A DNA stretch of 64,000 bases from Candidatus Omnitrophota bacterium (lineage in GTDB: Bacteria > Omnitrophota > Omnitrophia > Omnitrophales > JACROU01), in the NCBI GenBank assembly GCA_029261035.1, contig JAJDCD010000006.1, positions 23,167 to 87,166 of the forward strand, given 5' to 3'. How positions within the stretch are numbered: the first letter of the stretch is position 1; each line of letters begins with the position of its first letter. Positions 1 to 64,000 of the stretch are shown here, in pieces. The position numbers were made by a program, and so were the translations under genes. The notes under the pieces are model-generated. The model was not told the origin of the DNA. It saw only the letters and a program-made list of their open reading frames with translations, and did no database searches.

Positions 1-724
1 TCCAGACTATACTCAAACATTAACAAAAAATGTGGAAGGTCTGCGAATTGGGATTCCTAAAGAATATTTTATTGATGGTTTAGATCCAGAGGTGGAAGCT
101 GCTGTCAGGGAAGCTACAGCAATGTACGAAAAGTTAGGTGCTAAGGTTAAGGAAATTAGTTTACCTCATACGAAGTATGCTGTGAGTGTTTATTATATAG
201 TAGCAACAGCTGAAGCAAGCTCTAATCTTGCTCGTTTCGATGGTGTTCAATATGGATATAGACACCCTTCTAAGGATTTAGTAGAAATGTATATGAATAC
301 ACGTAGCCAAGGGTTTGGGGAAGAAGTGAAGCGGCGTGTTCTTCTAGGAACGTTCGTTTTATCTGCAGGCTACTATGATGCTTATTATCTAAAAGCACAA
401 AAGGTGAGGACGCTTATAAAGAAGGATTTTGATGAGGCTTTTAAGGAGGTGGATGTTATTATTTCTCCAACGGCTCCCACCACAGCATTTAAGCTTAATG
501 AAAAGAAAGAGGATCCTCTTTCTATGTATCTTTCTGATATTTATACAATACCCAGTAATCTTGCAGGCGTTCCTTCGATATCAATTCCTTGTGGGTATGA
601 CAGTAAAGGGCTTCCAATAGGATTGCAGCTTATAGGAAATTATTTTGATGAAGCTACGTTGTTTCGTGCAGGGTACAACTATGAACAAACGATGCATTGG
701 AATGATAAAAAACCTTCGATTTAA
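1..724 (+). CDS. gatA: Asp/Glu-tRNA(Asn/Gln) amidotransferase subunit A, 3' part
   Basis: The reading frame is open from base 2 through the window edge, so only the C-terminal part of GatA is present. The residues [11 protein letters not shown], the [10 protein letters not shown] stretch and the [10 protein letters not shown] near the end are characteristic of the amidase-family GatA. The catalytic Ser-cisSer-Lys residues lie upstream, outside the window. GatA releases ammonia from glutamine for transamidation of mischarged tRNAs in the GatCAB complex. gatB follows after 25 bases, the usual gatC-gatA-gatB arrangement. An internal GTG at 32 is not a real start, because homology continues upstream of it. 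Confidence 0.95.
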
Positions 725-749
725 TATTTTATTTTAAGGGGATGACGGA

Positions 750-2195
750 ATGGCATCAGATAAATATGAAACAGTTATTGGATTAGAAGTACATGTACAA
801 CTTCAGACAGAGAGTAAATTGTTTTGTTCGAGCTCAACTCAGTTTGGAGCAGAACCCAACACTCAAACAACAGAGGTTTCTTTTGGGCTACCAGGTTCTC
901 TTCCTGTTTTGAATGAAAAAGCATTGGAATATGGAATTCAGATTGCTTTGGGTATTAATTGCAAAATTGCTGAGCGCCTCAAGTTTGATAGAAAACATTA
1001 TTTTTATCCAGACCTCCCAAAAGCGTATCAAATCTCTCAATTTGATATGCCGTTGTCTTACGAAGGTTATTTAGATGTAACAACAAAAGATAATGATTCT
1101 ATTCGGGTTCGTATTAACAGAGCTCATCTAGAGGAGGATGCTGGGAAATTGGATCACGAATCTCATTCTGATGGAAGTTTGGTAGACTATAATCGAGCAG
1201 GGATTCCTCTTTTAGAAATTGTGACAGAACCTGACCTAAAAACACCAGAGCAAGCTTATGCTTATTTAACCTTATTGAAATCAACAATAAAGTATATTGG
1301 TGTCAGTGACTGTAGTATGGAACAAGGTTCTTTGCGTTGTGATGCAAACATATCTATCCGTCCAAAGGGTCAAAAAGAATTGGGAACAAAAACAGAGATT
1401 AAGAATCTGAACTCCTTTAAAGCAGTTGCCAGATCTCTACAGTACGAAATTGATAGACAGACTCAGGTTGTTGAGTCGGGGGATCGTGTTGTTCAGGAAA
1501 CACGCTTGTGGAATGATGCAAAACAAAAAACAGTTACGATGAGATCTAAGGAAGAGGCACATGACTATCGTTTTTTTCCAGAACCTGATTTAGTTCCTTT
1601 TACCATTTCTAGAGAAAAAGTAGAAGAGCTTAAAAAACTATTACCTGAGCTTCCACAAGCAAGAGAACATCGTTTTGTTAAAGAGTTTCAGCTTTCAGAA
1701 TATGATGCACAAGTTTTAGTTTCTGATAAAAAAACGGCAGACTATTATGAAGTTTGTGTTAATTCAGGAGCGGATCCTAAAAAAGCATCTAACTGGCTTA
1801 CAACGGAACTGTTAGGTATTTTAAATGCCAGAAAAGAAAGTTTGGAGAACTGCAAGGTTACCCCTGAGTCTTTATCCTTGTTGCTACAAATGATGGATAA
1901 ACAAGTTATTAACGGTAAAATTGCTAAAGAAATTTTGCCAGAGATGGTTGAAACGGGAAACTCACCAGAAGATATTGTGAAAGATAGAGGTATGGAACAG
2001 GTTTCGGATACGGGATTGCTTGAAGAGTTAGCTAAGAATATTATTAATGCAAACCCCAAATCTGTTGAAGATTTTAAATTAGGAAAGAAAAATGCAATTA
2101 GTTTCTTGGTAGGACAGATGATGAAAGAAACCAAGGGGAAAGCAAATCCTGCTATCGTAAACCAATTGCTGCAAAAAACTCTCTCAGAAATGTAA
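750..2195 (+). CDS. gatB: Asp/Glu-tRNA(Asn/Gln) amidotransferase subunit B
   Basis: A 481-residue protein of normal GatB length. The N-terminal IGLEVHVQL motif, the YNRAGIPLLEIVTEPD segment and EQGSLRCDANIS are the family signatures of the GatB kinase-like cradle. The last ~90 residues match the helical YqeY-like tail that holds tRNA. GatB phosphorylates the Glu/Asp on mischarged tRNA and accepts ammonia from GatA. It lies directly behind gatA, and the presence of GatCAB suggests that Gln-tRNA and/or Asn-tRNA is made indirectly. Confidence 0.97.
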   Translation: MASDKYETVIGLEVHVQLQTESKLFCSSSTQFGAEPNTQTTEVSFGLPGSLPVLNEKALEYGIQIALGINCKIAERLKFDRKHYFYPDLPKAYQISQFDMPLSYEGYLDVTTKDNDSIRVRINRAHLEEDAGKLDHESHSDGSLVDYNRAGIPLLEIVTEPDLKTPEQAYAYLTLLKSTIKYIGVSDCSMEQGSLRCDANISIRPKGQKELGTKTEIKNLNSFKAVARSLQYEIDRQTQVVESGDRVVQETRLWNDAKQKTVTMRSKEEAHDYRFFPEPDLVPFTISREKVEELKKLLPELPQAREHRFVKEFQLSEYDAQVLVSDKKTADYYEVCVNSGADPKKASNWLTTELLGILNARKESLENCKVTPESLSLLLQMMDKQVINGKIAKEILPEMVETGNSPEDIVKDRGMEQVSDTGLLEELAKNIINANPKSVEDFKLGKKNAISFLVGQMMKETKGKANPAIVNQLLQKTLSEM

Positions 2196-2204
2196 AAATA
2201 GTTT

Positions 2205-2232
2205 TTGGCTCTTAGCTTTTTGCTTTTGGCAA
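2205..2232. repeat. 7-base-periodic intergenic repeat (minus orientation)
   Basis: Between gatB and the protease gene four consecutive 7-base units can be read (TTGGCTC, TTAGCTT, TTTGCTT, TTGGCAA). On the minus strand they read as xAGCxAA units. The same periodicity recurs at 8608, 36015, 40653, 40774, 54373, 60034 and 63923. Function unknown. Confidence 0.5.
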
Positions 2233-2283
2233 AATATGCTTTTGAACCAAGACCTAAAAGCTACTGGCCAAAATTTTAATTTT

Positions 2284-3420
2284 ATGAAAAAACAGATCCT
2301 ATTTTTTGCTCTTTTTATTTTAATCCTTCCTTTAGGCTATTTATATTCAACAACTCTTAACCAGGCTGAACATATAAAATTTGATGAAGTTGTAAGTTTA
2401 ATCAACCAGCATTATCCAAGCCAAATTAGTGTTAGAGGCAATTTAAAAAAGAATGTTTCGGAATTGCTTAAATCTTTAGACTCCTATTCTGAATATTTGT
2501 CTGCTAGAGAATTTTATGAGATTAAGAGTGAAGTTTTAGGAAAGTATGAAGGTGTTGGAGTTGTTTTAGAAATAGAAAATTACTTTCCTTTTGTAAAACG
2601 AGTTATTCCCAATTCTCCGGCTCAGAAGGCAGATATAAAAGCGGGGGATGTTATTGAATTTGTCGATGAGGTATCTACGCACCAACGCCCTTTAAGAGAA
2701 GTGTTAAAACTGATTCGAGGCTCTATTCACACAGAAGTACTATTAAAAATCTCTCGAGATGGGTCTGAAGCCATTTCTGTTTTAATCCAAAGAGATAAGG
2801 TTAAGGTGACATCCATTCATGGTGCGAGACTCTTAAATTCGGAAGTGGGCTATTTGGCTATTTCTGAATTTACAAGTATGACGCCCAGTGATTTAGTGTC
2901 TCAGATTGGAAGTTTCCTGAATAAAGGAGTAAAATATTTCATTATCGATTTAAGGCACAACTCAGGAGGGGAATTAGATTCTGTTGTTCGTGTTTGCGAT
3001 TTGTTTTTACCTGAAAATAAGATTCTTGTTCAGATTGAAGGCTCTGATTTTCAAGTTACCGAAAAAATATTTTCAACAAAATTGAAAATTGAAGAAGAGT
3101 TCAATTTTGTGCTTTTGGTAGACTCGAAAACAGCGAGCTCTGCAGAGCTTATGGCTGCATGCTTGCAGGATCATGAGAGAGCATGGATTATTGGAGAAAA
3201 GACATTTGGTAAGGGGTCGGTTCAGACGGTGTTTCCTTTATCTGATGGATCCGCAGTTAAATTGACTACCGCGTATTATTTAACGCCTCTAGGCAAAAGC
3301 ATCGAAGGGATTGGTGTTACCCCTAACTTAGCGTTGAATTTGTCTAAGGAAATAGAAATTGCTGAGACTATAAAAGACGACGTGTTTATTAAAGCTGCAT
3401 TGGAGTATTTAAATGCCTAG
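2284..3420 (+). CDS. S41 family C-terminal processing peptidase
   Basis: A periplasmic tail-specific protease of 378 residues. I chose the ATG at 2284, not the upstream ATG at 2236, because it begins a clean signal peptide (MKKQILFFALFILIL). A PDZ domain lies at about residues 90-170 (GVGVVLEIE, then SPAQKADIKAGDVI), followed by the S41 core. The catalytic serine is in TASSAELMAA (about S286) and the lysine in FGKGSVQ (about K310). Members process or degrade proteins by their C termini in the envelope. The gene overlaps the next by 8 bases, so they are co-translated. Confidence 0.9.
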   Translation: MKKQILFFALFILILPLGYLYSTTLNQAEHIKFDEVVSLINQHYPSQISVRGNLKKNVSELLKSLDSYSEYLSAREFYEIKSEVLGKYEGVGVVLEIENYFPFVKRVIPNSPAQKADIKAGDVIEFVDEVSTHQRPLREVLKLIRGSIHTEVLLKISRDGSEAISVLIQRDKVKVTSIHGARLLNSEVGYLAISEFTSMTPSDLVSQIGSFLNKGVKYFIIDLRHNSGGELDSVVRVCDLFLPENKILVQIEGSDFQVTEKIFSTKLKIEEEFNFVLLVDSKTASSAELMAACLQDHERAWIIGEKTFGKGSVQTVFPLSDGSAVKLTTAYYLTPLGKSIEGIGVTPNLALNLSKEIEIAETIKDDVFIKAALEYLNA

Positions 3421-4636
3421 AAAGAAAAAAGTAGTTCGTAAAAGCGGGAAGAAAAAAGCCTCTAAAAGGGGGAGAAAGAAAGCGAAGAAAAGCTTATCTC
3501 CATCTTTAGTTGCTATGTTTATGGGGATTGTTATTGGAGCAGGACTTTTGTGGTTGGCTCTTAATTGGAATACAATAACTCCCAATGTAATTTCTACCAT
3601 TTCTTCATCTGTATCGAGCTTTCAGAAAAACTTTACGGAGTTTACGAAGACAAAAACTTCTCTTTCTGGTTTAAGTTCTTTTAAACTACCAGAAGCTAAA
3701 AAGAAAGTGGTTCCAACAAAAAAACCCATAGTTCAAAAGAAGAAAATACCGGTTGTGGCTAAGAAAAAAGTTAGTTCTAGGAGTGTGAAGAAGTCTGCGG
3801 CTCCAACAAAAAAGAAAGTGGCTGTAAAAACGAAGGCAATTGAGAGAGCGACTCCTCCTAAAAAAACGACAGTAACAATGCGGTCTCAACCAAAAGTTGA
3901 GAGGAAAGTTACGACCCAAACTGTTTACTTAGCTAAGCCAGAACCTGTTCCTGCAAAAGCACTTAATCGATTTTCTCCAAAAATTGTATTTGTAATAGAT
4001 GATGTTGGATATCATTTGCGATATGAGCAATTACTCTATTCTGCAGGAGCCCCATTAACGATAGCTATTTTGCCTCAACTAGACTATTCGGAGCATTTCT
4101 CAAGAGAAGCACGAAGAAGAGGGTATGAAGTTATTCTACATCAACCCATGGAACCCTTAGGGAAGAATGTAGACCCAGGCCCAGGAGTGATTAAAGGGGG
4201 GATGAGGAGAAGTGAAGTGGAACGAGTTTTGGATAAAAATCTAAGAACAGTGCCTGGGGCTAGTGGTATCAATAATCATATGGGTTCCAAAGCAACTCAA
4301 GACGGACAAATTATGAATTGGGTGATTTCGGAATTAAAAGATCGAAATATGTTTTTTTTAGACAGCATGACATCGAATAACTCAATGGGTTGGAGGACTG
4401 CAAGAAGCAAGGGGCTCCCTTATTTAAAAAGGTCGGTTTTTATCGATAATGAAGATGATGCCGTTTATATTGCAAACCAAATTGGGAAATTGATTGATAA
4501 AGCAAAGAAAGAAGGATATGCAATTGGTATTGGCCATTACAAAAGAAAAACATTAGAAACGATTCGTAGAATGGCTCCGCAAATTAACAGAAAAGGAGTT
4601 CAAATAGTTCGTTTAAGAGAGGTTGTGAAAAGATGA
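3413..4636 (+). CDS. Divergent polysaccharide deacetylase family protein with basic linker
   Basis: 407 residues. The C-terminal ~225 residues match the divergent polysaccharide deacetylase 2 family (YibQ-like): FVIDDVGY, ILHQPMEP, NNHMGSKAT and FLDSMTS carry the expected Asp and His residues. The N terminus is very basic (MPRKKKVVRK), then comes one membrane segment at about residues 31-52, then a ~120-residue Lys/Pro/Val-rich linker that probably spans the periplasm. Families of this type occur beside Ctp proteases, as here, and are thought to act on the envelope. The exact substrate is unknown. It overlaps both neighbours. Confidence 0.8.
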   Translation: MPRKKKVVRKSGKKKASKRGRKKAKKSLSPSLVAMFMGIVIGAGLLWLALNWNTITPNVISTISSSVSSFQKNFTEFTKTKTSLSGLSSFKLPEAKKKVVPTKKPIVQKKKIPVVAKKKVSSRSVKKSAAPTKKKVAVKTKAIERATPPKKTTVTMRSQPKVERKVTTQTVYLAKPEPVPAKALNRFSPKIVFVIDDVGYHLRYEQLLYSAGAPLTIAILPQLDYSEHFSREARRRGYEVILHQPMEPLGKNVDPGPGVIKGGMRRSEVERVLDKNLRTVPGASGINNHMGSKATQDGQIMNWVISELKDRNMFFLDSMTSNNSMGWRTARSKGLPYLKRSVFIDNEDDAVYIANQIGKLIDKAKKEGYAIGIGHYKRKTLETIRRMAPQINRKGVQIVRLREVVKR

Positions 4637-5625
4637 TAACTCTTGGAATTGAGACTTCATGTGATGAAACTTCATGTGCTATTTTAGAAGGTGAACAGAA
4701 TTTATTATCCAATATAATTAGTTCGAGCTTAAATCGACATAAGCCTTATGGTGGAATTGTTCCAGAAATTGCTTCCAGACATTCTCTGGAAAATATACAA
4801 ATTGTTTTTGATGAGGCATTGAAAAAGGCAAAAAAGAAAATAAGTGATATAGATTTGATTAGTGTTACGTATGGACCTGGTTTGATAGGCTCCCTTTTGG
4901 TAGGGGTGTCTTTTGCTAAAGCTTTGTCTTTTTCTAATAAAATTCCTCTTGTAGGCGTAAATCATTTAATTGCCCATATGGAAGCGAATCTAATTGAACA
5001 TTCTAGGCCTAAGGGAGATTATCTTGGTGTTGTTGTTTCGGGGGGGCACTCTATGTTGCTTCATTGTAAGAAAGGACAATATCAAAAAATAGGTACGACT
5101 ATTGATGATGCTATCGGTGAGGCCTATGACAAGGTTGCTAAATTGATGGGGCTTGGGTATCCAGGTGGGCCAATTATGGATCGCTTAGCTAGAGAAGGAG
5201 ATCCTCATTGTTATCGTTTTACTAAACCTAAATTAAAATCCTCTTTAGATTTTAGTTTTAGTGGTATTAAAACGGCAATGCTTTATTTAATTCGAGATTT
5301 AAACGGGAAGTTAGAAAGTGAGAAGAATCATTTAGCAGCAAGCTTTCAACATAATGTTACAGAATGGATTGTTCTTGCGGTTGAAGAGGCTATTAAAAAA
5401 ACAAATTCTAAACATGTTCTAGTTGGAGGGGGAGTGAGCGCAAACTCGCTTTTGAGAACAAAATTACAAGATTTAGGTAAGAAGCTCTCTGTAGATATTT
5501 GGATTCCACCTTTAGCTTTAACTTTGGATAATGCAGGGATGATAGCTCGCGTGGGTTATGATTTATATAAGAATAAACAAAGTGTAGGAATGGATTTAAC
5601 TGCTAAGCCTAATTTGTCGATATAA
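4633..5625 (+). CDS. tsaD: tRNA N6-threonylcarbamoyladenosine transferase
   Basis: 330 residues of the Kae1/TsaD family. The ASKHA-fold start GIETSCDETSCA, the metal-binding HLIAHMEAN pair (H111, H115), the VSGGHSML loop and the C-terminal TLDNAGMIA are all present. TsaD transfers the threonylcarbamoyl group to A37 of ANN-decoding tRNAs. It uses threonylcarbamoyl-AMP made by TsaC, with TsaB and TsaE as partners; none of these lie in the window. The ATGA overlap with the preceding gene shows translational coupling. Confidence 0.97.
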   Translation: MITLGIETSCDETSCAILEGEQNLLSNIISSSLNRHKPYGGIVPEIASRHSLENIQIVFDEALKKAKKKISDIDLISVTYGPGLIGSLLVGVSFAKALSFSNKIPLVGVNHLIAHMEANLIEHSRPKGDYLGVVVSGGHSMLLHCKKGQYQKIGTTIDDAIGEAYDKVAKLMGLGYPGGPIMDRLAREGDPHCYRFTKPKLKSSLDFSFSGIKTAMLYLIRDLNGKLESEKNHLAASFQHNVTEWIVLAVEEAIKKTNSKHVLVGGGVSANSLLRTKLQDLGKKLSVDIWIPPLALTLDNAGMIARVGYDLYKNKQSVGMDLTAKPNLSI

Positions 5626-5648
5626 GTTGATACACATGGAGGGTTGTT

Positions 5649-6104
5649 ATGGATTTTGATTGGAGTGTTATTCTTCCTTTGGGGAGTGCTCTTATTTTAG
5701 GTGGGTTTGTTGGTTTTGAAAGGGAGTTGGTGGGTAAAGCCGCTGGATTTAGAACCCATTCTATTGTAAGCGTTGGAGCGGCATTGATTATGATGATTTC
5801 AATTATGATGTTCGAGAGCTTTAAGGGGCAGGGTGCTGTAAGCGATCCTTCTCGTATTGCAGCGCAGGTTGTGAGTGGTATTGGATTTTTGGGTGCTGGA
5901 GCCATCATTCGTTCGGGTGTGTCTGTGGTAGGGATTACTACAGCAGCTACATTATGGGTTTGTGCGGGCATAGGATTGGCTTGTGGGGCAGGTTATTATA
6001 ATATAGCAATAATTACGACGCTTTTAGTGATTTTGGTGTTAATTGTTTTCCGCTATTTGGATCAATATATCTCCTCTAAAAAGTCTTCTGAAAATGGCAT
6101 ATAA
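5649..6104 (+). CDS. MgtC/SapB family membrane protein
   Basis: 151 residues with four to five hydrophobic segments. LGGFVGFERELVGKAAGFRTH and the later GIGFLGAGAII are the MgtC/SapB signature, where conserved Glu/Arg and glycine pairs mark the family. It is the short form, without the C-terminal ACT-like domain of MgtC. Family members are linked to magnesium limitation or ATP synthase modulation in some bacteria, but the role here cannot be assigned. A strong GGAGGG ribosome site sits 5-10 bases before the ATG. Confidence 0.85.
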   Translation: MDFDWSVILPLGSALILGGFVGFERELVGKAAGFRTHSIVSVGAALIMMISIMMFESFKGQGAVSDPSRIAAQVVSGIGFLGAGAIIRSGVSVVGITTAATLWVCAGIGLACGAGYYNIAIITTLLVILVLIVFRYLDQYISSKKSSENGI

Positions 6105-6145
6105 TGTGGTGAGAAAGGCCCGATAAGGGTATCTGAAACCATTCA

Positions 6146-6174
6146 TTGACAGCACCCCGTTTCCTTAATAGAAT
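6146..6174 (+). promoter_or_regulatory. Sigma-70-type promoter upstream of hisG
   Basis: TTGACA at 6146-6151 and TAGAAT at 6169-6174 are separated by exactly 17 bases, a near-consensus housekeeping promoter. Expected transcription start is about 6181, giving a short leader before hisG at 6214. No leader peptide or attenuator is visible. Confidence 0.75.
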
Positions 6175-6213
6175 ATACGGCTTTTATTAGTAAATAGAAA
6201 GGATTCTTGTGAT

Positions 6214-7086
6214 ATGCCTACGTTGAAGTTAGGGCTTCCCAAGGGTAGCCTAGAAAAGTCTACCTACGAATTATTTAATAAAGCTGGTTTTAATATCAGT
6301 TCTGCGTCTCGATCTTATTTTCCTTCTGTAGACGATGATGAGCTAGAAGTAGTTCTTTTTCGTCCTCAAGAAATGGCTCGCTATGTTGAGGATGGAGTTA
6401 TTGATTGTGGTTTAACCGGTAAAGATTGGATTGAAGAGAACGGATCTAAAATTGTTGAAGTTGCAGAGTTAGCTTACTCGAAACAAACGCGAAACCCTAT
6501 ACGATGGGTGCTGGCTGTTCATAATGATTCGCCTATTAAAAGCGTTAAGGGGTTACAGGGAAAAACTATTGCAACAGAACTGATGAATGTAACAAAGAAT
6601 TATTTAAAAAAACATAAGATAAAAGCTCAGGTTGAATTTTCTTGGGGGGCGACAGAAGTAAAACCTCCAAAACTTGCAGATGCCATTGTTGAGGCTACTG
6701 AGACAGGGTCTAGTTTGCGTGCAAACAATTTAAGAATTGTAGATACTGTTTTAACATCGACAACTCGTTTTATTGCTAGTAAAGAATCTCTTAAGAATAG
6801 TTGGAAAAAAAAGAAAATTGAAAACATAGCACTTCTTTTATCTTCAGCAATTTTAGCTAGAGAAAAAGTAGGTCTTAAGATGAATGTTTCGTCAAAAGAT
6901 TTAAAGAAAGTTATTAAGATTTTACCTGCGCTAAAGAAACCAACAGTCATGCCTCTTTCAGATGGGAAGTGGTTTGATGTTGATACAATTATAGATGAGA
7001 AGGTTGTAAGAGTTTTAATTCCTGAGTTGAAAAAAGCAGGAGCTTCAGGGATTATTGAATATCCGTTGAATAAAGTAATTTATTAA
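6214..7086 (+). CDS. hisG: ATP phosphoribosyltransferase, long form
   Basis: 290 residues, the length of the long, self-sufficient HisG with a C-terminal ACT-like regulatory domain, so no HisZ partner is needed. [12 protein letters not shown] at the start, [10 protein letters not shown] and the [12 protein letters not shown] phosphate loop region fit the family. It performs the first committed step of histidine synthesis, joining PRPP and ATP. It stands alone; no other his gene is in the window. prs, which supplies PRPP, lies 6 kb away. Confidence 0.93.
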
Positions 7087-7092
7087 TTTATT

Positions 7093-7116
7093 CTCAAATT
7101 CTATTTAGAATTTGAG
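7093..7116 (+). terminator. Stem-loop after hisG
   Basis: CTCAAATTCT (7093-7102) and AGAATTTGAG (7107-7116) form a perfect 10-bp stem with an ATTT loop. Only three T follow, so termination may be partial. The small ORF at 7138 could be read through from the hisG promoter. Confidence 0.5.
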
Positions 7117-7137
7117 TTTGGAAAGGAAAATGAAGAT

Positions 7138-7236
7138 ATGCCTTGTGGTAAGAAGCGTAAGAAAAAGAAAATGAATAAGCACAAAAGAAAAAAGAAGCTT
7201 AGAAAAAACCGCCATAAAAAGAAAACCTGGTCTTAA
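7138..7236 (+). CDS. AURKAIP1/COX24-domain small basic protein
   Basis: A 32-residue ORF starting MPCGKKRKKKKMNKHKRKK and ending RHKKKTWS, with a GGAAAGGA ribosome site 8-15 bases upstream. More than half the residues are Lys or Arg. Short bacterial proteins beginning MPCGKKRK with an RKNRHKKK end are known and carry the COX24/AURKAIP1 (mS38-like) domain. They are probably ribosome-associated, like the similar actinobacterial bS22. The match comes from my recognition of the motif and has not been searched. It is too short for most gene callers. Confidence 0.75.
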   Translation: MPCGKKRKKKKMNKHKRKKKLRKNRHKKKTWS

Positions 7237-7243
7237 GAGTTTC

Positions 7244-7280
7244 TGACAGAATCAGATAGGAGTGCTTCTGACTTCTGTCA
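7244..7280 (+). other. Stem-loop between the COX24-like ORF and ispE
   Basis: TGACAGAATCAG (7244-7255) pairs with 7268-7280 through 12 base pairs with a single bulged C and a 12-base loop. There is no T-run, so a simple terminator is unlikely. It ends 19 bases before the ispE start and could affect its translation. Confidence 0.45.
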
Positions 7281-7298
7281 CGCTTGTGGGTAACCGCC

Positions 7299-8225
7299 AT
7301 GAATAAAATAATCATTCCAGCCCCAGCCAAGACTAATTTAACCCTTCATATTCAGAAAAAACGTTCTGATGGATTTCATGGTTTAATATCCTTATTCCAA
7401 AGAATTTCGTTGTGTGACGACATCTCTCTTTCAAAAAATGATTCTAAAAAACTCAATTTTAAAGTTTCAAACAAAAAACTTTCCCAAATCAAAGAAAATT
7501 TAATAGAAAAAGCATATCGATTGCTTTCGCAAGAAGTGGGCTTTTCTCCTGGACTTACTGTATTTTTGAAGAAGCGAATTCCTATGGGAGCTGGTTTGGG
7601 GGGTGGAAGTAGCGACGTAGCCTCATTTTTAATGGGAGTAAATCAGCTTTACTCTTTAAATCTTACTCGATCTCGTCTCTGTCGTCTGGGAGCTCGAATT
7701 GGTTCTGACGTTCCTTTTTTTCTTTATGATACCCCTTTGGCTCTGGTCGAGGGTCGCGGAGAAAGGGTTCGTCCTTTGGGTGTGAAATTGGACTTAGTTT
7801 ATTTGATCGTTAGTTTTCGTAAGTCTTTTTCAACAAAAGAGATGTATCATCTTTTTGACCTTAAATTACAGCAACCCCTTTCCTTGACAAAGGTTAGAGC
7901 CGATGCTAAAATCTGTCTCTCTTTGTTATATCGCAGAGAGTTATGCAAGGCGACTCCATATTTGATTAACGATTTTAACTCCATTGCAGAGGACAAATTT
8001 GCTCGCATAAGTCAGTTGTATTGCCGTTGGAGAGGAAAGAAAATTCCTCACTTCTTGTCCGGAAGCGGGTCGTCAGTTGTTGCTGCATTTGAATCTAACA
8101 GGGCCGCTGCAAGTGAACAAAGGCTACTAAGAGAAGTTGGGTATCGTGATACGACTATTTGCGAACCTTATTCTTTTAGCCTTAACACTTACCTGAAAGA
8201 GGAGTTGAGTCGTGAAGATAACTGA
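7299..8225 (+). CDS. ispE: 4-diphosphocytidyl-2-C-methyl-D-erythritol kinase
   Basis: 308 residues of the GHMP kinase family, using the ATG at 7299; a TTG at 7284 adds only five unlikely residues. The APAKTNLTLHI start, the ATP-binding PMGAGLGGGSSDVA loop and FLSGSGSSV near the C terminus are typical IspE. It phosphorylates CDP-ME in the MEP isoprenoid pathway, so this organism probably uses the non-mevalonate route. spoVG overlaps its 3' end, an arrangement known from Gram-positive ispE-spoVG regions. Confidence 0.92.
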   Translation: MNKIIIPAPAKTNLTLHIQKKRSDGFHGLISLFQRISLCDDISLSKNDSKKLNFKVSNKKLSQIKENLIEKAYRLLSQEVGFSPGLTVFLKKRIPMGAGLGGGSSDVASFLMGVNQLYSLNLTRSRLCRLGARIGSDVPFFLYDTPLALVEGRGERVRPLGVKLDLVYLIVSFRKSFSTKEMYHLFDLKLQQPLSLTKVRADAKICLSLLYRRELCKATPYLINDFNSIAEDKFARISQLYCRWRGKKIPHFLSGSGSSVVAAFESNRAAASEQRLLREVGYRDTTICEPYSFSLNTYLKEELSREDN

Positions 8226-8607
8226 AGTTCGGGTTTACAAAAAACAAGATACAAAGAATAAATTACGTGCCTTTTGTACCATAACTATCGATGATAGTTT
8301 TGTTGTTAGGGACATCAAAGTAATTGAGGGAAGCAAAGGTCTTTTTGTTGCGATGCCTTCTAGAAAACAGAAAGAACCGTGCCCTGCTTGTAATCATTTA
8401 GTTGATCTGGGAAGCAAGTTTTGTAGTCATTGTGGTGCTAACATAGAGGGTGTTGCTTCTTCGGAAGCTGTCCACGGGACAGATAAACAAAATCAGCATA
8501 AAGATATTGCTCATCCTATTACTTTAGAATGTCGCGAATATATACAAAAAACAGTCTTAGAAGCTTATGAAAAAGATGCCTCTTCATCCGCATCAAATGC
8601 AGTTTAA
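8212..8607 (+). CDS. spoVG: SpoVG family RNA/DNA-binding regulator with inserted zinc ribbon
   Basis: 131 residues starting with GTG inside the end of ispE (14-base overlap). The SpoVG fold is seen in ITEVRVYK, LRAFCTITIDDSFVVRDIKVIEG, GLFVAMPSRK and the later DIAHPIT. Between these last two motifs, where ordinary SpoVG has a short loop, about 45 residues are inserted with CxxC at C57/C60 and CxxC at C71/C74, a zinc ribbon. SpoVG proteins bind nucleic acids and regulate varied processes; the sporulation name does not imply sporulation here. The C-terminal helix is followed by a Ser/Ala tail. Confidence 0.88.
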   Translation: MKITEVRVYKKQDTKNKLRAFCTITIDDSFVVRDIKVIEGSKGLFVAMPSRKQKEPCPACNHLVDLGSKFCSHCGANIEGVASSEAVHGTDKQNQHKDIAHPITLECREYIQKTVLEAYEKDASSSASNAV

Positions 8608-8621
8608 TTAGCTTTTAGTTA
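8608..8621. repeat. Short 7-base-periodic repeat (two units)
   Basis: TTAGCTT and TTAGTTA sit back to back right after the spoVG stop codon. They match the minus-orientation unit seen at 2205. Two units alone would be weak evidence. Confidence 0.3.
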
Positions 8622-8639
8622 ACTTTTTGTTTTTGTATT

Positions 8640-8681
8640 AAATGGTACGAAATTCTACATAGAGTTCGTGCCATTTTTTTG
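8640..8681 (+). terminator. Rho-independent terminator after spoVG
   Basis: AAATGGTACGAA (8640-8651) pairs with TTCGTGCCATTT (8665-8676) over 12 positions with one G-U pair. The stem runs into a run of T to 8680. It closes the ispE-spoVG transcript before the tRNA gene. Confidence 0.85.
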
Positions 8682-8711
8682 TCTTTATTATTAAAATCTT
8701 TTATTTGATTT

Positions 8712-8785
8712 TGCCCGATGGTGTAACGGTAACACACCGCCCTTTGGAGGCGTGATTCGAGGTTCGAATCCTCGTCGGGCAGCCA
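8712..8785 (+). tRNA. tRNA-Gln (anticodon TTG)
   Basis: A 74-base cloverleaf. Acceptor strands TGCCCGA (8712-8718) and TCGGGCA pair perfectly, the discriminator is G, and CCA is encoded. The T arm contains GGTTCGAATCC and the anticodon loop reads CTTTGGA, giving TTG at positions 34-36. One mismatch lies at the top of the anticodon stem. The start with T1-A72 is typical for bacterial tRNA-Gln. With gatAB nearby, this tRNA may be charged by transamidation. Confidence 0.93.
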
Positions 8786-8800
8786 TACACTACAAGAGGG

Positions 8801-8859
8801 TATGGCGAAGCCATATGAAGTAAAACTGGTATGAGCCCTGCACCCTTGTGGTACAGGGC
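8801..8859 (+). other. Two small hairpins between tRNA-Gln and clpX
   Basis: TATGGC-GAA-GCCATA (8801-8815) is a perfect 6-bp stem with a triloop. GCCCTG (8835-8840) pairs with CAGGGC (8854-8859) across a 13-base loop. Neither is followed by a T-run. They occupy most of the 106-base gap and could be part of the tRNA-clpX transcript leader or remnants of an element inserted at the tRNA 3' end. Confidence 0.4.
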
Positions 8860-8891
8860 CAAATAAAAACACTTCGAAAGTTGGGTTTGGA

Positions 8892-10175
8892 ATGGTTAAA
8901 AACAAACAAGAAAAATGCTCGTTTTGTGAACGAGACAAATCAGGTGACATTAAAAAGATTTTTGCAGGACCCAATGCCTATATTTGCGATGTCTGCGTTC
9001 GTATTTGTTTCGAAATTCTTCAAAAAGATAAAACGGTAAAGCAATCTCAGCTAAAAAGTAAAGCTGATGAGAAAGCTTTTGATGTTTCTAATTTTGTTGT
9101 TCCTAAGCCAAAAGATATTAAACGAAAATTAGATGATTTTATTATTGGCCAAGAGAGTGCTAAGAAACTCATCTCTGTAGCGGTTCATAATCATTATAAG
9201 AGAATTAAACACAAAGATAGCAATGATGATGTTCAGTTGGAAAAATCGAATATCCTATTTATTGGACCAACGGGTTCTGGAAAAACTTTAATGGCAAGAA
9301 CGCTCGCAAAGTTATTGGATGTTCCTTTGGCTATTTGTGACGCTACGGCTTTGACAGAGGCGGGGTATGTTGGTGAAGATGTTGAAAACGTGCTTTTAAG
9401 ACTGTTGCAAGCTTCTAACTTTGATGCTAAGAAAGCAGAGCTTGGAATTGTTTATATTGATGAAATTGATAAAGTTGCCAGAACCACGGATAATGTTTCT
9501 ATTACCCGAGATGTTAGCGGTGAAGGGGTTCAGCAAGCACTTTTAAAATTATTAGAAGGAACTATTGCTAACATTCCCCCTCAAGGCGGGAGAAAGCATC
9601 CTCAGCAAGAGTATATCCAAGTGGATACAACCAATATTCTATTTATTTGTGGAGGAACATTCGCACATTTAGAAAATTTAATTGAAAGACGAATTTCTAA
9701 TAAATCTATGGGGTTTGGGGCTGAAGTAAAGTCTAAATCTAAAAAGAAAATTGGTGAAATTCTCTCTAAAGTGGAAACGGAAGATCTTTTGAAATTTGGG
9801 TTTATTCCAGAATTTGTTGGACGCTTTGGTGCAATGACTACTTTGGATGGTTTAGGGGAAGAAGATTTAGTTCGAGTTTTAACAGAACCTAAAAATGCGC
9901 TATTAAAACAGTACTCAAAGTTTCTTAAACTTGAAAATGTGAAGTTAGTATTTGAGGACGACGCTTTAAAAGAAGTTGCAAAGAGAGCTATTAAGAAGAA
10001 AACCGGAGCAAGAGCTTTGCGGATGATTTTGGAAGAGTTGATGTTGGAAGTGATGTATGAAATTCCCTCAGATGAAAACATCGAAGAATGTATTATTACT
10101 CGTGCAGTTGTTCAGAAAAAAGAATCCCCTATTTTAATTCGTAAAGTAGTAGATAGGGAGGTTTCTGCAGCCTAA
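8892..10175 (+). CDS. clpX: ATP-dependent Clp protease ATP-binding subunit ClpX
   Basis: 427 residues of normal ClpX length. An N-terminal C4 zinc finger (C9, C12, C32, C35) binds adaptors. The AAA+ module has Walker A GPTGSGKT (125-132), the GYVG pore loop (158-161), Walker B IVYIDEID (186-193) and sensor-2 GARALR. ClpX unfolds tagged proteins and feeds them to ClpP. clpP is not next to it, which is unusual; its usual upstream place is taken by the tRNA gene. The stop codon overlaps the next gene by one base. Confidence 0.97.
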
Positions 10176-11146
10176 TGAATAATACTGAAACATTACCTAA
10201 AGCAAAAGATGGGATAACAAGACAAAAAATAAAACGTAGTAAAATTGAAATGAAAAATGCTTCAAAAGAAGCTGTTGCGGCATATTTGTTTTTAATGCCC
10301 AATTTTTTAGGCTTCTTAGTTTTCACGTCTTTACCCGTAGTTTTTTCATTTCTTTTAGGGTTTGTTCAGTGGGATTTGTTGTCCGCGCCAATATGGGTAG
10401 GTTTTGAAAACTACATCCAGCTTTTTAAAGACCCCTACTTTTGGAAATATTCTTGGAATACACTTTTTATGATGTTAGGTATTCCGATTGGAATGATGGG
10501 ATCTTTGCTCTTAGCTTTAGCTATGAATCAAAAGATTAAGGGAATTGTTTTTTTTAGAACTGTTTATTTTTTACCCACCATTTGTTCTGGTGTAGCGATT
10601 TTTGTATTATGGCGGTTTATTTACAATCCTGATTTTGGTTTATTTAATATGGTGATTGGAAAATTTGGAGATGTTGTAGGACTTCCTTTGGTGGGCCCAA
10701 ACTGGTTAACAGACGAAAAATGGGCAAAACCCGCTTTAATTATTATGGGGATTTGGCAAACTGTGGGTGGTCACAACATGATTTTATATCTTGCAGGGTT
10801 ACAAGGCATCCCAAAGGATTTGTATGAGGCTGCTTCAATTGATGGTGCTAATGGGTGGCAAAGGTTTTGGAATATCACCTGGCCGCATTTGTCTCCAACA
10901 ACTTTTTTTATTGGTGTGATGAGTTTGATTGGTGGTTTTCAATCCGGGTTTGATGCTGCATATGTAATGACGGGTGGAGGGCCGAATGGTTCTACCACTA
11001 CGATTATGTATTATATTTTTAATAATGCGTTTCAATGGACTAATATGGGGTATGCAGCTGCTATTTCATGGGTCTTGTTTGCTATTATTTTTATTTTCAC
11101 CATGTTTTATTGGAAAAGTGGTGAAAGATCTGTTCATTATATGTAG
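10175..11146 (+). CDS. Sugar ABC transporter permease, MalF/UgpA type
   Basis: 323 residues with six predicted membrane helices and the permease EAA loop (YEAASIDGANGWQRFWNITW) that contacts the ATPase. It belongs to the carbohydrate uptake (CUT1) permeases. The first ~35 residues are hydrophilic and basic. It starts on the last base of the clpX stop codon. No solute-binding protein or ATPase lies in the window, so the substrate cannot be named and a shared ATPase of the MsmK/MalK kind must be encoded elsewhere. Confidence 0.88.
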   Translation: MNNTETLPKAKDGITRQKIKRSKIEMKNASKEAVAAYLFLMPNFLGFLVFTSLPVVFSFLLGFVQWDLLSAPIWVGFENYIQLFKDPYFWKYSWNTLFMMLGIPIGMMGSLLLALAMNQKIKGIVFFRTVYFLPTICSGVAIFVLWRFIYNPDFGLFNMVIGKFGDVVGLPLVGPNWLTDEKWAKPALIIMGIWQTVGGHNMILYLAGLQGIPKDLYEAASIDGANGWQRFWNITWPHLSPTTFFIGVMSLIGGFQSGFDAAYVMTGGGPNGSTTTIMYYIFNNAFQWTNMGYAAAISWVLFAIIFIFTMFYWKSGERSVHYM

Positions 11147-11157
11147 GGAATTGAAAT

Positions 11158-12039
11158 ATGTCTAAAATACAAACATTTGAAGAGAGCAAGAAGAAGAAGC
11201 AAAGGGAAGAAAACATCCGAAAAGCAATAAGTTATGTTGTTTTAGGGTTAGGGGCTATTTCTATGATTGCACCCTTTTTGTGGATGTTAACAACTTCTTT
11301 AAAAGAACCTGGAATGGTTTTTGAATCATTAAAAACCCATTGGTGGAAGGATTGGATCCCAACAACTTTTATTTGGGAGAATTATGTTAAAGCATGGGAA
11401 GTTGTTCCGTTTGCGCGATTCTATATGAACTCTGTTTTTATTGCTTTGTGCACGACTTTTGGCCAAGTGTTTACGAGTGCGATGTCCGGTTACGCATTTT
11501 CCAGACTCTACTTCCCTGGTCGAACACAATTGTTTTTGGGTTATTTAGCTACGATGATGGTTCCACAAGCGGTTACGATTATCCCTGTATTTATTTTATT
11601 AAGAAAATTAGGGTGGGTGGATACTTATAAAGCTGTGATTCTACCTGGGATGTTCACGGCTTATGGAACGTTCATGTTGAGACAGTTTTTTATGAGTTTA
11701 CCTAGAGATCTTGAGGACGCCGCTAAAATTGATGGATGTAATTATTTTGGAATTTTTTGGAAAATTATTTTACCTCTATCAAAACCTGCTTTGGCAACGT
11801 TAACAACATTTACATTTATGGGTTCTTGGATGAGTTTTATGTGGCCTTTGATTGTTTTGACTTCCAAAGAAAAATTAACATTACCTGTTGGTTTGGCCTA
11901 TTTTCAAAGTTTATACTCGACAGACTGGACATTGTTGATGGCTGGTTCTATGATGGTTTTGTTGCCGGTATTACTTGTATTTATATTTTGTCAACGTTAC
12001 TTTGTTGAGGGGATTAAGCTTTCAGGAATTAAGGGTTAG
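11158..12039 (+). CDS. Sugar ABC transporter permease, MalG/UgpE type
   Basis: 293 residues with six membrane helices and the second-permease EAA loop (LEDAAKIDGCNYFGIFWKII). It pairs with the MalF-type permease 11 bases upstream to form the heterodimeric CUT1 channel. The N terminus carries a basic cytoplasmic segment before the first helix (VVLGLGAISMIAPFLWML). The substrate is unknown for want of a binding protein. Confidence 0.88.
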   Translation: MSKIQTFEESKKKKQREENIRKAISYVVLGLGAISMIAPFLWMLTTSLKEPGMVFESLKTHWWKDWIPTTFIWENYVKAWEVVPFARFYMNSVFIALCTTFGQVFTSAMSGYAFSRLYFPGRTQLFLGYLATMMVPQAVTIIPVFILLRKLGWVDTYKAVILPGMFTAYGTFMLRQFFMSLPRDLEDAAKIDGCNYFGIFWKIILPLSKPALATLTTFTFMGSWMSFMWPLIVLTSKEKLTLPVGLAYFQSLYSTDWTLLMAGSMMVLLPVLLVFIFCQRYFVEGIKLSGIKG

Positions 12040-12055
12040 CTTAAATATAAAAAAT

Positions 12056-13342
12056 ATGCCTTTATTTTCTTTAGATGTTTTGATTTTGGCAGCAGGAAAA
12101 GGAACTCGGATGAAGTCCGAGTTGCCTAAGGTGTTACACCTTTTAGAAGGTAAAACATTAGTTGAGCATGTTTTAGATAGTTTGAGTTCTTTGAAAATAA
12201 ATTCAAAAGTTATTGTTGTAGGACATGGGGGTTCTCAGGTTCAAAAACAATTAATTGCTGTAGATGATAAGATTAAGTTTGTTACTCAAGCAAAGCAGTT
12301 AGGAACGGCACATGCTGTTCAATGCGCTCATTCGAAGTTAAAAAACAAAGCGACTCATCTTTTGATTTTAGCTGGGGATGCGCCTTTTATACAGAAGGAA
12401 ACACTCTGTAAATTTATTCAAAAGCATCAGCAAGAAAAAGCAGATGTAAGTATTTTGACGTCGTTGTTTTCGGACCCGAAAGGCTATGGAAGAATTGTTC
12501 GTAACATAAAAAAACAAGTAGTTGCTATTAGAGAAGAGCTGGATGCGTCTAGTAAAGAAAAAAGAATCAAAGAAATTAATTCTGGAATTTATCTTTTTAA
12601 TAAAAAAGCACTATTTACAGCCTTAAAAAAAGTGAGTTCGAATAATAAGAAAAAAGAATATTATTTAACAGATACGATCCAGATAATGATGGATCAACAA
12701 AAAAGAATTTCTGCCTTTAATTTAGCTTTAGAAGATGAAGTAATGGGCATTAATTCCAGAACAGATCTGGTTATGGGATATAAAAATCAGAATCAAAAAA
12801 CAATTGAGAAATTATTAAAACAAGGAGTTACTGTTGTTTCTCCTGAAAATACTTTTATTGCTAAAGATGTAAAAGTTGGCAAAGATACAGTGATTTATCC
12901 TTTTACCTATATTGAAAGCGGGGTAAAGATTGGGAAGAAATGTCATGTAGGACCTTTTGCAAGATTGAGAGAAAAAACAAATATTAGTGACTTAGCTCAG
13001 GTTGGTAGTTATGTGGAGATAGTTCGTTCGGATATAGGGAAGAAAACTATGGTGAAGCATTTAAGCTATATTGGAGATGCTTCTATTGGCAATAACGTTA
13101 ATATTGGAGCTGGAACTATTACTGCAAATTACGATGGAAAGAAAAAACATAAAACGCAAGTGCAGGATGGAGCCTTTATTGGCTCGAACACAGTTTTGGT
13201 TTCCCCAGTAAAGGTGGGTAAGGGTGCCAAAACTGGTGCTGGATCCGTTGTGTTAAAAAATAGAGATATACCCAAGGGGGCTGTTGCATTTGGAGTTCCA
13301 GCTAAAAATTTTAAGAATAGTAAAAGAAATAAGGGTAAATAA
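12056..13342 (+). CDS. glmU: Bifunctional GlcNAc-1-P uridyltransferase / GlcN-1-P acetyltransferase
   Basis: 428 residues from the ATG at 12056; an in-frame ATG at 11975 lies inside the preceding permease and would add a non-homologous tail. The pyrophosphorylase domain opens with LILAAGKGTRMKS and contains LGTAHAVQ. The C-terminal left-handed beta-helix has hexapeptide repeats and the GAGTITANYDG acetyl-CoA site. GlmU makes UDP-GlcNAc for peptidoglycan and lipid A, fitting the downstream lpx genes. prs begins three bases after its stop. Confidence 0.95.
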   Translation: MPLFSLDVLILAAGKGTRMKSELPKVLHLLEGKTLVEHVLDSLSSLKINSKVIVVGHGGSQVQKQLIAVDDKIKFVTQAKQLGTAHAVQCAHSKLKNKATHLLILAGDAPFIQKETLCKFIQKHQQEKADVSILTSLFSDPKGYGRIVRNIKKQVVAIREELDASSKEKRIKEINSGIYLFNKKALFTALKKVSSNNKKKEYYLTDTIQIMMDQQKRISAFNLALEDEVMGINSRTDLVMGYKNQNQKTIEKLLKQGVTVVSPENTFIAKDVKVGKDTVIYPFTYIESGVKIGKKCHVGPFARLREKTNISDLAQVGSYVEIVRSDIGKKTMVKHLSYIGDASIGNNVNIGAGTITANYDGKKKHKTQVQDGAFIGSNTVLVSPVKVGKGAKTGAGSVVLKNRDIPKGAVAFGVPAKNFKNSKRNKGK

Positions 13343-13344
13343 GA

Positions 13345-14298
13345 ATGAAAAAAATATCAGTAATAGCAGGTAATTCAAATTTAAAGTTGGCAAAAGATAT
13401 ATGTGAACATTTAAAAGTTTCTGTTGGTCAGACTATATGTGAAAGTTTCCCCGGCGGTGAAATTCATGTCCAAATCAAAGAAAATATTCGTGGACAGGAT
13501 GTTTTTATTGTTCAGCCGACATGTTATCCACCCAATGACAGTATGATGGAATTGTTTTTGCTTATTGATGCTGCTAGAAGGGCATCTGCAGCTCGTATTA
13601 CTGCAGTGGTTCCTTATTATGGATATGCCAGACAAGATCGTAAGGATAGACCTCGTGTTCCTATTTCAGCGAAATTAGTTGCTAACTTAATAAGTACAGC
13701 GGGAGCAGACAGAATTTTGACCATGGATTTACATGCGGGGCAAATTCAAGGGTTTTTTGATATTCCTGTAGATCATTTATATTCGATTAATGTACTAACT
13801 TCTTATTTCAAAAAGAAGAAAATTAAAGATTTGATTGTCGTCTCTCCCGATGTGGGTGGTATTAAAATGGCTAGAGCTTATTCAAAAGTATTAAACTCTC
13901 CTTTTGCTATTGTGGATAAGCAAAGACAGAGTGCGAAAAAGACAAAAGTAATGAACGTGATAGGAGATATTAAAGATAAAAATGTTGTTATTGTGGATGA
14001 TTTAATTTCTACGGGAGGTTCTTTGGTTGAAGCGGCTAATGCTTTAAGAGCCAATGGAGCTAAAGATGTATATGCAGCAATTGTACATCCTGTTTTGGCA
14101 GACCCTGCTGTAGAACGAATAAAGAAATCAATTCTTAAAGAAGTTATTGTAACTGACTCGATTCCGATTCCTAAAAATAGGAAAACGTCGAAAATTAAAG
14201 TGTTGTCAGTTGCGCCACTTCTTGCTGAGACTATCCGAAGAATTCATCAGAATAGATCTGTAAGTTCTTTGTTTGCTCGAGCTGGAGTTGAAGCGTAG
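13345..14298 (+). CDS. prs: Ribose-phosphate pyrophosphokinase
   Basis: 317 residues, a class I PRPP synthetase. FPGGEIHVQI, YYGYARQDRK (ATP site) and the PRPP-binding VVIVDDLISTGGS are intact. It makes PRPP, which is used here by HisG, PyrE and PyrR. The glmU-prs-rplY-pth order is a common bacterial gene string. A 6-bp hairpin (GTGAAG/CTTCAC, 14307-14326) lies between prs and rplY. Confidence 0.97.
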   Translation: MKKISVIAGNSNLKLAKDICEHLKVSVGQTICESFPGGEIHVQIKENIRGQDVFIVQPTCYPPNDSMMELFLLIDAARRASAARITAVVPYYGYARQDRKDRPRVPISAKLVANLISTAGADRILTMDLHAGQIQGFFDIPVDHLYSINVLTSYFKKKKIKDLIVVSPDVGGIKMARAYSKVLNSPFAIVDKQRQSAKKTKVMNVIGDIKDKNVVIVDDLISTGGSLVEAANALRANGAKDVYAAIVHPVLADPAVERIKKSILKEVIVTDSIPIPKNRKTSKIKVLSVAPLLAETIRRIHQNRSVSSLFARAGVEA

Positions 14299-14356
14299 AC
14301 GGAATTGTGAAGATGAACACCTTCACTAAAAATATAGAAAAAGGGGATAACGAACA

Positions 14357-15034
14357 ATGCAAAAGTTAAATTTAAAAGCAGTAAAAAGAGAGAAGACAGG
14401 AAAGCAATACGCGAAGGAGATTAGAAAAAGAAAAATGATTCCTGGAGTTGTCTACGGGAAAAATCTAGAACCCATTTCGCTTGAGGTTAACGCTAAAGAT
14501 TTAGAGACACTTTTAAAGACAGGATCAGGTGAGAACGCTCTTATTAACTTGTCTATTGAAGGTGAGTCTAAGAATGCTGAAAACACTGTCTTGATTCATG
14601 ACTTACAAATGCATCCTGTTCAGGACTTTGTGGAGCATGTCGATTTTCATGTAATCTCTTTAAGTGAGAAAATTCACGTTAAAGTTCCTGTTCATGAAAA
14701 AGGAGAAGCTCCTGGTGTTAAAGAGGGTGGTGTTTTGGATCACAGTCACCGTGAACTTGAAGTTGAATGTTTGCCTACTGAAATTCCAGAACGAATTGAT
14801 GTAAGTATAGAAGGTTTAAAAATCGGTGATGGGGTTCATGTAAAAGACATTACATTTCCATCTGGAGTTAACTGTCTGTTGGATCCGGATGAAGTGATAT
14901 TAACTATTTTAGCGCCACGTGTAGAAGAAGTTGCTGAAGTAGAAGAAGAACAACCTGAAACTCCTGAACTGATTAGAAAAGAAAAAGAAGAAGGTTCTGA
15001 AGGAGAGGGTGCTGCTCCGACTGAGAGTAAGTAA
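14357..15034 (+). CDS. rplY: 50S ribosomal protein bL25, CTC form
   Basis: 225 residues. The N-terminal ~95 residues are the 5S-rRNA-binding L25 core (KRKMIPGVVYGKN), followed by the beta-rich TL5/CTC domain (HVKVPVHEKGEAPGVKEGG). The last ~40 residues are an acidic Glu/Pro tail, common in CTC proteins. It occupies the usual place between prs and pth. Confidence 0.95.
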   Translation: MQKLNLKAVKREKTGKQYAKEIRKRKMIPGVVYGKNLEPISLEVNAKDLETLLKTGSGENALINLSIEGESKNAENTVLIHDLQMHPVQDFVEHVDFHVISLSEKIHVKVPVHEKGEAPGVKEGGVLDHSHRELEVECLPTEIPERIDVSIEGLKIGDGVHVKDITFPSGVNCLLDPDEVILTILAPRVEEVAEVEEEQPETPELIRKEKEEGSEGEGAAPTESK

Positions 15035-15052
15035 TTATTGGAGCTCCTAAAA

Positions 15053-15613
15053 ATGAAGCTAATTTTAGGCTTAGGTAATCCTGGTGAGAGATATCAAAAC
15101 ACACGGCACAACATAGGTGTTTTGGTTCTTCAATCTTTGCTTCGAGAGCTTTCTTTGTCTTGGAGTAAAAAAGGAAAGATTTACTCTGCAATTTCTAATA
15201 CAGATGGAGTTGAATTTGCTTTGATTAAGACAAGCTACTTTATGAACGAGTCTGGAAAATGTTTACCTCGGTTGTTTCGCGATTTTAATGTAGAAGATTT
15301 GCAAGATATCATGGTGCTTGTTGATGATGTTTACTTACCACTAGGAAAAGTTAGATATAGAACTCAGGGATCCTCTGGAGGACATAATGGGTTGTTGTCT
15401 TTAGAGGAACAGTTGAACTCAACAGAGTTTCCTCGGCTTCGATTAGGTGTCGGAGGGCCTGAAGATAGTTCGGGCCTGAAGGATTATGTTTTGGACGAAT
15501 TTTTGTCTGAAGATGTTCCTCTATTAGAGGGGGTAGTAGAGAAAGCTTCCCAATGTGTTTTGAGTTGGGCTTCTGGAGCTCCGTCAGAGGAGATTATGCA
15601 GAAATTTAATTAA
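15053..15613 (+). CDS. pth: Peptidyl-tRNA hydrolase
   Basis: 186 residues from the ATG at 15053, which has GGAG nine bases upstream; a TTG at 15038 adds five residues. LILGLGNPGERYQNTRHNIG holds the catalytic His-Asn pair region, and DDVYLPLGKVRYR with GGHNGL complete the active site. Pth recycles peptidyl-tRNAs released from stalled ribosomes. Confidence 0.95.
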   Translation: MKLILGLGNPGERYQNTRHNIGVLVLQSLLRELSLSWSKKGKIYSAISNTDGVEFALIKTSYFMNESGKCLPRLFRDFNVEDLQDIMVLVDDVYLPLGKVRYRTQGSSGGHNGLLSLEEQLNSTEFPRLRLGVGGPEDSSGLKDYVLDEFLSEDVPLLEGVVEKASQCVLSWASGAPSEEIMQKFN

Positions 15614-15710
15614 GATTATGAGTTTATTGAAAATATTGGTTTTTTTACAATTGTTATGATATATTACACTGCTCAATTGCAGACAGATTAGAAATATTAA
15701 GGAGATAGAT

Positions 15711-16037
15711 ATGCGTGCTTATGAAAGTATTTTGATTTTAGAATCTAATTTAAATGAAGAACAAGTTTCTGAAAATTTTAAAAAAATAGAAGCAATTTTG
15801 ACTAAATATGAAGCGAAATTTGAAAAGAAAATTGATTTAGGTAAAAGAGCTCTAGGTTTTATGATGGATAAGAAGACAGATGGTCTTTTCTTTCGCTGTG
15901 AATTTTCTGCAGCACCTGAAAAGGTTAAAGATTTGCATTTTGCTTTTAAATTAGCGGATTATATTTTGCATTTTACTATTTTCACAAAAAACAAAGACGT
16001 AAACCCTGTTAAAGAAACTCAAAAAACAAGCGTATAA
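15711..16037 (+). CDS. rpsF: 30S ribosomal protein bS6
   Basis: 108 residues. YESILILESNLNEEQV at the start and KKIDLGKRALGFMMDKKTDG are typical bS6. AAGGAGA precedes the start by 5-11 bases, and a TATGAT hexamer at about 15655 may be the -10 element. It opens the rpsF-ssb-rplI-dnaB run; rpsR, normally between ssb and rplI, is missing. Confidence 0.93.
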   Translation: MRAYESILILESNLNEEQVSENFKKIEAILTKYEAKFEKKIDLGKRALGFMMDKKTDGLFFRCEFSAAPEKVKDLHFAFKLADYILHFTIFTKNKDVNPVKETQKTSV

Positions 16038-16051
16038 TAAGGAGAAGAGGC

Positions 16052-16522
16052 ATGGCTGCAAGTTTAAATAAAGTACTTTTAATTGGAAACTTAACTCGTG
16101 ATCCAGAAATGAAGTATTTGCCATCAGGACAAGCTGTAACTACATTTACAATCGCCTTAAATAGAACGTATCAAACGCAACAAGGTGAAAAGAAAGAAGA
16201 AGTTACTTTTATTCGTATCGTGACTTGGGCAAAAAGAGCAGAGCTTTGTAATCAATATTTGCAAAAGGGAAGTTCGGTGTGTGTTGAAGGAAGACTTCAA
16301 ACCCGTTCTTGGGAAGCTCAAGATGGTTCTAAACGAAATACGGTTGAAGTTGTAGCGATTAATGTCCAGTTTTTAAGTCGAGCTCAAAAAGGTGGAGAGT
16401 CAGCGTCGGGCGTTCAAGACAAAGAATCTATTATTCAAGATTCGTTTGGTGAAGGGGAGCCAGTTAAAGGGCTTTCTGTTGCTGAGGGCGAATTAAGTCC
16501 AGACGAAGAAGTTCCATTCTAA
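16052..16522 (+). CDS. ssb: Single-stranded DNA-binding protein
   Basis: 156 residues. The OB fold begins NKVLLIGNLTRDPEMKY and includes VTFIRIVTWAKRAELCNQYL. A flexible region leads to the acidic tip SPDEEVPF that recruits replication and repair proteins. It lies between rpsF and rplI, a widespread linkage. Confidence 0.96.
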   Translation: MAASLNKVLLIGNLTRDPEMKYLPSGQAVTTFTIALNRTYQTQQGEKKEEVTFIRIVTWAKRAELCNQYLQKGSSVCVEGRLQTRSWEAQDGSKRNTVEVVAINVQFLSRAQKGGESASGVQDKESIIQDSFGEGEPVKGLSVAEGELSPDEEVPF

Positions 16523-16547
16523 AATTTGATTAGAAAGAGGGAGAGTT

Positions 16548-16991
16548 ATGGAAGTATTATTAGCGCAAAAAGTTGAAAAATTAGGTAAGGAAGGTGATGT
16601 TGTTAAAGTAAAGGACGGGTATGCAAGAAATTACCTTCTGCCAAAAAAACTAGCTTTAGCGATCACTAAAGGAACTCGTAAGCAGGTTGATGAACAAAGA
16701 AAGCATTTGGTTCTATCTTTGGAACGTCAGGAGAAAAAAGCAAAGGAAATTAAAGTTAAAATAGAAAGTACTTCTTTGACAATTAAAGTGAAGGCTGGAG
16801 AAAATAATAAAATATTTGGCTCAGTCACTAATTTGCTTATCCAAAAAGAACTTGTAGAACAAGGGATTAAAATTGATAAGAAGAAGATTTTTGTAGAAGA
16901 ACCAATACAGAGTTTAGGTAGCTATGAAATTCCAGTTAAATTAACAGCGGATATTGAAGCAATTCTTCAAGTTGCTGTTGTTAAGTCCTAA
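16548..16991 (+). CDS. rplI: 50S ribosomal protein bL9
   Basis: 147 residues. The N-terminal 23S-binding domain carries GKEGDVVKVKDGYARNYLLP, the bL9 signature, then a long central helix and the C-terminal domain. It begins only 25 bases after ssb, leaving no room for rpsR. Confidence 0.96.
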   Translation: MEVLLAQKVEKLGKEGDVVKVKDGYARNYLLPKKLALAITKGTRKQVDEQRKHLVLSLERQEKKAKEIKVKIESTSLTIKVKAGENNKIFGSVTNLLIQKELVEQGIKIDKKKIFVEEPIQSLGSYEIPVKLTADIEAILQVAVVKS

Positions 16992-17046
16992 CGTTGTTAA
17001 AAAGTTCTATTTTTAAAATACAGATTACTTTCTAAGATTTCTGTCT

Positions 17047-18423
17047 ATGTCGCCAACTAAAAATTCACCCAACCTTATTGAGAAAACACCCCCACATAAT
17101 TTAGATGCAGAAATTAGTGTGCTAGGGGCTATTCTATCGGATGATCAAGCCGCTCCCAGAGCTTTGGAGTTGTTGCGATCTTCCCACTTCTATTCAACAG
17201 CTCATCAACTTATTTATGAATCTATTTGCCGTCTATTTGATAAAAATATTCCGATTGAGTTAGTTACACTTTCAGATGATTTAGATAAATCGTCTGACTT
17301 AGATAAAGTAGGGGGGCGAAGCTATTTAGCCCATTTATCTTCCAGTGTAGCGACTTCGGCCCATATTGAGCATTATGCCAAAATGGTAAAAGAGAAAGCT
17401 ATTTTAAGAAGCTTAATTAATACGGCCACAGAGATTGTTCAAGAAGGTTCGGAATCTGGTGTTGATGTAAATATTCTATTGGATCAAGCAGAGCAAAAGA
17501 TATTTGATATTGGTCAAAATAAAATCGAATCCAAATTTATTTCTATGTCAGAAATTATTAAGGACAGCATTGAAACTATTGATCAACTTTATCAGAGAAA
17601 AGAGCATGTAACGGGTGTTGCTACAGGGTTTCACGAATTTGATTCTAAAACAGCAGGCCTTCAACCTTCCGATCTTGTAATCATTGCGGGACGTCCTTCG
17701 ATGGGTAAGTCTGCCTTTGTGACTTGTTTGTGTGAGCACGTTGGTATTAAAGACAAAAAAGGAGTTGCTGTATTTTCTTTGGAAATGAGTAAAGAGTCTC
17801 TCGTGCAAAGAATGCTGTGTTCCCATGCTCGAGTAGACGCTCAAAAAGTGAGGACAGGTTACTTATCTCATCAAGATTGGCCAAAACTTACGAGTGCGGC
17901 AGGAAAATTGTCTGAAGCGCCTATTTATATAGATGACACCCCCGGTTTAACCGTGTTGGAGCTGCGAGCTAAAGCAAGACGTCTTAAATCTCAAAAAGAT
18001 ATCCAACTTATTGTGATTGACTATTTACAGTTAATGCAAGGAAGTAATCGTGAAAATCGTCAGCAAGAAATTTCAGATATTTCTCGATCTCTTAAGGCAT
18101 TAGCTCGTGAGTTGAGAGTGCCAGTTATTGCAATTAGTCAGTTATCTCGTGCTGTCGAGAGTCGTACGGGAAATAGGCCAATGCTTTCGGATTTAAGGGA
18201 ATCTGGAGCTATTGAGCAAGATGCAGATTTGGTCGTTTTTTTATTTCGAGAAGAATACTATACCCCTACAGAAGAGAACAAAAATAGGGCGGAAGCAATT
18301 ATTGCAAAGCAAAGAAATGGTCCTATTGGGACGGTGGATTTACTCTTCTTGAAGGATTGGACTCGGTTTGAAAACCCTGATTTTAATCATGCTGAAAACG
18401 TTGAAGATCAAGGGTATGTCTAA
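17047..18423 (+). CDS. dnaB: Replicative DNA helicase
   Basis: 458 residues. The N-terminal helical domain (PPHNLDAEISVLGAIL) is joined to the RecA-like motor with Walker A GRPSMGKS (215-222), Walker B LIVIDYLQLM and the H4 segment SDLRESGAIEQDAD. It unwinds DNA ahead of the replisome as a hexamer. No intein is present, although dnaB is a frequent intein host. It ends the rpsF-ssb-rplI-dnaB string. Confidence 0.97.
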   Translation: MSPTKNSPNLIEKTPPHNLDAEISVLGAILSDDQAAPRALELLRSSHFYSTAHQLIYESICRLFDKNIPIELVTLSDDLDKSSDLDKVGGRSYLAHLSSSVATSAHIEHYAKMVKEKAILRSLINTATEIVQEGSESGVDVNILLDQAEQKIFDIGQNKIESKFISMSEIIKDSIETIDQLYQRKEHVTGVATGFHEFDSKTAGLQPSDLVIIAGRPSMGKSAFVTCLCEHVGIKDKKGVAVFSLEMSKESLVQRMLCSHARVDAQKVRTGYLSHQDWPKLTSAAGKLSEAPIYIDDTPGLTVLELRAKARRLKSQKDIQLIVIDYLQLMQGSNRENRQQEISDISRSLKALARELRVPVIAISQLSRAVESRTGNRPMLSDLRESGAIEQDADLVVFLFREEYYTPTEENKNRAEAIIAKQRNGPIGTVDLLFLKDWTRFENPDFNHAENVEDQGYV

Positions 18424-18483
18424 GGCCTTACTACCCTTAGAGTTACTAAAAAATTAGCTCCGTAAAATAATCTCTCAATAGGG

Positions 18484-18512
18484 TTTACACTCCTTCGCCT
18501 ATTGTGTATCAT
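18484..18512 (+). promoter_or_regulatory. Sigma-70-type promoter upstream of bamA
   Basis: TTTACA (18484-18489) and TATCAT (18507-18512) are 17 bases apart, each one base off consensus. Start is expected near 18519, 55 bases before bamA. It probably drives the bamA-skp-lpxC/fabZ-lpxA block. Confidence 0.65.
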
Positions 18513-18573
18513 ACACTCTTATTTTGTTTAAATTATTTGAAACCAAGGGTATCTATAACGATCTGAGTTACTT

Positions 18574-21081
18574 ATGGATGATAGCAAAAGACAAACTGTT
18601 TTCTTTGAACGTGGATGGGTTATAGCCATTGTTTTGGCTTTATGTTTCTCCCCTGTAACGGCATGGACACAGACTGAAAGTTCGCCTAAGGCTGTGGAAG
18701 AAGTAAGTCAAAGTGCTTCTCCGAAGAAATCAATGCTTCCTGCATCTGGGGTAACACAGGCTGAAAATTCTCAGCTACCCAATGCTTCAGTGGGGAATCA
18801 AGGAACATCGCAGCAGCCTTCTAAAGGCTCTTCCACATCGGATGTTGCACCTTCAATTCCTCAACCTAGAGAAATAATAGTTTTCGAGGTAGAAGTTAGA
18901 GGCAATCGTGTCGTGAGCACGAATGCAATCTTGTCTAAGGTTAAAACTAAAAAGGGAAAGTCTTTAAGGCAGCAGATTATTAATGACGATGTGCGTCGTT
19001 TGTATGGAACTGGTTTTTTTCAGGATGTTCGTGTTGATGTTCAAGAAAAGCAAGATGGGGTTTTGGTTACTGTTGTTGTTGATGAAAAGCCTATTGTAAA
19101 ACGAATTATTATTGAAGGTAGCAGTGCTTTTGCTGAAGATAAGCTTAGAAAAGAATTGAATATTGTTGAAGGACAAATTTTAGATCAGAGAGCTGTTAAG
19201 CAGGGAGTGAATAAAATTCAAGAGAAGTACTTTGATAAGGGTTTTCGGTTTGCTGAAGTTAAATCGAACATAGATGTAAATCAACAAGCTAAAGAAGCTG
19301 TGTTGTACATTCTGATTGATGAAGGGGATAAATATAAAATAAACAAAGTGAGTTTTGAAGGGAATGAAAGTTATCCTGAGAAAGACTTAAAGCGATTACT
19401 GAAAACAAAACCGCGCATGCTTATTTTACTTAGAAAAGGCGTATTCAACGAAGATACATTTCAAGAAGATTTGGAGCGAGTTAGAGCGTATTATCAATCG
19501 CAAGGTTTTTTGGATGTTCAGTCTACATCAAAGTTTGATTATAACAGGGAAAAGAAAGAGATTTATGTTACTGTAGTTGTTGGCGAAGGAGAACGTTACT
19601 ACGCAGGTGATATTAAGATTAAAGGGAATGTTTTATTTCCTGAAAGTGAGATTTGGGATCAGTTGGAAATGTTACCTGGATTCCCTTTCTCTCAATCGAA
19701 TATGACGGGCGATGTAGCGGCTATTCGTCAATACTATTTTCAGAAGGGTTACATTGGGATTCAAATAACTCCTGATGTTGTTCTGAACCCAGATACAGGA
19801 AAAGTGGATGTTAATTACAACCTTGTCGAGGGGGATTTGTTCTTTGTAGATAAAGTTAAAATTCGAGGAAATACAAAAACAAAAGATATCGTGATTCGTC
19901 GCGAATTGAGAACGCGTCCTGGAGATCGTTTTGACGGACAAAAAATAGATCGTTCCAAACAGAGATTAGATAATTTAGGTTTTTTCCAAGAAGTTGTTTA
20001 CGATACAGAAGGTGGGTCAGCTCCAAATCGTAGAGATGTGGTATTTAAGGTTAAGGAGAAACAGACAGGTGAGCTTTCTTTTGGAGCCGGTGTGAGCTCT
20101 ATTGATCAGTTTGTTGGATTTGCTGAAATTTCGCAAAGAAACTTTGATATTAAAAATTTCCCAAGATTTACTGGGGGTGGACAAAGCTTATCTTTAAGAG
20201 GTCGAATTGGTACGATTACTCAAGATATTGATGCTAGTTTTGTGGAGCCTTATTTGTTTAACAAGAACCTATCTTTGGGGTTGAATGGGTTTAGAGTAAC
20301 TAGAGAAGCAAACAATACGGATTTTGATGAAATAAGAACAGGTGTTTCTATTAGTTTTGCCAGAGCTTTATCAGAGTTTATTCGTGCGGGTATTGGTTAT
20401 ACGGCAGAGCAGGTAGAACTGGATGACCTCGAAGCAGATGCAGGACCTTCTGTTAGGGCTTTTGAGGGGAAGACAAATCTGAGTCGTTTGAAATTTAATA
20501 TTTCTCGAGATACGAGAGACAATGCTGTTGCGCCTAAAAAAGGAACTTTAATCACGAGTTCTATAGAATTAATAGGAAGTTTTATAGGTGGAGATGAAGA
20601 CTATTATAATGCTCAAATTTCGTTCACGAAATATTTTAGCTTTAAAGAAAATCATGTTATTGAAGCCAAAAGTCGTTTAGGTATTACCGATGAAATTGGA
20701 GGGAGTGGTTCTGGATCCGTACCTGTATTTGATCGTTTTTTTGCAGGTGGCTTAGGAACGGTTCGTGGTTTTGAGCCTCGTCGAGTAGGGCCTAAGGAAG
20801 CTGGAGATGCTGTAGGTGGTAACTCTTTATTTATTTTAAATTTGGAGTATACCTTTCCTTTGATTCAGAACTTCAAAGGGGCGGTGTTTTTGGATGTGGG
20901 GCAAGTTGCAGCGGACGCTTTTAGTTTTGAAGGAGGCGAATTTGCAGCGAGTGTGGGGCCGGGTCTGAAAATTGCTACTCCCATTGGCCCAGTTGCTTTA
21001 TACTATGGTTATCCTATAGCAAATGAAGACACAGAAAGTGAAAATGGTCGATTTGAATTTAGTTTTAGCAGAGGTTTTTAA
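18574..21081 (+). CDS. bamA: Outer membrane protein assembly factor BamA
   Basis: 835 residues. A signal peptide (about residues 13-31) is followed by a Ser/Pro/Gln-rich linker of about 70 residues, then POTRA domains from about residue 100 to 500, each starting like VEVRGNRVV, IIIEGSSAF, VSFEGNESY, IKIKGNVLF and VKIRGNTKT. The C-terminal barrel contains the VRGF loop-6 motif and ends in RGF, an aromatic sorting residue. BamA folds and inserts outer-membrane proteins. skp follows, the standard pair. The long linker before POTRA1 is longer than in proteobacteria. Confidence 0.95.
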   Translation: MDDSKRQTVFFERGWVIAIVLALCFSPVTAWTQTESSPKAVEEVSQSASPKKSMLPASGVTQAENSQLPNASVGNQGTSQQPSKGSSTSDVAPSIPQPREIIVFEVEVRGNRVVSTNAILSKVKTKKGKSLRQQIINDDVRRLYGTGFFQDVRVDVQEKQDGVLVTVVVDEKPIVKRIIIEGSSAFAEDKLRKELNIVEGQILDQRAVKQGVNKIQEKYFDKGFRFAEVKSNIDVNQQAKEAVLYILIDEGDKYKINKVSFEGNESYPEKDLKRLLKTKPRMLILLRKGVFNEDTFQEDLERVRAYYQSQGFLDVQSTSKFDYNREKKEIYVTVVVGEGERYYAGDIKIKGNVLFPESEIWDQLEMLPGFPFSQSNMTGDVAAIRQYYFQKGYIGIQITPDVVLNPDTGKVDVNYNLVEGDLFFVDKVKIRGNTKTKDIVIRRELRTRPGDRFDGQKIDRSKQRLDNLGFFQEVVYDTEGGSAPNRRDVVFKVKEKQTGELSFGAGVSSIDQFVGFAEISQRNFDIKNFPRFTGGGQSLSLRGRIGTITQDIDASFVEPYLFNKNLSLGLNGFRVTREANNTDFDEIRTGVSISFARALSEFIRAGIGYTAEQVELDDLEADAGPSVRAFEGKTNLSRLKFNISRDTRDNAVAPKKGTLITSSIELIGSFIGGDEDYYNAQISFTKYFSFKENHVIEAKSRLGITDEIGGSGSGSVPVFDRFFAGGLGTVRGFEPRRVGPKEAGDAVGGNSLFILNLEYTFPLIQNFKGAVFLDVGQVAADAFSFEGGEFAASVGPGLKIATPIGPVALYYGYPIANEDTESENGRFEFSFSRGF

Positions 21082-21105
21082 TCTTAACATAAGGAGAATA
21101 AAACG

Positions 21106-21618
21106 ATGAATTTAACAAAACAGCTTATGATTGCCTTTATTGTTATATTAGGGTCTTTTGGAATTTCTTTTTCAGCTTATGCGGAAAAAACAGCTTACGT
21201 TGATGTTGCGAAAGTTTTTGATCAGTATGAGAAAACAAAAAAGTTTGATCAACAGCTAGCAGAGATGGGGAAAGAAAAACAGACCGTTAGAGATTCTTTA
21301 GTTTTAGATGTTAGACGATTGAAAGATGAAATGGCTCTTCTTTCAGATTCTGGTAAGGGAGAGAAGCAACTTCTTGTTGATAAAAAATTGAGAGAACTTC
21401 AAGAGTTCGATAGAGGTGCTCAAAAAGAACTAGGGGAAAAGAGAGAAGGAATCATAAAAGATGTGTTTAAAGATATTGATGATGTGATTAAGGTTTATGG
21501 GCAGAAAAATAATTATGATTTTATTTTCAACGAAAGATTAATGTTATTTAGAAATGATAAGTATGATATTACGGATGAAATTCTAGGGGAGCTTAACGCG
21601 CAATATAAAAAGAAATAA
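21106..21618 (+). CDS. skp: OmpH/Skp family periplasmic chaperone
   Basis: 170 residues with a signal peptide (cleavage near AYAEKT). TAYVDVAKVFDQYEKTK is the conserved OmpH start after cleavage, followed by a long charged coiled-coil region that forms the tentacles. Skp holds unfolded outer-membrane proteins on the way to BamA, which is encoded just upstream. A strong AAGGAGA ribosome site precedes it. Confidence 0.9.
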   Translation: MNLTKQLMIAFIVILGSFGISFSAYAEKTAYVDVAKVFDQYEKTKKFDQQLAEMGKEKQTVRDSLVLDVRRLKDEMALLSDSGKGEKQLLVDKKLRELQEFDRGAQKELGEKREGIIKDVFKDIDDVIKVYGQKNNYDFIFNERLMLFRNDKYDITDEILGELNAQYKKK

Positions 21619-21661
21619 TCTTTTAAAAAAATACGCATACGGGTGGTTTAAATAAATTTCA

Positions 21662-22981
21662 ATGGAAAAAGAAAAAACGATTAAAACTAGGATTGATTTT
21701 GAAGGTATTGGGGTTCATAAAGGGGAAAAAGTAACTGTTTCTTTGATCCCAGCAGAACCAGGTACTGGAATTGTTTTCAAGCGGGTTGATTTACCGGATT
21801 CACAACCCTTTAAAGCAGATATTGAAAATGTGATTCAGATTCCTGAAGTGGAAGGAAGACAAACAACACTTGGAATTGGAAATGCTTACATTGTCACTGT
21901 CGAACATTTACTATCCTCTTTGCATGGTTTGGGCGTGGATAATTGCTTTGTTGAAGTTTCTGGGGATGAAATGCCCGTGTTGGATGGTAGTTCGGATGTT
22001 TATTCAGAAAAAATTATAGAAGCTGGACTAGAAGAGCAAGACCGTGATAGAGAATATTTAACTGTGACAGAACCATTTGAAATGTCTTATGGTGAATCCA
22101 CGATTAAAGTTCTTCCCTCGGATGAATTTAAGGTGACTTACTCCTTAAGTTATCAAGGGGACCCATTATTACAAGATCAAACAGCAACCTTTCTTGTTAA
22201 CCCTACCACTTACAAAGATGATATATCACCGGCTCGGACTTTTTGCTTAAGAGAAGAGGTGGAGGATTTACTTTCTAAGGGGTATGGGAAAGGCGCCTCT
22301 TTCGAGAATACACTTGTTTTTGAAAATGGAAAACCAATTCAAAATGAATTACGTTTTGAAGATGAGGCTTGCCGCCATAAAATTTTAGATTTAATAGGAG
22401 ATATTTATCTCTTAGGGAGAAGAATTAAAGCACATATTATCACTTTTAAAACTGGGCATCGACATAATGTCGAATTAGTTAGGAGGTTAAAGGAAATGGT
22501 TGATCAATCTAAAGGGACTAAAGCAGTGTCTGAGAAGAGTTCTGAAATTGTATATGATGTGAATGGAATTATGGGGATCATTCCTCATCGTTACCCATTT
22601 TTACTCGTCGACAGAATCATTGAGATGGAAGAGGGTAAAAGAGCTGTAGGAATTAAGAATGTGACTATGAATGAGCAGTTTTTTCAAGGGCATTTTCCAG
22701 GGCACCCAGTAATGCCGGGAGTTCTCATTGTTGAAGCAATGGCTCAAGTAGGGGGTGTTTTGATGCTGAGCCAAGCGGATAATAAAGGGAAGATCGCTTA
22801 TTTTATGAGTATTGATAAAGCTAAATTCAGAAAACCCGTATTTCCTGGGGATCAGCTTCGTTTTGAAATTGATGTCCTTAAAGTTCGTTCTAGAACAGGG
22901 CAATGCTTGGGGAAGGCTTTTGTCGACGGAGCTCTTGTTTGTGAAGCTGAAGTTAAATTTGCCATAGTTACTCCAGAGTAA
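21662..22981 (+). CDS. lpxC/fabZ: LpxC-FabZ fusion: UDP-acyl-GlcNAc deacetylase / 3-hydroxyacyl-ACP dehydratase
   Basis: 439 residues in one frame. Residues 1 to about 280 are LpxC, with zinc-binding [24 protein letters not shown] and the GHRHNVELV catalytic His. From about residue 300 the FabZ hot-dog domain follows, with [13 protein letters not shown] and [13 protein letters not shown] holding the catalytic His and the region of the acidic partner. LpxC commits UDP-acyl-GlcN to lipid A; FabZ makes enoyl-ACP from the same acyl pool. Such fusions are known in Bacteroidetes and some other diderm phyla. lpxA follows. Confidence 0.95.
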
Positions 22982-23003
22982 AAGGAAAGAGGAATCTACA
23001 TAC

Positions 23004-23801
23004 ATGAGTTTAAATGCCGAACTTAAAAAAACGGTGATCCACCCAACAGCGATTGTACATCCAAATGCTAAGATTGCAGAAGGTGTTGAAATAGGACCTT
23101 ATGCAATTATAGAAGAGAATGTTTCTATAGGTTTTGGAACAAAAGTTGGAGCAAGAGTTACGATTGAAGGGTATACAGAGATCGGGAAAGAAAATCAGAT
23201 TTTTACGGGAGCTGTTATTGGGAGTATGACCCAAGATAAGAAATGTGATGGGGGAATTAGCTATTTAAAGATAGGTAATTCTAATATTATTAGAGAATAC
23301 GTGACAATGAACCCTGGAACTTTAGAGGGAACAAAAACGATTATTGGGAATGGGAATTTGTTTATGGCCTATGCTCATGTTGCCCATGATTGTATTGTTG
23401 GGAACTATAATGTTATTGCTAATAATGGAACTTTGGCTGGACATGTTATTGTTGAAGACAGAGCAATTATTGGGGGGCTAAGCGGTGTTCACCAATTGGT
23501 ACGCATCGGTTCTTTGGCCATTGTTGGAGGTTGTTCTAAGGTGGTGCAAGATGTCCCTTCTTTTATGATGGTCGACGGACATCCGGCAAAGGCTTTTGGT
23601 GTGAATGGTGTTGGCCTTGAAAGAAATGATGTCTCTTCTGAAGAACGCATGATTCTAAAAAAGGCGTTTAAAATTATTTTTAGATCAGGCCTTGCGTTAA
23701 AGAGTGCTATATCCAAACTAGAAGAAGACTTTCCAGCTTCTCCTGCCTTAACTACATTGATTGAATTTCTTCAAAAATCAGAAAGAGGAATTTGTCGTTA
23801 A
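23004..23801 (+). CDS. lpxA: Acyl-ACP--UDP-GlcNAc O-acyltransferase
   Basis: 265 residues. Left-handed beta-helix with hexapeptide repeats from the start (IHPTAIVHPNAKIAEGVEIG); the catalytic His lies in AYAHVAHDC. Substrate-contacting GGLSGVHQL and the C-terminal helical domain are typical LpxA. It acylates UDP-GlcNAc at the 3 position, the first lipid A step. Its 22-base distance from lpxC/fabZ suggests one transcript. Confidence 0.95.
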   Translation: MSLNAELKKTVIHPTAIVHPNAKIAEGVEIGPYAIIEENVSIGFGTKVGARVTIEGYTEIGKENQIFTGAVIGSMTQDKKCDGGISYLKIGNSNIIREYVTMNPGTLEGTKTIIGNGNLFMAYAHVAHDCIVGNYNVIANNGTLAGHVIVEDRAIIGGLSGVHQLVRIGSLAIVGGCSKVVQDVPSFMMVDGHPAKAFGVNGVGLERNDVSSEERMILKKAFKIIFRSGLALKSAISKLEEDFPASPALTTLIEFLQKSERGICR

Positions 23802-23807
23802 TTTGAC

Positions 23808-23830
23808 AAGCCCATTGTGAGGCTTTTTTT
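23808..23830 (+). terminator. Short terminator-like hairpin between lpxA and lpxI
   Basis: AAGCC (23808-23812) pairs with GGCTT (23821-23825), ending in a run of seven T to 23830. The stem is only 5 bp, so termination may be partial. It ends three bases before the GTG start of lpxI and replaces the ribosome site there. Confidence 0.45.
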
Positions 23831-23833
23831 ACA

Positions 23834-24676
23834 GTGAATCTATCTACATTAAAATCAAAAATTGGTGTTATTGCGGGGTATGGTGATTTACCTAAGGAAG
23901 TGTGCCGTGCTGCGAAAAAAAACGAGTATGATGTTGCTTTATGCGCGATCAAAGGAGAGGCAGATCCTGAATTAGAATCTATCGTTCCTGATAATGTTTC
24001 TTGGATAAAATTGGGAGAGCTCGGAAAACTGATTAAGTTTTTTAAGAAAAATAATATTACAGAAGCTATTTTGTGTGGGAAGATTCATAAAATTAATATT
24101 CTAAAAGGAAATGTTCTTCCTGATCTAGAAATGATAAAAATGTTATCTGGAATTAGAACTTTTAAAGATCATAGCTTATTAGAACGCTTGTGTAACTATT
24201 TGGAATCGAGAGGGGTTAAGATAATTGATTCCACTTATTTCATTAAGGATTTTTTTAATATTGAAGGTGTTTTAACTCGACTTAAGCCATCTACATCTGA
24301 GTGGGAAGATGTTCAGTTTGGTTTTGAAATGGCAAAACAAATTGCGGACTTAGATATTGGCCAAACTGTTGTTGTGAGAAATAAGTCTGTAGTTGCTGTA
24401 GAATCTATTGAAGGTACGGACCAAGCGATATTGCGTGGTGGGAAATTAGCTGAAGAGGGAGGGGTTGTTGTTAAAGTGGCTCGCCCAAATCAAGATATGC
24501 GTTTTGATGTTCCGACCATTGGACCAGATACACTTCAGGCGTGTCATGAAGCTAAGATTCGGGTTTTGGCCTTTGAACAAGGAAAAACTATTTTGCTTCA
24601 TTCGGAAAAACTCATTGATATGGCAAATGAATTTAAAATTAAACTTATAGCATTTGAAGGAAATAATGGGATATGA
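23834..24676 (+). CDS. lpxI: UDP-2,3-diacylglucosamine hydrolase, LpxI type
   Basis: 280 residues with a GTG start; no in-frame ATG is nearby, and the family start IGVIAGYGDLP lies at residue 10. The C-terminal VARPNQDMRFDVPTIGPDT is the hallmark of LpxI (DUF1009). LpxI removes UMP from UDP-diacylglucosamine, as LpxH does in other Gram-negatives, giving lipid X for LpxB. It overlaps the following regulator by four bases (ATGA). No clear ribosome site is visible upstream because of the hairpin. Confidence 0.92.
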   Translation: MNLSTLKSKIGVIAGYGDLPKEVCRAAKKNEYDVALCAIKGEADPELESIVPDNVSWIKLGELGKLIKFFKKNNITEAILCGKIHKINILKGNVLPDLEMIKMLSGIRTFKDHSLLERLCNYLESRGVKIIDSTYFIKDFFNIEGVLTRLKPSTSEWEDVQFGFEMAKQIADLDIGQTVVVRNKSVVAVESIEGTDQAILRGGKLAEEGGVVVKVARPNQDMRFDVPTIGPDTLQACHEAKIRVLAFEQGKTILLHSEKLIDMANEFKIKLIAFEGNNGI

Positions 24677-26244
24677 GCAGTCAAAAAAATAAGATCAAAT
24701 CATCCGATAAAGAAATACCGGTTTTAAAAAGAGAAGTCTTGGAACTTACAACGTTATATGAGATTTCGCAAGCAATAGCTTCTTCATTGGATTTGTCTGT
24801 TATTTTGACGGAAATATTATCGATTCTTTCTAAACGTATGGGGATGGAAAAAGGAACCGTTTCTTTGTTGGATATGGAGACGAATGAATTGGGAATTAAT
24901 ATTGCCCATGATATGAATGTTTCTCAAATTCAAAGAGGGAAGTATAAACTAGGCGAAGGTATTACAGGGAAAGTGGTTGCTGCAGGCGAGCCTATTATTG
25001 TTCCTAGTGTGGGGGATGAGCCTACATTTTTAGATAGAACGAAGTCAAGAGGAGATCTTACTGATAAGAATTTTGCTTTTATTTGTGTTCCGATTAAATC
25101 GGATCAAAGAACCATTGGGGCGTTGAGTGTCGATAGACATTTTGGAGAAGACCTATCTTTTGAAGAGGATTTAAGGTTGTTAACGATTATTAGTTCTGTT
25201 ATAGCCCAAGCTGTGAAAATTCATGAAATGGTGGAAGAGGAGAAAGAAGAGTTAGTAAAAGAAACTCGTAAGTTGCGTTCCGAGTTGAAAAAGAAATACC
25301 GCCCTCAGAACGTGGTGGGTGAAAGCAAGAAAATGACGGAGGTTTACTCGACGATTGATCTAGTGAGCCAGAGTAGGGCAACGGTATTACTTCGTGGAGA
25401 AAGTGGCACAGGCAAAGAGTTAGTAGCCAAAGCGATTCATTATGCTAGTTCTAGGGCTCAAAAAGCTTTTGTTAAGGTAGCATGTGCAGCTCTTCCAGAG
25501 ACATTGCTTGAAAGTGAGTTGTTTGGTCATGAAAAAGGAGCTTTTACAGGGGCTATTGCTTCCAAGAAGGGTCGGTTTGAGCTTGCTCATGAAGGCACGT
25601 TGTTTCTAGATGAGATTGGAGATGTTAGTCCTTTAATTCAGGTTAAATTGCTTCGGGTTCTTCAAGAGAGAGAATTTGAGCGTGTCGGGAGTTCTGAGAC
25701 GACAAGGGTGGATGTGAGAATTATTGCCGCTACTCATAAAGATTTAGAAAAAGAAGTTAGAGAAGGTCGTTTTAGAGAAGATTTATACTATCGATTGAAT
25801 GTCGTTCCAGTGTTTCTTCCTGCCCTTAGAGAAAGAAAAGAGGATATCCCTCTTTTGGTTAATTCTTTCTTGGAAAAATCATGTATTGAAAATGAGAAAA
25901 AGATTAAAAAAATAGATGATGAAGTTTGGGAACATATTATGAATTATCCGTGGCCGGGGAATGTTCGAGAGATACAAAATGCAATTGAGAGAGCTGTGGT
26001 TCTATGTAAAGATGATGTTCTTCAAAAAGAGCATTTTCCCTTTGAGCTTCAAGATAAAATTAGAGATATTGATCCTTTAACATTGATTGACGATGGCAGT
26101 AAATTGTCTGATATTGTTAATCAGGTAGAAGAGAGAATGATTAAGTCTGCTTTGAATAAAACGGGTGGTAATAAGCGTAAAGCGGCTAAAGATCTAGGTG
26201 TTACTGAAAGAATCCTCAGTTATAAAATTTCTAAATTAAGCTAA
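24673..26244 (+). CDS. Sigma-54-dependent transcriptional activator with GAF domain (NifA-like)
   Basis: 523 residues: GAF sensor domain about 25-185, a short coiled linker, AAA+ domain with Walker A GESGTGKE (242-249) and the sigma-54 contact loop GAFTGA (289-294), and a Fis-type helix-turn-helix at the C terminus (GGNKRKAAKDLGVTERILSY). This is the NifA/FhlA layout, with no receiver domain. The signal sensed by the GAF domain is unknown. Overlap with lpxI implies co-expression with lipid A genes; its targets cannot be read from the window. It is not evidence of nitrogen fixation. Confidence 0.9.
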   Translation: MSSQKNKIKSSDKEIPVLKREVLELTTLYEISQAIASSLDLSVILTEILSILSKRMGMEKGTVSLLDMETNELGINIAHDMNVSQIQRGKYKLGEGITGKVVAAGEPIIVPSVGDEPTFLDRTKSRGDLTDKNFAFICVPIKSDQRTIGALSVDRHFGEDLSFEEDLRLLTIISSVIAQAVKIHEMVEEEKEELVKETRKLRSELKKKYRPQNVVGESKKMTEVYSTIDLVSQSRATVLLRGESGTGKELVAKAIHYASSRAQKAFVKVACAALPETLLESELFGHEKGAFTGAIASKKGRFELAHEGTLFLDEIGDVSPLIQVKLLRVLQEREFERVGSSETTRVDVRIIAATHKDLEKEVREGRFREDLYYRLNVVPVFLPALRERKEDIPLLVNSFLEKSCIENEKKIKKIDDEVWEHIMNYPWPGNVREIQNAIERAVVLCKDDVLQKEHFPFELQDKIRDIDPLTLIDDGSKLSDIVNQVEERMIKSALNKTGGNKRKAAKDLGVTERILSYKISKLS

Positions 26245-26308
26245 TTCACAGAAAAATTCCCTTAAAAGCATTTCTTAAGAAGTTGAAAAACTCTATTTTC
26301 TTTGAAAG

Positions 26309-26326
26309 AGTAAACACCTGTTTACT
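26309..26326. promoter_or_regulatory. Perfect palindrome, possible operator
   Basis: AGTAAACA and TGTTTACT are perfect inverted 8-mers spaced by CC, about 80 bases upstream of the receiver-domain gene. Its size and symmetry fit a dimeric repressor or activator site. No T-run follows, so it is not a terminator. Confidence 0.45.
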
Positions 26327-26404
26327 ACTAGCTATTAGGATAAAGTTTAAAGTCTTTAATGTTTCAATTCGATAATAGATATAACGAATTAGGTGGAGCT
26401 ATCT

Positions 26405-26785
26405 ATGAAACGAATTCTTCTTGCTGATCTAGATCCTTACAATGCGCAAGTTCTTGAAATGGCTTTATTAGGTGAGTCTTATCATGTGACGCGTGTTCAT
26501 ACCCTTGAAGAATGGACTTCTGTTTTGGAAACAAAATCATTTTCTTTGATTTTAATGGATGAAAGCTTTTTAGAGATATCCAGAGAGCTATTTGCTTTGT
26601 CTAAAAAAGCATATAAAAAATTAGAGAGAACTCCTTCAATTATTATGACGATGTACCCTGAGATTATGGAACACAGGCATAAATTCTCTTTAAAAGCAAA
26701 ATTTCTGCTTAAACCTTTTCAGGCTAGTGAGATGTTTTTAATGATGAAACAGGTATTTTTCGAAAAGAAAGAACTAGCTATCTAG
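26405..26785 (+). CDS. Stand-alone response regulator receiver domain protein
   Basis: 126 residues from the ATG at 26405, which has AGGTGGAG seven bases upstream; the GTG at 26393 is inside that site. The receiver fold is recognisable: acidic D8/D10, phospho-acceptor D52 in LILMDES, T82 and the lysine K103 in LLKPF. No output domain follows. It may act as a phosphotransfer or regulatory partner. It is convergent with lpxB, overlapping its 3' end by 12 bases. Divergence from canonical receivers is substantial, so activity is not certain. Confidence 0.7.
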   Translation: MKRILLADLDPYNAQVLEMALLGESYHVTRVHTLEEWTSVLETKSFSLILMDESFLEISRELFALSKKAYKKLERTPSIIMTMYPEIMEHRHKFSLKAKFLLKPFQASEMFLMMKQVFFEKKELAI

Positions 26786-27934
26786 AAATTTTATAATTTG
26801 ATTGGCTGCTAATTGAGCAGCATTTCCGCGTTTTAATTTTTCTCTAATTTTAAAAAACTCTTTAATTTGAGCTTCTCTTTTTTCTGAGCTGTAAAGTAGT
26901 TCAGACATAATGCGTGTGGCTTTTTCTGCAGTTAAATTTCCTTGTATGAGTTCAGGGTTGACGGGTTTTTTGGAGAGGATATTAACAATGCCTAAATAAG
27001 GAATTTTAACCAAAGCTCTTCCAATAAGATAGGTGAGAAGAGAAGTTTTGTAGACAAGGAAAAACGGTTTGTCATGAAGAGCTGTTTCGAAAGTTGCTGT
27101 TCCTGAACAAACGGCAAGAATATTGGAAGCTTTGATAATGTTGTGATGTTGGTCGGTGTAAGCATGGATATTGATTTTCCCTTGAACATCTTTCAATATG
27201 GAATCATAGACATTGTTTTGAATGGAAGATGTTTTGGAAAGAATGAATTGAATGTTAGATTCTTTTTGCGTCATTTTTTGGGCAGACTTTAAAAGAATGG
27301 GAAGTATGCGTTTCACTTCCTTTTCTCTAGAGCCTGGCAATATGCCAATAGTAGGAATGTCTGGGGATAGAGATAGCTTTTGTCTTATAACAATTATTTC
27401 AGACTTGCTAGGCCCCCCTTTAATTTCATCGACCAAGGGATGTCCTACGTAGGAGGCTGGAATTTGATGCTCCGCATAGAAATCTTTTTCAAAAGGGAAG
27501 ATAACTAGGAGTTTCTTTATGTATTTTTTTAAAATATAAATTCGACGTTTCCCCCATGCCCACAATTGAGGGGTGATGTAGTAAATCATAGGGAACTGCA
27601 GTCGGATCTTTTTTGCAAACCGAAGATTAAAGCCAGGGAAGTCGATAAGGATGATGAGGTCGGGCTTAATTTCCTTTACTCTATCTAGCGCCATATAAAA
27701 TATTTTTCTAAATTTAAGATAATTTTTTAAAACATCTGTGAAGCCAACGGCGGAAATTTGAGTCATGTCATAATCGAGTTGGACCCCGACGGATTTCATT
27801 TGTGGGCCTCCTAAACCATAGAATTGAACATTAGGCTTAGATTGTTTAATTTCTTCTATCAGCTTACGTCCATGTAAGTCGCCAGAAGGTTCTCCTGCGA
27901 TAATATATATTTTTTTAGTTTGGGAAAATGACAT
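26774..27934 (-). CDS. lpxB: Lipid-A-disaccharide synthase
   Basis: 386 residues. YIIAGEPSGDLHG at the start, GIGGPQM-like GLGGPQM, YITPQLWAW and ILPGSREKEV are LpxB signatures, with SGTATFETAL near the UDP site. It condenses lipid X with UDP-diacyl-GlcN, the step after LpxI. It is on the opposite strand from lpxA and lpxI, transcribed with the oxidoreductase gene upstream of it (19 bases apart). Confidence 0.95.
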   Translation of the reverse strand: MSFSQTKKIYIIAGEPSGDLHGRKLIEEIKQSKPNVQFYGLGGPQMKSVGVQLDYDMTQISAVGFTDVLKNYLKFRKIFYMALDRVKEIKPDLIILIDFPGFNLRFAKKIRLQFPMIYYITPQLWAWGKRRIYILKKYIKKLLVIFPFEKDFYAEHQIPASYVGHPLVDEIKGGPSKSEIIVIRQKLSLSPDIPTIGILPGSREKEVKRILPILLKSAQKMTQKESNIQFILSKTSSIQNNVYDSILKDVQGKINIHAYTDQHHNIIKASNILAVCSGTATFETALHDKPFFLVYKTSLLTYLIGRALVKIPYLGIVNILSKKPVNPELIQGNLTAEKATRIMSELLYSSEKREAQIKEFFKIREKLKRGNAAQLAANQIIKFLDS

Positions 27935-27953
27935 GATGAGTTTTTGATTCCAA

Positions 27954-28907
27954 TTATTTTTTCATGAGAAATTCTTTATTCTCAGTTTCTGATTCTTTGA
28001 TGTTGTTTAAAATTTGTAAGGCAAGGGCTAAAGCTTCTCTTGCGGCTATGTCAGGAGTTCCAAAGTTTTCTTTTCTTTGAACCTGATTAACAAAATCTTG
28101 AATTTCTTTTTTGAGAGATTCTCCTTTTTCAATAGCGATTTCTTTTTTGCTAATAGAAATGAAAGATTTTTTAAATATCTTTGCTGCTTGATCGGCATAG
28201 TCTAAAGAGATATAAGCATCGGGTTGGAAGATTCTAATTTTCCTTTGAGTTTCCGGGGTGAGCCTACTAGCTGTGATGTCGGCAATGCAACCATTTTCAA
28301 ATTTAAGACGAGCGTTAGCCAAATCTTCAAACTTTGTTAAAACAGATATTCCGACAGCCTCTGAACGAAGGACTTTCATATTGACTAAGCCGAGTAAAAT
28401 ATCGAGGTCATGAATCATCAGATCTAAGACAACCCCACAATCCGTAATGCGACCATTGAAAGGCCCTAAGCGATGAACTTCTATAAATCGAGGATTTTTA
28501 ATTATTTTAGCTATTTTCTGAAAACCCGAGTTATAACGTTCTACGTGGCCCACTTGTAAGAGGAGATTATTATTTTTTGCAATTTCAAGAACTTCATCTG
28601 CTTCTTCTAAATTCATAGCAATTGGTTTTTCGATAAGACAGTGAATATTATGTTCTAAAACTACTTTGGCAACAGGGTGATGGTGAGAGGTTGGGACGCA
28701 AATAGAAACCAGGTCAACTTTGTCTAAAAGAGTTCTGTAGTCTGTAGTAAAGGGAACATTGAGGTTTTTAGCAATTTCTTCTTTTGAAGGATCTGTGTCG
28801 CACACGCCAATTAGATCAATGGACTCTGAAAGTTCCTTATAAATACGGGCGTGAAACTTACCAAGATGTCCAACGCCTATTACACCTGCTCTTAATTTAC
28901 TCATCAT
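27954..28907 (-). CDS. Gfo/Idh/MocA family oxidoreductase
   Basis: 317 residues. The N-terminal Rossmann fold has GVIGVGHLGKFHARIY; EKPIAMNLEEAD is the family EKP motif that places the catalytic lysine near NAD. The C-terminal beta domain contains DLMIHDLDILL. Gfo/Idh genes often sit in lpxA-lpxB regions; in Acidithiobacillus GnnA of this family oxidises UDP-GlcNAc for a 3-amino sugar lipid A. No GnnB-type transaminase is visible here, so that role is only a possibility. The start may be either of two adjacent ATGs. Confidence 0.85.
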   Translation of the reverse strand: MMSKLRAGVIGVGHLGKFHARIYKELSESIDLIGVCDTDPSKEEIAKNLNVPFTTDYRTLLDKVDLVSICVPTSHHHPVAKVVLEHNIHCLIEKPIAMNLEEADEVLEIAKNNNLLLQVGHVERYNSGFQKIAKIIKNPRFIEVHRLGPFNGRITDCGVVLDLMIHDLDILLGLVNMKVLRSEAVGISVLTKFEDLANARLKFENGCIADITASRLTPETQRKIRIFQPDAYISLDYADQAAKIFKKSFISISKKEIAIEKGESLKKEIQDFVNQVQRKENFGTPDIAAREALALALQILNNIKESETENKEFLMKK

Positions 28908-28980
28908 TTATCCTAACTTTATATATTACCGTATCTTATGGAATCTTTGTTTTTCAGGAGGACTTATAGATCAAATCTTC

Positions 28981-29009
28981 TTGAGGCCCATCACCGTGTG
29001 TGCTAGAAT
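28981..29009 (+). promoter_or_regulatory. Sigma-70-type promoter with extended -10 upstream of msbA-like gene
   Basis: TTGAGG (28981-28986), 17-base spacer, TAGAAT (29004-29009), with TGC directly before the -10. Start is expected near 29016, so the transcript would run straight into the terminator at 29041. Confidence 0.65.
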
Positions 29010-29040
29010 CCTTAGCTTAACTAGATGATTTTATTATGTT

Positions 29041-29086
29041 TAAACCGTCCTGGAAAGCATATTTTACACGGACGGTTTATTTTTTG
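29041..29086 (+). terminator. Intrinsic terminator in the leader of the msbA-like gene
   Basis: A perfect 10-bp stem (TAAACCGTCC at 29041-29050 with 29070-29079), 19-base loop, then a run of T to 29085. It lies between the promoter at 28981 and the start codon at 29096. It could attenuate the exporter gene or end a ~70-base small RNA. Confidence 0.7.
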
Positions 29087-29095
29087 GGAAAAATA

Positions 29096-30838
29096 ATGGA
29101 TTTATATAAAAGACTCATAGCCTATATTAAGCCCTATAAAGGGAAGTTGATATCCGCAGGATTGTTTACCCTTTTCTATTCGTTAGCAAATAGTTTGGTA
29201 TCCGTGACCGTGTATGTGGTTACGAGTGGATTTATTAATAAGAAAACGGTAAGTTTAACCATTCCTAAAACAGACTATACGATAGATTTTACGACCGCTA
29301 TTATTCCTGTGGTAGTGATAGGGGTATTTTTGTTTAGAGGTGTTTTTGACTATTTGTCTAAATTCCTTATGCAGTCGGTGGGGCAACATGCAGTGATGGA
29401 TGTTCGTAATGAGCTATACAGTCATTTAATTCATCAAGACGTAGATTTTTTTAGTAAGGGAAAGACAGGGGACTTTATTTCTAGAATCATGAATGATGTC
29501 AGTCGTATCCAAGGAGCTATTACAGATGCGATGGTAGATCTTATTCGTCAGCCGATGGTTATTCTATTTAATATTCCGCTGGTTTTTTATTGGGATTATA
29601 AATTGGCTTTTATTAGTTTAATTGTATTTCCGATGGTCGCTTTACCTATTGGGTATTTTGGGAGACGTATTCGATCCAATAGTAAACACATCCAAGAAAA
29701 GACTTCAGATGTTACCACTATTCTTCAAGAGACTTTTACGGGCATTCGTATTGTTAAAGCATTTAATATGGAGAAAAAAGAAGTTAAAAAATTCGAACGT
29801 GTTAATCGTGGGGTGTTGAGTTATACGCTTAATGTGATTCGGATAACGTTGATTCAGAAACCTATGGTTGAGGTTTTTGGAGCTATAGGAGTTGCTTTTG
29901 CTGTTTGGTATGGGTTGACGTATTTACCCTTAGATCGTTTTACGGCTTTTGTAGCATCTCTTTTTATTCTATATGAACCACTAAAGAAGGTGAGTAAAAT
30001 TAATAGTACGATTCAACAGTCTCTCGCTGCGGGATCTCGTATTTTTGAAATCATTGATCAAAAGCCGAAGATTAAGGATTCAAAAGAAGCAAAGGTTTTT
30101 GAAGATGAAGTAACGGAAGTTGCATTCGAAGATGTTTCTTTCTCATATAAGTCGGATGTTTCTGTTTTAAACAATGTAAATTTAAAAGTACCTTCTGGAG
30201 ATGTTGTTGCCATAGTGGGTTCCAGTGGATCAGGGAAGACAACATTGGTGAATTTGTTGCCGCGATACTATGATCCTACCTCAGGACAAATTAAGATTAA
30301 TGGGCAAGATATTAGAAGCTTCACTCTAGAGTCCTTAAGATCTCAGATTGGCTATGTGGCTCAAGAAATTATTCTTTTTAATGATTCTGTTCGGGACAAT
30401 ATTTCTTATGGTCGTTCGAGTGCTTCTTTTGAAGAGATTAAGGAAGCGGCTGAGAAAGCGCATGCTCATGACTTTATTATGGAGTTACCTAACGGGTATG
30501 ATACGGAGATAGGAGAGAAGGGTGTTAGTTTGTCAGGAGGACAACGGCAAAGATTGTCTATTGCTCGTGCTATTTTGAAAAACCCACCTATTCTTATTTT
30601 TGACGAAGCAACATCTATGTTAGATACAGAGAGTGAACGTGAAGTCCAGAAGGCAATAGAATACGTAATGAAAGATAGGACTGTATTTGTAATTGCGCAT
30701 CGACTATCCACAATTAAAAACGCTACTAAAATTGTTGTTTTTGAAGAAGGGAAAATTGTAGAGTCCGGTACAAATGAAGAGCTTTTAAATTCAGATGGTA
30801 CCTATAAGCGTTTGTATGATTTGCAATTTCATGTGTAA
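29096..30838 (+). CDS. msbA: ABC exporter, MsbA-like lipid A flippase
   Basis: 580 residues from the ATG at 29096; an in-frame ATG at 29036 would put a terminator hairpin inside the gene. A six-helix exporter domain (about 1-330) is fused to an ATPase with Walker A GSSGSGKTT (about 374), signature LSGGQRQR (about 479), Walker B ILIFDEAT and the AHRLST switch His. The lipid A gene context and MsbA-like length suggest it flips lipid A core across the inner membrane. Other lipid or drug exporters of the family share these motifs, so the substrate is inferred. Confidence 0.85.
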   Translation: MDLYKRLIAYIKPYKGKLISAGLFTLFYSLANSLVSVTVYVVTSGFINKKTVSLTIPKTDYTIDFTTAIIPVVVIGVFLFRGVFDYLSKFLMQSVGQHAVMDVRNELYSHLIHQDVDFFSKGKTGDFISRIMNDVSRIQGAITDAMVDLIRQPMVILFNIPLVFYWDYKLAFISLIVFPMVALPIGYFGRRIRSNSKHIQEKTSDVTTILQETFTGIRIVKAFNMEKKEVKKFERVNRGVLSYTLNVIRITLIQKPMVEVFGAIGVAFAVWYGLTYLPLDRFTAFVASLFILYEPLKKVSKINSTIQQSLAAGSRIFEIIDQKPKIKDSKEAKVFEDEVTEVAFEDVSFSYKSDVSVLNNVNLKVPSGDVVAIVGSSGSGKTTLVNLLPRYYDPTSGQIKINGQDIRSFTLESLRSQIGYVAQEIILFNDSVRDNISYGRSSASFEEIKEAAEKAHAHDFIMELPNGYDTEIGEKGVSLSGGQRQRLSIARAILKNPPILIFDEATSMLDTESEREVQKAIEYVMKDRTVFVIAHRLSTIKNATKIVVFEEGKIVESGTNEELLNSDGTYKRLYDLQFHV

Positions 30839-30880
30839 AGAAAGAAAATAGATCTTTATTTTTAAATAAGGAGGAAACAT

Positions 30881-31603
30881 ATGAGAACATCTAATCCAGC
30901 ACTCAATAGTAAGGCCTTTCAAAATTTAACATCTACTTCAGATCAGAAAATGACGATTCAAGGGACAATCAATAAGACTGCTTTGTCCTTATTTATCCTT
31001 ATGGCTTCAGCAGCTTGGGTTTGGTCTAAAACAACATCAGGGGTGATCCCGCCTGTTGTGTGGCTCGGAGCTTTGGGGGGCTTTGTAGTGGCTATTATTA
31101 CGGTATTCAAAAAAGAGTGGGCGCCTATTACGACTCCTATTTATGCCGCTCTAGAAGGATTGTTTTTAGGAGCTATTTCAGCAATATTTGAAATGCAGTT
31201 TCCTGGCATTGTGATCCAGGCTGTAGCGTTGACTTTCGGGACAATGTTTTCGTTACTTTTCATGTATCAAACACGTATCATAAAAGTGACCCAGAATTTT
31301 AGAATGGGTGTTTTTGCCGCAACAGGAGCTATCGCGTTATTTTATATAATGAGTATGGTTCTCGGTTTTTTTGGCATTCGAATTCCTTTTATCCATGAAG
31401 GTGGGCTGTTAGGTATTGGGTTTAGTCTTTTTGTCGTTACTATTGCGGCATTAAACCTTGTTTTGGATTTTGATTTTATTGAGCAAGCTTCTGAGGCAGG
31501 AGTTCCTAAGTATATGGAGTGGTATGGTGCGTTTGGGTTATTGGTTACTCTTGTTTGGTTGTATATTGAAATACTAAGGTTATTAGGGAAGTTGAGAAGG
31601 TAG
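30881..31603 (+). CDS. Bax inhibitor-1/YccA family membrane protein
   Basis: 240 residues with seven hydrophobic helices. Start TSNPALNSKAF and later NLVLDFDFIEQASE match the bacterial BI-1/YbhL/YetJ family; the acidic residues of LDFDFIE correspond to the conserved aspartates of the pH-sensitive calcium leak channel studied in YetJ. The physiological role in this organism is unknown. A very strong AAGGAGG ribosome site precedes it. Confidence 0.85.
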   Translation: MRTSNPALNSKAFQNLTSTSDQKMTIQGTINKTALSLFILMASAAWVWSKTTSGVIPPVVWLGALGGFVVAIITVFKKEWAPITTPIYAALEGLFLGAISAIFEMQFPGIVIQAVALTFGTMFSLLFMYQTRIIKVTQNFRMGVFAATGAIALFYIMSMVLGFFGIRIPFIHEGGLLGIGFSLFVVTIAALNLVLDFDFIEQASEAGVPKYMEWYGAFGLLVTLVWLYIEILRLLGKLRR

Positions 31604-31677
31604 AAGAGAGTACGTTGTGGCGGCGAGGATATTATCCTAGCCTTTTACGGTAACCAATTTTAGGTTGTGGAGAGGGG

Positions 31678-31710
31678 TAAGAAAATAGGACATCGAGCCC
31701 TATTTTCTTA
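31678..31710. terminator. Terminator after the BI-1 gene
   Basis: TAAGAAAATAGG (31678-31689) and CCTATTTTCTTA (31699-31710) form a perfect 12-bp stem with a 9-base loop. The stem carries A-rich and T-rich flanks, so it may work in both directions. It separates the BI-1 gene from the pyr promoter. Confidence 0.65.
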
Positions 31711-31729
31711 TAAAGTTTTAAGGTGCTTC

Positions 31730-31758
31730 TTGACAATTCTTCTGCACTTTGTTATGTT
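31730..31758 (+). promoter_or_regulatory. Promoter of the pyrimidine operon
   Basis: A consensus TTGACA (31730-31735), 17-base spacer and TATGTT (31753-31758). Transcription should start near 31765, giving a leader of about 190 bases before pyrR that holds the PyrR binding hairpin and a terminator. Confidence 0.75.
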
Positions 31759-31782
31759 TATGGATACGCATTAGTTAAATTT

Positions 31783-31815
31783 CCTTTTAAACTGGTTCTG
31801 TGAAGCCAGGAAAGG
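31783..31815 (+). promoter_or_regulatory. PyrR-binding RNA hairpin (anti-antiterminator)
   Basis: Lower stem CCUUUU (31783-31788) with GAAAGG (31810-31815); an AAA bulge at 31789-31791 on the 5' side; upper stem CUGGUU (31792-31797) with AGCCAG (31804-31809); hexaloop CUGUGA (31798-31803). This is the architecture and the CNGNGA loop known for Bacillus PyrR binding loops, including the purine bulge. The 3' arm can alternatively pair with the 5' arm of the terminator (CAGG at 31807-31810 with CCTG at 31881-31884), the classic switch. The PyrR gene follows directly. Confidence 0.75.
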
Positions 31816-31879
31816 TGAGGTAAATGGTACAAAATAAGAGTTTTATACAATATGGTTGTACGGATTTTAGTTTAGGGAC

Positions 31880-31916
31880 GCCTGTTTCTCTTTATGAGGG
31901 ATAGGCCTTTTTTTTG
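31880..31916 (+). terminator. Attenuator terminator upstream of pyrR
   Basis: An 11-bp stem, 31880-31890 with 31896-31906 (three G-U pairs), loop TTTAT, followed by eight T at 31908-31915. It lies 40 bases before pyrR and would stop transcription of the whole pyr operon when formed. Confidence 0.85.
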
Positions 31917-31955
31917 TCTGCTTATAACGAATAACGTAGATTTTGAGGATAATTG

Positions 31956-32501
31956 ATGGAAACGGAAGTTATTAAGAAAATTTTGGATGCTGAGGGGATG
32001 GACCGGGTGATTACGCGTATTTCTCATGAGATTTTAGAGAAGAGTAAGGGAACTGAGAATCTGGTGATTGTGGGGATCGAAAGAGGTGGGGCTATTCTTG
32101 CAGAACGATTTCGCAAGAAAATTTCTCTAATAGAGAATGTAATTATTCCTAAGGGTTCGATTGATATCACTCTATATCGGGATGATATCGGGGAGGTAGG
32201 AACTCAACCTCTTATGAAAGGGACTCATTTAGAATTTGATATATCAGGTAAGAAAGTTGTTTTGGTGGATGATGTTTTGTTTACAGGAAGAACGGTGCGT
32301 TCAGCTTTAGATGCTTTGGTGGATTTTGGTAGACCTCAATGGGTGCGCTTAGCGGTTCTTTTAGACAGGGGGCATAGAGAGCTTCCTATTCGAGCAGATT
32401 ATGTGGGTAAAAATATTCCAACAGCTTTAGAGGAAGAAGTGGTTGTTCACTTTGAAGAAAAAGATGCGATGGATGAAGTTTATGTCGCGAGGAAAAAATA
32501 G
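31956..32501 (+). CDS. pyrR: Bifunctional pyr operon regulator / uracil phosphoribosyltransferase
   Basis: 181 residues from the ATG at 31956 with GAGG seven bases upstream. The PRPP-binding [14 protein letters not shown] and the RNA-contact segment [22 protein letters not shown] are strong PyrR signatures. In Bacillus, PyrR with UMP binds leader RNA and promotes termination, and it also has weak uracil phosphoribosyltransferase activity. The binding hairpin and terminator just upstream support the same mechanism here. Its stop codon overlaps pyrB by one base. Confidence 0.95.
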
Positions 32502-33487
32502 TGTTAGAAGGGAAGACAGACGTGGTTGAGGAATTAACACCAAACAAATCAAATACACAGTGGACTAAAAAAGACTTGCTGGGTATAAAAGATTTATCTG
32601 CAGAAGAAATTGAGTTGGTTTTAGACACAGCAGCTTCATTGAGACAGGTCTCTGAGAGAAGCATTAAGAAAGTACCTACTCTTCGTGGCCGGACGGTTGT
32701 TAACTTTTTTATTGAGCCGAGTACACGAACTCGAGCATCCTTTGAGTTAGCTGAGAAACGGTTGAGTGCAGACACTTTAAATTTCTCTGGAGGTTCGAGT
32801 AGTTTAGTTAAAGGGGAAACGCTTAAAGATACGGCTAAAACAGTAGAAGCTTTACAAGTGGATTTGATTGTCATTCGGCATCCTTCTTCAGGAGCACCTC
32901 ATCGTTTAAGTGAATATGTAAAACCTGGAATTATTAATGCGGGTGATGGAATTAATGAGCATCCAACACAAGCTTTGTTAGATATGTATACACTGAGAGA
33001 GAAGAAGGGAAGACTTAAAGGTTTAAAGGTTTGTTTTATTGGAGATATTCTTCATAGCCGTGTGGCTCGTTCCAATATTTGGGGACTGACTAAGATGGGT
33101 GCTAAGGTGATGGTGGCGGGGCCAAAAATGTTGATTCCTAAGGAGATTGAAAAAATGGGAGTCGAAGTCAGTTACGATGTCAAAAAAGCAGTTAAGGATG
33201 CGGATGCTATTAATTTACTTCGGATTCAATTAGAGCGCCAGAATGAACCGTTCTTTCCATCATTAAGAGAATATGCTCGATACTATGGTTTGAATTCGGA
33301 TGTGATGAAAAATGCTAAGGAAGATGCGTTGATTATGCATCCAGGACCAACGAACAGAGGAATCGAGTTGTCTTCAGAAGTTGCTGAAAGTAGCGGTTCT
33401 GTAATTTTAGAACAAGTAACGAATGGTTTAGCTGTTCGTATGGCTGTTTTGTATTTGCTAAGTATGTATAAGCCGGAAAATAAATAG
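32501..33487 (+). CDS. pyrB: Aspartate carbamoyltransferase catalytic subunit
   Basis: 328 residues from a GTG start, with GAGG upstream. Carbamoyl-phosphate site STRTRASFE, the [11 protein letters not shown]-like [10 protein letters not shown] and the MHPGPTNRG motif are intact. About 20 residues precede the usual start of homology, so a later start is possible, but only this one has a ribosome site and tight coupling to pyrR. No pyrI regulatory chain follows, so it is the unregulated class typical of pyrR-controlled operons. Confidence 0.95.
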
Positions 33488-33500
33488 GTTGGAGTAAAAA

Positions 33501-34793
33501 ATGTCTATCTTAATAAAAAATGCACATGCTTTTGATCCTCGAAATAATGTGGATGATATTTTGGATGTTGTTATTGATCGAGGTAAGGTGAAGCAAATAG
33601 GAAAGTCTTTAGATGTCTCTTGTGATGAAACTATAGATGCAACAGGTAAGTATTTATTGCCGGGTTTTGTGGATTTGCATGTGCACTTTAGAGAGCCTGG
33701 GGATGAATACAAAGAAACGATTAAAACAGGAGCTATGGCAGCTCTTCGTGGAGGGATTGTGGGTGCTGTAGCGATGCCTAACACAAGTCCTGCTACGGAT
33801 AGTCAAGCTATTGTCGAATTTGTTTTAAAGCGTGCATCAGAAGCTAATTTTAACATTTTCCCTTGCGGAACCTTGTCAAAAGGGCGGGCTGGAAAAGATA
33901 TTTCGGAAATGTCCGAGTTGAAAGAAGCGGGTTGTGTTGCTGTTAGTGATGATGGAAGCTATCTCAGCAATCCATTAGTTGCCCGACGGGCATTTGAATA
34001 CGCTTCTTCTTTAGGGTTGATTGTCATGAGTCATGCGGAAATTCCACAGCTTACCGTTGGTGGAGTTATGAATGAAGGTGAGACTTCTACACGTCTGGGG
34101 CTGAAAGGAAGTCCGGATATTGCAGAGTCCATGGCTGTTGCTTGTGATATTGAGCTAGCTAAATTGACAGGAGCGCACATTCATATCTGCCATATTTCTA
34201 CAAAGAAAGCTTTAGAGAATTTAGTGAGAGCAAGAGAGCAAGGTGTTCACGCAACTTGCGAAGTAACGCCACATCATTTTGCTTTGACGGATACAAGAAT
34301 TAAAAACTATGAGACTAACTTGAAGATGAATCCACCCTTAAGAACAGATGAAGATAAACTGTTTATGATTGAAGGACTAAAAAAAGGGTATATCGATTGT
34401 ATTGCAACAGATCATGCGCCACACTCTGAAGAAGAGAAAGATCGTGAATTTGAAAAAGCACCTGTGGGTGTTATTGGATTAGAAACGTCGTTTCCTGTAA
34501 CAATGACAGAGCTCTATCACAAAGAGAAAATGTCTTTAGATCTAATCTTAGAAAAACTATCTTTAAATCCAACAAAGATGTTGGGGCTTCTAGATTTTAA
34601 TGAAATTAAAGAGGGAAGTAAGGCGAACTTTGCACTTGTTGATTTAGATGAAAAGTGGGTGGTTGCCGAAGACTTATTTTATTCTAAGTCGAGAAACTCG
34701 AGCTTTCTTGGCAAAGAAGTGCAAGGAAATGTTGTTGCAACGGTATGTAATGGAAAATTATATCAATGGGCTAAAGAGTTGGTCAAAGAATAG
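33501..34793 (+). CDS. pyrC: Dihydroorotase, class I
   Basis: 430 residues. Zinc ligands are in DLHVHFREPG; the later CHISTKKA, EVTPHHF and ATDHAPHS supply the remaining ligands and the catalytic aspartate. This is the long class I amidohydrolase type found in Bacillus-like operons, not the short E. coli class II. It closes carbamoyl aspartate to dihydroorotate. It lies 13 bases after pyrB. Confidence 0.96.
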   Translation: MSILIKNAHAFDPRNNVDDILDVVIDRGKVKQIGKSLDVSCDETIDATGKYLLPGFVDLHVHFREPGDEYKETIKTGAMAALRGGIVGAVAMPNTSPATDSQAIVEFVLKRASEANFNIFPCGTLSKGRAGKDISEMSELKEAGCVAVSDDGSYLSNPLVARRAFEYASSLGLIVMSHAEIPQLTVGGVMNEGETSTRLGLKGSPDIAESMAVACDIELAKLTGAHIHICHISTKKALENLVRAREQGVHATCEVTPHHFALTDTRIKNYETNLKMNPPLRTDEDKLFMIEGLKKGYIDCIATDHAPHSEEEKDREFEKAPVGVIGLETSFPVTMTELYHKEKMSLDLILEKLSLNPTKMLGLLDFNEIKEGSKANFALVDLDEKWVVAEDLFYSKSRNSSFLGKEVQGNVVATVCNGKLYQWAKELVKE

Positions 34794-34857
34794 AAATTGG
34801 TAGTTTTGATCAAATTTTAGAAATCACTGTTTGAAAATGATTAGAAAGGGTCTTGTA

Positions 34858-36003
34858 ATGAAACGAGCAATGTTAGTACTTGAAGATGGGTTGGTTTTTG
34901 AAGGAGAATCCTTTGGTGCTGAAGGGGAAGTCTTTGGGGAAGTTGTTTTTAACACTTCGATGGTAGGTTACCAAGAAATTTTAACGGACCCTTCTTACAA
35001 GCGTCAAATTGTTGTGATGACTTATCCTTTGATTGGAAACTATGGAGTTAATTATGATGATGTGGAGTCTTCTATTCCTCAGGTTGAGGGTTTTGTGATT
35101 AAAGAGCTTAGCCCTGTGGTTAGTAATTATCGCTCTAAACAATCGTTAGGGGAGTATTTGTATGACAATGCTGTCCCTGGAATTCAAGGAATTGACACTC
35201 GGAAATTAGTAACCCATTTAAGAGATAATGGGGTTAAGCGAGGGGTTATATCAACCATAGATTTAGATGCGGATAGTTTATTGCAAAAAGTTATTAACTC
35301 GCCTGAAATGACAGGGAGAGATTTGGTTAAAGAAGTTACAACATTTGAGTCTTATCAGTTTGATGAGACCTTGCTGCCGGAATTTACCTGGCCTCTTCTA
35401 GAGCTGAAAAAAAGAGAGGTTTTTAATATTGTTTGTATCGACTCTGGGATAAAGAGAAATATCTTAAGAAAATTAAACCAACATGGTTTTAAAGTTACTG
35501 TAGTTTCTGCAACAGATACTTACGAAGATATTATGTCTAAAAATCCAGATGGTGTGTTTCTATCAAATGGTCCAGGGGACCCAGCTGCTTGTGATTACCT
35601 TGTTGAAACGGTTAAGCAACTTATAGGAAAAGTTCCGATTTTTGGTATTTGTTTAGGGCATCAAATACTTGCTTTGGCTTTAGGGGGGCAAACTTACAAA
35701 CTGAAATTTGGTCATCGGGGAGCAAATCATCCTGTCATGGATTTAGAAACAAGAAAAGTTGAAATCACTGCTCAAAATCATGGTTTTTGTGTGGATGTTG
35801 ATTCTCTTGATAGCAAAGATATCGAAGTGACGCATATTAATTTGAATGACAAAACTTGTGAGGGTTTTCGACATAAACGACACCCTCTTTTTTCGGTTCA
35901 ATATCACCCAGAAAGTTCTCCAGGACCTCACGATAGTGATTATTTATTTGAACGTTTTCATCAACTGATTAAAAACAATCAAGCATCAGGACAAAAAGTT
36001 TAA
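34858..36003 (+). CDS. carA: Carbamoyl-phosphate synthase small subunit
   Basis: 381 residues from the ATG at 34858 (AGAAAGGG upstream); the ATG at 34831 adds nine residues. The N-terminal CPSase domain starts LVLEDGLVFEGESFG. The class I amidotransferase has nucleophile Cys in GICLGHQ (about residue 265) and the His-Glu pair in QYHPESSPGPHDS. It supplies ammonia to CarB from glutamine. Confidence 0.95.
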   Translation: MKRAMLVLEDGLVFEGESFGAEGEVFGEVVFNTSMVGYQEILTDPSYKRQIVVMTYPLIGNYGVNYDDVESSIPQVEGFVIKELSPVVSNYRSKQSLGEYLYDNAVPGIQGIDTRKLVTHLRDNGVKRGVISTIDLDADSLLQKVINSPEMTGRDLVKEVTTFESYQFDETLLPEFTWPLLELKKREVFNIVCIDSGIKRNILRKLNQHGFKVTVVSATDTYEDIMSKNPDGVFLSNGPGDPAACDYLVETVKQLIGKVPIFGICLGHQILALALGGQTYKLKFGHRGANHPVMDLETRKVEITAQNHGFCVDVDSLDSKDIEVTHINLNDKTCEGFRHKRHPLFSVQYHPESSPGPHDSDYLFERFHQLIKNNQASGQKV

Positions 36004-36014
36004 TTTCTATCTGA

Positions 36015-36030
36015 TAGCTGTAAGCTTTAA
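36015..36030. repeat. Short 7-base-periodic repeat (two units)
   Basis: AGCTGTA and AGCTTTA in tandem between carA and carB, in phase with the repeat family described at 2205 and 54373. The short length makes chance possible. Confidence 0.3.
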
Positions 36031-36045
36031 TAAAGGATATGACCA

Positions 36046-39000
36046 ATGCCTAAAAGAACAGACATAAAAAAAATACTTATTATTGGGTCGGGCCCCATTA
36101 TTATTGGGCAAGGTTGCGAATTTGATTATTCGGGGACGCAAGCTTGTAAGGCTTTGAAGGAAGATGGTTATGAAATTGTTTTGATTAATTCAAACCCTGC
36201 AACGATTATGACTGATCCAAATATTGCGGATCAAACCTATATAGAGCCTGTGACTGTTGAATTTTTAGAGAAAGTGATCGAAAAAGAACGTCCTCAAGCT
36301 TGTTTGCCTACGATGGGTGGTCAAACGGGTTTAAACATTGCCATTGAAGCATGTGATAAAGGGATTTTTGAAAAGTATGGCGTAGAACTTATTGGTGCTG
36401 ATTATAACGCGATCAAAAAGGCGGAGAATCGAGAAGAATTTAAAGCCGCTATGAAGAAAATTGGTCTTGATTTGCCTCAAAGTGATTTTGCATACACGGT
36501 TGAAGAAGCCGAGGCTGTTGCGGACAAACTTGGTTATCCAATTGTGGTGAGGCCTAGTTTTACATTAGCGGGTTCTGGAAGTGGTATTTGTTTTAATCGG
36601 GATGAGCTGCTTAAAGTAGCGCGTCTCGGTTTGGAATACAGTATAACCACAGAAGTTTTAATTGAAGAATCGGTTATTGGTTGGAAAGAGTATGAGTTTG
36701 AAGTAATGCGGGACACGAAAGATAATGTGGTGATTATTTGTTCTATTGAAAATTTAGATCCAATGGGAGTGCATACAGGGGATTCTATAACGGTGGCACC
36801 TGCGCAGACTTTAACGGATAAAGAGTATCAAAGAATGAGGGATGCTTCTCTTGCTGTTATCCGAGAAATTGGGGTAGATACTGGAGGGTCAAATGTTCAG
36901 TTTGCTGTAAATCCTAAAGATGGACGTATGGTGGTAATTGAGATGAATCCGAGAGTCTCTCGTTCAAGTGCATTAGCGTCAAAGGCTACAGGATTTCCAA
37001 TTGCTAAGTTTGCTGCCAAGCTAGCTGTGGGATATTCACTGGATGAAATTTCTAATGACATTACTCGTTATACTCCAGCTTCTTTTGAACCATCCATTGA
37101 TTACTGCGTTGTTAAAATTCCGAGATTTGCTTTTGAGAAATTTGAGGGAGTGGATGATACTCTTTCGACCCAAATGAAATCTGTAGGAGAAGCGATGTCC
37201 ATAGGGAGGACATTTAAAGAGGCCTTTCAAAAAGGATTGCGCAGTTTGGAAATTAAACGTTTTGGGTTTGGAGGTGACGGTTATGATGAATTCTTTGGTG
37301 AAAAGCTTAATACAAAAGAAAAGTTAGTTCAATTTATTCAGAAAGCTAAAACCGATGAACATATTAAAGAAAAGATAATGCATTATATTTCTAAGCCAAA
37401 GGCAGATAGGCTTTTTTATTTGAAGTTTGCTTTTTATGCGGGTTTTACTTCAGAAGAAATAAATAAAGTTTGTTTTATAGATCTGTGGTTTTTAGAGAAT
37501 ATGCGTCAGATTGTTGATTTGGAAATGGAATTACTTCATATTTCTGAAACGAAGCATGATTCAAGTTCTAGAGTTGTTTTGGGAAATCAAAGTGCTCTAA
37601 AAAATATAGATCTCTACTTATTGCGAAAAGCGAAACAGTATGGGTTTTCTGATAAACAATTAGCCTTTTATTTTGATACAACAGAATCAAAAGTAAGAAA
37701 GTTTCGCGAAAAAAGCAATGTAACACCCGTATATAAGCTTGTGGATACTTGTGCTGCTGAATTTAAAGCATATACACCTTATTTTTACTCAACGTATGAA
37801 GATGAACATGATGTAACACCGACACAGAACAAGAAAATTATGATTCTGGGTGGAGGGCCGAACCGTATTGGTCAGGGTATTGAATTTGACTATTGTTGTG
37901 TTCAAGCAGCGTTTGCTTTTAAAGAAATGGGTTTTGAAACAATTATGGTGAACTCGAACCCAGAAACTGTGAGTACCGATTATGATACATCAGACAAACT
38001 TTATTTCGAGCCATTAACCTTTGAGGATGTTCTTAATATTGTGCAGTTTGAAAAACCTCTGGGTGTGATCGTTCAATTAGGAGGTCAGACACCTTTAAAT
38101 ATCAGCAATGAACTAGAAAAAAATGGAGTTAAGATTCTAGGAACTTCGGTAGCCTCTATTGATATGGCTGAAGATAGAAATAAGTTTAAGAAGTTACTCC
38201 ATCGCATTAATTTAAAACAGCCAGCAAATGATATTGTGTATACAGAAAAGGAGGCAATAAGAGCAGCCAATGAAATTGGATATCCCGTAGTTGTCCGACC
38301 TTCCTATGTTTTGGGTGGGCGAGCTATGGAAATTGCTTATGATGAAGACTTCTTGGTAAAGTATATGAAAACAGCCGTAAGTTTGAGTGATGAGCAACCT
38401 GTTTTAATTGATAAGTTTTTAGAAAATGCTTCTGAGGTTGATGTGGATATGATAGCTGATGGAACTATAGGTGTTGTTGGCGGAATTATGGAGCACGTTG
38501 AAGAGGCTGGGATTCATTCTGGGGACAGTGCTTGTGTGATTCCTCCTTACTCTTTATCTCCAGCCATTAAAAGTGAATTGAGAGATAAGACAGAGCAGTT
38601 AGCAAAAGAACTTAAAGTTAAAGGGTTGATGAATGTTCAGTATGCCATTCAGAATGATGATATCTATTGTTTAGAAGTAAACCCTCGCGCGAGCCGAACT
38701 ATTCCTTTTGTAAGTAAAGCAATAGGGGTTCCTCTTGCTAAATTGGCAGCAAAAGTTATGGCGGGAGCAAAACTTAAGGAGCTAGGTTTTGAAGAGCAAG
38801 TTCATCCAAAACATTTTTCTGTGAAAGAATCTGTGTTTCCATTTATTAAGTTTCCAGGGGTTGATATTATTTTGTCTCCAGAAATGAAGTCGACGGGAGA
38901 AGTGATGGGGATTGATGAAGATTTTGGAAGCGCATTTTACAAATCACAGGATGCGGCTTCTGCTCAGTTGCCATCCAGCGGAACCGTATTTGTCAGTGTG

Positions 39001-39405
39001 AAGGACTCGGATAAATCTCGTATTCTACCGATTGCAAAAAGACTTCATGAAATGGGTTTTAATATTATTTCTACTAAAGGAACAGCGTCCTTTTTATCCG
39101 AAGCGAATGTGCCTGTAGAACCTGTTTTGAAGATAGCAGAAGGGCGACCTAATATTGCGGATTTTATTAGAAACAGTACAGTTAATTTAATTATTAATAC
39201 ACCGAATGGAAAAGGTCCTATGTTGGACGAGGCTAAAATTCGTTCTTTGGCTGTTTCTTTTCAGGTGCCTTGTATTACAACAGTTCAAGCTGCAGAATGT
39301 GCTGTTATGGGAATTAAAGCAAAGCAAGAAAAGGGATTTAAAGTACAGAGTTTGCAAGAGTATCATTTGAATAAGAACGCTGAAAAGGCGTCTATTTCCT
39401 TATAA
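36046..39405 (+). CDS. carB: Carbamoyl-phosphate synthase large subunit
   Basis: 1119 residues, two homologous halves each with an ATP-grasp domain. The first opens [19 protein letters not shown], the second [20 protein letters not shown] methylglyoxal synthase-like regulatory domain ([10 protein letters not shown]) ends the protein. It joins bicarbonate, ammonia and two ATP into carbamoyl phosphate. It is about 45 residues longer than E. coli CarB, the extra length mostly in the central oligomerisation domain and tail. Confidence 0.97.
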
Positions 39406-39489
39406 GTACTATAGATATAAAGAGCTGTTTGTAATTTAGGTAAAGTATGGTAGTCTTCCTAAATCTTTTCTATAGAGGGGTGAGAATTA

Positions 39490-39855
39490 ATGAAACTAGT
39501 AGATGATTTTAATACATTTTGGCCTAAGTACATAGTAGAGCATCAGGATAAAAATAATAGAAGAATGCATTTTGTTGCTTCTTTATTAGGGCTCTCTCTG
39601 GCTATTGTCTTTTTGCTGACAATGAAGATCAGTATCGCATTATTGGCTCTTGTGCTTTCTTATGGATTTGCATGGGCTGGGCATTTTATATTTGAGAAAA
39701 ACAAGCCGCTCACTTGGAAAAACCCCTTACTTTCTTTAATGGCAGACTATCGTTTGTTCTTTGTTATGATCGTGGGAGATTTTAATGAGGAGCTGAATAA
39801 GTTTAAAGTTGTAGAAACGGTAGAAGAAAAAGAAGAAGAACTCGTCGAAGTTTAA
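39490..39855 (+). CDS. Mpo1-like (DUF962) membrane protein
   Basis: 121 residues. FWPKYIVEHQDKNNRRMHF followed by two hydrophobic helices and WAGHFIFEKNKPLTW match the DUF962/Mpo1 family; its conserved His residues bind iron in yeast Mpo1, a 2-hydroxy fatty acid dioxygenase. Bacterial function is unknown. The tail is strongly acidic (EEKEEELVEV). A strong GAGGGG ribosome site precedes it. It sits between carB and pyrK in the pyrimidine operon, with no obvious link to the pathway. Confidence 0.8.
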   Translation: MKLVDDFNTFWPKYIVEHQDKNNRRMHFVASLLGLSLAIVFLLTMKISIALLALVLSYGFAWAGHFIFEKNKPLTWKNPLLSLMADYRLFFVMIVGDFNEELNKFKVVETVEEKEEELVEV

Positions 39856-39879
39856 TCCTTACAAAAAACAAGGGAAGCA

Positions 39880-40662
39880 ATGTTTGATTTATTGGTTAAG
39901 GTCAAAGACAATAAAAAAATATCTCCAGATTTATGGGTGCTTAGCTTTGATTCGGAAAAGCTAGCTCAAACAATTGTTCCTGGTCAATTTTTAGAATTTA
40001 AAGTTAGAAACTCTACAGATCCTTTCTTAAGACGTCCTTTCAGTGTTTATAAGATTAAAAATAATACCATCGAGATTTTGTATGAAGTTGTGGGTGAGGG
40101 AACTCACCTTATGTCTGAATTGCAACCCGGCGACACGTTTTTATCTTTAGGGCCTCTGGGGACCACATTTACTCCACAAAAAAATAAAAAAGTTATTATG
40201 GTCGGTGGTGGTGTGGGGGCTGCTCCGTTGGTGTTTTTAGCGCAAAAACAGGACTTTGATTCGATGATGTTGGGTTTTCGAGGAGAGTCTGCTGTTCTCC
40301 CATTGTCGGAAGCGATTGGAGACGATAATAAGTGGGTCTATGCAACGAATGATGGGTCCGTAGGTCACAAAGGGTTTATCACACAACCCTTGGAAGAACT
40401 ATTTAAACAAGAAGATTCTCCTGAAAATTTGTTTATTTATTCTTGTGGCCCTAACCCCATGTTGTTAGAAGTAGCACGTATATGCCAACAGTACGGAGTG
40501 GATGGAGAAGTTTCTTTAGAAGAACGTATGGGCTGTGGTGTTGGAGCTTGTTTAGGGTGTGCTGTGTTAACAAAGTCAAAAGGGTATGTACCATCCTGTA
40601 AATATGGGCCTGTTTTTAATATTCAAGATTTAGAATTAGATGAATTGAAGAATAGCGGATAG
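39880..40662 (+). CDS. pyrK: Dihydroorotate dehydrogenase electron transfer subunit
   Basis: 260 residues. FAD-binding RRPFSVYK (51-58), NAD-binding VGGGVGAAPL (108-117) and the four 2Fe-2S cysteines C219, C224, C227 and C240. With PyrD it forms the class 1B NAD-dependent enzyme. The stop codon lies inside a repeat that fills the gap to pyrD. Confidence 0.95.
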   Translation: MFDLLVKVKDNKKISPDLWVLSFDSEKLAQTIVPGQFLEFKVRNSTDPFLRRPFSVYKIKNNTIEILYEVVGEGTHLMSELQPGDTFLSLGPLGTTFTPQKNKKVIMVGGGVGAAPLVFLAQKQDFDSMMLGFRGESAVLPLSEAIGDDNKWVYATNDGSVGHKGFITQPLEELFKQEDSPENLFIYSCGPNPMLLEVARICQQYGVDGEVSLEERMGCGVGACLGCAVLTKSKGYVPSCKYGPVFNIQDLELDELKNSG

Positions 40663-40685
40663 CGTGGAGCGTGGAGCGGATAGAG
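40653..40685. repeat. 7-base-periodic repeat at the pyrK 3' end
   Basis: Consecutive 7-base units AGCGGAT, AGCGTGG, AGCGTGG, AGCGGAT start at 40653 and cover the pyrK stop codon. They are the left arm of a long inverted repeat with 40781-40799. Confidence 0.6.
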
Positions 40686-40799
40686 CAAACCACCCACATC
40701 CTAACCTTCTACCTCCACCGGAGGGAGAAGGAATAGAGAGTTTGACATGGAATAAAAACAAAGGAACCCTATTCGCTAAACGCTCTACGCTCCACGCTA
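40660..40799. repeat. Nested inverted repeats between pyrK and pyrD
   Basis: Outer arms of 19 bases (40660-40678 and 40781-40799) are complementary at 18 of 19 positions. Inside lies a second hairpin: 12-base arms 40705-40716 and 40720-40731, 11 of 12 paired, ACC loop. The outer right arm continues the 7-base repeats on the minus strand (40774-40799). No T-run follows the stems. Confidence 0.7.
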
Positions 40800-40817
40800 A
40801 TAAACATAGGAATTAAT

Positions 40818-41750
40818 ATGAGCCAGAAATCAAAGATAGATTTATCTACAAAAATTGGAGATGTGACATTTAAAAACCCTATTACTGTGGCTTCGGGAAC
40901 CTTTGGCAACACAGATGAATATGAGCCGTATGTTGATTTTGGTGAGCTGGGTGCTTTTGTCACAAAAACAATTACGTTGAATCCAAGAGTCGGGAATCCA
41001 ATGCCTCGAATTTTCGAAACGCCTAGTGGGATGCTGAATGCAATAGGTTTAGAGAATAAAGGGCTTGAGGACTATATTGAAAATAAACTTCCTTACCTTT
41101 CTAAAATAAAAACAAACTTGATTACAAGTATTGCCGGTAAAGATGCTTCTGAGCTTGCTGGCATGGCAAAGCGTTTGGACTCTTGTAATGAAGTGTCTGC
41201 TATTGAACTGAATCTTTCTTGTCCTAATATTAGAGATAAGAATGTGAAAGTTGCTAAACATGCAGAAGAGGTAGAAAGGGTTGTTAAGGAAGTCCGCCAG
41301 TGCACCAACAAACTTTTGATTACCAAGCTTTCTCCAGAGATGGATTTCTTTATGGAGGTTGCGGAACTTTCTGTGAAATCAGGAACAGATGCTTTAAGTA
41401 TGATTAATACGATTAAGGGAATGGCGATTAACGTAAATACATTGAAGCCCATGTTATCCAATGTTACGGGTGGCTTAAGTGGTCCTGCAGTTCGTCCTAT
41501 TGCGCTTCGATATGTTTATGAGGTAAAGCAGCATTTGGATATTCCGGTGATTGGCATGGGCGGAGTTGCTTCTTGGAGAGATGCTATGGAGTTTATAATT
41601 GCAGGAGCCCATATGGTTGCTACGGGAACATCCAATTTTGTCAATCCTCGAGCGCCGCAAGACTGTGTTGAGGGAATTGAGAACTATATGCAAGAGAAGG
41701 GATATTCTTCCATGAAGGATATTCGAGGAAAATTACAGACATCTGTTTAA
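40818..41750 (+). CDS. pyrD: Dihydroorotate dehydrogenase B catalytic subunit
   Basis: 310 residues, class 1B. NPITVASGTFGN near the start, the ELNLSCPN motif with the catalytic Cys, and the FMN phosphate loop IPVIGMGGVASWRDAMEFI. It oxidises dihydroorotate to orotate and passes electrons through PyrK to NAD. It pairs with pyrK despite the repeat-filled 155-base gap. Confidence 0.96.
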   Translation: MSQKSKIDLSTKIGDVTFKNPITVASGTFGNTDEYEPYVDFGELGAFVTKTITLNPRVGNPMPRIFETPSGMLNAIGLENKGLEDYIENKLPYLSKIKTNLITSIAGKDASELAGMAKRLDSCNEVSAIELNLSCPNIRDKNVKVAKHAEEVERVVKEVRQCTNKLLITKLSPEMDFFMEVAELSVKSGTDALSMINTIKGMAINVNTLKPMLSNVTGGLSGPAVRPIALRYVYEVKQHLDIPVIGMGGVASWRDAMEFIIAGAHMVATGTSNFVNPRAPQDCVEGIENYMQEKGYSSMKDIRGKLQTSV

Positions 41751-41758
41751 GGGGAGTA

Positions 41759-42484
41759 ATGATGGAAAATAAAGATCGAGTAATTATTGCTTTAGATGTG
41801 GACAACATGGCTGATTGCAGAAATAGGGTAGACCAACTCTGTGAACAAGTTTCAGTTTTTAAAATTGGAATGGAGCTTTACACCGCCTGTGGACAGGATG
41901 CCGTAGAGTATGTGCATAAAAAAGGTTCAAAAGTATTTTTAGATTTAAAGTTTCATGACATTCCAAACACCGTAGCATCCGTAAGTCGTGTTGCGACCCA
42001 GTTGGGTGTTTTTATGTTTAATGTTCATGCCTGTGGCGGTGGTGAGATGATGCGTTGGGCTAGTGAGGCCTGTGTAAAAGAAGCAGACCGTTTAGGTGTC
42101 GAAAAACCACTTTTAATTGGGGTTACCGTATTAACCAGTCTGAGCGAAGAAGAACTACAAAAGGAACTGAGCGTTAGTCGCGGCATGGAAGAGCAGGTAG
42201 TTGCTTTGGCGCAACTTGCAAAAGAGTCGGGACTCGATGGGGTAGTTTCTTCTCCGAAAGAAATTGAATTAATAAAAAATGCTGTGAGCAAGGATTTTGT
42301 TGTTGTGACTCCAGGGATTAGACCGGAGTGGTTTGTGAACCAGGGTCAGAATGATCAAAAAAGAGTGCTGACGCCGAATAGAGCTTTTGATTTAGGAGCA
42401 GATTTTATTGTAATTGGAAGGCCGGTGACACAAGATGCTTCTCCAAGAACAGCCATGCAGAAGGTTTTAGAAGAAATTAATTAA
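41759..42484 (+). CDS. pyrF: Orotidine 5'-phosphate decarboxylase
   Basis: 241 residues, group 1 PyrF. IIALDVDNMADC at the start and the catalytic DLKFHDIPNTV tetrad with TPGIRPEW near the C terminus. Two adjacent ATG codons (41759, 41762) are possible starts behind GGGGAG. It makes UMP, the PyrR effector. Confidence 0.96.
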   Translation: MMENKDRVIIALDVDNMADCRNRVDQLCEQVSVFKIGMELYTACGQDAVEYVHKKGSKVFLDLKFHDIPNTVASVSRVATQLGVFMFNVHACGGGEMMRWASEACVKEADRLGVEKPLLIGVTVLTSLSEEELQKELSVSRGMEEQVVALAQLAKESGLDGVVSSPKEIELIKNAVSKDFVVVTPGIRPEWFVNQGQNDQKRVLTPNRAFDLGADFIVIGRPVTQDASPRTAMQKVLEEIN

Positions 42485-42504
42485 TTTAAACAAAGGATAA
42501 AGTT

Positions 42505-43089
42505 ATGATGGTTAGCCAAGAAGAAATTTTAGATATATTTAAAAAATCAAATGCTCTTTTAGAGGGGCATTTTCAATTAACTTCAGGACTTCATAGTAAT
42601 CAATACTTTCAGTGTGCGCTTGTCCTTCAATACCCAGAGTATTGCTCCTTTCTGGCAGAGCAGTTAAAAGAGAAAATGGCTTCATTGGGAGACCCTGATT
42701 TTGTGATTGGTCCAGCATTGGGCGGAGTAACATTGGCTTATGAATTAGCGAGAGCTTTTGGAGTTAAAGGCATTTTTGCTGAAAGAAAAGAAGGTGAGAT
42801 GCTAATCCGTAGAGGATTTAGTGTTCCAGAAGGAAGTAAAGCTATTGTAGTTGAAGATGTTGTTACAACGGGAGGCTCCGTTAAAGAAGTTATAAAAGTA
42901 TTAGAGCAAAAAAAGGTTCAAATACTCTCTGTAGCCTCTATAGTAGACCGTAGTTCGGGTACAGCAGAATTTGGTGCCTATCCTTTTAATCCTTTATTCC
43001 AAATGGACGTTCAGACTTTTGAGCCTGAAAATTGTACCTTATGCCAAAAAAACATTCCTATAACTAAACCCGGTAGTCGTAAGCAATAG
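42505..43089 (+). CDS. pyrE: Orotate phosphoribosyltransferase
   Basis: 194 residues. HFQLTSGLHSNQYFQCA, the catalytic loop FAERKEGEMLIRRGF and the PRPP motif AIVVEDVVTTGGS are intact. A C-terminal CTLC pair may bind metal, as seen in some PyrE proteins. It is the last gene of the operon. Start is ATG 42505 or 42508. No clear terminator follows. Confidence 0.95.
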   Translation: MMVSQEEILDIFKKSNALLEGHFQLTSGLHSNQYFQCALVLQYPEYCSFLAEQLKEKMASLGDPDFVIGPALGGVTLAYELARAFGVKGIFAERKEGEMLIRRGFSVPEGSKAIVVEDVVTTGGSVKEVIKVLEQKKVQILSVASIVDRSSGTAEFGAYPFNPLFQMDVQTFEPENCTLCQKNIPITKPGSRKQ

Positions 43090-43221
43090 TTAACATTATC
43101 ACTATTTGGCCGATAATATATTTAATCTATATACTTTATCTTGATTGATTTATATAATATTATCTTATACAATACTATACATTGTACATCTTTTATAAGT
43201 ATAAATAACGAGGGCATTCAA

Positions 43222-43674
43222 ATGAAAAAAATGGGACATGAAATGATCGTAAGTTCATTTTTTGTATTAGCAGTTGGTTTAATACTTTCTTTTATTACAA
43301 TGGACACAGCGTTTGCGCGCCAAGATGCTTCGGATTTCGCTAGAAGATCTGCTCAGGATGCTGCGATAGGTTCATTTCTGGCTACTCCTGGAAGTGATAG
43401 TAGTCTAGATTTAAGTGGGGATGCTGGATCTGACGATATCGACGGAGGTTCTTCAGAAGGATTTAGTTTACAAGGAAAAGTTGAGACAGCTCGACTTGAA
43501 GTTCTTGCAGGACCCGTAGGAGATACGGAGCCTGACTTTAATTTTTCTGCGGGTATTGGTTACTCCTTAGATTCAAGAGGCATGTTTATTGCTAGAGGCG
43601 AGCTTGATGGAGCTGCTTTAGAGCGTAGAGATAATAGCGGACAATTTGAAAACGTAGTTGTTCAAGATAACTAA
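43222..43674 (+). CDS. Hypothetical secreted acidic protein
   Basis: 150 residues from the ATG at 43222, preceded by CGAGGG; an upstream in-frame ATG at 43141 would precede the signal peptide with unrelated sequence. A signal peptide (about residues 9-33, ending AFARQ) is followed by an Asp/Ser/Gly-rich acidic stretch and FNFSAGIGYSLDSRGMF, which alternates like a single beta hairpin. I do not recognise a family. It is 38 bases upstream of an outer-membrane barrel gene, so the two may work together. Confidence 0.6.
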   Translation: MKKMGHEMIVSSFFVLAVGLILSFITMDTAFARQDASDFARRSAQDAAIGSFLATPGSDSSLDLSGDAGSDDIDGGSSEGFSLQGKVETARLEVLAGPVGDTEPDFNFSAGIGYSLDSRGMFIARGELDGAALERRDNSGQFENVVVQDN

Positions 43675-43712
43675 TTTATTTATATTAATCAGTTAAACGG
43701 GGGAAAAAACTG

Positions 43713-45302
43713 ATGAAAAAATGGATCATATCTTTTTTAATAGTAGGCTTTTTAATGCCAGCGAATGTTTATGCAGGTGGTCTAGGTGATGCTAAACAGG
43801 AACCGGTAGCTAAAAAAGCTCAGAGTACTTCAACAGCTAACGCTGTATCAAGTACCTCTAGTACTTCGAGTACACAGGAAGTGTCTTATTCTTCAGGAAA
43901 TGGAAGAGTTCAAGACATCAAAGACATCATTGATGGTCCTGTTAAAAATGGTGAAAACACCGTTTTTGAAGAATGGGCAACTCATTTGGGTCAAAAAGTT
44001 GATTGGATTTTCGATCGAGCTTTAGACTTTGGTGAGCATATGAGATTTCCTGAATCTTCAGATAAGTTGGTTAAAAGGGTTAGGCAGGCCGTTGATGATT
44101 TTGGTGCTGATAAGCCTGTTTACAGTGTATTGGATGCAGCGGCTCGATTCGTAGAGAAAGCTAGAATTACGGATGTTTATAATGCTGCTAGTAATGGACC
44201 TATTACTGTAAATGGTTATTATAAACAGCGCGTTAAATATACAGACAATGCCTTTTATGAACCAACATCTCCAGAGGATGACGTAAACTTTTTGGAAGTT
44301 CCTGGAATCATTGTTAATTATCGTTTTGGTAAAGATAATAGAAATTATGTGAAAGCGTTGTACGAAGCTCGTTTTCGTCATTCTATTAAATCAGATGAAA
44401 TTAATGATCAAGGACAAACCTTGGGTGTATCTAGTAAGGTTTATTTAAAAGATGATTTGTATGTTGGGTTTAGAGAGCGTTTCATCAAAGATTCTGCTCT
44501 TCCTGCAGCTCAAAAACTAAAGCGTATAGAATATGTTGAGCAACAAGTTACTCCTATGATTGGTTTCGATTGGGGTGTTTGGAATGTGGAAGCTTCTTAT
44601 GATAATAAACATCGCTGGTTTGATAGTGATCTTTTCAATACATTTCAATATGAACAAAATACATTTAGCTTGGACATAAGAAGAAAAATGTCAGAGCGTT
44701 TCACTGCATTATTTGATTATGATCTTTCCTACTATGATTATAAAAAGAGTAATACACGTGCAAGCCGTTATTGGCAAATTACAGGTGGTTTTGAAAGTAG
44801 ACTTTCTAAACGATCTAGTTTTGTTGCTAAAGTAGGTTTTCAAGATAGAGAATATAAACGTGAAAGAGCGTTGGTTTTCAATCAAATAGATGCTGGTTTT
44901 AGTTCTTACGTTGCTTCTATGTCTTTAAGACATAGACTGACAAAGAGAACGACTGTGGATGTTTCTTATCGAAGAGCTCCAGAAGAATCTTCATTTACAG
45001 ATAACCGGTTTTATATCGAAAATTCTTTTTCTTTAGGCACAACCCATTATTTCTCTAAAAAGCTTAGAGGTCGTTTTGCTATGGCGTATAAAAACCGTGA
45101 TTTTGAAATCCCTACTTTGGTAGGTGTTTTGATTACTGAAAGAGAAGATAACTTGATTGCCGTAAATGCGAATCTGGATTATTCTTTCAAACCATGGTTT
45201 ATTATGAGTACAGGGTATGAGTACGAAAGAAGAAATTCCAATTCATCCGTATTTGATTACACTGTTAATTCATTAACAGTAGATTTTACAGTACCGTTCT
45301 AA
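43713..45302 (+). CDS. Outer-membrane beta-barrel protein of unknown function
   Basis: 529 residues. Signal peptide ends near VYAGG; a Ser/Thr-rich segment follows (about 35-65), then many alternating amphipathic strands typical of a barrel, such as RFTALFDYDLSYYDYKK and FIMSTGYEYERR. The final residues TVDFTVPF end in an aromatic, as BamA clients do. No substrate can be assigned. GGGGG serves as ribosome site. Confidence 0.7.
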   Translation: MKKWIISFLIVGFLMPANVYAGGLGDAKQEPVAKKAQSTSTANAVSSTSSTSSTQEVSYSSGNGRVQDIKDIIDGPVKNGENTVFEEWATHLGQKVDWIFDRALDFGEHMRFPESSDKLVKRVRQAVDDFGADKPVYSVLDAAARFVEKARITDVYNAASNGPITVNGYYKQRVKYTDNAFYEPTSPEDDVNFLEVPGIIVNYRFGKDNRNYVKALYEARFRHSIKSDEINDQGQTLGVSSKVYLKDDLYVGFRERFIKDSALPAAQKLKRIEYVEQQVTPMIGFDWGVWNVEASYDNKHRWFDSDLFNTFQYEQNTFSLDIRRKMSERFTALFDYDLSYYDYKKSNTRASRYWQITGGFESRLSKRSSFVAKVGFQDREYKRERALVFNQIDAGFSSYVASMSLRHRLTKRTTVDVSYRRAPEESSFTDNRFYIENSFSLGTTHYFSKKLRGRFAMAYKNRDFEIPTLVGVLITEREDNLIAVNANLDYSFKPWFIMSTGYEYERRNSNSSVFDYTVNSLTVDFTVPF

Positions 45303-45310
45303 ATCTCAAA

Positions 45311-45345
45311 TGTGCCAGGTCAACCGACCTGGCACACTTTTCTTT
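45311..45345. terminator. Strong terminator / GTGCCAGG hairpin
   Basis: TGTGCCAGGTC (45311-45321) and GACCTGGCACA (45326-45336) form a perfect 11-bp stem with an AACC loop, then CTTTTCTTTC. It terminates the barrel gene. A related hairpin occurs at 57526. Confidence 0.75.
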
Positions 45346-45390
45346 CTCCCAAATCTTCTGATAATTTAAAATATTGCTAAAATACAAATA

Positions 45391-45588
45391 TTACTGATTT
45401 TCTTTTTCTACCTTTTGATCAACGGCTATTTGCATATCTCTAGAGTCTGGTGGGTTTTTGGTTTCCACCATTTTTCTATTTTCTTCTAATTCATCCATTT
45501 GTTTAAATCTATCAGAAAAACTGTATGAATTAGAAGCTCCTAAGACAACGATCAAAAATAATAATAAGGGTAGAATTTGTCTGTTCAT
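45391..45588 (-). CDS. Small secreted protein downstream of the cox cluster
   Basis: 65 residues. A hydrophobic signal sequence (residues 4-22) is followed by a short charged, Glu/Lys-rich tail. AGGGAG lies seven bases before the ATG, supporting translation. No family recognised. It is the last gene of the minus-strand cytochrome oxidase block, 34 bases after DUF420. Confidence 0.5.
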   Translation of the reverse strand: MNRQILPLLLFLIVVLGASNSYSFSDRFKQMDELEENRKMVETKNPPDSRDMQIAVDQKVEKENQ

Positions 45589-45621
45589 TTGAATACTCCC
45601 TATAAGGAGCTGTTTTAGCTC

Positions 45622-46041
45622 TTATAACAGGTATAGCATCAAATAGATAAGGACGCCAGTAAGCGAGACATACATCCAAATAGGCCATAACCATCGGGCA
45701 ACAGCCTTATGAGCTCCAAATTTCTGTTTAATGGCAAGAATGAGTGTGGTTAGGGCTAGAGGTGGGACGAGTCCGGCAAGAGGGATATGGGTGAAAAGAA
45801 TGAAAAAATAGATAGGTCTAGAAATCCCTTCACCTTGATAATGATTGATGACGCTGGAGTTATAGTGGTAGTAAAGATAAGAAGTTAAAAACAATGTTGA
45901 AACTACGAAAGCGGAGCACATCATTTTCGCGTGTAGTTTTTTATTTTCCTTCTTGATAGCGATCCAACCAATGAGTAAGAAAACAAAAGATGTACTATTT
46001 AATAAGGCATTGAGTGTGGGAAGTTGATGAATTTCTAACAT
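45622..46041 (-). CDS. DUF420 membrane protein (CtaM/YozB-like)
   Basis: 139 residues with four membrane helices. PTLNALLNSTSFVFLLIGW near the start and FFILFTHIPLAGLVPPLAL with its His are DUF420 marks. A staphylococcal member, CtaM, is needed for maturation of a heme-copper oxidase. Its position downstream of the SCO gene in an oxidase cluster fits that role. Confidence 0.85.
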   Translation of the reverse strand: MLEIHQLPTLNALLNSTSFVFLLIGWIAIKKENKKLHAKMMCSAFVVSTLFLTSYLYYHYNSSVINHYQGEGISRPIYFFILFTHIPLAGLVPPLALTTLILAIKQKFGAHKAVARWLWPIWMYVSLTGVLIYLMLYLL

Positions 46042-46059
46042 TATTCCTCTAAAGGTTGT

Positions 46060-46662
46060 TTAGATTAATTTAGCGATGTCTTTAAAAATTTGTTTTACTT
46101 GTTTTTTGTCCGTACCATCGTAGTAACCTCTAATTTGCAAGTCTTGATCCACTAGGATTAAGTTTGTGCTGTGAACGATAGGATTGTCTTTAGAACCTAA
46201 TTTAAATCCGTCATAGGCCAAATTATGAATGGATTCTTTTTGCCCAGTCAAAAAATGCCATCGTTTTGGATCGGCATTATATTTCTGAGCGTAGCTGGAT
46301 AAAACTTCAGGGCTATCATAATCTGGGTTGACAGTAAAAGAAACAAAATCTACATTATTTTCCAAAAGATAAGATCGATATAAATACGACATTTGTGTAC
46401 TCATCACAGGGCAAGGGCCTGAACAAGTGGTAAAGATAAAATTGGTAACCCAAACTTTGTTTAAGAGTTGATTATTAGAAAATGCTTGGTTCGTGCTAGA
46501 AGTTAAATTGAATGGTGGAACTTTGCCTAAAATAGGCAAGTCTTTTGAACTGTAAAAAAAGTGGGAGAAGAAAAAATAAGTAATAAATAATGAAAAAATA
46601 AGGAGCGATAGTATAGTGAAAAGTACCACACTTGCTTTGTTTGTTTTTTGTTGAGAACTCAT
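46060..46662 (-). CDS. SCO1/SenC family copper chaperone
   Basis: 200 residues. One N-terminal membrane anchor, then a thioredoxin fold with the copper ligands CSGPC and the His of NPIVHSTNLILVD. VTNFIFTTCSGPCPVMS is the family signature. SCO delivers copper to the CuA centre of subunit II, encoded four genes upstream. Confidence 0.93.
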   Translation of the reverse strand: MSSQQKTNKASVVLFTILSLLIFSLFITYFFFSHFFYSSKDLPILGKVPPFNLTSSTNQAFSNNQLLNKVWVTNFIFTTCSGPCPVMSTQMSYLYRSYLLENNVDFVSFTVNPDYDSPEVLSSYAQKYNADPKRWHFLTGQKESIHNLAYDGFKLGSKDNPIVHSTNLILVDQDLQIRGYYDGTDKKQVKQIFKDIAKLI

Positions 46663-46665
46663 GAA

Positions 46666-47529
46666 TTAAAATCCTATATCGGCAATAATGAGAATGAGGA
46701 GTAGAGGGAGGTAGATGACAGAGGCTTTAAGTAAATTCCGTGCACTTTCTACGGTTCTTGTTCTAACGAAAAGGATACTTGCTGAAAAATAAAAGAGCCC
46801 TAAACACAAAGTCCCAATGAAATAAATAAGCCCTGAATGCCCAAAGAGAGCAGGGAGTAGAGAAACAGGAATTAAAATAAAGGAATGCCATATAATTTGT
46901 CGGAACATGCGTTTTCCGTCAGGTTCAACGACAGGGAGCATCTTGAACCCTCCTTTTGCATAATCATCTTTGTAGATCCATGCAATAGCGTAAAAGTGAG
47001 GGTGTTGCCAAAGAAAAAGAATCCAAAATAGGATCCATGCTCCTGTGTCTACTTGACCTGTTGCTGCAGTCCAACCAGCTACAGGCGGCAAAGCTCCAGG
47101 GATAGCGCCTATTAACGTGTTTAACCAGGTTAATTTTTTTAAAGGAGTGTAGACATAGGCATAGAGAACGGATGTTAGCAATACGAGCAAAGCGGTTAAA
47201 AAATTAACTTTTATCAATAATAGAGTAACCCCAATTAACGTAAAGCTGATTCCAAAGATAAAAGCATGTTTTTCTGAAATCCTACCTGCTGGGACAGGTC
47301 TCTCTAAGGTTCTATCCATAAGACGATCGGCTTCTTTTTCTAGCTGTTGATTAAGAGCACTGGATCCTGCGGAAGCTAAACCGGTTCCTAATAGCGTATA
47401 CAAAAATAAGGGAATAGAATAAATCCCAATACCTCCCAGAAAAAAACCCATAGCTGTTGTGATAAGAACCATAAATAAAATGCGAGGCTTTGTGAGGCTT
47501 AAGTAGTCTTTAAGTAGGCTGATATTCAT
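46666..47529 (-). CDS. ctaB: Protoheme IX farnesyltransferase
   Basis: 287 residues, UbiA superfamily with about eight helices. The first aspartate-rich motif lies near NQQLEKEADRLMDRT and the second near YKDDYAKGG. It converts heme B to heme O, the substrate of CtaA. It is placed between ctaA and the SCO gene. Confidence 0.94.
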   Translation of the reverse strand: MNISLLKDYLSLTKPRILFMVLITTAMGFFLGGIGIYSIPLFLYTLLGTGLASAGSSALNQQLEKEADRLMDRTLERPVPAGRISEKHAFIFGISFTLIGVTLLLIKVNFLTALLVLLTSVLYAYVYTPLKKLTWLNTLIGAIPGALPPVAGWTAATGQVDTGAWILFWILFLWQHPHFYAIAWIYKDDYAKGGFKMLPVVEPDGKRMFRQIIWHSFILIPVSLLPALFGHSGLIYFIGTLCLGLFYFSASILFVRTRTVESARNLLKASVIYLPLLLILIIADIGF

Positions 47530-47537
47530 ACAATCCT

Positions 47538-48524
47538 TTAGTGAAGATGTGTTGATGATTTGCTAATAGATAATGGAAGAAGCCGTAATGTTAGAAAGCA
47601 GCTTAGTCCTAACAGTGTAGCACCATTTACAACATGGATACTCGTTATAATAAAATTTTTCCCACTCCAAATAGTAAAAGCACCCAAAAGAATTTGAATT
47701 AATATTAAGACAAAAATGCCGTAAGTAGGGAAGTTAGATTGAGGTACTTTGACAGGCATTCTCAATTTAACAAATAATAAAACAAATGCGACAACCCCAA
47801 TTAAATACCCCATCATTCGATGAATAAAATGAACTAAAACTTGAGCCATGTTGACAGGTTCTAAATTTGCGTTAAAACGCCACTTGTTTATTGTGACTAA
47901 GGAATCATTGTTGAAGGCTGGAATAATCTGGTTTGCTACCGTAGGGAAGTCTGGGATGGCTAGTCCAGAGTCTGTATGTCTCATCAATGCGCCAATAATT
48001 AATTGAACGTAGATTAATACTCCTAATAACAAAACAGTTCTGGTAAGAGGAGAAATATTAGCAGAGTTACTTTTTGGGATGGCTTCTCTAATAGCTCTTT
48101 CTGTAGATAGAGCGTAAGCAATGATAATGGTCAAAACAAAAAAGGTTTGTGATAGAACAGCATGAGAGACCGAGATGGGGGTTGGTAGGAGAAAGAGAAC
48201 GGTTAATCCGCCTAAAACTCCCTGGCAGATAACGGCTAACAAAGCAAGCCAACCTAAAGCTTTAACCCATGTTCTATTGTCTGAAAATTGAATCCAGAAG
48301 GCTTGTATCAAGGTAAAAAAACCCACAAGGGAAGCGATCATTCGATGACCATGTTCGTAAAACACTCCACCGACCATGGGAGGGAAAACCATTCCATAAG
48401 AAAGAGGCCAATCTGGAACGGCTAAGCCAGACCCCGTACTTGTAACCAAGCTACCAGCAAAAATTAGGAAAAGAGTTGAAAAACAGGTGAGTTTAGAAAA
48501 GCGTCTGAGCCAAGCATTATTCAT
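47538..48524 (-). CDS. ctaA: Heme A synthase
   Basis: 328 residues, eight helices, COX15/CtaA family. Conserved His-bearing segments are YEHGHRMIAS, ISVSHAVLSQ, VLVHFIHRMMGY and ITSIHVVNGA. It oxidises heme O to heme A for the aa3 oxidase. It overlaps ctaC by eight bases. Confidence 0.93.
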   Translation of the reverse strand: MNNAWLRRFSKLTCFSTLFLIFAGSLVTSTGSGLAVPDWPLSYGMVFPPMVGGVFYEHGHRMIASLVGFFTLIQAFWIQFSDNRTWVKALGWLALLAVICQGVLGGLTVLFLLPTPISVSHAVLSQTFFVLTIIIAYALSTERAIREAIPKSNSANISPLTRTVLLLGVLIYVQLIIGALMRHTDSGLAIPDFPTVANQIIPAFNNDSLVTINKWRFNANLEPVNMAQVLVHFIHRMMGYLIGVVAFVLLFVKLRMPVKVPQSNFPTYGIFVLILIQILLGAFTIWSGKNFIITSIHVVNGATLLGLSCFLTLRLLPLSISKSSTHLH

Positions 48525-49305
48525 TCACGCTTTCGACTTTCTCTACAATTGTTTCTTTGATTTCAGGAGCATTTTCGTTTAGCCAGTTCTTATATTTTTC
48601 TTGAGATTCTACAGTAAGAAAACCTCTCATACGGTAATGGCCTAAACCACAAAGCTGAGCACAGGCGATTTCATATTTACCTTCTTTGGTTGGAGTAAAC
48701 CAAAGAGGGATTTCCATTCCCGGAATAACATCTTGTAGCGCTCTCATTTCTCTAAGAGCAAAACTATGGACAACATCTTTGGAAGTTAAATAAACTAAGA
48801 TAGGTTGGTCGATAGGCACATGCAATTGATTAATTGTTATTATGTCATCTTGGGCAGCAGGGTCACTTCTATCTATGCCAATACTGTTATCTGATGAAAC
48901 TAGACCAATGTCTCTTTTGCCAAAAATACCATCTTTTCCAGGATAATGAATGTTCCAAGCAAATTGTTCTGCTATAACATGAACACGAACAGACTCTTCT
49001 TCCAGAGGAAAAGATCCGACTCGTTGAGCCCATAAAGGAAAAGCAAGCATGAGTAATAGAAGAGCTTCAACGATAACAACAGCAAACTCAACATAGTTAG
49101 ACATATGATTCTTCAGTCCCTCATAGTTGGCTTTAGGGTGCTTGGATTGTCTAAATTTAATTAATGTGAAGATGAAAAAAATAGACCAACCAACAAACAG
49201 AATGAGCATAAATATATGTACAAGGGCAAGCATATTGTCTATTTCAGCAGCATGCTTGGATGCTTGTTCTGGGAGTCCTAACAGTTTAACAATTAAATCA
49301 TTCAT
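48517..49305 (-). CDS. ctaC: Cytochrome c oxidase subunit II
   Basis: 262 residues. Two N-terminal helices, then the cupredoxin domain with CuA ligands: His in VVHSFALRE, and CAQLCGLGHYRM giving Cys-Cys-His-Met. There is no CxxCH motif, so no fused cytochrome c; the enzyme needs a separate donor. It lies downstream of subunits I, III and IV with two small genes between, an unusual order. Confidence 0.94.
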   Translation of the reverse strand: MNDLIVKLLGLPEQASKHAAEIDNMLALVHIFMLILFVGWSIFFIFTLIKFRQSKHPKANYEGLKNHMSNYVEFAVVIVEALLLLMLAFPLWAQRVGSFPLEEESVRVHVIAEQFAWNIHYPGKDGIFGKRDIGLVSSDNSIGIDRSDPAAQDDIITINQLHVPIDQPILVYLTSKDVVHSFALREMRALQDVIPGMEIPLWFTPTKEGKYEIACAQLCGLGHYRMRGFLTVESQEKYKNWLNENAPEIKETIVEKVESVNE

Positions 49306-49510
49306 TGATCAATTTCCCTTTTTTCCACAGATGAAAAATAAAGTAAGCAATAGCAAGTAAAACACTTCCAACGATAGCAATCAACGTATAGACCCCCATG
49401 ACTAAACCTTTTGAAAGGGGAGAGTCTGGATTGCCAAAACATACGGTGCAGGCATAAGCGTTAGGGCTTAATAGCAAAGTTATTAAAAAAAAGAATAACA
49501 ACTTAAGCAT
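49298..49510 (-). CDS. Small CxxC membrane protein of the cox cluster
   Basis: 70 residues. Signal sequence ending near NAYA, immediately followed by CTVCFGNPDSPLSKG and one membrane helix. From memory, similar short proteins with a CPVCFG-like start occur in oxidase clusters of Verrucomicrobia and Acidobacteria. The periplasmic Cys pair could bind copper or heme, but this is not shown. It overlaps ctaC by eight bases. Confidence 0.65.
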   Translation of the reverse strand: MLKLLFFFLITLLLSPNAYACTVCFGNPDSPLSKGLVMGVYTLIAIVGSVLLAIAYFIFHLWKKGKLINE

Positions 49511-49512
49511 TT

Positions 49513-49716
49513 CTAATTATCCAATTTTTTTAATTCTTTAAAAAACCAAATCAAATAAATAAATAATCCAACACCAGAAATAAAAGACAGCAACCCTAAA
49601 ATTAAGTAGGGTATAGAAGTATGCATAACGTAGTACTTCAAACAAAAAGCACCCAATCCAAATGAAAGGATTGTGGATAACGTAATTAATAGGATGTGGA
49701 CGGCTTTAAGCGACAT
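49513..49716 (-). CDS. Small two-helix membrane protein of the cox cluster
   Basis: 67 residues from the ATG at 49716, with GGTGG upstream; a TTG at 49737 is an alternative start. Two hydrophobic helices (about 7-25 and 35-57) and a Lys/Glu-rich end. No family recognised. It overlaps the end of the subunit IV gene by 11 bases, so it is translated with the oxidase. Confidence 0.6.
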   Translation of the reverse strand: MSLKAVHILLITLSTILSFGLGAFCLKYYVMHTSIPYLILGLLSFISGVGLFIYLIWFFKELKKLDN

Positions 49717-50026
49717 TTTTATATACCACCGGATCAAAATAAGCTAACAGTGAAAGAAAAATTAATCCTAGAAAAAAGATGGTTGTGAATAAGAGAACAA
49801 TAAGCACCAGCTTTTTTTCTGAAATTAAGTGCATAAAATAACAAATAACTAAAGAAGCTTTAATTGAAGCGATAAACAGAGCTAATGCAATGGTTCCAAA
49901 CGTGTTTAGCTGTAAATAGGAAGCGGCAACAGTAACAACGGTTAAAGCCATTAAAGCAACAAAAACACTAATATAAACACGAACGTGTTTTTTGATATGT
50001 TCTTCTGAATGTTCGATTTCGCTCAT
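49706..50026 (-). CDS. Cytochrome c oxidase subunit IV (COX4_pro type)
   Basis: 106 residues with three membrane helices. HVRVYISVFVALMALTVVTV and IKASLVICYFMHLISEKK are typical of prokaryotic subunit IV of the caa3/aa3 family. It lies directly after subunit III. Confidence 0.88.
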   Translation of the reverse strand: MSEIEHSEEHIKKHVRVYISVFVALMALTVVTVAASYLQLNTFGTIALALFIASIKASLVICYFMHLISEKKLVLIVLLFTTIFFLGLIFLSLLAYFDPVVYKNVA

Positions 50027-50038
50027 TGTTTACGCCTT

Positions 50039-50629
50039 TTAAAGTAAGTAGAGTACAGGGAACAAAAAAATCCATACCAGATCTACGAAATGCCAAAAAA
50101 GACCGGATGTTTCAACGCGATTTGTAAATTGCTCCGGGTTCGTTTGCCACATTTTGCTTCCAGGACCCCAAAAGTAAGCATTTACAACCATCCCGCAAAT
50201 TACGTGAAGAGCATGAAGCCCCGTCATTGTAAAATAAATTGCAAAGAAGACACTTTCTTTAGGGTAGTGGTGATGGCTGAATTTTCCATAGTATTCGAAT
50301 GATTTAACACCTAAGAAAACAAGCCCTAACAAAATAGTAAGTCCCATATAGATTTGGAACTTTTTGAAATTCTTCAACTTTAGAGAAGCCCATGCCATAA
50401 CCATTGTGATACTTGAAGAGATTAAGACGAGTGTATTGAAAGTTCCAATAGGAACGCTTAGATACGAAGAACCTTCTGGCCAACTTTCAGAACCAATTCG
50501 CAAGATAATATAAGAAGAGAAGAGAGCTCCAAAAAGCATCACTTCTGAAGCTAAGAATAGCCAAATGCCAATCTTGGAATTGATCAGTCCTGTGTCTGGT
50601 CTAGGTTTTACGGTGTAAGGAATTTCCAT
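50039..50629 (-). CDS. ctaE: Cytochrome c oxidase subunit III
   Basis: 196 residues, the five-helix form of subunit III. IGIWLFLASEVMLFGALFSSY near the start and TGLHALHVICGM plus FWHFVDLVWIFLFPVLYLL at the end are diagnostic. It stabilises the oxidase core. It is seven bases downstream of ctaD. Confidence 0.95.
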   Translation of the reverse strand: MEIPYTVKPRPDTGLINSKIGIWLFLASEVMLFGALFSSYIILRIGSESWPEGSSYLSVPIGTFNTLVLISSSITMVMAWASLKLKNFKKFQIYMGLTILLGLVFLGVKSFEYYGKFSHHHYPKESVFFAIYFTMTGLHALHVICGMVVNAYFWGPGSKMWQTNPEQFTNRVETSGLFWHFVDLVWIFLFPVLYLL

Positions 50630-50635
50630 TTTAAA

Positions 50636-52363
50636 TTAGATCTCCTTTTGACTCTGTGGTGAATAATCTTTAGATGAGCCTGGAACGCTATACTCATAAG
50701 GGCCTCGATAAACTTTAGGAGCTTCTAAAAAGTTGCCATGAGGAGGCGGTGTTGGGGTAGACCACTCCAAAGTGGTAGCTTCCCATGGGTTATCATTTGC
50801 TTTTTTCCCTTTGAAAGGACTCCAAAATAAATTAATAAGAAAAGGTATTTGAGCTAAAGCTAAAAGCCAAGCTGAAATGGACATAAATTCGTTCCAATGT
50901 AAAACGCCTTGAGCCAATTCGTAAGTAGCCCCACCATCATAAAGACGACGAGAAACACCAGCCATGCCTTGGATAAACATAGGCATAAATATACCATTCA
51001 TAAACAGGATAGAAGCCCAAAAGTGAGTTTTGCCCAATACTTCACTCATATGTCGCCCTGTTATTTTAGGAAACCAATAATAAACTCCAGCAAATAAAGC
51101 GAAGATGGTTCCTGGAGCAACAACGTAATGAAAATGTCCAATCACATAATAAGTATCATGAAGAGGAATGTCAGTAGCGTTAAAGGCTAGGGGAAGTCCT
51201 GTTAAACCCCCAATTCCAAACATGGGTAAAAAGCCTAAAGCAAAGAGCATTGGAGTATTAAATCGAATAGAACCACCCCATAGAGTAATAAACAAAGTTG
51301 TAATAATAACTACAGATGGGATAGATATAATCAGAGTGGTTGTTTGAAAAAAAGTACTCACCGTGGTACCCATTCCTGTAAGGTACATATGATGAGCCCA
51401 AACAATAAAAGAAAGAAAACCGAGAAATAAAATAGAATAAATCATAATTTTATAACCATACAAAGGTTTTCTTGTGTTGTTCGCTATGATTTCTGTCACA
51501 ATTCCTAACGCAGGGAGAATAAGCACATAAACTTCAGGGTGAGCTAAAAACCAAAAGAGATGTTGCCAAAGTAAGGGACTTCCACCGCCACTAATACCTA
51601 GAGCTTCACCTCCAACAACTAAACCTGAAGGCATAAAGAAACTGGTTCCAGCGAGTCTATCCATAAGTTGTAATACACCGGCTGCTTCAAGAGGAGGGAA
51701 TGCGAGTAAAAGCAAAAAAGCAGTAACTAGCTGAGCCCAAACAAAGAAGGGGAGACGAAACCAAGTCATTCCTTCAGCTCTTAATTGAACAACAGTCGTA
51801 ATAAAATTGACGGAACCTAATAAGGAAGAAGTAATTAAAAGCACCATACCAAACAACCAGTAAGTCTGTCCTATAGTGGCAGTTACAGAAAGTGGAGCGT
51901 AAGAAGTCCAGCCAGAATTTGCAGCACCTCCAGGAGCCCAAAAGCTTGCTACCATAACTACGCCACCTAATAAGTAGCACCAATAACTAATAGCATTTAG
52001 CTTAGGGAAGGCCATATCTGGAGCCCCAATTTGAAGAGGAACAATATAATTACCAAAAGCACCAAAAATAAGAGGTACGATAGCAAGGAATACCATAATA
52101 GTTCCATGCATAGCACCTAATGCGTTATAAAATTCAGGGAGCATATAACCCATAGGCATATTTGATTCGCCTAGTAGATTTCCAACAAAGGGAAGAGGCT
52201 GGCCTGGGTAGGCTAATTGCCAACGCATAAGCATCATTAGGCAAAACCCAAAAAACAAAAAGAAAGATCCTGTAATTCCGTATTGCAGACCAATAACCTT
52301 GTGGTCTGTAGAAAAGATGTATTTCCGCCAAAAGCCTAATTTTTCATGATTGTGATCGCTCAT
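50636..52363 (-). CDS. ctaD: Cytochrome c oxidase subunit I
   Basis: 575 residues from the ATG at 52363 (AAGG seven bases upstream); an upstream in-frame start at 52384 is less likely. Heme-copper core: STDHKVIGLQYG, the CuB/Tyr loop WFLAHPEVYVLILP, YVWAHHM-like IVWAHHMYLTG, and HDTYYVIGHFHYV with the heme ligands. Residue order marks an A-type proton-pumping oxidase. It opens the minus-strand cox operon. Confidence 0.96.
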   Translation of the reverse strand: MSDHNHEKLGFWRKYIFSTDHKVIGLQYGITGSFFLFFGFCLMMLMRWQLAYPGQPLPFVGNLLGESNMPMGYMLPEFYNALGAMHGTIMVFLAIVPLIFGAFGNYIVPLQIGAPDMAFPKLNAISYWCYLLGGVVMVASFWAPGGAANSGWTSYAPLSVTATIGQTYWLFGMVLLITSSLLGSVNFITTVVQLRAEGMTWFRLPFFVWAQLVTAFLLLLAFPPLEAAGVLQLMDRLAGTSFFMPSGLVVGGEALGISGGGSPLLWQHLFWFLAHPEVYVLILPALGIVTEIIANNTRKPLYGYKIMIYSILFLGFLSFIVWAHHMYLTGMGTTVSTFFQTTTLIISIPSVVIITTLFITLWGGSIRFNTPMLFALGFLPMFGIGGLTGLPLAFNATDIPLHDTYYVIGHFHYVVAPGTIFALFAGVYYWFPKITGRHMSEVLGKTHFWASILFMNGIFMPMFIQGMAGVSRRLYDGGATYELAQGVLHWNEFMSISAWLLALAQIPFLINLFWSPFKGKKANDNPWEATTLEWSTPTPPPHGNFLEAPKVYRGPYEYSVPGSSKDYSPQSQKEI

Positions 52364-52435
52364 AATAACCTTGCAAATCCTCATGTTCTAAAACGTTAAC
52401 GATATAACAACTTAGGGAGGGTGCTAAAGGGACTT

Positions 52436-52463
52436 ATTATAAGAAAACTCTTTAAAGATGCAA
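52436..52463 (-). promoter_or_regulatory. Promoter of the cox operon
   Basis: On the minus strand TTGCAT (52463-52458), 16-base spacer and a perfect TATAAT (52441-52436). It gives a leader of about 65 bases before ctaD. Confidence 0.55.
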
Positions 52464-52499
52464 GAAAAAATTCACAATGAATTATATTAAAAAAAATAT

Positions 52500-52527
52500 T
52501 TGACTTAAATTTTTATTTTGGTATTCT
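52500..52527 (+). promoter_or_regulatory. Promoter of the porin gene
   Basis: TTGACT (52500-52505), 16-base spacer, TATTCT (52522-52527). The Fur box starts ten bases downstream and so would cover the transcription start. Confidence 0.5.
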
Positions 52528-52536
52528 AATAGAAAT

Positions 52537-52551
52537 TGAGAATCATTCTCA
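52537..52551. promoter_or_regulatory. Fur box upstream of the porin gene
   Basis: TGAGAAT-C-ATTCTCA is a perfect 7-1-7 palindrome, the accepted Fur site form, one symmetric base pair away from TGATAATNATTATCA. Extended to 52538-52556 it matches 15 of 19 bases of the classic GATAATGATAATCATTATC. A Fur gene lies at 55438. It sits just after the predicted porin promoter, implying iron repression. Confidence 0.8.
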
Positions 52552-52609
52552 TTATCAATACATGTGCTTTATCTGCCAATAAATGCATAACTCCTGAGAA
52601 TGAATTCTA

Positions 52610-52645
52610 AGGGCTTGATGAGCTCCTTCCATAACATCAAGCCCT
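52610..52645 (+). other. Hairpin in the porin leader
   Basis: AGGGCTTGATG (52610-52620) and CATCAAGCCCT (52635-52645) form a perfect 11-bp stem with a 14-base loop, 54 bases before the porin start. Without a T-run it is more likely a leader structure than a terminator. Confidence 0.55.
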
Positions 52646-52698
52646 AACCCTTTATAAATTGTATTTTATTCATAATATTTTAATTAGAAAGGTTCGAG

Positions 52699-54039
52699 AT
52701 GATTAAATCTTTACTCAAATTCATTTGTTGTTCCCTCGTTGTTGGGCTTTGTTTTCCTGTATTAACTTATGCGCAAACTCCAGTCTCTTCAGCTTCGATG
52801 GAAGTGCTTATGAAGAAAATTACGGAGCTAGAGCAAAAAGTGAAGAAGGTGGAATATTTAGAGACTGAAATTAAACGTCTTAAATCTAAGATAGGTTCTG
52901 AAGGATTTGTAACAGGAGGGGTTGTTGTTTCTGATGAAGATGAGTATAAAGGTAATTTACCTGGATTTGGTGGCATTTACAATGAGCCTAACTTAAGAAG
53001 ATTTGGAAAGAAAACCTATTTAGGTGGTTACATTGATATGGAGTATATCGATGATGAAGATTCCAATGCGCGATTTAGACAGCATCGTTTGGTTCCTTTT
53101 ATTTATGCAGACATTTCTGAACGTGTGAAATTTGCTGCGGAAATTGAAATTGAAGATGGGGGTCCTCAGAATAACCAAGGTGATGGTCAGATAAAAGTCG
53201 AGTTTGCTGCAATTGATTATTTGATTAATGACAAAATCAATTTTAGAACAGGGATTCTTCTTTCTCCGTTAGGGAAGTTTAACTTGGTTCACGATTCTCC
53301 TTTACGGGATTTAACAAATCGTCCTTTGGTTAATCGTTTTATTATTCCGACAACGCTTTCAGAAGCAGGGGCTGGTTTTTATGGAACTTTCTATCCAACG
53401 GAGTTATCAAAGTTGGATTATGAAGCGTATGTCGTTAATGGTTTTACAGGAATTACAGCTGCTGGTACTGCTAATTTTAGTCAAGCAGGTGGTTTTAGAG
53501 CAGGACGAGGTTCTCAACGCTCCGATGTTAACGATAATCCAGCGTTTGTAGGTAAGCTTACTTATAGTCCTTTCTTGGGGTTAGAAACAGGTTTCTCAAC
53601 CCATGTGGGGGATTATGATGCTCGTGGAACGAATATGTTAGCCATTTATGCTTGGGATTTAACGTATCAGAGAGGGCCGTTCGAGTTACTTTTTGAAGCG
53701 GCTTATGCAGACGCTCAATTAGAAGCATTAGCTAAGGCATTAGGTATTCCGGATGAAGGTTGGGGATATTACATCCAAGGAAACTATCACTTTATGCCAA
53801 ACTTCTTAAAAGAAAAATTTCCAGAATTTTTCACAGACGAGTCCACCTTTACATTTTCTACTCGCTGGGATCAGGTTGATGTTGTTGGTAGAGGTAGAGA
53901 GCGTTTTACTGTAGGTCTCAATTTTAGACCAACAGAAGATACCGTATTTAAGCTCTCGAGTGAATGGAATTTAGAAGATAAGCGTTTGAATAATGTTGCT
54001 AATAATGAGATTCAGGCTTCGGTTGCTACTTATTTTTAA
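52699..54039 (+). CDS. Porin, phosphate-selective porin O/P-like, with coiled-coil N terminus
   Basis: 446 residues. Signal peptide to about residue 25 (LTYAQT), a coiled coil at about 35-65 (ITELEQKVKKVEYLETEIKR), then barrel strands such as YLGGYIDMEYIDDEDSNARF and a terminal SVATYF. The pattern resembles OprO/OprP-type porins, but the solute cannot be read from sequence. Fur control would suggest iron or a metal chelate. The coiled coil may trimerise or bind peptidoglycan. Confidence 0.75.
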   Translation: MIKSLLKFICCSLVVGLCFPVLTYAQTPVSSASMEVLMKKITELEQKVKKVEYLETEIKRLKSKIGSEGFVTGGVVVSDEDEYKGNLPGFGGIYNEPNLRRFGKKTYLGGYIDMEYIDDEDSNARFRQHRLVPFIYADISERVKFAAEIEIEDGGPQNNQGDGQIKVEFAAIDYLINDKINFRTGILLSPLGKFNLVHDSPLRDLTNRPLVNRFIIPTTLSEAGAGFYGTFYPTELSKLDYEAYVVNGFTGITAAGTANFSQAGGFRAGRGSQRSDVNDNPAFVGKLTYSPFLGLETGFSTHVGDYDARGTNMLAIYAWDLTYQRGPFELLFEAAYADAQLEALAKALGIPDEGWGYYIQGNYHFMPNFLKEKFPEFFTDESTFTFSTRWDQVDVVGRGRERFTVGLNFRPTEDTVFKLSSEWNLEDKRLNNVANNEIQASVATYF

Positions 54040-54073
54040 GATAAAAAGTGGGGGCTGTTTTGAAGTGGTGTTC

Positions 54074-54157
54074 GCAAAAGCCTGCACCCTCGGCGCTCAG
54101 ACAGCACAAAAGTGACTGTCACTTTTGTGAACTCGCGGCGAGGGTGCAGGCTTTTGC
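54074..54157. repeat. Nested perfect inverted repeats after the porin gene
   Basis: Outer 19-base arms (54074-54092 and 54139-54157) are perfectly complementary and GC-rich compared with the surroundings. Inside is a perfect 11-bp hairpin (CACAAAAGTGA 54105-54115, TCACTTTTGTG 54119-54129, loop CTG). Such AAAGTGACxGTCACTTT cores resemble REP-type elements. No U-run follows. A 62-codon open frame over it is an artefact. Confidence 0.75.
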
Positions 54158-54193
54158 TTTAAGTAATGAATTTTTGTGGGGTGCTAGGGGGTT

Positions 54194-54266
54194 GAAACAA
54201 GAGTTGCATCGAGCAACTATTGTTTCTAGGGTTTAATGTGTTTCGTTATTGTATAAATAACGAAAC
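54194..54266. repeat. Two further strong hairpins
   Basis: 54194-54207 pairs with 54213-54226 (13 of 14 bases, loop ATCGA). 54240-54250 pairs perfectly with 54256-54266 (GTTTCGTTATT, loop GTATA). With the preceding element they fill the 370-base gap between porin and lipoprotein genes. Confidence 0.65.
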
Positions 54267-54372
54267 GCGTGTATGTTATTGGGAATGGAGATGGTTTTTT
54301 TGGATGATGTCTCTTTTATTGGATTAGACATATGGAATAGAATTTAGTGAAAGATGAAAGATAAAAACAAAA

Positions 54373-54393
54373 AGTCGTAAGCTAGAAGCTTTG
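54373..54393. repeat. 7-base-periodic repeat upstream of the lipoprotein
   Basis: Units AGTCGTA, AGCTAGA and AGCTTTG in tandem, ending just before the GGGGGAAGAGG ribosome site of the lipoprotein gene. Same phase and core AGC as the other members. Confidence 0.4.
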
Positions 54394-54409
54394 TTGTTGG
54401 GGGAAGAGG

Positions 54410-54868
54410 ATGTTTAAGGGTTGGTTGATGGTTTTGCTATTTTGTGTTTTGCTTTCGGGGTGTGCGACGATAAAAGGTCCTCAGCCGGATTTTCGAGCGA
54501 TTTACTCTTATTCTTTCAATCAAGTTTCGCAGGCGACATTTGATGTATTGTCTGAGATGCCAATTGAGTCTTCTAGTGTTAAAAAAGGTGTCATTGAAAC
54601 TCAGTGGTTTGAAGGGTGGAGCGATCGTGCTTTTGGAGCATTTGGAGGAGGGATTGTTGGAGGTCAATGGAAGCGTCGTGTTAAAATAAAAGCCCTTGTG
54701 ACTCCAGATGGAAGTGCTCAATCAAAAGTTCAGTTGATTATAAGGGTTCAAGAGAAAGCCCCTGGGGGAACTCAGGCAAATACCTGGTTAAGAAAGCGAC
54801 CCGATGGAACGGTTTCGAAACGAGTCTTTGCTCAAATTGAAGAGAGGTTAAACCCCGTACAGGTTTAA
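54410..54868 (+). CDS. Putative lipoprotein of unknown function
   Basis: 152 residues. A hydrophobic signal with lipobox LLSGC predicts acylation at C18. The mature part resembles a small alpha/beta domain (SYSFNQVSQATFDVLSEMP, KVQLIIRVQEKAPGG), with a glycine-rich loop. It recalls outer-membrane lipoproteins with a BamC-like fold, but I cannot assign a family. It opens the fur gene string. Confidence 0.65.
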   Translation: MFKGWLMVLLFCVLLSGCATIKGPQPDFRAIYSYSFNQVSQATFDVLSEMPIESSSVKKGVIETQWFEGWSDRAFGAFGGGIVGGQWKRRVKIKALVTPDGSAQSKVQLIIRVQEKAPGGTQANTWLRKRPDGTVSKRVFAQIEERLNPVQV

Positions 54869-54874
54869 TAAAAT

Positions 54875-55429
54875 ATGAAGTCATTTACAAGCAAGTCTTA
54901 TAATTTTTCTACGGTTCATATAGGTCAGAAGCTGGTCTATTCCACTTTTCTCATTTTTACGTTCTGTGGTTGGCTCAGTATTATTTCCTTTTATTGTAAA
55001 CGGACTGGATTTAGTTTTCAGAGTTTGATTAATTATTATTGTGGTAATGAAGAAAAGCTGCAATACACCAAAACCTATCTAGAGCTTTGGGAAGTTTCTC
55101 ACTTTCATTTATTTACCATTCCAGTTATATTTCTAATTCTTGCCCACTTATATATGTTATCTCAACAATCTGACAGAATGAAGGTAGGCGTGTTTTTGGG
55201 GGGCTTGGTTGGAATGGCCTTGGATATAGGTTCTCCTTGGCTGATGGTTTATTATTCTCCAAATTATGTTGTATTAAAAATGCTCGGTAGAATATTATCG
55301 AATGTGAGTCTGCTGATTTTTATGACAATCCCTTTTTATGAAATGTGGTTTTTTCGAAAAAAGAAGAGAAAGAAAGGTTTGTCTGCTGCGCAATTTAAAA
55401 AATTACGCAAGAAGCATAAGAAAAAATAA
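54875..55429 (+). CDS. Four-helix membrane protein with conserved His motif
   Basis: 184 residues with about four membrane helices and a Lys-rich C terminus. ELWEVSHFHLFTIP has H76 and H78, with H91 one helix turn region later (LAHLYML); such a pattern could bind heme or a metal. I recall related unnamed proteins in other bacteria with an HxH...HL motif, but no function is known. It is six bases after the lipoprotein gene and eight before fur. Confidence 0.6.
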   Translation: MKSFTSKSYNFSTVHIGQKLVYSTFLIFTFCGWLSIISFYCKRTGFSFQSLINYYCGNEEKLQYTKTYLELWEVSHFHLFTIPVIFLILAHLYMLSQQSDRMKVGVFLGGLVGMALDIGSPWLMVYYSPNYVVLKMLGRILSNVSLLIFMTIPFYEMWFFRKKKRKKGLSAAQFKKLRKKHKKK

Positions 55430-55437
55430 GGTTTATT

Positions 55438-55881
55438 ATGGTAAAGAAAAAGATGAATGAATTTAAAGATCAGCTGAAGGCAAAGCAGCTCAAGCAGACA
55501 AAGCCGCGAGAAATTATTGTGGATGTCATTATGGCAACAAAGCAGGGGGACCACTTTACGGCAGATGATTTGTGGGATCGGCTTAGAGAGAAAGAAACAC
55601 CTATTTCAAAAGCGACAGTGTATCGGACGTTAAAGCTTTTGGTTGAAGAGAAGATTATTGAAGAACATGATTTTGGCCGTGGTCAAAGTTATTACGAACG
55701 AATGGTTTCGCGTCCTCATCATGACCATATTATTTGTGTGCACTGCGGACGTATTATTGAGTTTCACAATGATGAGATTGAGCAAATTCAGAAAAGAATA
55801 GCGAAGAAATTAAAGTTTAATGTTTATTACCATAGCCACAAACTTTTTGGGGCTTGTGATAAATGTTCTAAGAAAAAATAA
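55438..55881 (+). CDS. fur: Fur family ferric uptake regulator
   Basis: 147 residues. Winged helix with ISKATVYRTLKLLVEEKII, regulatory-site HHDHIICVHCGRIIEF and C-terminal ACDKC giving two Cys pairs for structural zinc. The HHDH and the later His residues match Fur rather than PerR or Zur, although assignment within the superfamily is not certain from sequence. A Fur box at 52537 provides a likely target. Confidence 0.87.
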   Translation: MVKKKMNEFKDQLKAKQLKQTKPREIIVDVIMATKQGDHFTADDLWDRLREKETPISKATVYRTLKLLVEEKIIEEHDFGRGQSYYERMVSRPHHDHIICVHCGRIIEFHNDEIEQIQKRIAKKLKFNVYYHSHKLFGACDKCSKKK

Positions 55882-55886
55882 TCCAA

Positions 55887-56492
55887 ATGAAGACTCTTTC
55901 CTGTTTTTTAATTATTTTCCTTTCATTTTCTTCTTTGGTTTCGGCAGATCATATTACAGATCATGACATTGTTGAGCCGGAATCTAATATCAGAAACGAT
56001 GTTTATTACTCCGATGAAAAAGCTCTAAAAAAAATATTTCCTAAGTTAACGCATTTTTTACAAGAAAAAATTATTCTGGATTCTGAAGCTCAACAAAGGG
56101 TGGCTAAACGTGTCGGTCATCCTTTAGTCGAAGACTCTTTTAATGTTTGGATTGTTAAAAAAGAGGATAAGCTTTTAGGTTATGCGATTAAAGGGGAAGA
56201 AGTTGGAAAGTTTAGGCCGATTACGTCCATGGTGGGCGTTAAGCCCAATGGAAAAGTTCAAAATGTGGTTGTTATGGTTTACAGGGAAAGTCATGGGGAT
56301 GATGTTAAGCGTCAGAGGTTTCTCTACCAGTATAAAAATAAGGGAATTAAAGATCCTATCAGAATCAATAAGGATATTATGACCATTTCAGGGGCAACAG
56401 TTTCTGTTCGATCGATGAACCGGCAGTTACGCAAAGTAATTGCAGTTGTAAATGAGGCTTTTGTTAATGCAAATGAAACGAAACAAAGTTAA
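55887..56492 (+). CDS. FMN-binding domain protein (periplasmic flavoprotein)
   Basis: 201 residues. Signal peptide to about residue 20, then an FMN-binding domain as in NqrC/RnfG. MTISGATVSVRSM contains the flavinylation motif SGAT (T171 being the expected attachment residue). Such domains receive FMN covalently from ApbE, which is encoded next. It probably moves electrons outside the cytoplasm. Confidence 0.85.
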   Translation: MKTLSCFLIIFLSFSSLVSADHITDHDIVEPESNIRNDVYYSDEKALKKIFPKLTHFLQEKIILDSEAQQRVAKRVGHPLVEDSFNVWIVKKEDKLLGYAIKGEEVGKFRPITSMVGVKPNGKVQNVVVMVYRESHGDDVKRQRFLYQYKNKGIKDPIRINKDIMTISGATVSVRSMNRQLRKVIAVVNEAFVNANETKQS

Positions 56493-57480
56493 AACTCACT
56501 TTTTGTTTTTCTCTGTTTTTACGAGTTTAATTTTTATCTTTTCTTTTTTTAGTTGTTCTCCTCAAAAACAACTTTATTCACAACAACAAATGGTAATGGG
56601 TGTTGTGAATGAAATTTCGATTATTCATTCGAATGCAACGCAAGCCGAAAAAATCCTTCAAGAATCTTTCAAACTTTTAAAAAAGCTAGACCATCTGATG
56701 AGTCACTACAAGCAAGAAAGTGAAATTTCCAGATTAAACAGGGAAGCCTACACGGTCCCTGTGAAAGTATCTAAACATACATTTGATTTAATTGAAATAG
56801 CTTATGAGAACTACCTTGATTCTGGGGGGGCTTTTGATATATCCGTATTTCCTCTTATGAAGTTATGGGGTTTTTATGAGGGGAATCCTAGATTACCATC
56901 TGAGGAGGATGTAAGCCAAACGCTCTTAAAAGTTGGAATGGATTCTCTTCAAATGAATGCGGGGTCTCAGTCTATTATTTATCTCAAAGAAGATTTGGAA
57001 ATTGAATTGGGCTCTCTAGCTAAGGGGTATGCCTGCGACAAAATAGTAGGATTGTTAAAATCACAAAAAGTGAAGAGCGCTTTTGTGAATGTAGGAGGAA
57101 GTATTCGTGCTTTTGGTAAGAATTTAGAAAATAAGAATTGGCAGGCGCAGATCAGGCACCCTAGAAAACTAGAAGTTCTTGAATTAATGGTTAAGTTGGA
57201 TGACCGTTCGATTTCAACCAGTGGAGATTATGAACAGTTCTTTGAGGTTGAGGGAAAAAGATACGGTCATATCTTGAACCCTCTCACAGGGTATCCAGAC
57301 TCTAAATCTGTATCGGTTACTGTAATTGCTCCCACAGCACTCGAATCCGATGTCTTGTCTACAACCGTATATCTTTTAGGCCCAGAAAAGGGAAAGGTGT
57401 GGACCCGAAAGCTCAAGGGTGTAGAGGTCGTCCATTTCTATAAGGACGAAAATGGGAGTATTGGGCTGGTTCGCTACTAA
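56467..57480 (+). CDS. apbE: FAD:protein FMN transferase
   Basis: 337 residues from the ATG at 56467 (GAGG nine bases upstream); ATG at 56452 or 56473 are alternatives. Signal with lipobox-like SFFSC, then the ApbE domain: SGGAFDISVFPL, LGSLAKGYACD and GHILNPLTGYP with SVSVTVIAPTALESDVLST. It transfers FMN from FAD to Thr of the FMN-binding protein just upstream, overlapping it by 26 bases. Together they form a flavinylation module. Confidence 0.92.
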   Translation: MQMKRNKVKTHFLFFSVFTSLIFIFSFFSCSPQKQLYSQQQMVMGVVNEISIIHSNATQAEKILQESFKLLKKLDHLMSHYKQESEISRLNREAYTVPVKVSKHTFDLIEIAYENYLDSGGAFDISVFPLMKLWGFYEGNPRLPSEEDVSQTLLKVGMDSLQMNAGSQSIIYLKEDLEIELGSLAKGYACDKIVGLLKSQKVKSAFVNVGGSIRAFGKNLENKNWQAQIRHPRKLEVLELMVKLDDRSISTSGDYEQFFEVEGKRYGHILNPLTGYPDSKSVSVTVIAPTALESDVLSTTVYLLGPEKGKVWTRKLKGVEVVHFYKDENGSIGLVRY

Positions 57481-57525
57481 ATCTTAGACTCATTTGGTGG
57501 AGTTTGTGAGAGTCGGAGATTTGTA

Positions 57526-57554
57526 TGCCAGGCCTACCATCGAGGGACCTGGCA
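57526..57554. repeat. GTGCCAGG-type hairpin upstream of the atp operon
   Basis: TGCCAGG (57526-57532) pairs with CCTGGCA (57548-57554), extended by CCT/AGG with a GA bulge. It shares the CCAGG and GACCTGGCACAC sequence with the terminator at 45311. No T-run follows, so it may be a dispersed element rather than a terminator. Confidence 0.5.
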
Positions 57555-57633
57555 CACCGTGTACATGACCAAATTTCCCTATTAAACAGGAAGGTGATTT
57601 GAATCAGACTGTATCAAGGGATAAGGAAGGGGC

Positions 57634-57662
57634 TTGACGGTTATTAAGGGGTTTGTTAAACT
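57634..57662 (+). promoter_or_regulatory. Promoter of the ATP synthase operon
   Basis: TTGACG (57634-57639), 17-base spacer, TAAACT (57657-57662). The start is expected near 57669, about 67 bases before the first ATG. This gap of 255 bases holds the hairpin at 57526 and this promoter. Confidence 0.65.
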
Positions 57663-57735
57663 ACACTTCTTAAATTTTAAGTTTTACCCAATTAGTTGAT
57701 GTAACTAACTAAAACACTTAGGCTTATCTCATCCG

Positions 57736-57969
57736 ATGAGTTTCCAAAAATTAAAAAATGATGATTCTAATGACTGGATATATTACTTTTCTCTAGTCAC
57801 ACAACTAGGTCTTGTGGTGGTAATTACGATTTTAGCTGGTTTCGGTATCGGTTTCTTCATCGATTCTAAGCTAAATACGTCACCCTTGTTTACTTTGATT
57901 TTTTTGGTTATGGGTATATTGGGTGGAATGATAAATGCTTATCAGATGATTACGCGAAAGATGAAGTAA
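57736..57969 (+). CDS. AtpZ/AtpI family ATP synthase assembly protein
   Basis: 77 residues with two membrane helices; the FGIGFFIDSKLNTSPLF loop between them is the AtpZ/AtpI motif. Members assist c-ring assembly or magnesium handling at the start of atp operons. Its stop codon overlaps the next start by one base. Confidence 0.85.
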   Translation: MSFQKLKNDDSNDWIYYFSLVTQLGLVVVITILAGFGIGFFIDSKLNTSPLFTLIFLVMGILGGMINAYQMITRKMK

Positions 57970-58361
57970 TGGCAAGTCAAGAGCCTCAAGAAATCGTTCA
58001 GTATAAGAGGAGAGTGATTGGAATATCTTGGTTGTTGGCTTCTGTGGCGGGTTTAATCTTTTTGATCTTTTCAAAGTGGAATTGGACGATTGGGATTTTT
58101 ATAGGGCAGTGTTTGGGCTCTCTTAATTTTTCGATGCTTTGCAAGCAAACGTCGAAATTGGCTGTTGTCGATTCGGATAAAGCAAAAGGATTCATGATTT
58201 CCGGACATTGGGTCCGTTATATTATTTTAGGCGTTGTTATTTATTTTGCTTATACGAAAGAAACTATTTCATTTATTGGATTTTTAATAGGCTTTTCTTT
58301 GTTTTATGTTGCTATTTTTTGGGATGGCATTTTTGGAATTAAAGAAAAGAAAATAAAGTAG
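57969..58361 (+). CDS. atpI: ATP synthase subunit I (AtpI-like)
   Basis: 130 residues with four helices; KRRVIGISWLLASVAGLIF and the GSLNFSMLCKQTSKLA region resemble the ATP synthase I family. It is thought to help assemble the c-ring, which is of interest given the unusual c subunits downstream. Confidence 0.75.
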   Translation: MASQEPQEIVQYKRRVIGISWLLASVAGLIFLIFSKWNWTIGIFIGQCLGSLNFSMLCKQTSKLAVVDSDKAKGFMISGHWVRYIILGVVIYFAYTKETISFIGFLIGFSLFYVAIFWDGIFGIKEKKIK

Positions 58362-58370
58362 AAATCATTC

Positions 58371-59270
58371 ATGAAAAAAATATTTATTCTTTTAGCTGTG
58401 ATTGTTGTTATTGCACTTCAGCTTTTTCTGGCTTCTCATATTGAGCCGGATCTGTCCCATGTTGGAGATGCTCCTCATAAAATTCATCACGTATTTGGAA
58501 TCGAAATCCCTTTTGGAGGAATTAACGAACCGACAATTTTTAATACTTGGATTGTGATGGGTTTTCTTGTTTTCTCTAGTCTCTTGATGTTGAGGGGGAA
58601 GAGAGATATCATTCCAGGTCGATGCCAAGCGTTTATGGAAATGATTGTGGGAGGTATTTTACAGATTTGCGAAGATACTTTAGGCCCTAAAGATGGGAGA
58701 AAATATTTACCTTATATTGGGACCATCTTCCTATTTATTTTAATCTCTAATTGGATGGCCGTTGTTCCGGTGCATATGTTTGAAGAAAAACCCACTAAAG
58801 ATTTAAATACCACTTTAGGCATGGGTGTTATGGTATTTTTTGTTTCTCATATTTCTGGAATAAGAGCAATGGGTATTAAGGGTTATGTAAGCCACTACTT
58901 TGAACCTTTTATTCCAATGGGCAAGTTTCAATGCCCTAACTTTTTATTTGCGCCACTTCATATTGTTGGAGAAGTTGGAAAAGTTGTTTCTCATAGTTTT
59001 CGTTTATTTGGAAATATTGTGGGTGAAACAATTATCATTATTGTTGTTTCTAATCTGGTTCACTTTGCGATGCTTCCTATTGGTTTGAATGTTTATTTCA
59101 TTTTGGGAATTGGAGCCATTCAGGCATTTGTGTTTACCGTTCTGGCTTTGATTTATCTTTCTATTCAAATTAAACATGATGACGATGACGAGCATATGAT
59201 TGAAAACTTAGAAGAAGACTTAGCGCATGCAAAGCAAGAGATTGCAGCTGCTAAAGAAGGGGTTGCGTAA
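58371..59270 (+). CDS. atpB: ATP synthase F0 subunit a
   Basis: 299 residues. Essential Arg is in HSFRLFGNIVGE on the penultimate helix; helices before and after fit subunit a, and LGIGAIQAFVFTVLALIYL is the last. A long N-terminal periplasmic segment and an acidic His/Asp-rich tail (DDDDEHMIENLEED) are present. It forms the ion path beside the c-ring. Its stop overlaps the fused c gene by one base. Confidence 0.95.
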   Translation: MKKIFILLAVIVVIALQLFLASHIEPDLSHVGDAPHKIHHVFGIEIPFGGINEPTIFNTWIVMGFLVFSSLLMLRGKRDIIPGRCQAFMEMIVGGILQICEDTLGPKDGRKYLPYIGTIFLFILISNWMAVVPVHMFEEKPTKDLNTTLGMGVMVFFVSHISGIRAMGIKGYVSHYFEPFIPMGKFQCPNFLFAPLHIVGEVGKVVSHSFRLFGNIVGETIIIIVVSNLVHFAMLPIGLNVYFILGIGAIQAFVFTVLALIYLSIQIKHDDDDEHMIENLEEDLAHAKQEIAAAKEGVA

Positions 59271-59995
59271 TGAATTTAGCTTCTGAAACCTCACTTCTTC
59301 TTTTCTCTTATGTGAATGCAGCGATTGCAGTCGGTTTAGGTTCTTTAGGTGCTGCGCTTGGTATTGGTATCGCTACAGCTCGTGGAGTACATGCAATTAA
59401 ACGACAACCAGAGGCTTCGGGCGTTGTTACTCGAACGCTTTTGATTGGTATTGCGGTGTCAGAGTCACCCGCTATTTTTGCATTGGTTGTTGGGATTATT
59501 CTTTTATTTAACCCAGGCGAAGCAGGGAATGCGACGCATACCATTGCTTTGTTAGGCGCGGGTATGTCTATTGGAATAGGAACGATCGGGTCGGCATTGG
59601 GAGAAGGTTATACTGCAGGACACGCTTGTGAATCTGTTGGAAGACAACCAGGAAATGAAGCCATTACGATTAGAACCATGTTGTTAGGGCAGGCTGTTGC
59701 AGAGTCGCCAGCTATTTTTTCTTTGGTAATTGCAATGCTTCTCATTTTTGTCAACATCAGTGAAAGCGTTGTTCATATGGCGGCTATGTTGTCGGCAGGA
59801 CTTTGTATGGGGATTGGAGCTGTTCCAGCAGGGTTAGGCGAAGGTTTTGCGGCAGGGATGGCAGCAAAGAATGTAGCTCGATATCCAAAAGCTCAGGGGC
59901 CCATTACAAGAACCATGTTGGTAGGTCAAGCTGTGACCGAATCAACAGCAATTTATTGTTTTGTAGTAGCAATGTGTTTGATTTATTTAACGTAA
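59270..59995 (+). CDS. atpE: Fused triple-hairpin ATP synthase c subunit
   Basis: 241 residues consisting of three tandem c-subunit hairpins (about 11-80, 91-160 and 169-240), hence six helices. Each outer helix keeps the ion-binding glutamate: E65 in VSESPAI, E145 in VAESPAI, E224 in VTESTAI. The inner helix has a second glutamate in hairpins 2 and 3 (E112, E191 in GEG) but isoleucine in hairpin 1 (I32). Polar loops read KRQP, GRQP and ARYP. Ordinary F-type c subunits have one hairpin of about 80 residues. The frame is uninterrupted and lies in a normal atp operon. Confidence 0.93.
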   Translation: MNLASETSLLLFSYVNAAIAVGLGSLGAALGIGIATARGVHAIKRQPEASGVVTRTLLIGIAVSESPAIFALVVGIILLFNPGEAGNATHTIALLGAGMSIGIGTIGSALGEGYTAGHACESVGRQPGNEAITIRTMLLGQAVAESPAIFSLVIAMLLIFVNISESVVHMAAMLSAGLCMGIGAVPAGLGEGFAAGMAAKNVARYPKAQGPITRTMLVGQAVTESTAIYCFVVAMCLIYLT

Positions 59996-60033
59996 GTCGA
60001 ATCAGTATAAAAATGTAATTTAAAAATTAATTT

Positions 60034-60067
60034 GCTGAAGGCTAAAAGCTAACAGCGAATAGATAAA
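60034..60067. repeat. 7-base-periodic repeat between the two c-subunit genes
   Basis: Five consecutive 7-base units from 60034: TGCTGAA, GGCTAAA, AGCTAAC, AGCGAAT, AGATAAA. It is one of the clearest members of the repeat family and occupies the gap before the single-hairpin c gene. Confidence 0.55.
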
Positions 60068-60088
60068 AAATAAACAAAGGAGTCAAAA

Positions 60089-60346
60089 ATGGACATTGCA
60101 ATGACAGGCGCGGAAGTTATTAAAACAGCCGCAGTAATTTCAGCTGGATTTTGTATGGGTTTTTCTTGCTTAGGCCCTGGTATTGGTGAAGGTTATGCTT
60201 GTGGAAAAGCAGTAGAAGCAATTGCAAAAGAACCTTCTCAAGCAGGTTCTATTACAAGAACCATGTTGGTAGGACAAGCGGTAACAGAATCTCCAGCTAT
60301 TTATGCGTTGGTGATTTCGCTTCTTCTATTGTTCGTAGTTAAATAA
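60089..60346 (+). CDS. atpE: Single-hairpin ATP synthase c subunit
   Basis: 85 residues, two helices. The outer helix has E67 in AVTESPAIYAL; the inner helix has E34 in GIGEGY, giving a two-carboxylate site as in hairpins 2 and 3 of the fused protein. The polar loop reads AKEP instead of RQP. AAGGAGT is the ribosome site. It is closest in sequence to hairpin 3 of the fused gene (shared RTMLVGQAVTES), suggesting descent by duplication. Confidence 0.95.
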   Translation: MDIAMTGAEVIKTAAVISAGFCMGFSCLGPGIGEGYACGKAVEAIAKEPSQAGSITRTMLVGQAVTESPAIYALVISLLLLFVVK

Positions 60347-60394
60347 CATAAAGTATTGCCCGAGGTTGCTTGGCAACCTTGTTTTTACTTTATG
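60347..60394 (+). terminator. Intercistronic hairpin between c and b genes
   Basis: Outer arms CATAAAGT (60347-60354) and ACTTTATG (60387-60394) enclose a perfect 7-bp hairpin AGGTTGC/GCAACCT (60363-60369, 60373-60379) followed by TGTTTTT. The inner hairpin plus T-run could end part of the transcripts after the c genes. Confidence 0.6.
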
Positions 60395-60410
60395 ATAATG
60401 GAGGCAATTC

Positions 60411-60887
60411 ATGATTGAAGTCAGTTTTACGATGCTACTCCAGTGGCTGAACTTCGGAATTCTTCTTTTTCTTTTGACCTTCTTTTTATTTAAACCCATT
60501 TTAGGGGCTTTGGATAAAAGAAGAGAATTAATAAAAGGTCAAATTGATGGAGCAAAACAGAAGAATGAAGAGGCTGAAGAAGTCTTAAAAGAGTACCAAG
60601 AACGTCTCAATAATTTAAAGCTGGAAGGCCGAAAAATTATTGATGAAGCGCGTAAGGAAGCGGTGCTCGAAAAAGATAAGATTTTGGATGCAGCATCTGC
60701 AGAAGCAAAGTTAATATTAGAAAATGCTCAACTAGAACTAGAAACACATGTGAAAACAGTTCAGGAAGATTTGAAGAAACATACTGCTGAGCTTGTTGTG
60801 AATTGTGCGACTCAAGTTTTAGAGCGTGAAATTAATGAGAAAGATCATCAGAAGTACATTGATGAATTTATAGAAAGCGCAAAATAA
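60411..60887 (+). CDS. atpF: ATP synthase F0 subunit b
   Basis: 158 residues. One N-terminal helix (LLQWLNFGILLFLLTFFLF) and a long charged coiled coil typical of the peripheral stalk. Only one b gene is present, without a b-prime. Confidence 0.92.
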   Translation: MIEVSFTMLLQWLNFGILLFLLTFFLFKPILGALDKRRELIKGQIDGAKQKNEEAEEVLKEYQERLNNLKLEGRKIIDEARKEAVLEKDKILDAASAEAKLILENAQLELETHVKTVQEDLKKHTAELVVNCATQVLEREINEKDHQKYIDEFIESAK

Positions 60888-60891
60888 AGAT

Positions 60892-61470
60892 ATGTCGAAT
60901 AAAAAATCTTCAGCTATTTCTCAGCAAGGTGTGCAAAAGTTTGCGCGCGCTTTTTATCATTCGGTTAAAGGCGACCGTTTGGAGCCTATTATTGCGGAGT
61001 TTCGCATGGTTTCAGAACTTTTTCGTGCTTACCCTGATCTTTCTCAGGTTTTGAATCACATTTTGTTAAGCGAAGAAGAAAAACATAAAATTCTTAATAA
61101 AGTATTGGAAACTTGTTCTGTTTCTCAGGAAATGTCTAGTTTTTTAATGGCCCTTGTGAACCGAGGGCATGTGGATTGGTTAGAGGATATTTTTGAGTCG
61201 GTTCAAGCATTAATCGATAAAGATAATAATAAAGTTTTAGCTGAAGTTAAAGCAGCTATTAAGCTAACAGAAGTTCAAAGAGAGAAGTTGCAGCAAAGAT
61301 TAGAATTTATGACGGGCAAGCAAGTAGAACTGTCTGTCGAGTATGACCCATCTATTATTGGGGGGATTGTAGCTCAAGTGGGGGATCGAATATTTGATTC
61401 TAGTGTTCAAAATCGTTTAGCAATGCTGAAAGATAAGATGTCATATTCTTATAATGAATCGAAGGCTTAA
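60892..61470 (+). CDS. atpH: ATP synthase F1 subunit delta
   Basis: 192 residues. Helical N-terminal domain (VQKFARAFYHSV) and the C-terminal VEYDPSIIGGIVAQVGDRIFDSS signature. It links the b stalk to the alpha3beta3 head. It starts four bases after atpF. Confidence 0.92.
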   Translation: MSNKKSSAISQQGVQKFARAFYHSVKGDRLEPIIAEFRMVSELFRAYPDLSQVLNHILLSEEEKHKILNKVLETCSVSQEMSSFLMALVNRGHVDWLEDIFESVQALIDKDNNKVLAEVKAAIKLTEVQREKLQQRLEFMTGKQVELSVEYDPSIIGGIVAQVGDRIFDSSVQNRLAMLKDKMSYSYNESKA

Positions 61471-61514
61471 ATAATTTAGCATCATAAATAAGATCGGACA
61501 AAAGGGAGTATAAA

Positions 61515-63029
61515 ATGAAAATCAAATCAGAAGAAATTACCTCGCTTTTAAGAGCAGAGATTGAAGAGTATAAAAAGAAAATTAATGTTCGTGATGTGGG
61601 TGTTGTCGTTAAGATTGGAGATGGTATTGCCACCATTTTTGGTTTGGAAAATGCTATGTATGGAGAACTGATAGAGTTCCCTGGAGGTGTTTATGGAATG
61701 GCGCTTAACTTAGAAGATGAAACTATTGGTGCTGTGGTATTTGGTTCCGATTCAAAAATTAAAGAAGGTGACGAGGTGAAGGGTACAGGACGTGTTGTTG
61801 ACGTGCCTGTTGGAGATGAACTTGTGGGGCGTGTTGTTGATGCGTTGGGTCAGCCGTTAGATGGAAAAGGCCCTATAAAATCTACTAAGCGACGTCGGGT
61901 TGAAACAATGGCTCCTGGTGTAATCTCTAGGCAGCCTGTGAAAGAACCTTTGCAGACAGGAATCAAGGCAATTGATTCCATGATCCCAGTGGGACGGGGT
62001 CAAAGAGAATTGATTATTGGAGACCGTCAAACTGGAAAAACAGCGGTTGCTTTGGATACGATCTTAAACCAAAAAGGACAAGATGTTATTTGTATTTATG
62101 TTGCGATAGGACAAAAAAATTCGAGTGTTGCTCAGGTAATAAAAACTCTTGAAGAGAATGACGCAATGAAATATTCCGTTGTCGTATCTGCAGGTAGTTC
62201 TGACTCTGCTCCATTGCAATATTTAGCTCCTTATGCGGGTTGTGCAATTGGGGAGGAGTTCCGGGATACAGGAAGGCATGCCTTAATCATTTATGATGAT
62301 TTATCCAAACACGCTATTAGTTATCGTCAACTCTCTCTTCTTCTAAGAAGACCTCCAGGTCGTGAAGCGTTTCCAGGAGATATTTTTTACGCACATTCTC
62401 GTTTGCTGGAAAGAGCAGCTAAGATGGGGGAAGAGCATGGCGGAGGATCTTTGACAGCGTTACCTATTATTGAAACACAAGCAGGAGACGTATCTGCATA
62501 TATTCCAACAAATGTAATTTCAATTACAGACGGACAGATTTATCTTGAAGCAGATCTTTTCTATCAAGGCGTTCGTCCTGCTGTGAATGTGGGCTTGTCT
62601 GTATCTCGTGTGGGTGGAAATGCTCAATTTAAAGCAATGAAACAAGTTGCAGGTCGTTTGCGTTTAGATTTAGCTCAGTACCGAGAAATGGAAGCTTTTG
62701 CTCGATTTGGTACCGAGTTAGATGAATCGACACAAAATCAATTGGAAAGAGGAAGACGTCTGGTAGAAATTTTAAAGCAAGGACAATATGTTCCTATGTC
62801 TCTTTCTTTACAGGTAATTGTTGTGTACGCAGGAGTAAACGGATTCTTGGATGATATTGAAGCCGAACAAATACAGAAATTTGAAGCAGGTTTTACTCAA
62901 TATCTTACTTCTGAAAAACAAGACTTGTTAGATAAAATTGAAATAGGAAAAGAAATTACAGACGAAATCAAAGCTTTAATTGAATCTGAAATTAACACTT
63001 TTAAGAAAAAATTCACTATTAAAGCTTAA
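61515..63029 (+). CDS. atpA: ATP synthase F1 subunit alpha
   Basis: 504 residues. Walker A GDRQTGKT (about 170), the alpha-specific QKNSSVAQV and the signature [17 protein letters not shown]. This is a true F-type alpha chain, not a V/A-type subunit B, so the unusual c-ring belongs to an F-type enzyme. Confidence 0.97.
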
Positions 63030-63046
63030 CGTATTCGGAGAATCGA

Positions 63047-63919
63047 TTGGCTACTCTTAGAGAAATTAAACGAAGACTCAGTGGTGTTAAAAACACACAA
63101 AAAATCACCAAAGCAATGAAGGTGGTTGCTGCGACTAAATTAAAAAAGGAAGAAAAAAAAGCTGTTGGAAGTCGTCCTTTTTTTAAGCATATCGAAAATA
63201 TGCTTTCGGATTTAGTTCAAGGCGGTATGGGAGAGAATCATCCTTACCTGAGTGATTCAGAAAAGAAGAAGACTTTGATTTTAGTTATTTCTTCTGACCG
63301 TGGTTTGTGTGGCTCTTTTAATACATCTTTGACTCGTAAAGTTTATGAATTTGCGCAGAAAGAAAAGAAGAAGGGTAAAGAAGTAAGCTTTTTTGTCGCA
63401 GGAGTTAAAGGGGTTCGCTTTTTTGAAGCTAAGAATGAAGCTATGTTTAAGACCACTATCGGGATTGATAAAAAAGACAAAGTTGAAATTGCAAAAGAGC
63501 TTTCTGATGAATTGACTCAGATTTTCGTTGAAAAAAAGTTTGATGAAATTTGTGTCGCTTTTAATGCTTTTCATAGCCGTAGTAGTTATTCTGTGGAGTT
63601 AGCACCTTATTTACCTTTATCTTTTTCTGAAGGCGATGATGATGGGAAGTCTGTTCATTCAGGTTACTTTGATTTTGAGCCATCATCTCAGGCTGTTTTA
63701 GATTTGTTATTGCCTTTATTTTTAGAAGTGAAAATTTATCGAGCGTTGGTTGAGTCGCAAGCTTCTGAAGAATCCGCTCGAATGTTAGCTATGGATTACG
63801 CATCTGAAAATGCGAATGAAATTATTGAAGATTTAACATTGCAGTATAACCGTTTGCGCCAAGCCAGTATTACGAAAGAGTTGTCCGAAATTGTGGGTGG
63901 CGCTGAAGCATTACAATAG
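63047..63919 (+). CDS. atpG: ATP synthase F1 subunit gamma
   Basis: 290 residues from a TTG start with GGAG six bases upstream; no in-frame ATG fits. The N-terminal helix ATLREIKRRLSGVKNTQKIT and the C-terminal NRLRQASITKELSEIVGGA are gamma signatures. It is the central shaft that contacts the c-ring polar loops. atpD and atpC should lie beyond the window end. Confidence 0.96.
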   Translation: MATLREIKRRLSGVKNTQKITKAMKVVAATKLKKEEKKAVGSRPFFKHIENMLSDLVQGGMGENHPYLSDSEKKKTLILVISSDRGLCGSFNTSLTRKVYEFAQKEKKKGKEVSFFVAGVKGVRFFEAKNEAMFKTTIGIDKKDKVEIAKELSDELTQIFVEKKFDEICVAFNAFHSRSSYSVELAPYLPLSFSEGDDDGKSVHSGYFDFEPSSQAVLDLLLPLFLEVKIYRALVESQASEESARMLAMDYASENANEIIEDLTLQYNRLRQASITKELSEIVGGAEALQ

Positions 63920-63922
63920 ACT

Positions 63923-63952
63923 ATAGCGTAGAGCGTTTAGCGTGGAGCGTAT
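63923..63952. repeat. 7-base-periodic repeat after atpG
   Basis: Units starting at 63924: TAGCGTA, GAGCGTT, TAGCGTG, GAGCGTA. It is the plus-strand counterpart of the minus-oriented copy at 40774-40799, sharing GTAGAGCGTTTAGCG. The rest of the window to 64000 shows only a short open frame without support. Confidence 0.6.
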
Positions 63953-64000
63953 AGGAATCCAAATGTCTGTATTTTATCAGCTTCCTTTGTAGGAAGAAGA

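What the first reader, a model, noticed from the sequence alone, without database searches (positions are those of the whole stretch)
59270..60346. F-type ATP synthase with a three-hairpin fused c subunit plus a separate single-hairpin c
The sequence shows one 241-codon frame with three c-like hairpins, each with its outer-helix glutamate (E65, E145, E224), followed by an 85-codon single c gene. Fused c subunits are established for V-type proteolipids and some archaeal A-type rotors. Among bacterial F-types, Acetobacterium woodii mixes a two-hairpin c (one carboxylate) with single c. A triple hairpin keeping all three carboxylates in an F-type operon is, to my knowledge, not described. If both proteins enter one ring, the ring size and ion-to-ATP ratio would be constrained in a new way.
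Basis: partly seen in the sequence, partly recalled or inferred. Interest (0 to 1): 0.9.

Follow-up and report, generated by a model that had tools for sequence, protein, structure and literature searches.

The report
Triple-hairpin rotor subunit in ATP synthase
An uncultured Omnitrophota bacterium appears to build the turning ring of its ATP synthase from an ordinary small subunit plus an unusual triple-length one that keeps all three ion-binding sites, and the same arrangement is conserved in two other genera.

Summary
An F-type ATP synthase operon in an Omnitrophota genome has a 241-residue c subunit with three complete hairpins, all three outer-helix glutamates (E65, E145, E224), and a separate 85-residue c. 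It is not an assembly artefact: two MAGs of other genera in the family carry the same layout at 77-80% identity, with saturated silent sites, all ion-site residues unchanged and hairpins only 35-44% alike. Each hairpin forms its own clade across genera, so the triplication is old.

Most likely this is a heteromeric F-type rotor, mechanistically like the Acetobacterium woodii hybrid ring, but no carboxylate is lost, and the lineage looks proton-based (cytochrome oxidase cluster in the window, complex I-type subunits, K+-independent-type pyrophosphatase, no Rnf/Nqr). The sites are unequal: hairpin 1 has Ile where hairpins 2, 3 and the single c carry a second carboxylate. Omnitrophota relatives have two-hairpin c's that lost one or both carboxylates, apparently independently of A. 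woodii. No triple-hairpin F-type c was found in the literature held here, but phyla beyond Omnitrophota could not be searched properly. Co-assembly, ring size and coupling ion are untested.

The parts
57736..57969 (+). AtpI/AtpZ-like small membrane protein (ATPase_gene1)
   Evidence: PF09527, E 7.9e-16
57969..58361 (+). ATP synthase I chain
   Evidence: PF03899, E 1.1e-13
58371..59270 (+). atpB, subunit a (stator); conserved stator arginine in SHSFRLFGN
   Evidence: PF00119, E 7e-47; arginine motif
59270..59995 (+). c3: three-hairpin c subunit, 241 aa; ATG overlaps the stop codon of atpB (TAATG); outer carboxylates E65, E145, E224; inner-helix residues I32, E112, E191
   Evidence: PF00137 in three stretches, E 1.9e-38; conserved in two other genera; site table
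59270..59518 (+). hairpin 1: I32, V63, E65, S66, P67, F70
   Evidence: site table; clade with hairpin 1 of the two-hairpin c's of relatives, support 96/90
59519..59755 (+). hairpin 2: E112, V143, E145, S146, P147, F150 at the positions of E32, V63, E65, S66, T67, Y70
59756..59992 (+). hairpin 3: E191, V222, E224, S225, T226, Y229; same ligand set as Fusobacterium nucleatum c
   Evidence: F. nucleatum ligand set from PMC3692424
60077..60082 (+). Shine-Dalgarno-like site before c1; stronger than that of c3 in all three genomes
   Evidence: sequence; duplex energies -8.2/-8.5/-8.7 (c1) against -7.4/-5.7/-1.3 kcal/mol (c3) with a generic anti-SD
60089..60346 (+). c1: ordinary single-hairpin c subunit, 85 aa; E32, V63, E65, S66, P67, Y70
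   Evidence: PF00137, E 1.1e-18; site table
60411..60887 (+). atpF, subunit b
   Evidence: PF00430, E 2.4e-26
60892..61470 (+). atpH, subunit delta
   Evidence: PF00213, E 5.1e-41
61515..63029 (+). atpA, subunit alpha
   Evidence: ORF; collinear in relatives by phmmer
63047..63919 (+). atpG, subunit gamma
   Evidence: ORF; collinear in relatives by phmmer

Best explanation
This is an F-type ATP synthase whose membrane rotor is built from two c proteins: a three-hairpin c3 and a single-hairpin c1. SHOWN by sequence: F-type operon, conserved three-hairpin frame, three conserved outer carboxylates, separate c1, strong selection, presence in three genera. INFERRED: c3 enters the ring as a ready-made arc of three adjacent c positions and the rest is filled by c1. 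c3 is probably present in few copies (perhaps one per ring, like A. woodii c1), because its start overlaps the stop of the single-copy subunit a and its ribosome-binding site is weaker than that of c1. Every hairpin carries a carboxylate, so each should carry one ion past subunit a and the ion/ATP ratio is hairpins/3; the fusion restricts ring size to n = 3p + q rather than gearing it down. The coupling ion is more likely H+ than Na+ in this lineage. Hairpin 1, which lacks the second carboxylate, makes one site per c3 chemically different from the others.
For: Pfam and operon; same layout in two other genera with saturated silent sites and invariant site residues. Each hairpin forms its own supported clade across the genera (bootstrap 98-100), so the triplication predates them. 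The AF2 model (pLDDT 70.7, pTM 0.68, three sequences) gives six long helical stretches in three hairpins; hairpins 1-2 superpose on A. woodii two-hairpin c1, Z 17.6, rmsd 2.2 over 163 residues, the top hit in both structure searches. By sequence the closest solved chain is also A. woodii c1. Precedents: natural 9:1 mixed ring in A. woodii (PMC8904574); engineered single-chain c10 rings work (PMC8809890). Proton side: COX1/2/3, CtaA, UbiA and SCO1 genes in the window, eight PF00361 matches per genome, no Rnf/Nqr, pyrophosphatase with the Lys of the K+-independent H+-pumping family. Two carboxylates need not mean Na+: a c17 ring with that motif is H+-specific (PMC5376962). Translation signals.
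Against: No biochemical evidence that c3 and c1 share a ring. Hairpin 3 and c1 have all or nearly all of the F. nucleatum Na+ ligand set, so Na+ coupling is not excluded. Ribosome-binding energies use a generic anti-SD and the difference in the window itself is small (-7.4 against -8.2). The AF2 model is of middling confidence and the other four models are poorer.
Confidence: 0.72

Rival explanations
1. A Na+-coupled mixed rotor of the A. woodii kind: same architecture, but the ring binds Na+ through the two-carboxylate motif and the fusion serves anaerobic, low-energy life.
For: Hairpin 3 has E32, V63, E65, S66, T67, Y70, identical to Na+-binding F. nucleatum c; c1 and hairpin 2 nearly so. 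Relatives with two-hairpin c's have Rnf and a K+-dependent-type pyrophosphatase.
Against: In the three genomes with c3, Rnf/Nqr were not found and complex I-type subunits are present; the window has a cytochrome oxidase cluster; G000 and G042 have a K+-independent-type pyrophosphatase (the G028 pyrophosphatase is a fragment and could not be typed). Hairpins 1 and 2 lack Y70 and hairpin 1 lacks a polar ligand at 32. No carboxylate is lost.
Confidence: 0.18
2. c1 alone forms the working ring; c3 is an assembly seed, an alternative rotor protein used under other conditions, or makes a separate homomeric ring.
For: c3 and c1 are separate genes with different translation signals; nothing tested shows co-assembly.
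Against: All ion-site residues of c3 are kept under strong selection in three genera, which a seed would not need; the two genes always sit together between a and b; A. woodii mixes its two kinds in one ring.
Confidence: 0.09
3. Artefact: tandem c genes joined by misassembly or a lost stop codon.
For: The window is a draft assembly in 26 contigs; no read mapping was available.
Against: Same fusion in two separately assembled MAGs of other genera; reading frame kept through both linkers; hairpins too divergent to be collapsed by an assembler.
Confidence: 0.01

Closest known systems
Acetobacterium woodii F/V-hybrid rotor (c1 with two hairpins plus c2/c3; PDB 4BEM), also Clostridium aceticum c1/c2
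   Same: F1Fo operon with a multi-hairpin c gene and single-hairpin c gene(s); best sequence and structure match
   Different: Known c1 has two hairpins and has lost the carboxylate of hairpin 2 (Q); here three hairpins and none lost. Known ones are Na+ enzymes with Q32; here E32 or I32. The E-to-Q loss in Omnitrophota two-hairpin c's does not group with the A. woodii hairpin (AU p 0.008)
Fusobacterium nucleatum two-carboxylate c11 ring (3ZK1) and Burkholderia pseudomallei N-ATPase c17 ring
   Same: A glutamate in the inner helix as well as the outer one, here in hairpins 2 and 3 and in c1
   Different: Those rings are homomeric and single-hairpin; hairpin 1 here has I32
Methanocaldococcus jannaschii three-hairpin and Methanopyrus kandleri 13-hairpin c of A/V-type ATPases
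   Same: Fused hairpins, described in PMC2359735; in M. kandleri all sites are kept
   Different: A/V-type complexes; no match to the A/V-type stator subunit (PF01496) was found in this genome
Two-hairpin c of the plasmid-borne N-type ATPase of Salinigranum marinum (WP_318570998.1)
   Same: Fused c in an F/N-type operon with both outer glutamates kept
   Different: Two hairpins, Q in the inner helix, N-type gene order, archaeal plasmid, no second c gene in the stretch shown
Engineered fused c multimers (Bacillus PS3 single-chain c10)
   Same: Shows that fused F-type hairpins can make a working ring (PMC8809890)
   Different: Artificial; all hairpins identical

Membership tests
F-type ATP synthase c subunit (PF00137) | two-helix hairpin with polar loop and outer-helix carboxylate | tested here: met
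   three hairpins, E65/E145/E224, loops RQP, RQP, RYP
F-type (F1Fo) ATP synthase | operon with a, b, delta, alpha, gamma of F-type | tested here: met
   beta lies beyond the contig end but follows gamma in both relatives
A/V-type ATPase | V-type stator subunit I/a (PF01496) | tested here: not met
   no match in this genome; control genomes gave matches
N-type ATPase | AtpR subunit and absence of delta | tested here: not met
   AtpR match below cut-off (20.8 against 26 bits); delta present. The defining features are from general knowledge
A. woodii-type hybrid rotor | multi-hairpin and single-hairpin c genes in one F1Fo operon | tested here: met
A. woodii-type hybrid rotor | multi-hairpin c has fewer carboxylates than hairpins | tested here: not met
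   3 of 3 kept in all three genera
A. woodii-type hybrid rotor | Na+ motif Q....ES/T | tested here: not met
   I or E at 32 in every hairpin
A. woodii-type hybrid rotor | both kinds of c in one ring | not testable with these tools
   needs the purified complex
two-carboxylate c (F. nucleatum) | E32 plus E65 with V63, S66, T67, Y70 | tested here: inconclusive
   full set in hairpin 3; E32+E65 in c1 and hairpin 2 but with P67 (and F70 in hairpin 2); not in hairpin 1

The most novel reading that the evidence does not exclude
Each ring holds exactly one c3, so the rotor has a built-in asymmetry: three consecutive sites of graded chemistry (I32/E65; E32/E65 without Tyr; full E32/E65/Tyr) among uniform c1 sites. 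This would be an F-type ring with chemically different kinds of ion site, arisen when a Na+-type two-hairpin ancestor was turned into a fully loaded proton rotor in a respiring lineage.
Probability: 0.2. Interest if true: 0.85.

Novelty: new variant of a known kind. Interest (0 to 1): 0.62.

Why it matters
c-ring composition sets how many ions a cell pays per ATP. Natural mixed F-type rotors are known from anaerobic Na+ acetogens, where fusion comes with loss of a carboxylate and is read as gearing down for low energy. A conserved triple fusion that keeps all sites, in a lineage with respiratory genes, separates fusion from gearing and asks what else fusion is for (ring size, assembly, asymmetry). 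With relatives whose extra c keeps one or no carboxylate, Omnitrophota offer a natural series to test how many dead positions an F-type ring tolerates; in engineered Bacillus PS3 a single E-to-Q in a fused c10 stops ATP synthesis (PMC8809890).

Tried and rejected
Assembly artefact: rejected (see observation check). A/V-type complex: rejected; F-type operon, best sequence matches are F-type c's, and PF01496 is absent. Common origin of the E-to-Q loss with A. woodii: rejected at p 0.008. Which hairpin was duplicated to give three: not resolved; hairpins 2+3, hairpin 3 + c1, and hairpin 3 or 2 + hairpin 2 of the two-hairpin c all fit. Alpha-subunit tree: deep branches unresolved. Literature: no hit for 'three hairpins' with c subunit and ATP synthase; the key review of hybrid rotors (Brandt and Mueller 2015, doi 10.1515/hsz-2015-0137) and the 4BEM structure paper are not held, so absence from the literature is not proven.

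Full report
OBSERVATION. The window carries atpI-like, ATP-synt_I, a, a 241-aa c, an 85-aa c, b, delta, alpha and gamma in one direction. The contig ends at the window end. The 241-aa frame has three PF00137 stretches, the 85-aa frame one. The a stop and c3 start overlap (TAATG), c3 and c1 are 93 nt apart, and c1 has an AAGGAG-like ribosome-binding site.

NOT CHANCE OR ARTEFACT. Within the genome the c3 hairpins are 35-44% identical in protein (35-48% when c1 is included), so repeat collapse is not credible. Two MAGs of other genera of the same family (G028 = JACROU010000023.1; G042 = JACQQR010000106.1, both titled Candidatus Omnitrophota) have c3 of 239 aa at 77-80% identity and c1 beside it, between a and b. 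Silent sites are saturated while 6-16% of replacement sites differ. In a tree of single hairpins, hairpins 1, 2 and 3 each form a clade across the genera. These three were the only genomes with a three-hairpin match among the Omnitrophota genomes searched: 285 with c3 as query, 49 of the class, and 384 with the two-hairpin c as query.

ION SITES. In F. nucleatum numbering (ligand roles from PMC3692424, and PMC2359735): hairpin 1 I32 V63 E65 S66 P67 F70; hairpin 2 E32 V63 E65 S66 P67 F70; hairpin 3 E32 V63 E65 S66 T67 Y70; c1 E32 V63 E65 S66 P67 Y70. These residues are identical in the three genera. Residues 32 and 65 come from one hairpin and 63 and 66 from its neighbour. V63 and S66 are present everywhere, so those four ligands are complete at every interface except residue 32 of hairpin 1; the missing tyrosines may also weaken some sites (inference).

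RELATIVES. G070 and G080 (same class) have a two-hairpin c with I32/E65 in hairpin 1 and S or A32/Q65 in hairpin 2. G070 has a normal c1 beside it; in G080 only the end of the c1 is seen, on another contig. G191 (same phylum) has a two-hairpin c with no outer carboxylate at all (G65 and Q65) beside a, and a normal c1 about 7 kb away. G138 and G278 have a single-hairpin extra c with S65 upstream of a, plus a normal c. Hairpin 1 of c3 groups with hairpin 1 of these two-hairpin c's (96/90), so c3 shares ancestry with them; the extra single c may be related to hairpin 1 (not rejected). Hairpin 2 of A. woodii c1 does not group with hairpin 2 of the Omnitrophota two-hairpin c (AU p 0.008), which points to independent loss. 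Some of these branches are long, so the deeper joins deserve caution.

BIOENERGETIC SETTING. The window has COX1, COX3, COX2, CtaA, UbiA and SCO1 genes at 46060-52384. The three c3 genomes have eight PF00361 matches each, no Rnf/Nqr match and, where the motif could be read (G000 and G042), a pyrophosphatase with GNTTKA. G070, G080 and G191 have Rnf/Nqr-family matches and GNTTAA. Lys marks the K+-independent H+-pumping family; all characterized Na+ pumps belong to the Ala family (PMC9408878). A published survey finds complex I and cytochrome oxidases in some Omnitrophota classes (PMC10066038). I therefore favour H+ coupling, with the caution that the two-carboxylate motif occurs in both a Na+ ring (F. 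nucleatum) and a H+ ring (B. pseudomallei).

MECHANISM. In the predicted model hairpins 1-2 of c3 superpose on A. woodii c1. Natural co-assembly of multi- and single-hairpin c's is established for A. woodii (9:1) and engineered fusions work. I infer a mixed ring with few c3, possibly one. Translation signals agree weakly: c1 has a stronger ribosome-binding site than c3 in all three genomes. All hairpins keep their carboxylate, so ions per turn should equal hairpins per ring.

KNOWN OR NEW. Known kind: mixed F-type rotors. New in this variant: three hairpins in an F-type c, all carboxylates kept, unequal sites, lineage with respiratory genes. From memory, not checked here: a 2015 survey of hybrid rotors reported about a dozen further species with one F- and one V-type c gene, all anaerobes. 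The tools allowed no thorough search of other phyla, so rarity outside Omnitrophota is not established.

Noticed in passing
L039:5579-6061 (-) (G191): Two-hairpin c without any outer carboxylate (G65 and Q65) beside a, in a genome whose normal c lies with b-delta-alpha-gamma-beta about 7 kb away. Two dead positions per copy would be expected if it enters the ring.
   Followed up: partly
L046:1017-1268 and L047:905-1156 (G138, G278): Extra single-hairpin c with Ser instead of the carboxylate, placed before atpB; a normal c follows atpB. Possible unfused relative of hairpin 1.
   Followed up: partly
L038:12008-12487 and L036:478-990: Two-hairpin c with E-to-Q in hairpin 2, an apparently independent parallel to A. 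woodii c1.
   Followed up: yes
L091:2959-3507: Salinigranum marinum plasmid N-type ATPase with a 182-aa two-hairpin c keeping both glutamates; annotated simply as subunit C.
   Followed up: no
window 46060-52384 (-): Cytochrome c oxidase cluster (COX1, COX3, COX2, CtaA, UbiA, SCO1) a few kb from the ATP synthase operon.
   Followed up: partly
L088, L089 against L085-L087: Pyrophosphatase type differs: GNTTKA in two c3 genomes, GNTTAA in relatives with Rnf and two-hairpin c; suggests a switch of coupling ion within the phylum.
   Followed up: partly
L034:11588-12463: The gamma gene of G028 is split into two frames, a possible frameshift in the MAG.
   Followed up: no
window 55887-57480 (+): FMN-binding-domain protein followed by an ORF that looks ApbE-like (by eye, not tested) just upstream of the operon, although no Rnf/Nqr was found in the genome.
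   Followed up: no
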